Assembly (NCBI GenBank): GCA_014859225.1
Contig: JACUUP010000019.1
Coordinates: 1 to 18,282, forward strand
Direction: 5' to 3'
From: Candidatus Aerophobota bacterium
GTDB taxonomy: Bacteria > Aerophobota > Aerophobia > Aerophobales > B3-G15
Length of the DNA stretch: 18,282 bases
The notes beneath the pieces were generated by a model. That model searched no databases. It saw nothing but the letters and a program-made list of their open reading frames with translations, and had not been told where the DNA came from. Both the position numbers and the translations under genes were made by a program. This document shows, piece after piece, positions 1 through 18,282 of this stretch. The stretch's first letter is position 1. Each line of letters starts with the position of its first letter.

Positions 1-1
1 T

Positions 2-139
2 TCCATTGACCCGCCATCAGGCTGTTCTTTTCATCCGCGGTGTCCGATGAAGATCGGTAAAGTCTGCGAGCAGGAAATCCAACCGCTAAAACGCAAGGAT
101 GACACTGAACACTGGGTATCCTGCTCTTTGAATCTCTGA
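2..139 (+). CDS. Oligopeptide/dipeptide ABC transporter ATP-binding protein, C-terminal end only (partial)
   Basis: The frame is open from the window edge to a TGA at 137-139 and encodes about 45 residues. It contains the segment PPSGCSFHPRCP, then a Cys-x-x-Glu stretch and EHWVSC. This is the cysteine-containing C-terminal extension of OppD/OppF/DppD/DppF ATPases (oligo_HPY family), which energise uptake of peptides or, in many anaerobes and thermophiles, of oligosaccharides. Only the tail is in view; the Walker motifs would lie upstream of the window. The final residues (SLNL) may come from the junction with the following fragment rather than from the original gene. The family call is from the recognisable tail motif; the substrate cannot be told. 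Confidence 0.72.
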   Translation, partial: SIDPPSGCSFHPRCPMKIGKVCEQEIQPLKRKDDTEHWVSCSLNL

Positions 140-309
140 ACACAGAGCCACCGGGAGTGGTTCACATTCCCCGAATGCAGGAGCTCCTGCGGTTTATCTG
201 CAAAAATGGCTTTGAGCACCATGTAGCTATAAATCTTTCCAGCGTTGCCAGCGAATTTAATGAAGCAATCAAAAACTATCTTGGAATTGAAACCTACTGG
301 CACAGCTAA
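140..309 (+). pseudogene. C-terminal remnant of an L-fucose isomerase-like protein
   Basis: Frame 1 is closed by stops at 100-102 and 106-108, then open to TAA at 307-309. From about 142 it reads EPPGVVHIPRMQELLRFI, then CKNGFEHHVAINLS, and ends NYLGIETYWHS. That pattern is the C-terminus of FucI/AraA-like sugar isomerases (COG2407-type), which interconvert aldoses and ketoses. No start codon with a ribosome binding site fits, and only about 55 residues of an enzyme normally over 400 residues long remain. I therefore call it a truncated remnant, not a gene. It sits directly behind the transporter tail and in front of a sugar-catabolic operon, so the intact gene probably once belonged to that operon. 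Recognition is from family memory and not from a search. Confidence 0.6.
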
Positions 310-325
310 TAAAGTTTTTTAAAAT
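297..325 (+). promoter_or_regulatory. Candidate sigma70 promoter for the sugar cluster
   Basis: A -35-like CTGGCA (297-302; 4 of 6 matches to TTGACA) lies 17 bases before a -10-like TAAAAT (320-325; 5 of 6 matches). It is 40 bases upstream of the first sugar gene and overlaps the end of the isomerase remnant. AT-rich DNA gives such matches by chance, so this is a weak prediction. Confidence 0.25.
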
Positions 326-365
326 GTAAAGAGAGGTTAGAAATTGATCTTCAAGGAGGAAATGT

Positions 366-1223
366 ATGCGCTTAGCCCTTAATACTTTTGTATATGAGGT
401 AGGCAAAGTTCCTGTTAAAAAAGCCTTGAAAAGTGCTAAGAAATTTGGATTTGAATTTGTGGATTTAGCTGCTTACAACTCAGGCGATCCCACACTAATG
501 AGTAAAGTGGACAAAGAAGATTTATTAAAAATCTTCCAGGACTTTGGATTAAAATCCTCACAACTGCTTCTTGTGAATACACAACATATAGCTTCTTCAA
601 ATGCATCTTTGAGAAAAAAGACAATTGATTATATGAAAAGATGCGCTGATTTTCAACTGGAACTTGACGGAAAGCAGGTTCTCGTATGTTGGGGATGTGG
701 AATTTATGAGGATAAAATGCTCAAAGAGCAGACCTGGATAAATTCTGTAATCACGATTCAAGAATATGCAAACTGGTGTCTTGATAAAAAAATCCTCATT
801 GACCTGGAACTTGACCCCCATGTTTACTTTATAGTAAATAGTTTGGAAAAGATGGCAAAAATGATTGAAGATGTAGGAATGCCCAATGTTTTTCCCAATA
901 TTGACATTGGACATCTATGCATTACCCGAGAACCTCCCGGGGCTATGGAAAAAGTAAAAGGAAGAATCCTTCATGTGCACATAAGTGAAACCGATACCTT
1001 TGCACATACAAACAGCATCATTGGCAGCGGGAAAGTAGATTTTAAATCCTACCTGGACAAATTGTTTGAGCTGGGAATTGAAGAAAACTGTAAAAGATAC
1101 GATGAGGTGGCAGTAGCAGGAATTGAAATGGGAGAGCCGGGAGGTGAGGTAGATGAGCCTGAGCGATGGGTCAAGGAAAGTCTATTCTACATTAAAAAAA
1201 ATCTTCCCGAGCTTATTTTGTAA
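366..1223 (+). CDS. Sugar phosphate isomerase/epimerase (xylose isomerase-like TIM barrel)
   Basis: The 285-residue protein has the layout of the AP_endonuc_2/xylose isomerase-like TIM-barrel superfamily, which isomerises or epimerises sugars or sugar phosphates with a divalent metal. Candidate metal and catalytic residues sit at the usual strand ends: Glu148 (in IDLELD), Asp180 and His183 (in NIDIGHL), His203/His205 (in HVHIS) and Glu254 (in GIEMGEP). The start is well supported: a strong AAGGAGGA (353-360) lies 5 bases before ATG 366. An alternative ATG at 362 is out of frame. It is the first gene of a + strand run of kinases and dehydrogenases, so a role in carbohydrate breakdown is likely. 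Tetrose, pentose and hexose substrates are all possible; the sequence does not decide. Confidence 0.82.
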   Translation: MRLALNTFVYEVGKVPVKKALKSAKKFGFEFVDLAAYNSGDPTLMSKVDKEDLLKIFQDFGLKSSQLLLVNTQHIASSNASLRKKTIDYMKRCADFQLELDGKQVLVCWGCGIYEDKMLKEQTWINSVITIQEYANWCLDKKILIDLELDPHVYFIVNSLEKMAKMIEDVGMPNVFPNIDIGHLCITREPPGAMEKVKGRILHVHISETDTFAHTNSIIGSGKVDFKSYLDKLFELGIEENCKRYDEVAVAGIEMGEPGGEVDEPERWVKESLFYIKKNLPELIL

Positions 1224-1259
1224 TTAATTCCGCATTAACTTAACAGAGGGTAAATTTAA

Positions 1260-2807
1260 ATGGCAGATTATCTGATGGGAATAGATTATGGTACAGGTGG
1301 AGCAAAGGCGTGTATAATCAACACTGAAGGCAAAGTTCTCGCCTATGCTTTTCGGGAATATCCCATAATCACCAAAAAGCCGCGCTGGTCAGAGCATGAT
1401 GCACATCTTTACTGGCAGATAGCAGAACAGATTGTTAAGGAGTGTATTGGTCAGGCTCAAATTGACGCCCGTGAAATTCGCGGTATTGGGACATCTTCTG
1501 CTCTTCCCTCCATGGTAATGGTAGACAAAAATCATGAACCTGTAGCTTTAGCCTATAACCTCATGGATAGAAGAGCGACTGATGAGGTTAAATGGCTAAA
1601 GGAAAATATCGGGGAAGATAAGATTTTTAAGCTGACGGGTAACCGTCTGGACGACCATCCCTTGATTGTTAATCTCATGTGGGAGAAAAATAATCGTCCG
1701 AAAGTTTACCAAAAGATATACAAAGCCCTGACTATGGATGGTTTTATCAGGTTAAAGCTTACGGGCAAGGCTACAGTTAATTATGGGGCAGGAGCCTTTC
1801 ATGGAGTAGCCTGGGACATCAGAAATCATCATTTTGATGCAAAAATGCTTGAGGCAGTAGATATTGATGCCAAACTTCTTCCCTCAGCTTATCCCTGTGA
1901 GGAAATCATCGGAGAGGTAACCCGGCAAGCAGCAGAATCTACCGGACTTGCCCCGGGAACACCGATTTGTGCCGGGACGGTGGATTGCTGCGCCGGGTGG
2001 ACAGGTGGAGGAGCAATCTATGAGGGTGACATACATATAAACCTGGGTAGTGTTGGAAATTTCGGCATTGTTCACGAAACTACTGATTTCCTTAAACCTA
2101 TGATTGCCTGTGCTCATACCATTGACTCTTCCCATACCTATGTCACCGTGCCAAGCACTATGACCGGGGGACAGCTTTTGCGGTATATACGCGAAACCTT
2201 TTCCCAGTTAGAATTAGAGATAGAAAGGGTCCTTAAGGTTGATGCTTATGAGCTTTTAAATCTGGAAGCTGAAAAAATACCCCCGGGAAGCGATGGTCTT
2301 GTCGTTCTTCCTTACCTTATGGGGGAGCGAACTCCCATCTGGGATGTAGATGCACGGGGGGTAATTTTTGGACTTTCACTTTCCCATACCAAAGGTCACC
2401 TGGTAAGAGCAGCGATGGAATCAGTAGCCTACGCTCTTTACCACAATTTTGAGATGGTCAAGAAGGCTGGTTGGAAAATGAATTATCCTGTCGTTTTTAA
2501 TGAAGGCGGAGCAAAAAGCAAGCTCTGGAGGAAGATTATAACTGATGTAATTAATGTTCCCACTGTTTTTTTAAAAAACAGAACAGGTGCCCCTTATGGA
2601 GATGCCATTTTAGCCGGGGTTGCAACTGGTGTTTTTAAAGATTTTTCCGTGGCAAGAGAATGGGCAGAGTATGCTGACCCTTTAGAGCCTTTCCAGGAAA
2701 ATCATCAAATTTATATGGAGTATTTCCAGATTTATCGCAGAATTTACGAACATCTGAAGGATGATTTTAAAGAGCTATCAAAGCTAAGAAAACAGTATAT
2801 AAAATAA
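1260..2807 (+). CDS. FGGY-family carbohydrate kinase (xylulokinase-like), first of two
   Basis: The 515-residue length is typical of FGGY kinases, which transfer phosphate from ATP to ketoses or polyols. The N-terminal actin-like phosphate loop reads [11 protein letters not shown] (7-17). A probable catalytic base Asp242 lies in GTVDCCAG. The second domain has GERTPIW and, near 430-470, the ATP-site region with [13 protein letters not shown] and [12 protein letters not shown]. The start ATG follows AGAGGG (1245-1250) at 9 bases. It is 36 bases behind the isomerase gene and 13 bases ahead of a second FGGY kinase, so the genes are surely cotranscribed. It resembles xylulokinases most in motif spacing, but FGGY specificity (xylulose, ribulose, erythritol, glycerol and others) is not readable from motifs. 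No xylA neighbour is present to support xylose. Confidence 0.9.
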
Positions 2808-2820
2808 AAATAGGTTAAAA

Positions 2821-4389
2821 ATGTCCTTTTTGAGCCTTGATCTTGGAACCACCGTATGTAAAGCTGCGCTTTTCAATATAGAGGGAAAGCTTATTGATAT
2901 CGCAACAGAGGAGTACCCGGTAATAAGTTCTCATCCAGGTTGGGCAGAACAGGATACGGAGATTGTCTGGGAAAAAGTTGTGGAAGTTATAGGTAGAATA
3001 GCGCGAAAAACTCATGCAGATGAGGTTATCCAATCCATATGTATTTCCGCTCAGGGAGAAGCTGTTGTCTTTCTGGACAAAAAAGGAAATCCCCTTAGAC
3101 ATTGTATCTTAGGAATGGATATGAGGTCAACCGAACAGACGAAAAGACTAAAGGAAGAATTTAGCAAAGAAAAACTTTATCATATCTCGGGAGTTATTCC
3201 TCATCCGATTACCACATTGGCAAAGATTCTGTGGGTGAAGGATAACCAGCCGGACATTTTTAAAAATGTTGCACAGTTCTTATGCTATGAGGATTTTATA
3301 TTCTCCAGATTGGGAGGAATAGCTGCCATAGATTACTCTCTTGCATCTCGCACAATGATGTTTGATATTGATGAGAAAAAATGGTGCTCCTGGATTCTTG
3401 ATTATACAGAAATTAAAGAAGAACAACTTGCCAGGGTGTATCCTTCAGGAAAAGTGGTGGGCAAGGTAAGCCCTGGCATTGCCAAAAAGTTAGGACTTTC
3501 CAAAGAGGTCAAACTTGTTACAGGTGGGCATGATGTCACCTGTGCTGCATTGGGGACTGGAGCCATTAAAGAGGGGATTGGAGCAAATATCCTGGGAACG
3601 GCAGAGATATTTGGATTAACTTTAGAAGATAGACAAGAGGCGCAAAAACTCAAAACTTTTAATTTTGCCTGCTATCCACATGTGCTACCCGAGAAGTATT
3701 TTCTTATGAGTTTGAATCAAACAGGTGGATTGCTCTTGAAATGGTTCAGGGACAATTTCGCAGAAAAAGAAATTGAAATTGCAAAAAAAGAAGCAAGGGA
3801 TGCCTTTGAACTCTTAGTTGCCAAAGCTAAAAATAAGCCCGCTGACAGTATGGTTCTACCTCATCTGGTAGGAAGTGGAACACCCTGGGTAAATCCTCTA
3901 TCTAAGGCAGCGGTAATAGGGCTTACTCTTCACACCGGTAAATCCGATATCCTCAAGGCTGTGCTGGAGAGTGTATGTTTTGAACAAAAGATAAATATTG
4001 AGATATTGGAAAAATACGGGTTTGCAACAGATGAAATAAGAGCAGTAGGAGGACAGGCAAAATCAGATAAATGGTTAAAAATAAGGGCAGATATATTAGG
4101 GAAAACCATAAAGACTTTGAAGGTATCTGATGCTTCCTGTCTTGGAGGAGCCATTCTCTCAAGCTATGCTCTTGGATATTACCCTTCAATTGATGAGGCA
4201 GCTCAAGTAATGGTGAAAGTAAAATCAGAGATTGAACCTGACAAGAGCTTCCACAAAAGATACTTGGAAAAATACCAGATATTCAAAAAAGTCTATCCTG
4301 CCTTGAAAGAGATAAACTATGAACTATCGGGAATTCTTAAGAACAAAGGAAATGAAACTTTTAGTTACAACCTTTATAGAAAAGGATGA
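2821..4389 (+). CDS. FGGY-family carbohydrate kinase, second of two
   Basis: This is a second complete FGGY kinase of 522 residues. It has the N-terminal loop SLDLGTTVCKAALF (5-18), a probable catalytic Asp238 in TGGHDVTCAALG, and the C-terminal ATP-site pattern AVGGQAKSDKWLKIRADILG followed by ASCLGGAILS. It clearly differs in sequence from the kinase just upstream, so it is not a recent tandem duplicate. The two probably act on different intermediates or substrates. The start ATG follows a modest AGG (2812-2814). Its 3' end overlaps the next gene by 38 or 71 bases depending on that gene's start, which indicates translational coupling. The substrate is unknown. Confidence 0.9.
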   Translation: MSFLSLDLGTTVCKAALFNIEGKLIDIATEEYPVISSHPGWAEQDTEIVWEKVVEVIGRIARKTHADEVIQSICISAQGEAVVFLDKKGNPLRHCILGMDMRSTEQTKRLKEEFSKEKLYHISGVIPHPITTLAKILWVKDNQPDIFKNVAQFLCYEDFIFSRLGGIAAIDYSLASRTMMFDIDEKKWCSWILDYTEIKEEQLARVYPSGKVVGKVSPGIAKKLGLSKEVKLVTGGHDVTCAALGTGAIKEGIGANILGTAEIFGLTLEDRQEAQKLKTFNFACYPHVLPEKYFLMSLNQTGGLLLKWFRDNFAEKEIEIAKKEARDAFELLVAKAKNKPADSMVLPHLVGSGTPWVNPLSKAAVIGLTLHTGKSDILKAVLESVCFEQKINIEILEKYGFATDEIRAVGGQAKSDKWLKIRADILGKTIKTLKVSDASCLGGAILSSYALGYYPSIDEAAQVMVKVKSEIEPDKSFHKRYLEKYQIFKKVYPALKEINYELSGILKNKGNETFSYNLYRKG

Positions 4390-5443
4390 TTTAGGGAAAC
4401 TCAAACCCCACTTTAACGAGATACGCATTAGAGGGCTTCCGCAAATTTCCCGTGTCCTGGAACCAGAAGAGCTCATTCAAGAGATTCGTGACATAAATGT
4501 TCTTATTGTGGAGTTTGAACAGATTACCCAAGGAGTTTTAACCAGAAGCAAACAGCTCAAACTCATTGCATCCGTGCGTGCTGGACCAGGGGCAAACATA
4601 GATATTGAGGCAGCTACTAAAAAAGATATTCCTGTTCTTTACTCACCTGGCAGGTCATCGGATGTGGTGGCAGATTTTACCATGGGGCTTTTAATTGCAC
4701 TAACAAGAAACATAGCAAAGGGACATTTTCTTGTAAAGACCCGTCAGCTAACCGAGAAAAATCCCAGAAGACCAGGTTTTGCTAAGCGCGATATTGCCTG
4801 GGCTACAAATGAGCCTGAAAAGTTCCCCTATTTAAAATTAAAAGGTGTAGGACTTAAGGGGAAAACCCTGGGTATTCTTGGTTTTGGAGCTATTGGGAAA
4901 GAGGTAGCCAAAAGGGCAGCTTGTTTTAAAATGAAGATAATTGCCCATGACCCTTATGTTTCAATGAAAGAGGCTGAAAAATTGGGTGTAAGTTTGGTTG
5001 AGAAGGATAAATTATTCTCTGAGGCTGATTTTGTAAGCGTTCATGTAAAAACAACTCCCGATACAGATGGTCTTGTTGGCGAAAGGGAGTTAAAGCTTAT
5101 GAAGCCAGGTGGATTTTTCATTAATACCTCAAGAGGTGCTCTTGTTGACCAGGAAGCACTTTACAGAGCCCTTAAAAAGAGAACAATAGCTGGTGCTGCC
5201 CTTGATGTATTTCAGAGTGAGCCACTAACACCTGATAATCCTTTTTTAGACCTGGATAATGTGGTGCTTACCCCTCATATAGCAGGTGCCTGCCATGAAA
5301 ATTATGAGAAGGCATCCCGCATAGTTACCCGGGGAATAAAAGATTACTTAGATGGGAAAAAACCTCAGTATATAGCGAATCCCCAGGTTTTGCATAGGAA
5401 GATGTCCATAAGAAGTAAAATTGCGGATGTTAAAGGAGATTGA
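4352..5443 (+). CDS. D-isomer-specific 2-hydroxyacid dehydrogenase (NAD-dependent)
   Basis: This is a 363-residue member of the D-2-hydroxyacid dehydrogenase family (phosphoglycerate, glycerate and D-lactate dehydrogenase relatives), which interconverts 2-oxo and D-2-hydroxy acids. The Rossmann glycine motif GFGAIG lies at 177-182, with an acidic residue ending the next strand (Asp200). The catalytic triad is recognisable as Arg261 (NTSRGALVD), Glu290 (DVFQSEP) and His309 (TPHIAG). I prefer ATG 4352 because its product begins MKLLVTTF, the usual first strand. ATG 4319 in the same frame would add 11 residues and lengthen the overlap with the kinase to 71 bases. Neither has an ideal ribosome binding site. 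In this operon it may reduce or oxidise a sugar-acid intermediate. Confidence 0.87.
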   Translation: MKLLVTTFIEKDDLGKLKPHFNEIRIRGLPQISRVLEPEELIQEIRDINVLIVEFEQITQGVLTRSKQLKLIASVRAGPGANIDIEAATKKDIPVLYSPGRSSDVVADFTMGLLIALTRNIAKGHFLVKTRQLTEKNPRRPGFAKRDIAWATNEPEKFPYLKLKGVGLKGKTLGILGFGAIGKEVAKRAACFKMKIIAHDPYVSMKEAEKLGVSLVEKDKLFSEADFVSVHVKTTPDTDGLVGERELKLMKPGGFFINTSRGALVDQEALYRALKKRTIAGAALDVFQSEPLTPDNPFLDLDNVVLTPHIAGACHENYEKASRIVTRGIKDYLDGKKPQYIANPQVLHRKMSIRSKIADVKGD

Positions 5444-5446
5444 AAA

Positions 5447-6484
5447 GTGAAAGCTCTTGTTTATAAAGGAGTAAAAAATCTGGTTCTGGAAGAAGTTGAA
5501 ACCCCTATCTGTCCTGCAGGAGGTATTTTGTTGCGGGTAAAAGCGTGTGGTTTTTGTGGCTCGGACCTTAGAACTTATTACTCGGGTCACACAAATGTAA
5601 ATTCTCCCTGGATTATTGGACATGAAGTAGCAGGAGAGGTTGTTGAAGTGGGAAAATATGTTGACGGATACAAGAAGGGCAACCGACTGGTGGTAGCACC
5701 ACCTGTTTACTGTGGAATATGTTATTTTTGCAAAAAAAAGCTTTACTACCTGTGTGAAAATATAAAGGAGCTTGCCCAGCACTGGCCGGGAGGTTTCGCC
5801 GATTTCATGGCAGTTCCTCCTGAGGCACTGAGATTGGGCAATGTAAATATTATCCCTGAAGGGTTATCTTTTGAGGAAGCATCTATCTCTGAGCCTCCTT
5901 CCTCCTGTATAAATGCACAGGAGATTGCTCAAATTGACAAAAAAAATACGGTTGCCATAATGGGTGCAGGTCCCATTGGTTGCTTTCATTTACAGATAGC
6001 AAGAGCAAGGGGAGCCTCAAAAATAATTATCATGGATATCCTGAAGAAAAGATTGGAGCTTGCAGAAAGATTTTCCCCGGATGTTATCATCAACAATAAA
6101 AAAGAAAATTATATCAAGAAGGTTTTGCAAGCAACTGATAATCTCGGCCCGGACGTAGTTATAGTAGCCTGTCCTTCGCCTGAGGCTCAGGTAGATTCCC
6201 TGAAAATGGCAAGAAAGGGAGCTCGAGTAGTGTTTTTTGGAGGACTTCCCCACGGGAAAAGCAAGGTTCTGCTTGACACCAACCTGATTCACTACAAAGC
6301 TCTTCAGGTTTTAGGCGCAACTACCTTTTCTCCAGAGCATAATAAAATGGCACTTAATTTTATCTTTGGGGGAAAAATTGAGGCTAAAAAATACATAACG
6401 CATATTTTCCCTCTGGAAAATTTTGAGCAAGCAATTAAAGTTATTGAAAAAGGGGAAGCACTTAAAGTGGTACTTAAACCATAA
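5447..6484 (+). CDS. Zinc-dependent medium-chain alcohol/polyol dehydrogenase
   Basis: The 345-residue MDR-family enzyme resembles sorbitol, threonine and galactitol-1-phosphate dehydrogenases. The catalytic zinc site is intact: Cys37 (CGFCGSD), His59 and Glu60 (GHE). So is the structural zinc lobe: Cys89, Cys92, Cys95 and Cys103. The NAD(P) fold has GAGPIG near residue 172, with acidic Asp (IIIMD) after the second strand, suggesting NAD preference. It starts with GTG at 5447, three bases after the upstream stop. An AAAGGAGA (5432-5439) lies inside the preceding gene's last codons at 7 bases spacing, so translation is coupled. The likely job is oxidation of a polyol or sugar alcohol (or the reverse) to feed the kinases and isomerase of the cluster. 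Confidence 0.88.
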   Translation: MKALVYKGVKNLVLEEVETPICPAGGILLRVKACGFCGSDLRTYYSGHTNVNSPWIIGHEVAGEVVEVGKYVDGYKKGNRLVVAPPVYCGICYFCKKKLYYLCENIKELAQHWPGGFADFMAVPPEALRLGNVNIIPEGLSFEEASISEPPSSCINAQEIAQIDKKNTVAIMGAGPIGCFHLQIARARGASKIIIMDILKKRLELAERFSPDVIINNKKENYIKKVLQATDNLGPDVVIVACPSPEAQVDSLKMARKGARVVFFGGLPHGKSKVLLDTNLIHYKALQVLGATTFSPEHNKMALNFIFGGKIEAKKYITHIFPLENFEQAIKVIEKGEALKVVLKP

Positions 6485-6522
6485 GAGAAAAAACAAAAAA
6501 AATAAGACAAAAGAGGTAATTG

Positions 6523-7818
6523 ATGCTTAATTTACCGGAGAAACTTGAACAACTGGAAAAAGAGGGCAATACAATTAAAGTGGGTATTGTTGGTGTTGGA
6601 CAGATGGGACAGGGTGTTGTAAACGTGATAAGTCAGATGAAGGGAATGGATGTTTTAGCTATTGCCGATATTGAAAGGCAAAGGGCTCTTTCCATTTTTG
6701 AGGAGGTGGGTATCTCAAGAAAAAACATATTTTCAGAAGATGATGTTGAGGCATGTGAGAGAGCACTTGAGAAGGGTATGCGTGTTGCAACAGGTAATGC
6801 GAAACTTCTTCCATCATTGAGGTCTATTGATGTCATTGTTGAGGCTACGGGTATCCCAACAGTGGGAGCAGAAGTTGCATTCTTGAGCATTATGCAAAAA
6901 AAACACATCATTATGATGAATGTAGAAACTGACGTTACTGTTGGGCATATACTCTTGGGCCTTGCACAAAGAAGTGGCGTAGTTTATACAGTGGGGGCAG
7001 GTGATGAGCCGGGTGCTACTAAAGAACTTTACGATTTTGCCACATCTGTTGGTTTTAAAGTTGTGGCTGCCGGGAAAGGCAAAAACAACCCCTTAGATAG
7101 AGAGGCAACACCTGAAAGTTTACACAAGATTGCTTTAAAAAAGGGAACAAATCCTAAGATGTTATGTGAGTTTGTGGATGGAAGTAAAACTATGATTGAG
7201 ATGTGTGCCCTTGCCAATGCTACTGGTCTTGTTCCTGATACAAGAGGAATGCATGGTCCTGACTGTGAGCTCAATGAACTTACATCAACATTTGCACTCA
7301 AAGCAAAAGGGGGAATACTCAGCCAGGAAGGAGTAGTTGATTATGCCATTGGAAATATCGCACCCGGTGTTTTTGTTGTGATAACCACAGAAAACAAAAG
7401 GCTGGTGCAGGACCTTGAGTATATGTCCATGGGTAAAGGACCAAATTATCTTCTTTATCGCCCCTACCACCTGACAAGTGTGGAGATTCCATTATCCATA
7501 GCACGTGCTGTCCTTTACGGGGAGCCTACAATCATACCTTCGGGAAAACCTGTTGCAGAAGCAATAACTGTGGCAAAAAGAAACCTTCCCGCAGAGCACA
7601 CAATAGATGGTATCGGGCTTTTTGATATCTACGGCTCCATAGAAAAAGCACCGGTTGCTCACAAGGAAAATCTCCTTCCTTTAGGTCTTGCAGAAGGTGC
7701 AATACTTAAAATCAGTGTAAAAAAAGGTAACTTCATCACACGTGCTCAGGTAGAACTTCCGGAGGAGAGTATTTTGGTGAACTTAAGAAGACTGCAGGAA
7801 AAAACCTTCTTAGATTAA
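6523..7818 (+). CDS. Homoserine dehydrogenase-like / SAF-domain NAD(P) oxidoreductase (DXR-like DRL family relative)
   Basis: The 431-residue protein opens with a Rossmann nucleotide site GIVGVGQMGQG (21-31) and an acidic strand end (ADIE, 49-51). A central catalytic region follows with VEATGIP (106-112), NVETDVT and GAGDEPGATKE. The C-terminal third has LLPLGLAEGAILK and resembles a small SAF-type beta-clip domain. Proteins of this build are often labelled 'homoserine dehydrogenase NAD-binding' or 'SAF domain oxidoreductase'. The characterised relatives I know are Brucella-type DRL (DXR-II) enzymes, which make 2-C-methyl-D-erythritol 4-phosphate from DXP. The start is ATG 6523, with AGAGG (6512-6516) at 6 bases; an in-frame TTG at 6520 is less likely. 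Because it ends a sugar-kinase operon, a catabolic oxidoreductase or isomeroreductase on a sugar derivative is my inference. True DXR activity is the alternative. Confidence 0.72.
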   Translation: MLNLPEKLEQLEKEGNTIKVGIVGVGQMGQGVVNVISQMKGMDVLAIADIERQRALSIFEEVGISRKNIFSEDDVEACERALEKGMRVATGNAKLLPSLRSIDVIVEATGIPTVGAEVAFLSIMQKKHIIMMNVETDVTVGHILLGLAQRSGVVYTVGAGDEPGATKELYDFATSVGFKVVAAGKGKNNPLDREATPESLHKIALKKGTNPKMLCEFVDGSKTMIEMCALANATGLVPDTRGMHGPDCELNELTSTFALKAKGGILSQEGVVDYAIGNIAPGVFVVITTENKRLVQDLEYMSMGKGPNYLLYRPYHLTSVEIPLSIARAVLYGEPTIIPSGKPVAEAITVAKRNLPAEHTIDGIGLFDIYGSIEKAPVAHKENLLPLGLAEGAILKISVKKGNFITRAQVELPEESILVNLRRLQEKTFLD

Positions 7819-7836
7819 GCTTATTGTTTAATCTAA
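7810..7836. terminator. Hairpin between convergent genes (possible weak terminator)
   Basis: TTAGATTAA (7810-7818, including the upstream stop codon) is perfectly inverted by TTAATCTAA (7828-7836) around a 9-base loop. It lies in the 54-base gap between two convergent genes, where a bidirectional terminator would be expected. The stem is almost all A/T and no T-tract follows on either strand, so intrinsic termination would be weak. Confidence 0.3.
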
Positions 7837-7872
7837 ATTAAAAAAGTAAATACAAAATAGTTGATATTTTTC

Positions 7873-8541
7873 TCAAGCTGTCTGGCAGATGTGTTTAAAT
7901 TCCCGGGCGGCAAGCTCAAGGTCCTGATGGGGTCTAAAAAGTATAGATGTTCCTCCAATAAAAACGTTTGCCCCTGCCTTTTTGGTCAGAGGGATAGTTT
8001 CCTCATTGATGTTTCCATCAACGGCAATGTCCAGGTTAAATCCCCTTTTTTCTGCCATATCCCGAAGCTTCTCAATTTTAGGAAGAGTCTGAGGGATGAA
8101 CTTTTGACCTGCGAATCCAGGTTCCACAGTTAAAATAATTACCAGATCAAGCTCAGAAAGAACATGCTCTATGTGGTCTATGGGTGTGCCTGGGGCTAAA
8201 ACTACACCTGCTTTTTTGCCCTTTTCTTTAATTAAATTTACAGTCCTGAAAAGATGAAAAGTTGCCTCAACGTGGAAGCTAATAATATCACATCCTATCT
8301 GAGAAAAAACAGGTATAAAAAAAGCAGGCTCGGTAATTTGCAGATGAGCATCCAGGGGTAAATGTGTCTTATCCCGCAAAGCTTTCACAATTTGCGGTCC
8401 TAATGTAATATTGGAGACAAAATCCCCATCCATGATATCAAAATGCAGCCAATCAATGCCACCTTTTTCCAGTTTCTTCACATCTTCGCCCAAATGGCAA
8501 AAATCTGCACACATTAAGGAAGCAGACGTTTTTATTTTCAT
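7873..8541 (-). CDS. Ribulose-phosphate / D-allulose-6-phosphate 3-epimerase family protein
   Basis: The 222-residue TIM barrel of the Rpe family epimerises ketose phosphates at C3. Metal ligands and the acid/base pair are all present: His33, Asp35 (HFDIMDGDF), His66 and Asp175 (AVDGNI). The phosphate-binding region VFIGGTSILF lies at 193-202. Several details match E. coli AlsE (allulose-6-phosphate 3-epimerase) better than housekeeping Rpe: ASLMCADF near the N-terminus, TVEPGFAGQ where Rpe has NPGFGGQ, and a non-glycine after VDG. I recall these differences; I have not aligned them. It is the only - strand gene and converges on the sugar operon, so it probably works in the same pathway with its own promoter. 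The ATG is preceded by GGAG at 9 bases. Confidence 0.85.
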   Translation of the reverse strand: MKIKTSASLMCADFCHLGEDVKKLEKGGIDWLHFDIMDGDFVSNITLGPQIVKALRDKTHLPLDAHLQITEPAFFIPVFSQIGCDIISFHVEATFHLFRTVNLIKEKGKKAGVVLAPGTPIDHIEHVLSELDLVIILTVEPGFAGQKFIPQTLPKIEKLRDMAEKRGFNLDIAVDGNINEETIPLTKKAGANVFIGGTSILFRPHQDLELAAREFKHICQTA

Positions 8542-8580
8542 TAGGATAAACTCCGGTAGATAATTTTTGTATCAGGTTAA

Positions 8581-8611
8581 GAATAACAGAATCCTCAAAA
8601 AAAATCAAGTT
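8581..8611 (-). promoter_or_regulatory. Weak candidate promoter for the epimerase gene
   Basis: On the - strand, TTGATT and TATTCT are separated by 17 bases upstream of the epimerase start. Each hexamer matches its consensus at only 4 of 6 positions. The 134-base divergent intergenic region (8542-8675) must contain this gene's promoter, but I cannot fix it with confidence. Confidence 0.15.
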
Positions 8612-8618
8612 TCAAACC

Positions 8619-8646
8619 TTTACAAAGAGTAAAAATTTGCTAAAAT
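8619..8646 (+). promoter_or_regulatory. Candidate sigma70 promoter for the housekeeping operon
   Basis: TTTACA (8619-8624; 5 of 6 matches to TTGACA) is followed after 16 bases by TAAAAT (8641-8646; 5 of 6 matches to TATAAT). It ends 29 bases before the first start codon of a long + strand run, in the only sizeable gap ahead of it. AAGGA (8664-8668) gives the ribosome binding site of the first gene. Confidence 0.45.
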
Positions 8647-8675
8647 TAACTTCTAATAAGAAAAAGGAATAAGTA

Positions 8676-9329
8676 ATGATTGATTTTCATACTCATACTC
8701 TGTTAAGCGATGGAATCCTCTGTCCGGCAGAGCTCGTGCAACAGGCAAAGGAAAGTGGCTATAGGGCACTGGGAATTACCGACCATGTGGATTCCACGAA
8801 CCTGGACTGGATTATTCCATCTTTGGTTAGATTCTGCAAGGAGATAACTCGGGTGGAAAACAGTATCATGATTATACCCGGAGTTGAACTTACGCATCTA
8901 CCGCCTTCTTTGATAAAAAGCTATGTATCCTGGGCGCGCAGAAAAGGAGCAAAGTTAATTGTAGTGCATGGTGAAACCATTGTAGAGCCTGTTCCAGCTG
9001 GAACCAACCTGGAAGCTTTAAAAGCAGATATTGATATTTTAGCTCATCCTGGCTTGATAAAAGAAGAGGAGGTAGAGTTAGCTGCCAAAAAAGGTATATA
9101 CCTTGAGATAACCGCCAGGAAAGGACACTGCCTGACAAATGGCAGAGTGGCATCTTTAGCCAGAAAATATAATGCTAAGTTACTTATAAACACCGATGCG
9201 CACTCACCCGAGGACCTTATGACCAGCTCCCGAGCAGAAAAAGTCTTGCTGGGGGCGGGGCTTGGGATGAACGAAGTTAAACAAGCCTTTCAAAATAGTA
9301 AAAATTTACTGGAGAAACTTTCATTATGA
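8676..9329 (+). CDS. PHP-domain metal-dependent phosphoesterase
   Basis: This 217-residue protein is a stand-alone PHP domain, a trinuclear-metal phosphoesterase fold shared with histidinol phosphatase and the exonuclease domain of DNA polymerase III alpha. Nearly the full ligand set is visible: His5 and His7 (DFHTHT), Asp12 (LSDG), His37 (ITDHVD), Glu71 (GVEL), His98 (VVHGE), His124 (AHPG), and Asp174 with His176 (NTDAH). ATG 8676 follows AAGGA at 7 bases. The stop overlaps the next start by four bases (ATGA), so it is coupled to the protease gene. The short length argues against a polymerase part. A small phosphate ester or nucleotide substrate is likely, but I cannot say which. Histidinol phosphatase is possible; no his genes are near. 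Confidence 0.82.
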   Translation: MIDFHTHTLLSDGILCPAELVQQAKESGYRALGITDHVDSTNLDWIIPSLVRFCKEITRVENSIMIIPGVELTHLPPSLIKSYVSWARRKGAKLIVVHGETIVEPVPAGTNLEALKADIDILAHPGLIKEEEVELAAKKGIYLEITARKGHCLTNGRVASLARKYNAKLLINTDAHSPEDLMTSSRAEKVLLGAGLGMNEVKQAFQNSKNLLEKLSL

Positions 9330-10699
9330 AAAAAAATAAACTCCTGGTCTTTATAATAGTTTCTTTATTGCTGACGGTTTTACTTTTAAGTAGAGTCCAG
9401 GCTGCTACTGATTTTTTCTCCGAAATTAGACTCATTATTCAGGTCTATCAGATTATCCAGAGCGAGTATATAGAAAAAGTCCAACCTTCTAAACTGATTG
9501 AAGGGGCAATCCGGGGAATGGTTGAAACTCTAAATGACCCTCATTCTCGCTGGTTAAGCTCTGATGAGTGGGAAGAGTGGAGTGTGGAAAAGGAAGGTGA
9601 ATTTGGTGGACTGGGAATGACTGTAGGAATTAGAGAGGGAGCCATAACCATAATTGAACCTATAGAAGATACTCCTGCGAGCAGAGCAGCTCTTAGAGCC
9701 GGGGATAAGATAATAACAATAAACGGTGTAAGTACTGAAGGTATGTCCTTAGATGAGGCAGTATCAAAATTAAGGGGAAAAGTAGACACGCAGGTAACCA
9801 TTGCCATTAAAAGAGAGGGAGTTCCTGAGCCGATGGAGTATACCCTCACAAGAGCACTTATTAAAGTTCCCAATGTTAAAAAGATGATTCTAAAAGATGA
9901 TATTGGATATATAAAAATCATGGGTTTTACCAACGAAAATACTTCAAAAGATTTAAGGGATGCCCTTATATCTCTCAGAGAGCAGGGAATGAAAAGCTTA
10001 ATCCTGGACGTAAGAGATAATCCTGGAGGGCTTCTCTCCCAGGCAGTTGGGGTTGCTGATGAGTTTCTTTCCTGGGGCACAATTGTCTCCATAAAAGGAA
10101 GAGGCCCACTTGAAAGTAACATCTATTCAGCTAACCTGCCTGGAGAAGGGATAGGTTTCCCACTCGTGGTGTTGATTAACGAAGGAAGTGCAAGTGCCTC
10201 CGAAATAGTGGCTGGTGCCATTAAAGACCACCAGAGAGGAATTCTCATGGGAACCTCTACATTTGGTAAAGGAACAGTGCAAAATGCAATTCCACTTGAA
10301 AACGGTGGAGCTATCTGGTTAACTACAGCAAAGTATTACACTCCATCAGGTAAAAGTATTGAAAGTGAGGGTATCAAACCCAACATTGAGGTTAGGCCCT
10401 TTATTCCCACTCCTGAACAACAAGAGACTATGGAAATCTTGCGAAACTCACTCACACTTAAAGAATTCCTTGATTTATATCCTCAATGGGAACAAGAGAA
10501 CATAAATTTTCTTTTAGAAAAGTTGCAAGAAAAAGAAAATATAAAGGTAGATGAGGAGATTTTGATGCGTATCCTTCGGGAAAAAGATAAAAATAGGGAA
10601 AACGACATATTCAACGATTACCAGCTGGTTCAGGCTCTAAACTTGTTAAAATCTCTTCCCATCCTTCAGCAAAATATTCTTACAAGAACTACACCATAG
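9326..10699 (+). CDS. S41-family C-terminal processing peptidase (CtpA/Prc-type)
   Basis: The 457-residue protein begins with a signal anchor or signal peptide (hydrophobic about 6-26, ending VQAA). Next come a helical N-terminal region, a PDZ domain (about 95-180, starting at GLGMTV) and the S41 protease core. The Ser/Lys dyad is Ser290 (in GSASASEIVAGA) and Lys315 (in FGKGTVQ), 25 residues apart as in E. coli Tsp (S430/K455). DVRDNPGG (228-235) is the usual substrate-loop motif. Such proteases trim or degrade periplasmic and envelope proteins from their C-terminus. The roughly 80-residue charged helical tail after the catalytic core is longer than in minimal CtpA and may serve as a partner-binding or oligomerisation segment. 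The start overlaps the PHP gene stop (ATGA). Confidence 0.93.
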   Translation: MKKNKLLVFIIVSLLLTVLLLSRVQAATDFFSEIRLIIQVYQIIQSEYIEKVQPSKLIEGAIRGMVETLNDPHSRWLSSDEWEEWSVEKEGEFGGLGMTVGIREGAITIIEPIEDTPASRAALRAGDKIITINGVSTEGMSLDEAVSKLRGKVDTQVTIAIKREGVPEPMEYTLTRALIKVPNVKKMILKDDIGYIKIMGFTNENTSKDLRDALISLREQGMKSLILDVRDNPGGLLSQAVGVADEFLSWGTIVSIKGRGPLESNIYSANLPGEGIGFPLVVLINEGSASASEIVAGAIKDHQRGILMGTSTFGKGTVQNAIPLENGGAIWLTTAKYYTPSGKSIESEGIKPNIEVRPFIPTPEQQETMEILRNSLTLKEFLDLYPQWEQENINFLLEKLQEKENIKVDEEILMRILREKDKNRENDIFNDYQLVQALNLLKSLPILQQNILTRTTP

Positions 10700-10708
10700 G
10701 TTGCCTGA

Positions 10709-11782
10709 ATGTTACGTAGAATCGTCACATACTCAACCATAGGATTGGGAATTGCTGTTATTATTTTATCTGCAATTGTTTTTTTTCAACACAAAAAGCT
10801 CCAGTATGAAAGAATTTTTTTCACAGTAGATAACGAGGTAGAGCTTCAACTCACTCAATCAGGACTACCTGTGGTAGAGAAAAAAATCAAAGAAGAAGGT
10901 GTTTTTTTCCCACACGCTGTAGCTGAGCTTAAAGTCTATATTCCTTTGAGTGTCTCCCTTGACGAAGTTTTCGTAGATTTGAGAGATGGGTTTACATCGT
11001 ATAAAATTCAAATACTGAAATTTAAGGAAGAAAATCTGAAAGATACCTACAACATCCATATGGAGCTTGGCAGGGAAAAAGTTCTAACCCACAAACTCTT
11101 TTTATCTTTAGAGAAAGCTAAGGTAGCCCTGCTCGTAGATGATTTTGGCTATACAAAAGAAGATGTTTTAGTCAGGGCATTTTTTGAAGAACTATCCATT
11201 CCTTTCACCCTTTCAATTATCCCCGGCACCCCGCATGCACAAGAAATTGCAGAAAAAGCCTACGAGAAGAAAAAACAGATACTTGTCCACATGCCCATGC
11301 AACCTAAGGGAGACTTCAGAAATGAATACAGGTGGATTATTCTTGAGGAAATGAGCGAGGAAGAGGTAGAAAAACAAATAAGGGAAGCTATTAAATCTAT
11401 TCCTTACGCTGAGGGATTAAATAACCATATGGGCTCACTCATCACCACAAAAAGAAAACTAATGCAGCCTGTGCTAAGAGTCTTGCAAGAAAAAGACATG
11501 TTTTTTTTGGACAGCAGGACGTCCCCTCTTTCCATAGGCTACTCGCTGGCAAAGGAGCTTGGAGTAAAATCAACTTACAACTGTGTCTTTTTAGATAATG
11601 AAAAAGAAAAGGAGCATATTGAAAATCAGTTTAAAAAGCTTATCTCGCAAGCTCTTGATACAGGCTGGGCTTTAGGGCTTGGACACGCCCATATGACAAC
11701 TGCTTCTACCTTAAAAAAACTTATAGAAAACTGCGATACCAGGAAAATAAATTTTGTCCTTGCTTCAGAAATATCAAAATAA
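10709..11782 (+). CDS. Divergent polysaccharide deacetylase family protein (YibQ/DUF610)
   Basis: The 357-residue protein has one N-terminal membrane segment (about 8-26), a stretch of about 100 residues of unassigned extracytoplasmic sequence, then a divergent NodB-like domain (from about 137). Motifs are KVALLVDDFGY (Asp144, Asp145), IPFTLSIIPGTPH, LVHMPMQP (192-199), NNHMGS, FFLDSRTS and GHAH. This is the DUF610/YibQ pattern, related to polysaccharide deacetylases and often encoded directly after a CtpA-type protease with peptidoglycan hydrolase partners. The probable role is envelope or peptidoglycan maintenance, but enzymatic activity is not established for the family as far as I know. 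The start is nine bases after the protease stop with only a weak AGG (10698-10700). Confidence 0.85.
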   Translation: MLRRIVTYSTIGLGIAVIILSAIVFFQHKKLQYERIFFTVDNEVELQLTQSGLPVVEKKIKEEGVFFPHAVAELKVYIPLSVSLDEVFVDLRDGFTSYKIQILKFKEENLKDTYNIHMELGREKVLTHKLFLSLEKAKVALLVDDFGYTKEDVLVRAFFEELSIPFTLSIIPGTPHAQEIAEKAYEKKKQILVHMPMQPKGDFRNEYRWIILEEMSEEEVEKQIREAIKSIPYAEGLNNHMGSLITTKRKLMQPVLRVLQEKDMFFLDSRTSPLSIGYSLAKELGVKSTYNCVFLDNEKEKEHIENQFKKLISQALDTGWALGLGHAHMTTASTLKKLIENCDTRKINFVLASEISK

Positions 11783-11794
11783 GGAGGAGCTACA

Positions 11795-12622
11795 ATGAAA
11801 AACCGTAGTAGGGTAAAAGGTGTTACACTTATAGTTTGTATAGTGTGTGCATTATTTTTTACATCCGCAGCAAAAGGAGTGGAAACAAACCTTATAGATA
11901 CACCAACCGCTCATGTATTAGGTGCAGGTGAGTATTTTTTGAGGTTTCGCTTCTACCAGGAGGGGGGTATTTTAATTAAAGGCTCAGCGGGACTAACTGA
12001 AAGACTGACAATAGGTGCATCATACGGAGGAGTGGGAGTAATAGGAACAGAGACAATAAAGGGAAATCCTGAACCAGCTTTCTCCTTAAAATACAAGTTA
12101 GGAGAGGAAGGAGAAAATATGCCTTTTGCTCTCGCCGTTGGATATGAAGGTCAGGGATATGGAAAGTATTACTACCGGGGAGAGACAATAACTATTGATG
12201 AAGTAGGTGGTGTGCTTAACAGAAGTTTTTACCAGATAAATTCCAAGGGATTTTATCTTGCCCTCAGTAAAGAATTTGAGGAGTTACATTTAAATATCCA
12301 TGGAGGAGTGAATCATTCCCTGGAAGATGACCCGGGTAAACCCGGTGTTTCATTTTTTTTAGGAGGAGAATTTGAGGTCACGCCAAATTTTTCACTCAAA
12401 CTTGAATACAACAACGGCTTTCACGACAAAATAGGCCTGAAAGATGTTTCTGACGCTGCTGTAGATAAGCTACTGCGCCAGGCGGGAGGAGAGATAAACC
12501 TGGGGCTAAAAATTCAATACTCACCCCACCTTATCCTGGAAATAGATTTTAAAGACCTCTCAGGCCGTTACACCGAGGCGGGAAATAGAACATTCCAGAT
12601 TACATACTCAGGAGAGTTTTAA
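11795..12622 (+). CDS. Putative outer-membrane beta-barrel protein, YjbH-like
   Basis: The 275-residue product has a clear Sec signal (basic MKNRSRVK, hydrophobic 9-25, cleavage probably near SAAKG). The mature part starts NLIDTPTAHVLGAGEY and runs through many alternating short beta-like strands rich in Gly, Tyr and Phe. It ends in the aromatic residue Phe after an ITYSGEF strand, the usual signature for assembly into an outer membrane. The opening (NLIDTPTA..., GLTERLTIGASYGG) resembles YjbH-domain exopolysaccharide-associated proteins. An excellent AAGGAGGA (11781-11788) lies 6 bases before ATG, overlapping the previous stop. It supports a diderm host. Its function, whether pore, export or structural, is unknown; the YjbH label is from memory and tentative. 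Confidence 0.68.
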   Translation: MKNRSRVKGVTLIVCIVCALFFTSAAKGVETNLIDTPTAHVLGAGEYFLRFRFYQEGGILIKGSAGLTERLTIGASYGGVGVIGTETIKGNPEPAFSLKYKLGEEGENMPFALAVGYEGQGYGKYYYRGETITIDEVGGVLNRSFYQINSKGFYLALSKEFEELHLNIHGGVNHSLEDDPGKPGVSFFLGGEFEVTPNFSLKLEYNNGFHDKIGLKDVSDAAVDKLLRQAGGEINLGLKIQYSPHLILEIDFKDLSGRYTEAGNRTFQITYSGEF

Positions 12623-12625
12623 TTT

Positions 12626-13603
12626 ATGGACCAAAGGAACAGATACACCTTAGATTTTGAAAAGCCGCTCATTGAGCTGGAAAACAAAATCCAGGAACTT
12701 ATGGGTTTAACGGAAAAAGAAGGGATAGACGTTAAAGAAGAGATCAAGCATCTGGAGATGCGCCTCAAAAATCTGGAGCAAAAAATTTTTCTTAATCTAA
12801 CTCCCTGGCAAAGAGTTCAACTGGCAAGACATCCCGCAAGACCTAAAACTTTGACCCTGATTGATTTGATATTTGATGAATGGCTTGAGCTACACGGCGA
12901 CAGACTTTTTTCTGATGACCAGGCTATAGTGACCGGCCTGGGAAAAATGAATGAACACAGAGTTGTATGGATGGGACACCAAAAAGGAGAATCCATCAAG
13001 GAAAATCTCTCTCGCAACTTCGGCATGGCACATCCCGAAGGATATAGAAAAGCTAAGCGGCTTATGAATCTTGCTGAAAAATGTAGCCTGCCCGTGGTAA
13101 GTTTCATAGATACTCCCGGAGCCTATCCAGGAATAGAAGCCGAACAAAGAGGGCAAGCCGAGGCAATTGCTGCCAATCTGGAAAAAATGTCTCAACTTAA
13201 AGTGCCAATAATCGTCATTATCATTGGTGAAGGAGGAAGCGGGGGAGCTCTGGGAATTGGAGTGGGAGACAAGCTTTTAATGCTGGAGAATGCTGTATAT
13301 TCGGTAATCTCTCCTGAGGGATGTGCAGCAATCCTCTGGGATGACCAGAACAAAATAGAAGAGGCCGCCTCTGCCCTGAAATTAACGGCAAATGACCTTT
13401 TGAAACTTGACATAATAGATGGAATAATCCCTGAGCCGCAGGGAGGAGCCCAGAGAGATGTGGGAAAAACAGCAAATAATATAAAAAAAGCGATTCTAAG
13501 GGAACTGGAAGCTTTGAGAACAATGCCTGTGGAAGAGCTTATTTTAAGAAGAAAGATTGGATATCGGCAGATGGGAAAAACAAGAGGTGAAGAAAATGGC
13601 TAA
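12626..13603 (+). CDS. accA: Acetyl-CoA carboxylase carboxyltransferase subunit alpha
   Basis: The 325-residue protein is close in length to E. coli AccA (319). With AccD it transfers the carboxyl group from carboxybiotin to acetyl-CoA, giving malonyl-CoA for fatty acid synthesis. Diagnostic stretches are RHPARPKTLTLIDLIFDEW (68-86), NFGMAHPEGYRKAKRLM (131-147), FIDTPGAYPGIEAE (160-173), and GEGGSGGALGIGVGD (201-215), which forms an oxyanion/CoA-site glycine loop. It is preceded by the usual coiled-coil N-terminus. There is no accD fusion, and accD is not in the window. The start ATG comes 3 bases after the previous stop, with AGGAGA at 10 bases. The stop overlaps the gyrB start by 8 bases. 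Confidence 0.96.
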   Translation: MDQRNRYTLDFEKPLIELENKIQELMGLTEKEGIDVKEEIKHLEMRLKNLEQKIFLNLTPWQRVQLARHPARPKTLTLIDLIFDEWLELHGDRLFSDDQAIVTGLGKMNEHRVVWMGHQKGESIKENLSRNFGMAHPEGYRKAKRLMNLAEKCSLPVVSFIDTPGAYPGIEAEQRGQAEAIAANLEKMSQLKVPIIVIIIGEGGSGGALGIGVGDKLLMLENAVYSVISPEGCAAILWDDQNKIEEAASALKLTANDLLKLDIIDGIIPEPQGGAQRDVGKTANNIKKAILRELEALRTMPVEELILRRKIGYRQMGKTRGEENG

Positions 13604-15485
13604 CGAGTATAAAGCTGAACAGATAAAGGTCTTAAAGGACCTGGAAGCTGTAAAAAGAAGACCAGGAATGTATGTAGGTTCAACGGGACCAAGAGGACTT
13701 CACCACCTTGTCCATGAAGTGGTTGATAACTCCATTGATGAGGTCCTGGCTGGATACTGCAACGAAATCAAGGTTATTATCCACTCTGACAATAAAGTAA
13801 CGGTGAGTGATAATGGAAGAGGTATCCCTGTAGATGAGCATCCTGACTATAAAAAATCTGCTCTTGAGCTGGTAATGACCGTGCTGCATGCGGGGGGGAA
13901 ATTTGATAACAAGACCTACCGGGTTGCAGGAGGACTGCATGGGGTAGGTGTTTCTGTAGTTAATGCATTATCAAGTTATCTGGAGGCAACCATTTACAGA
14001 GATGGAAAAATCTGGAGGCAAACTTACTCAAGAGGAAAACCAACAAGTCCTGTGGAAATTGTAGGAGATATAGATGAAGGAAAAACTGGAACAAAAATTA
14101 CCTTCGCTCCTGATGGGGAAGTTTTTGAATCTATTGAATTTGAATATGATAGGGTGGCGCGTAGGTTAAGGGAGCTGGCTTTTCTAAATGCAGGGGTTAG
14201 CATTGAAATTAAAGATGAAAGGTTCGCTCGGGAAGAAAAATTCAAATATGAAGGAGGTATAGTAGAGTTTGTCAAACATCTTAACAAAAGTAGAGAAGTG
14301 GTGTTTCCCGACCCAATTTACCTCCAGGGAGAAAAAGGAGATGTCCAGGCTGAGGTAGCAATCCAGTATAACCAGAGTTTCATCCTGGATATATTTGCCT
14401 TTGTTAATGACATTAATACTCAAGAAGGAGGAACTCATCTTTCTGGATTCAAGGCTGCTCTTACCAGAGCAATAAATGACTATGCAAAAAGGACAGAAAA
14501 TAAAGAGTCAATTCTCATGGGAGAGGATATCAGGGAAGGGCTCACCGCTATAATAAATATAAAAATGCCCGACCCTCAATTTGAAGGTCAAACCAAAACA
14601 AGATTGGGTAACAGTGAGGTTAGAGGGATAATAGATTCAATAGTTTATGAAGGTTTGACCCGTTACTTTGAAGAAAACCCATCTACTGCTAAAGTTATCC
14701 TGCAAAAAACAATCTCAGCATCACGCGTGCGCCTGGCAGCCCAAAAAGCACGAGAGCTTACCCGTAAAAAAGAAGCTCTGGGTGGAGGTTCCATGCCAGG
14801 AAAATTAGCTGCTTGTTCTGAAGATGACCCTGAAAAAAATGAAATTTACATAGTAGAAGGAGACTCAGCTGGAGGTTCTGCAAAACAGGGAAGGGATAGA
14901 AAATTTCAGGCAATCCTTCCCATTAAGGGAAAGATAATCAATGTAGAAAAATCCCATCTGGTAAAAGTTTTGAGTAATACTGAAATTAAGGCTATTATTG
15001 CCGCAGTTGGCACCGGAATAAAGGAAGAGTTTAATATTCTTAGATTGAGATACCACAAAGTCATTTTGATGAGCGATGCAGATGTTGATGGAGCACATAT
15101 AAGGACACTTCTTTTAACCTTTTTATATAGATACATGCCTGACTTGATAAAGCAAGGACATGTATATATTGCCCAACCTCCCCTCTACAAGGTTACCAAT
15201 AAAAATAAGGAATGTTTTCTATACAGTGATGCGGAACTCAATAGATTAAGAGAAAAGCTGAAAGATGACAAAATTGATGTCCAGAGATACAAAGGGCTGG
15301 GAGAGATGAATCCTGAACAGTTGTGGAAAGCAACTATGGACCCCCAAACAAGGACTTCATACAGGGTAACTATTGAGGATGCGATTGAGGCTAATGAGTT
15401 ATTTTCTATGTTAATGGGAAAAGATGTGGAGCCACGCAGAAAATTTATTGAAGAACACGCCACCGAAGCTGAATTAGATATATAG
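13596..15485 (+). CDS. gyrB: DNA gyrase subunit B
   Basis: The ATPase subunit of gyrase, 629 residues, is of the short type without the insert found in the 804-residue E. coli protein. The GHKL ATP site shows catalytic Glu41 and Asn45 (EVVDNSIDE), Asp72 (SDNGRGIP) and GGLHGVGVSVVNALS. The transducer follows, then the TOPRIM domain with Glu421 (EGDSAGGSAKQGRDRKFQ), Asp494 and Asp496 (DADVDGAH), and the tail QRYKGLGEMNPEQLW. I choose ATG 13596 because MANEYKAEQI matches family N-termini and GAGGTG (13584-13589) sits 6 bases upstream. A start at 13557 would add 13 unrelated residues. It overlaps accA by 8 bases and lies 12 bases before gyrA. It is complete and undamaged, unlike gyrA. Confidence 0.97.
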   Translation: MANEYKAEQIKVLKDLEAVKRRPGMYVGSTGPRGLHHLVHEVVDNSIDEVLAGYCNEIKVIIHSDNKVTVSDNGRGIPVDEHPDYKKSALELVMTVLHAGGKFDNKTYRVAGGLHGVGVSVVNALSSYLEATIYRDGKIWRQTYSRGKPTSPVEIVGDIDEGKTGTKITFAPDGEVFESIEFEYDRVARRLRELAFLNAGVSIEIKDERFAREEKFKYEGGIVEFVKHLNKSREVVFPDPIYLQGEKGDVQAEVAIQYNQSFILDIFAFVNDINTQEGGTHLSGFKAALTRAINDYAKRTENKESILMGEDIREGLTAIINIKMPDPQFEGQTKTRLGNSEVRGIIDSIVYEGLTRYFEENPSTAKVILQKTISASRVRLAAQKARELTRKKEALGGGSMPGKLAACSEDDPEKNEIYIVEGDSAGGSAKQGRDRKFQAILPIKGKIINVEKSHLVKVLSNTEIKAIIAAVGTGIKEEFNILRLRYHKVILMSDADVDGAHIRTLLLTFLYRYMPDLIKQGHVYIAQPPLYKVTNKNKECFLYSDAELNRLREKLKDDKIDVQRYKGLGEMNPEQLWKATMDPQTRTSYRVTIEDAIEANELFSMLMGKDVEPRRKFIEEHATEAELDI

Positions 15486-15497
15486 GGGAGATAAAAA

Positions 15498-16664
15498 ATG
15501 GCAATAGAGGAAAAAGATAATCTTGTCTTTCTTGAAGATGAGATGAAAAAATCCTACTTAAGCTACGCCATGAGCGTAATTGTAAGTAGGGCCCTTCCTG
15601 ATGCAAGAGACGGACTAAAACCAGTTCAAAGAAGAATACTGTATGCTATGACTGAGCTTGGCCTTTTGCCAAACAGGCCCTACCGTAAATCAGCCCGTGT
15701 AACCGGGGAGGTTTTGGGGAAACTACACCCACACGGGGATATGGCAGTTTACGATGCTCTTGTCAGAATGGCACAGGATTTTTCCCTCCGACACCCCCTC
15801 ATAGACGGTCAAGGCAATTTTGGCTCGGTCGATGGGGACCCACCTGCAGCCATGAGATACACAGAGGTAAGACTTGCACCTTTAAGCAATGAGCTTTTAA
15901 ATGACCTTGACAAGGATACTGTTGATTTTATCCCTAACTTTGACAACTCTTTAAAAGAGCCTGTAGTGTTACCTGCTCGCTTTCCCAATCTACTAATAAA
16001 TGGAGCATCAGGAATAGCAGTGGGAATGACGACTAACATACCCCCTCACAACCTTGCTGAGGTAACAGATGCCTGCATAGCCATGATAAATAATCCCGGC
16101 ATAACCTGCGACGAAATTCTTCAGTTTGTAAAAGGTCCGGATTTTCCCACCGGGGGTATTATTCTTGAGAGCGAAAATTTAAAAAAGGCTTACGAGGAAG
16201 GGAGAGGCAAAATAACTCTTAGAGGAAAAAGTTCCATAGAAAGAGAGGATGGAAGGGAAAGAATTATCATAGAAGAGATTCCCTATCAGGTAAATAAAAC
16301 TACCTTAATTGAAAAAATTGCCGATCTTGCTCATGAAGAAAAGATAAAAGGGATAAAAACTATAAGAGATGAATCAGATAGAACAGGAATAAGGATTGTT
16401 ATAGAGGTATCCCGTGTATTTACCTCGGAGATTATACTTAACCAACTTTATAAACATACCCCCCTGCAAACAACCTTTGGAATCATTCTTCTTGCTATTG
16501 TTAATGGCAAACCCGAGCAGCTCAGCCTGGCCAAAGCTATCAAATATTACCTTGAGCATCGCCGGGAGGTACTTATTCGCCGTACCCGATACCTTCTGGA
16601 TAAAGAAGAGAAAAAAGCACACATACTGGAGGGACTAAAGAAAGCTCTATCAAGAATTGATTAA
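15498..16664 (+). CDS. gyrA: DNA gyrase subunit A, N-terminal part, ending at a premature in-frame TAA
   Basis: This is the breakage-reunion part of GyrA, 388 residues before TAA 16662. It has [21 protein letters not shown] in the winged-helix region, the quinolone-determining region [13 protein letters not shown], and catalytic Tyr121 in [28 protein letters not shown] belongs to the tower region. It ends at KKALSRID, where family members continue with Glu-Val-Ile. The natural length is about 800 residues, so this piece lacks the rest of the coiled coil, the C-gate and the DNA-wrapping domain. The ATG follows GGGGAG (15485-15490) at 7 bases, directly behind gyrB. Met82 stands where E. coli has Ser83. 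The frame is otherwise intact, so a point nonsense change, sequencing error or readthrough are the options. Confidence 0.93.
16662..16664 (+). other. In-frame TAA interrupting gyrA at codon 389
   Basis: The codons around it read GAT TAA GTA, where GyrA proteins usually have Asp-Glu-Val. One G-to-T change (GAA to TAA) would explain it. Both sides are in the same frame and together give a complete 803-codon GyrA, so no indel is involved. Confidence 0.9.
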
Positions 16665-16766
16665 GTAATTGAGATTATAAAGACCTCTTCTCACCCTCAG
16701 GAGGCAGAAAAAAGCCTGATTGCAAGACTGAATTTATCCGAAACCCAGGCAAACTCTATCCTCAAT

Positions 16767-17909
16767 ATGAGACTGCAAAGGCTCACCAGCATAGAAAGAG
16801 AAAAGGTGGACAAAGACCACAAGGACTCTGTTAAAAATATAGAAGAATTTAAGGCTATCCTGGCAAGTGATACTAAAATATGGGGGATAATTAAAGATGA
16901 ATTAAAGGAAGTTAAGGAAAAATATGCCAATCCTCGCAGAACTAAAATTGAAGAAGGAGAATTAGAAGGACTGGAATTTAAACCAGAAGACCTTATTGAA
17001 AAAGAAGATGTTGTGATAACTATTACCTATAATGGATACATAAAATATACCCCTCTTAGAGCCTACACAAGACAACAAAGAGGCGGAAAGGGAATGAGTG
17101 GAATTTCTCTCGGGAAAGGGGATGTGGCAAAAAACCTCATCCTCTGTAATACCCATTCTACCCTTCTTTTCTTCACAAACTCTGGAAAAGTTCATGCTAT
17201 TAAAGTCTATGAGATTCCTCAAAAAGGAAGAGGTGAAAGGGGAAGAGCTATCGTTAACTTTGTGCAGCTGGGTGAGGATAAAACTGCTGCCACCATAACC
17301 ATAGATGATATTTTTGATTCTAACAAGTTCCTTCTCATGGTAACTAAAAAAGGGATGGTCAAAAAAACCTCCCTGAAGCAATTCTCAAATCTCAAGCGGA
17401 CAGGCATAATAGCCATAAAGCTAAAGGAAAAAGATGAGCTTGTCAAGGTGCTTCTTAGTTCAGGCGAGGATGATTTAATCCTGTCCACCAAAAAAGGAAT
17501 GAGTATCAAATTCTCAGAAAAAGATGTCCGTCCTATGGGAAGAGCATCAACAGGAGTAAAAGGAATGCGTTTATCTACAGATGATGAAGTTGTAGATGCG
17601 GTTCTGGTTGAGGACGAGGCAGACCTTTTCACCATAACTACGAAAGGCTACGGCAAACGCACTCCCTTATCTAGTTATCGTAAAATAAGACGAGGAGGAA
17701 GGGGAGTTAAAAATATTAAGCTTCATCCTGAAAGAGGTGAAGTTGTAGCTACTAAAAAAGTGAAAAAAGATGATGAAATCATAATAATAACCCAAAAGGG
17801 GAAAAGCATAAGACTCTGGGCAAAAAATATACGCCAGACAAGAAGAATTACTGCAGGATGCAGGATTATAAAATCGGATAAGAATGATAAGGTTATTGCG
17901 TTAGCATAA
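16767..17909 (+). CDS. gyrA: DNA gyrase subunit A, C-terminal part (same frame as the N-terminal part)
   Basis: GyrA homology resumes immediately after the premature stop (from 16665, VIEIIKTS...), but the first possible start codon in frame is ATG 16767. As a separate gene it would lose 34 conserved residues, including the NLSETQANSIL helix, and start inside NMRLQRLTS without a ribosome binding site. That argues against a truly split gyrA. The part contains the C-gate end, EDVVITITYNGYIKYTPL at the start of the wrapping domain, the GyrA box at 17073-17093 (QQRGGKG; the second position is Gln where Arg or Lys is usual) and the six-bladed pinwheel repeats, ending DKVIALA. It stops at TAA 17907-17909. 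The wrapping domain looks undamaged, consistent with selection on the full-length protein until recently or now. Confidence 0.85.
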   Translation: MRLQRLTSIEREKVDKDHKDSVKNIEEFKAILASDTKIWGIIKDELKEVKEKYANPRRTKIEEGELEGLEFKPEDLIEKEDVVITITYNGYIKYTPLRAYTRQQRGGKGMSGISLGKGDVAKNLILCNTHSTLLFFTNSGKVHAIKVYEIPQKGRGERGRAIVNFVQLGEDKTAATITIDDIFDSNKFLLMVTKKGMVKKTSLKQFSNLKRTGIIAIKLKEKDELVKVLLSSGEDDLILSTKKGMSIKFSEKDVRPMGRASTGVKGMRLSTDDEVVDAVLVEDEADLFTITTKGYGKRTPLSSYRKIRRGGRGVKNIKLHPERGEVVATKKVKKDDEIIIITQKGKSIRLWAKNIRQTRRITAGCRIIKSDKNDKVIALA

Positions 17910-17964
17910 AAAAATAGGGACAGATACCATTTATTTCAAGATGACAGGGTTATTGCGCTAACAT
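17884..17964 (+). repeat. 57-bp-offset imperfect direct duplication flanking a short GGGACAGA-type element
   Basis: Bases 17884-17907 (end of gyrA) and 17941-17964 (just before fabD) match at 20 of 24 positions by hand alignment. The offset is 57 bases, exactly 19 codons. The upstream copy encodes NDKVIALA-stop and the downstream copy DDRVIALT-stop in the same frame. Between them sits GGGACAGATACCATTTATTT (17917-17936). From memory this resembles short dispersed intergenic motifs found near REP-associated tyrosine transposases; that link is unverified. No transposase is in the window. Confidence 0.7.
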
Positions 17965-18282
17965 GAGAAAAATCGCCTTTTTATACCCGGGGCAAGGTTC
18001 TCAGAAATTGGGTATGGGTAAAGACTTACTTGAGCTTCATCCACCTGCAAAAGATGTATTTAACGAGGCAAATCAAATTCTTGGTTTTGACTTGAGGAAA
18101 CTTTGCATAGAAGGAGAGGAAAAAGAGCTTAACAGGACTTCTCATTTGCAACCGGCGCTTCTTACCATAAACTGGATTTTAACCAGATTGATAAAAGAAA
18201 GAGGAATTACTCCTCAAGCAGTTGCTGGACATAGCCTGGGTGAATACAGCGCTATTTTAGCCGCGAAGGTAATTGATTTTCC
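17963..18282 (+). CDS. fabD: Malonyl CoA-acyl carrier protein transacylase, N-terminal part (cut by window end)
   Basis: The first 106 residues are present. The N-terminus reads MRKIAFLYPGQGSQKLGMGK, the standard FabD opening, and the nucleophile is Ser91 in GHSLGEYSA (E. coli Ser92). The enzyme moves malonyl from CoA to ACP to supply fatty acid elongation. ATG 17963 lies inside the downstream copy of the gyrA-end duplication. No strong ribosome binding site precedes it (only CAGGG at 17945-17949). The TGA of the duplicated gyrA tail (17964-17966) overlaps this ATG as ATGA, which suggests the gene was formerly translated by coupling to gyrA. With accA upstream of gyrB, two fatty acid synthesis genes bracket the gyrase genes. 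Confidence 0.95.
   Translation, partial: MRKIAFLYPGQGSQKLGMGKDLLELHPPAKDVFNEANQILGFDLRKLCIEGEEKELNRTSHLQPALLTINWILTRLIKERGITPQAVAGHSLGEYSAILAAKVIDF

Follow-up and report, generated by a model that had tools for sequence, protein, structure and literature searches.

The question raised by this locus is whether a stop codon that interrupts the gyrA gene of a Candidatus Aerophobota bacterium belongs to the organism or only to its sequence. The window, as we call the whole stretch of 18,282 nucleotides that was analyzed, is contig 46 of a draft genome of 1.81 Mb in 273 contigs, which is estimated to be 91% complete. The gyrA frame is located on the plus strand between positions 15498 and 17909 and comprises 803 codons and a terminal stop. 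Translation confirmed the preliminary description of the window, according to which this frame is complete except for a single TAA (16662-16664, plus strand, codon 389, in the context GAT TAA GTA) and contains no frameshift. The stop is truly present in the given sequence. In the organism itself it is most likely absent or not fixed, and the broken essential gene of which the preliminary description spoke is not established as biology.

A profile search with the gyrA model of NCBIfam (TIGR01063) yielded one match before the stop, at model positions 5-383, and a second one after it, at 385-795. Since the two matches abut at the stop, nothing is missing or shifted there, in agreement with the perfect homology that had been noted on both sides. 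The first part of the frame (15498-16664, plus strand, 388 codons and the TAA) encodes most of the breakage-reunion domain (PF00521, profile positions 1-352). The rest (16665-17909, plus strand) encodes the end of this domain and the C-terminal beta-propeller blades (PF03989), and terminates with a normal TAA. Both domains are present, as is required for membership in the gyrA family. Due to the TAA at codon 389 each half by itself stays below the equivalog cut-off of 877 bits (663.6 and 433.6 bits, compared with 1125.8 bits for an intact relative), and the gene has no uninterrupted frame that reaches it. The gyrB frame directly upstream (13557-15485, plus strand) is intact, as had been stated before, and remains open to 15485; its true start is likely the ATG immediately before ANEYKAEQ. 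Rfam families were not found within the window. Further upstream, between 366 and 7818, the translations show by eye a same-strand run of genes resembling sugar metabolism, with an isomerase-like protein, two FGGY-type kinases, a hydroxyacid dehydrogenase, a zinc alcohol dehydrogenase and another dehydrogenase-like protein.

The comparison of the interrupted codon with sister genomes, which had been proposed as a check, revealed Glu at codon 389 in the three closest relatives, all of which have uninterrupted frames (GAG in L037, GAA in L040 and GAG in L038). TAA is one substitution away from this Glu codon family. In the wider set of relatives the same position is occupied by Glu, Lys, Arg, Ala, Met, Asn, Gln or Asp, and the aligned place in E. 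coli GyrA by Pro. The site is therefore not strictly conserved, and the earlier assignment of the stop to a conserved Asp-Glu-Val site cannot be maintained, since other residues occur there outside the three nearest relatives. A search of IMG/VR contigs for this sequence, with the first position of the stop left free to be any base, gave no match.

The 413 codons after the stop gave a dN of 0.17 and a dS of 1.6 in comparison with L037, which is close to the values for two intact relatives compared with each other over the same part (dN 0.17, dS 2.5). With a dN/dS of about 0.1 the post-stop half is under purifying selection as in the relatives. As dS is near saturation, this argument leans mainly on the lack of acceleration. 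The branch leading to the window gene has a length of 0.194 after the stop and of 0.123 before it, and the resulting ratio of 1.58 is to be compared with 1.55 for L037, 1.86 for L040 and 2.39 for L038. Neither dN/dS nor the branch ratios against these three relatives indicated relaxed selection past the stop, so that the post-stop part has not evolved as unused DNA. Because this half is under constraint and its branch is not lengthened, the stop is either very young or not fixed.

Taken together, we consider it highly probable that the stop is a single-base consensus error or a minor-strain allele in an ordinary single-copy gyrA. One substitution would have turned a Glu codon into TAA. It could stem from an error in sequencing or in the assembly consensus, or it could be a nonsense allele of a minor strain or of dead-cell DNA that the metagenome assembler captured into the consensus; in either case the living population would make normal full-length GyrA. 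The reads, or the majority of the population, would then differ at 16662, where the base itself is known from the assembly only. The preliminary description had listed three options without a choice among them. All tests made agree with the base-call or population artefact, whereas a second gyrA was contradicted within the assembly and by the single copy in 16 genomes of the same order, a TAA-decoding tRNA was not found among the 33 tRNA genes read, and a split gene remained unsupported.

Other internal stops were sought in 587 kb of the genome, sampled in 81 stretches and corresponding to about a third of it. Comparison with the proteins of two other Aerophobota genomes (about 44,500 codons) revealed one convincing intragenic stop, that of gyrA; on inspection the remaining ones were located in antisense frames, in tRNA regions or in sequence before starts. 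A scan for coding signal on either side of each stop, which is independent of reference sequences, placed the gyrA stop second of 838. Within the best 25 of these 838, gyrA alone combines long frames of strong coding signal on either side with the lack of a start over the next 34 codons. In two others of this group a start follows after 50 and after 26 codons, with right-hand frames that are short and negative in overall score, and the remaining strong cases of the scan represent neighbouring genes whose start follows the stop within a few codons. Stops of this kind are therefore not widespread in the genome, as would be the case with one isolated base error, one minor allele or one real mutation. 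Of random single-base changes in gyrA about 4.4% create a stop, so that a few dozen base errors should include one nonsense error. A single real mutation would likewise leave one nonsense change in the sampled third, which counts against the preferred explanation. Among the matches listed from a wider search of 386 genomes, which are the best ones and do not provide a full base rate, a domain-internal stop occurred in this genome only.

Lone stops were also observed in a second Aerophobota genome (G061, isolate CSMAG_2676). Neighbouring essential genes there contain three TAG codons in frame (L039:423, 3015 and 3042): gyrB has one, at a Lys position, and gyrA the other two, at conserved Tyr positions 9 codons apart. 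In an aminotransferase gene (PF00155) a TAA lies in frame (L241:8093) close to the C-terminal end, and the conserved sequence continues beyond it. TAG is an ordinary terminator in G061 (37 of 126 long frames), and a CUA anticodon was not seen among the tRNAs read there. These stops look like further draft-assembly nonsense and would be expected if such errors occur in draft assemblies from this group. The gyrA frame of genome G013 ends at the same point, with matching coordinates, and G013 is probably the same genome as G061. The infC gene of G061 (L251:3013-3585, encoding IF3) follows a class II tRNA synthetase gene and has no in-frame ATG, GTG or TTG ahead of its conserved N-terminal domain, which suggests a non-standard start codon, as is usual for infC.

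It is improbable that gyrA is really split, with GyrA 1-388 and a second polypeptide, started on the same message at CTG 16716 or ATG 16767 and carrying the rest of the coiled coil and the beta-propeller, assembling into gyrase. Such an arrangement would agree with the purifying selection on both halves, and the break, which from structural knowledge and the alignment with E. coli GyrA we take to lie near the coiled-coil tip, may be at a place that tolerates a split. The first in-frame ATG after the stop (16767-16769, plus strand) is indeed without a Shine-Dalgarno-like sequence, as had been stated. This statement does not extend to the in-frame CTG at 16716-16718, 51 bases downstream of termination at codon 389, which has a weak candidate signal, AGGAGG (16699-16704), 11 nt ahead. 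No other plausible internal start has a Shine-Dalgarno-like sequence, and this element (16699-16718, plus strand) is a putative one. The non-canonical start considered earlier thus has a candidate but lacks support: CTG is a rare start codon, and hexamers of the AGGAGG type are common in coding DNA of this genome (0.67 per kb for AGGAGG, with two in gyrA). As the AGGAGG also encodes part of Gln-Glu-Ala in place, its position before the CTG is probably a coincidence. In no relative of the order is gyrA split at this site. Furthermore, the two polypeptides would lack 17 to 34 residues of the C-gate region, yet the codons concerned do not evolve faster on this branch than in relatives in which they are translated. 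In the 34 codons from the stop to the first ATG, 5 changes are specific to the window gene, and two intact relatives have 5 and 3, which would argue, if weakly, against an old split.

Less likely still is a real, fixed TAA at which a suppressor tRNA or near-cognate decoding would permit enough readthrough to full-length GyrA. The conserved downstream frame would be explained in this way, and a suppressor tRNA could sit in the missing 9% or so of the genome. However, in the search for a TAA-decoding tRNA that had been suggested, none of the 33 tRNA genes found in the 91% complete genome (identified with Infernal, anticodons by ARAGORN) had a UUA anticodon. Release factors of the RF1 and the RF2 type are both present with open frames. 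TAA is the commonest terminator in the sampled stretches, where it ends 184 of 353 long frames, and no other convincing internal TAA was found in the sampled third of the genome. Folding of the RNA around the stop gave z-scores from -0.10 to -0.40 against shuffled sequences and thus no unusual structure. On these data three related candidates were rejected: loss of a release factor, a readthrough-promoting RNA structure, since shuffles fold equally well, and a genome with reassigned TAA or dependent on a suppressor, since a UUA tRNA was not found and TAA is the main stop and does not occur inside many genes. General recoding of TAA had already been regarded as unsupported, and this judgement stands. 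A search of the literature returned nothing relevant on Aerophobetes stop codons, gyrA nonsense readthrough or split gyrA, and nothing usable on assembly-error stops.

The assembly contains one A gene of type IIA topoisomerases (PF00521), this gyrA, and the gyrB in the window is its sole PF00204 gene, with no second gyrB or parE. A second gyrA or parC, or a topoisomerase IV that could supply the function as had been considered, was found neither in the 91% complete assembly nor in 16 genomes of the same order, each of which has exactly one PF00521 gene. Since 9% of the genome is missing, the single copy is subject to a caveat, which this pattern in the relatives lessens. As topoisomerase IV was not seen in the order, a dead gyrA would mean a cell without a type IIA enzyme, and with one gene of the gyrA/parC type and one gyrB a dispensable gyrA is unlikely. 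That a recent nonsense mutation inactivated gyrA and another topoisomerase took over is hardly credible, because nothing beyond the stop itself speaks for it, while the lack of a second PF00521 protein and of relaxation past the stop speaks against it.

If the stop were real, the A subunit of this gyrase would be split, or an essential single-copy gene would contain a lone suppressed stop. At present, with a consensus error or minor-strain allele as the preferred explanation, the locus mainly calls for caution, since nonsense codons can occur in essential genes of Aerophobota draft assemblies from metagenomes. Compared with known systems, the gene corresponds to DNA gyrase subunit A (TIGR01063 and NF004043 equivalogs; PF00521 and PF03989): its halves match the model end to end, it adjoins gyrB and it is present in single copy, and it differs by the in-frame TAA at codon 389. 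With stop codon recoding or natural suppression by a UAA-reading tRNA it shares an in-frame stop followed by conserved sequence, but it differs in that such a tRNA was not found in this genome, the release factors are normal, TAA is the main stop and a single site is concerned. The resemblance to nonsense errors and minor alleles in metagenome-assembled genomes consists of one substitution without a frameshift, a frame conserved beyond the stop and a fragmented draft assembly.
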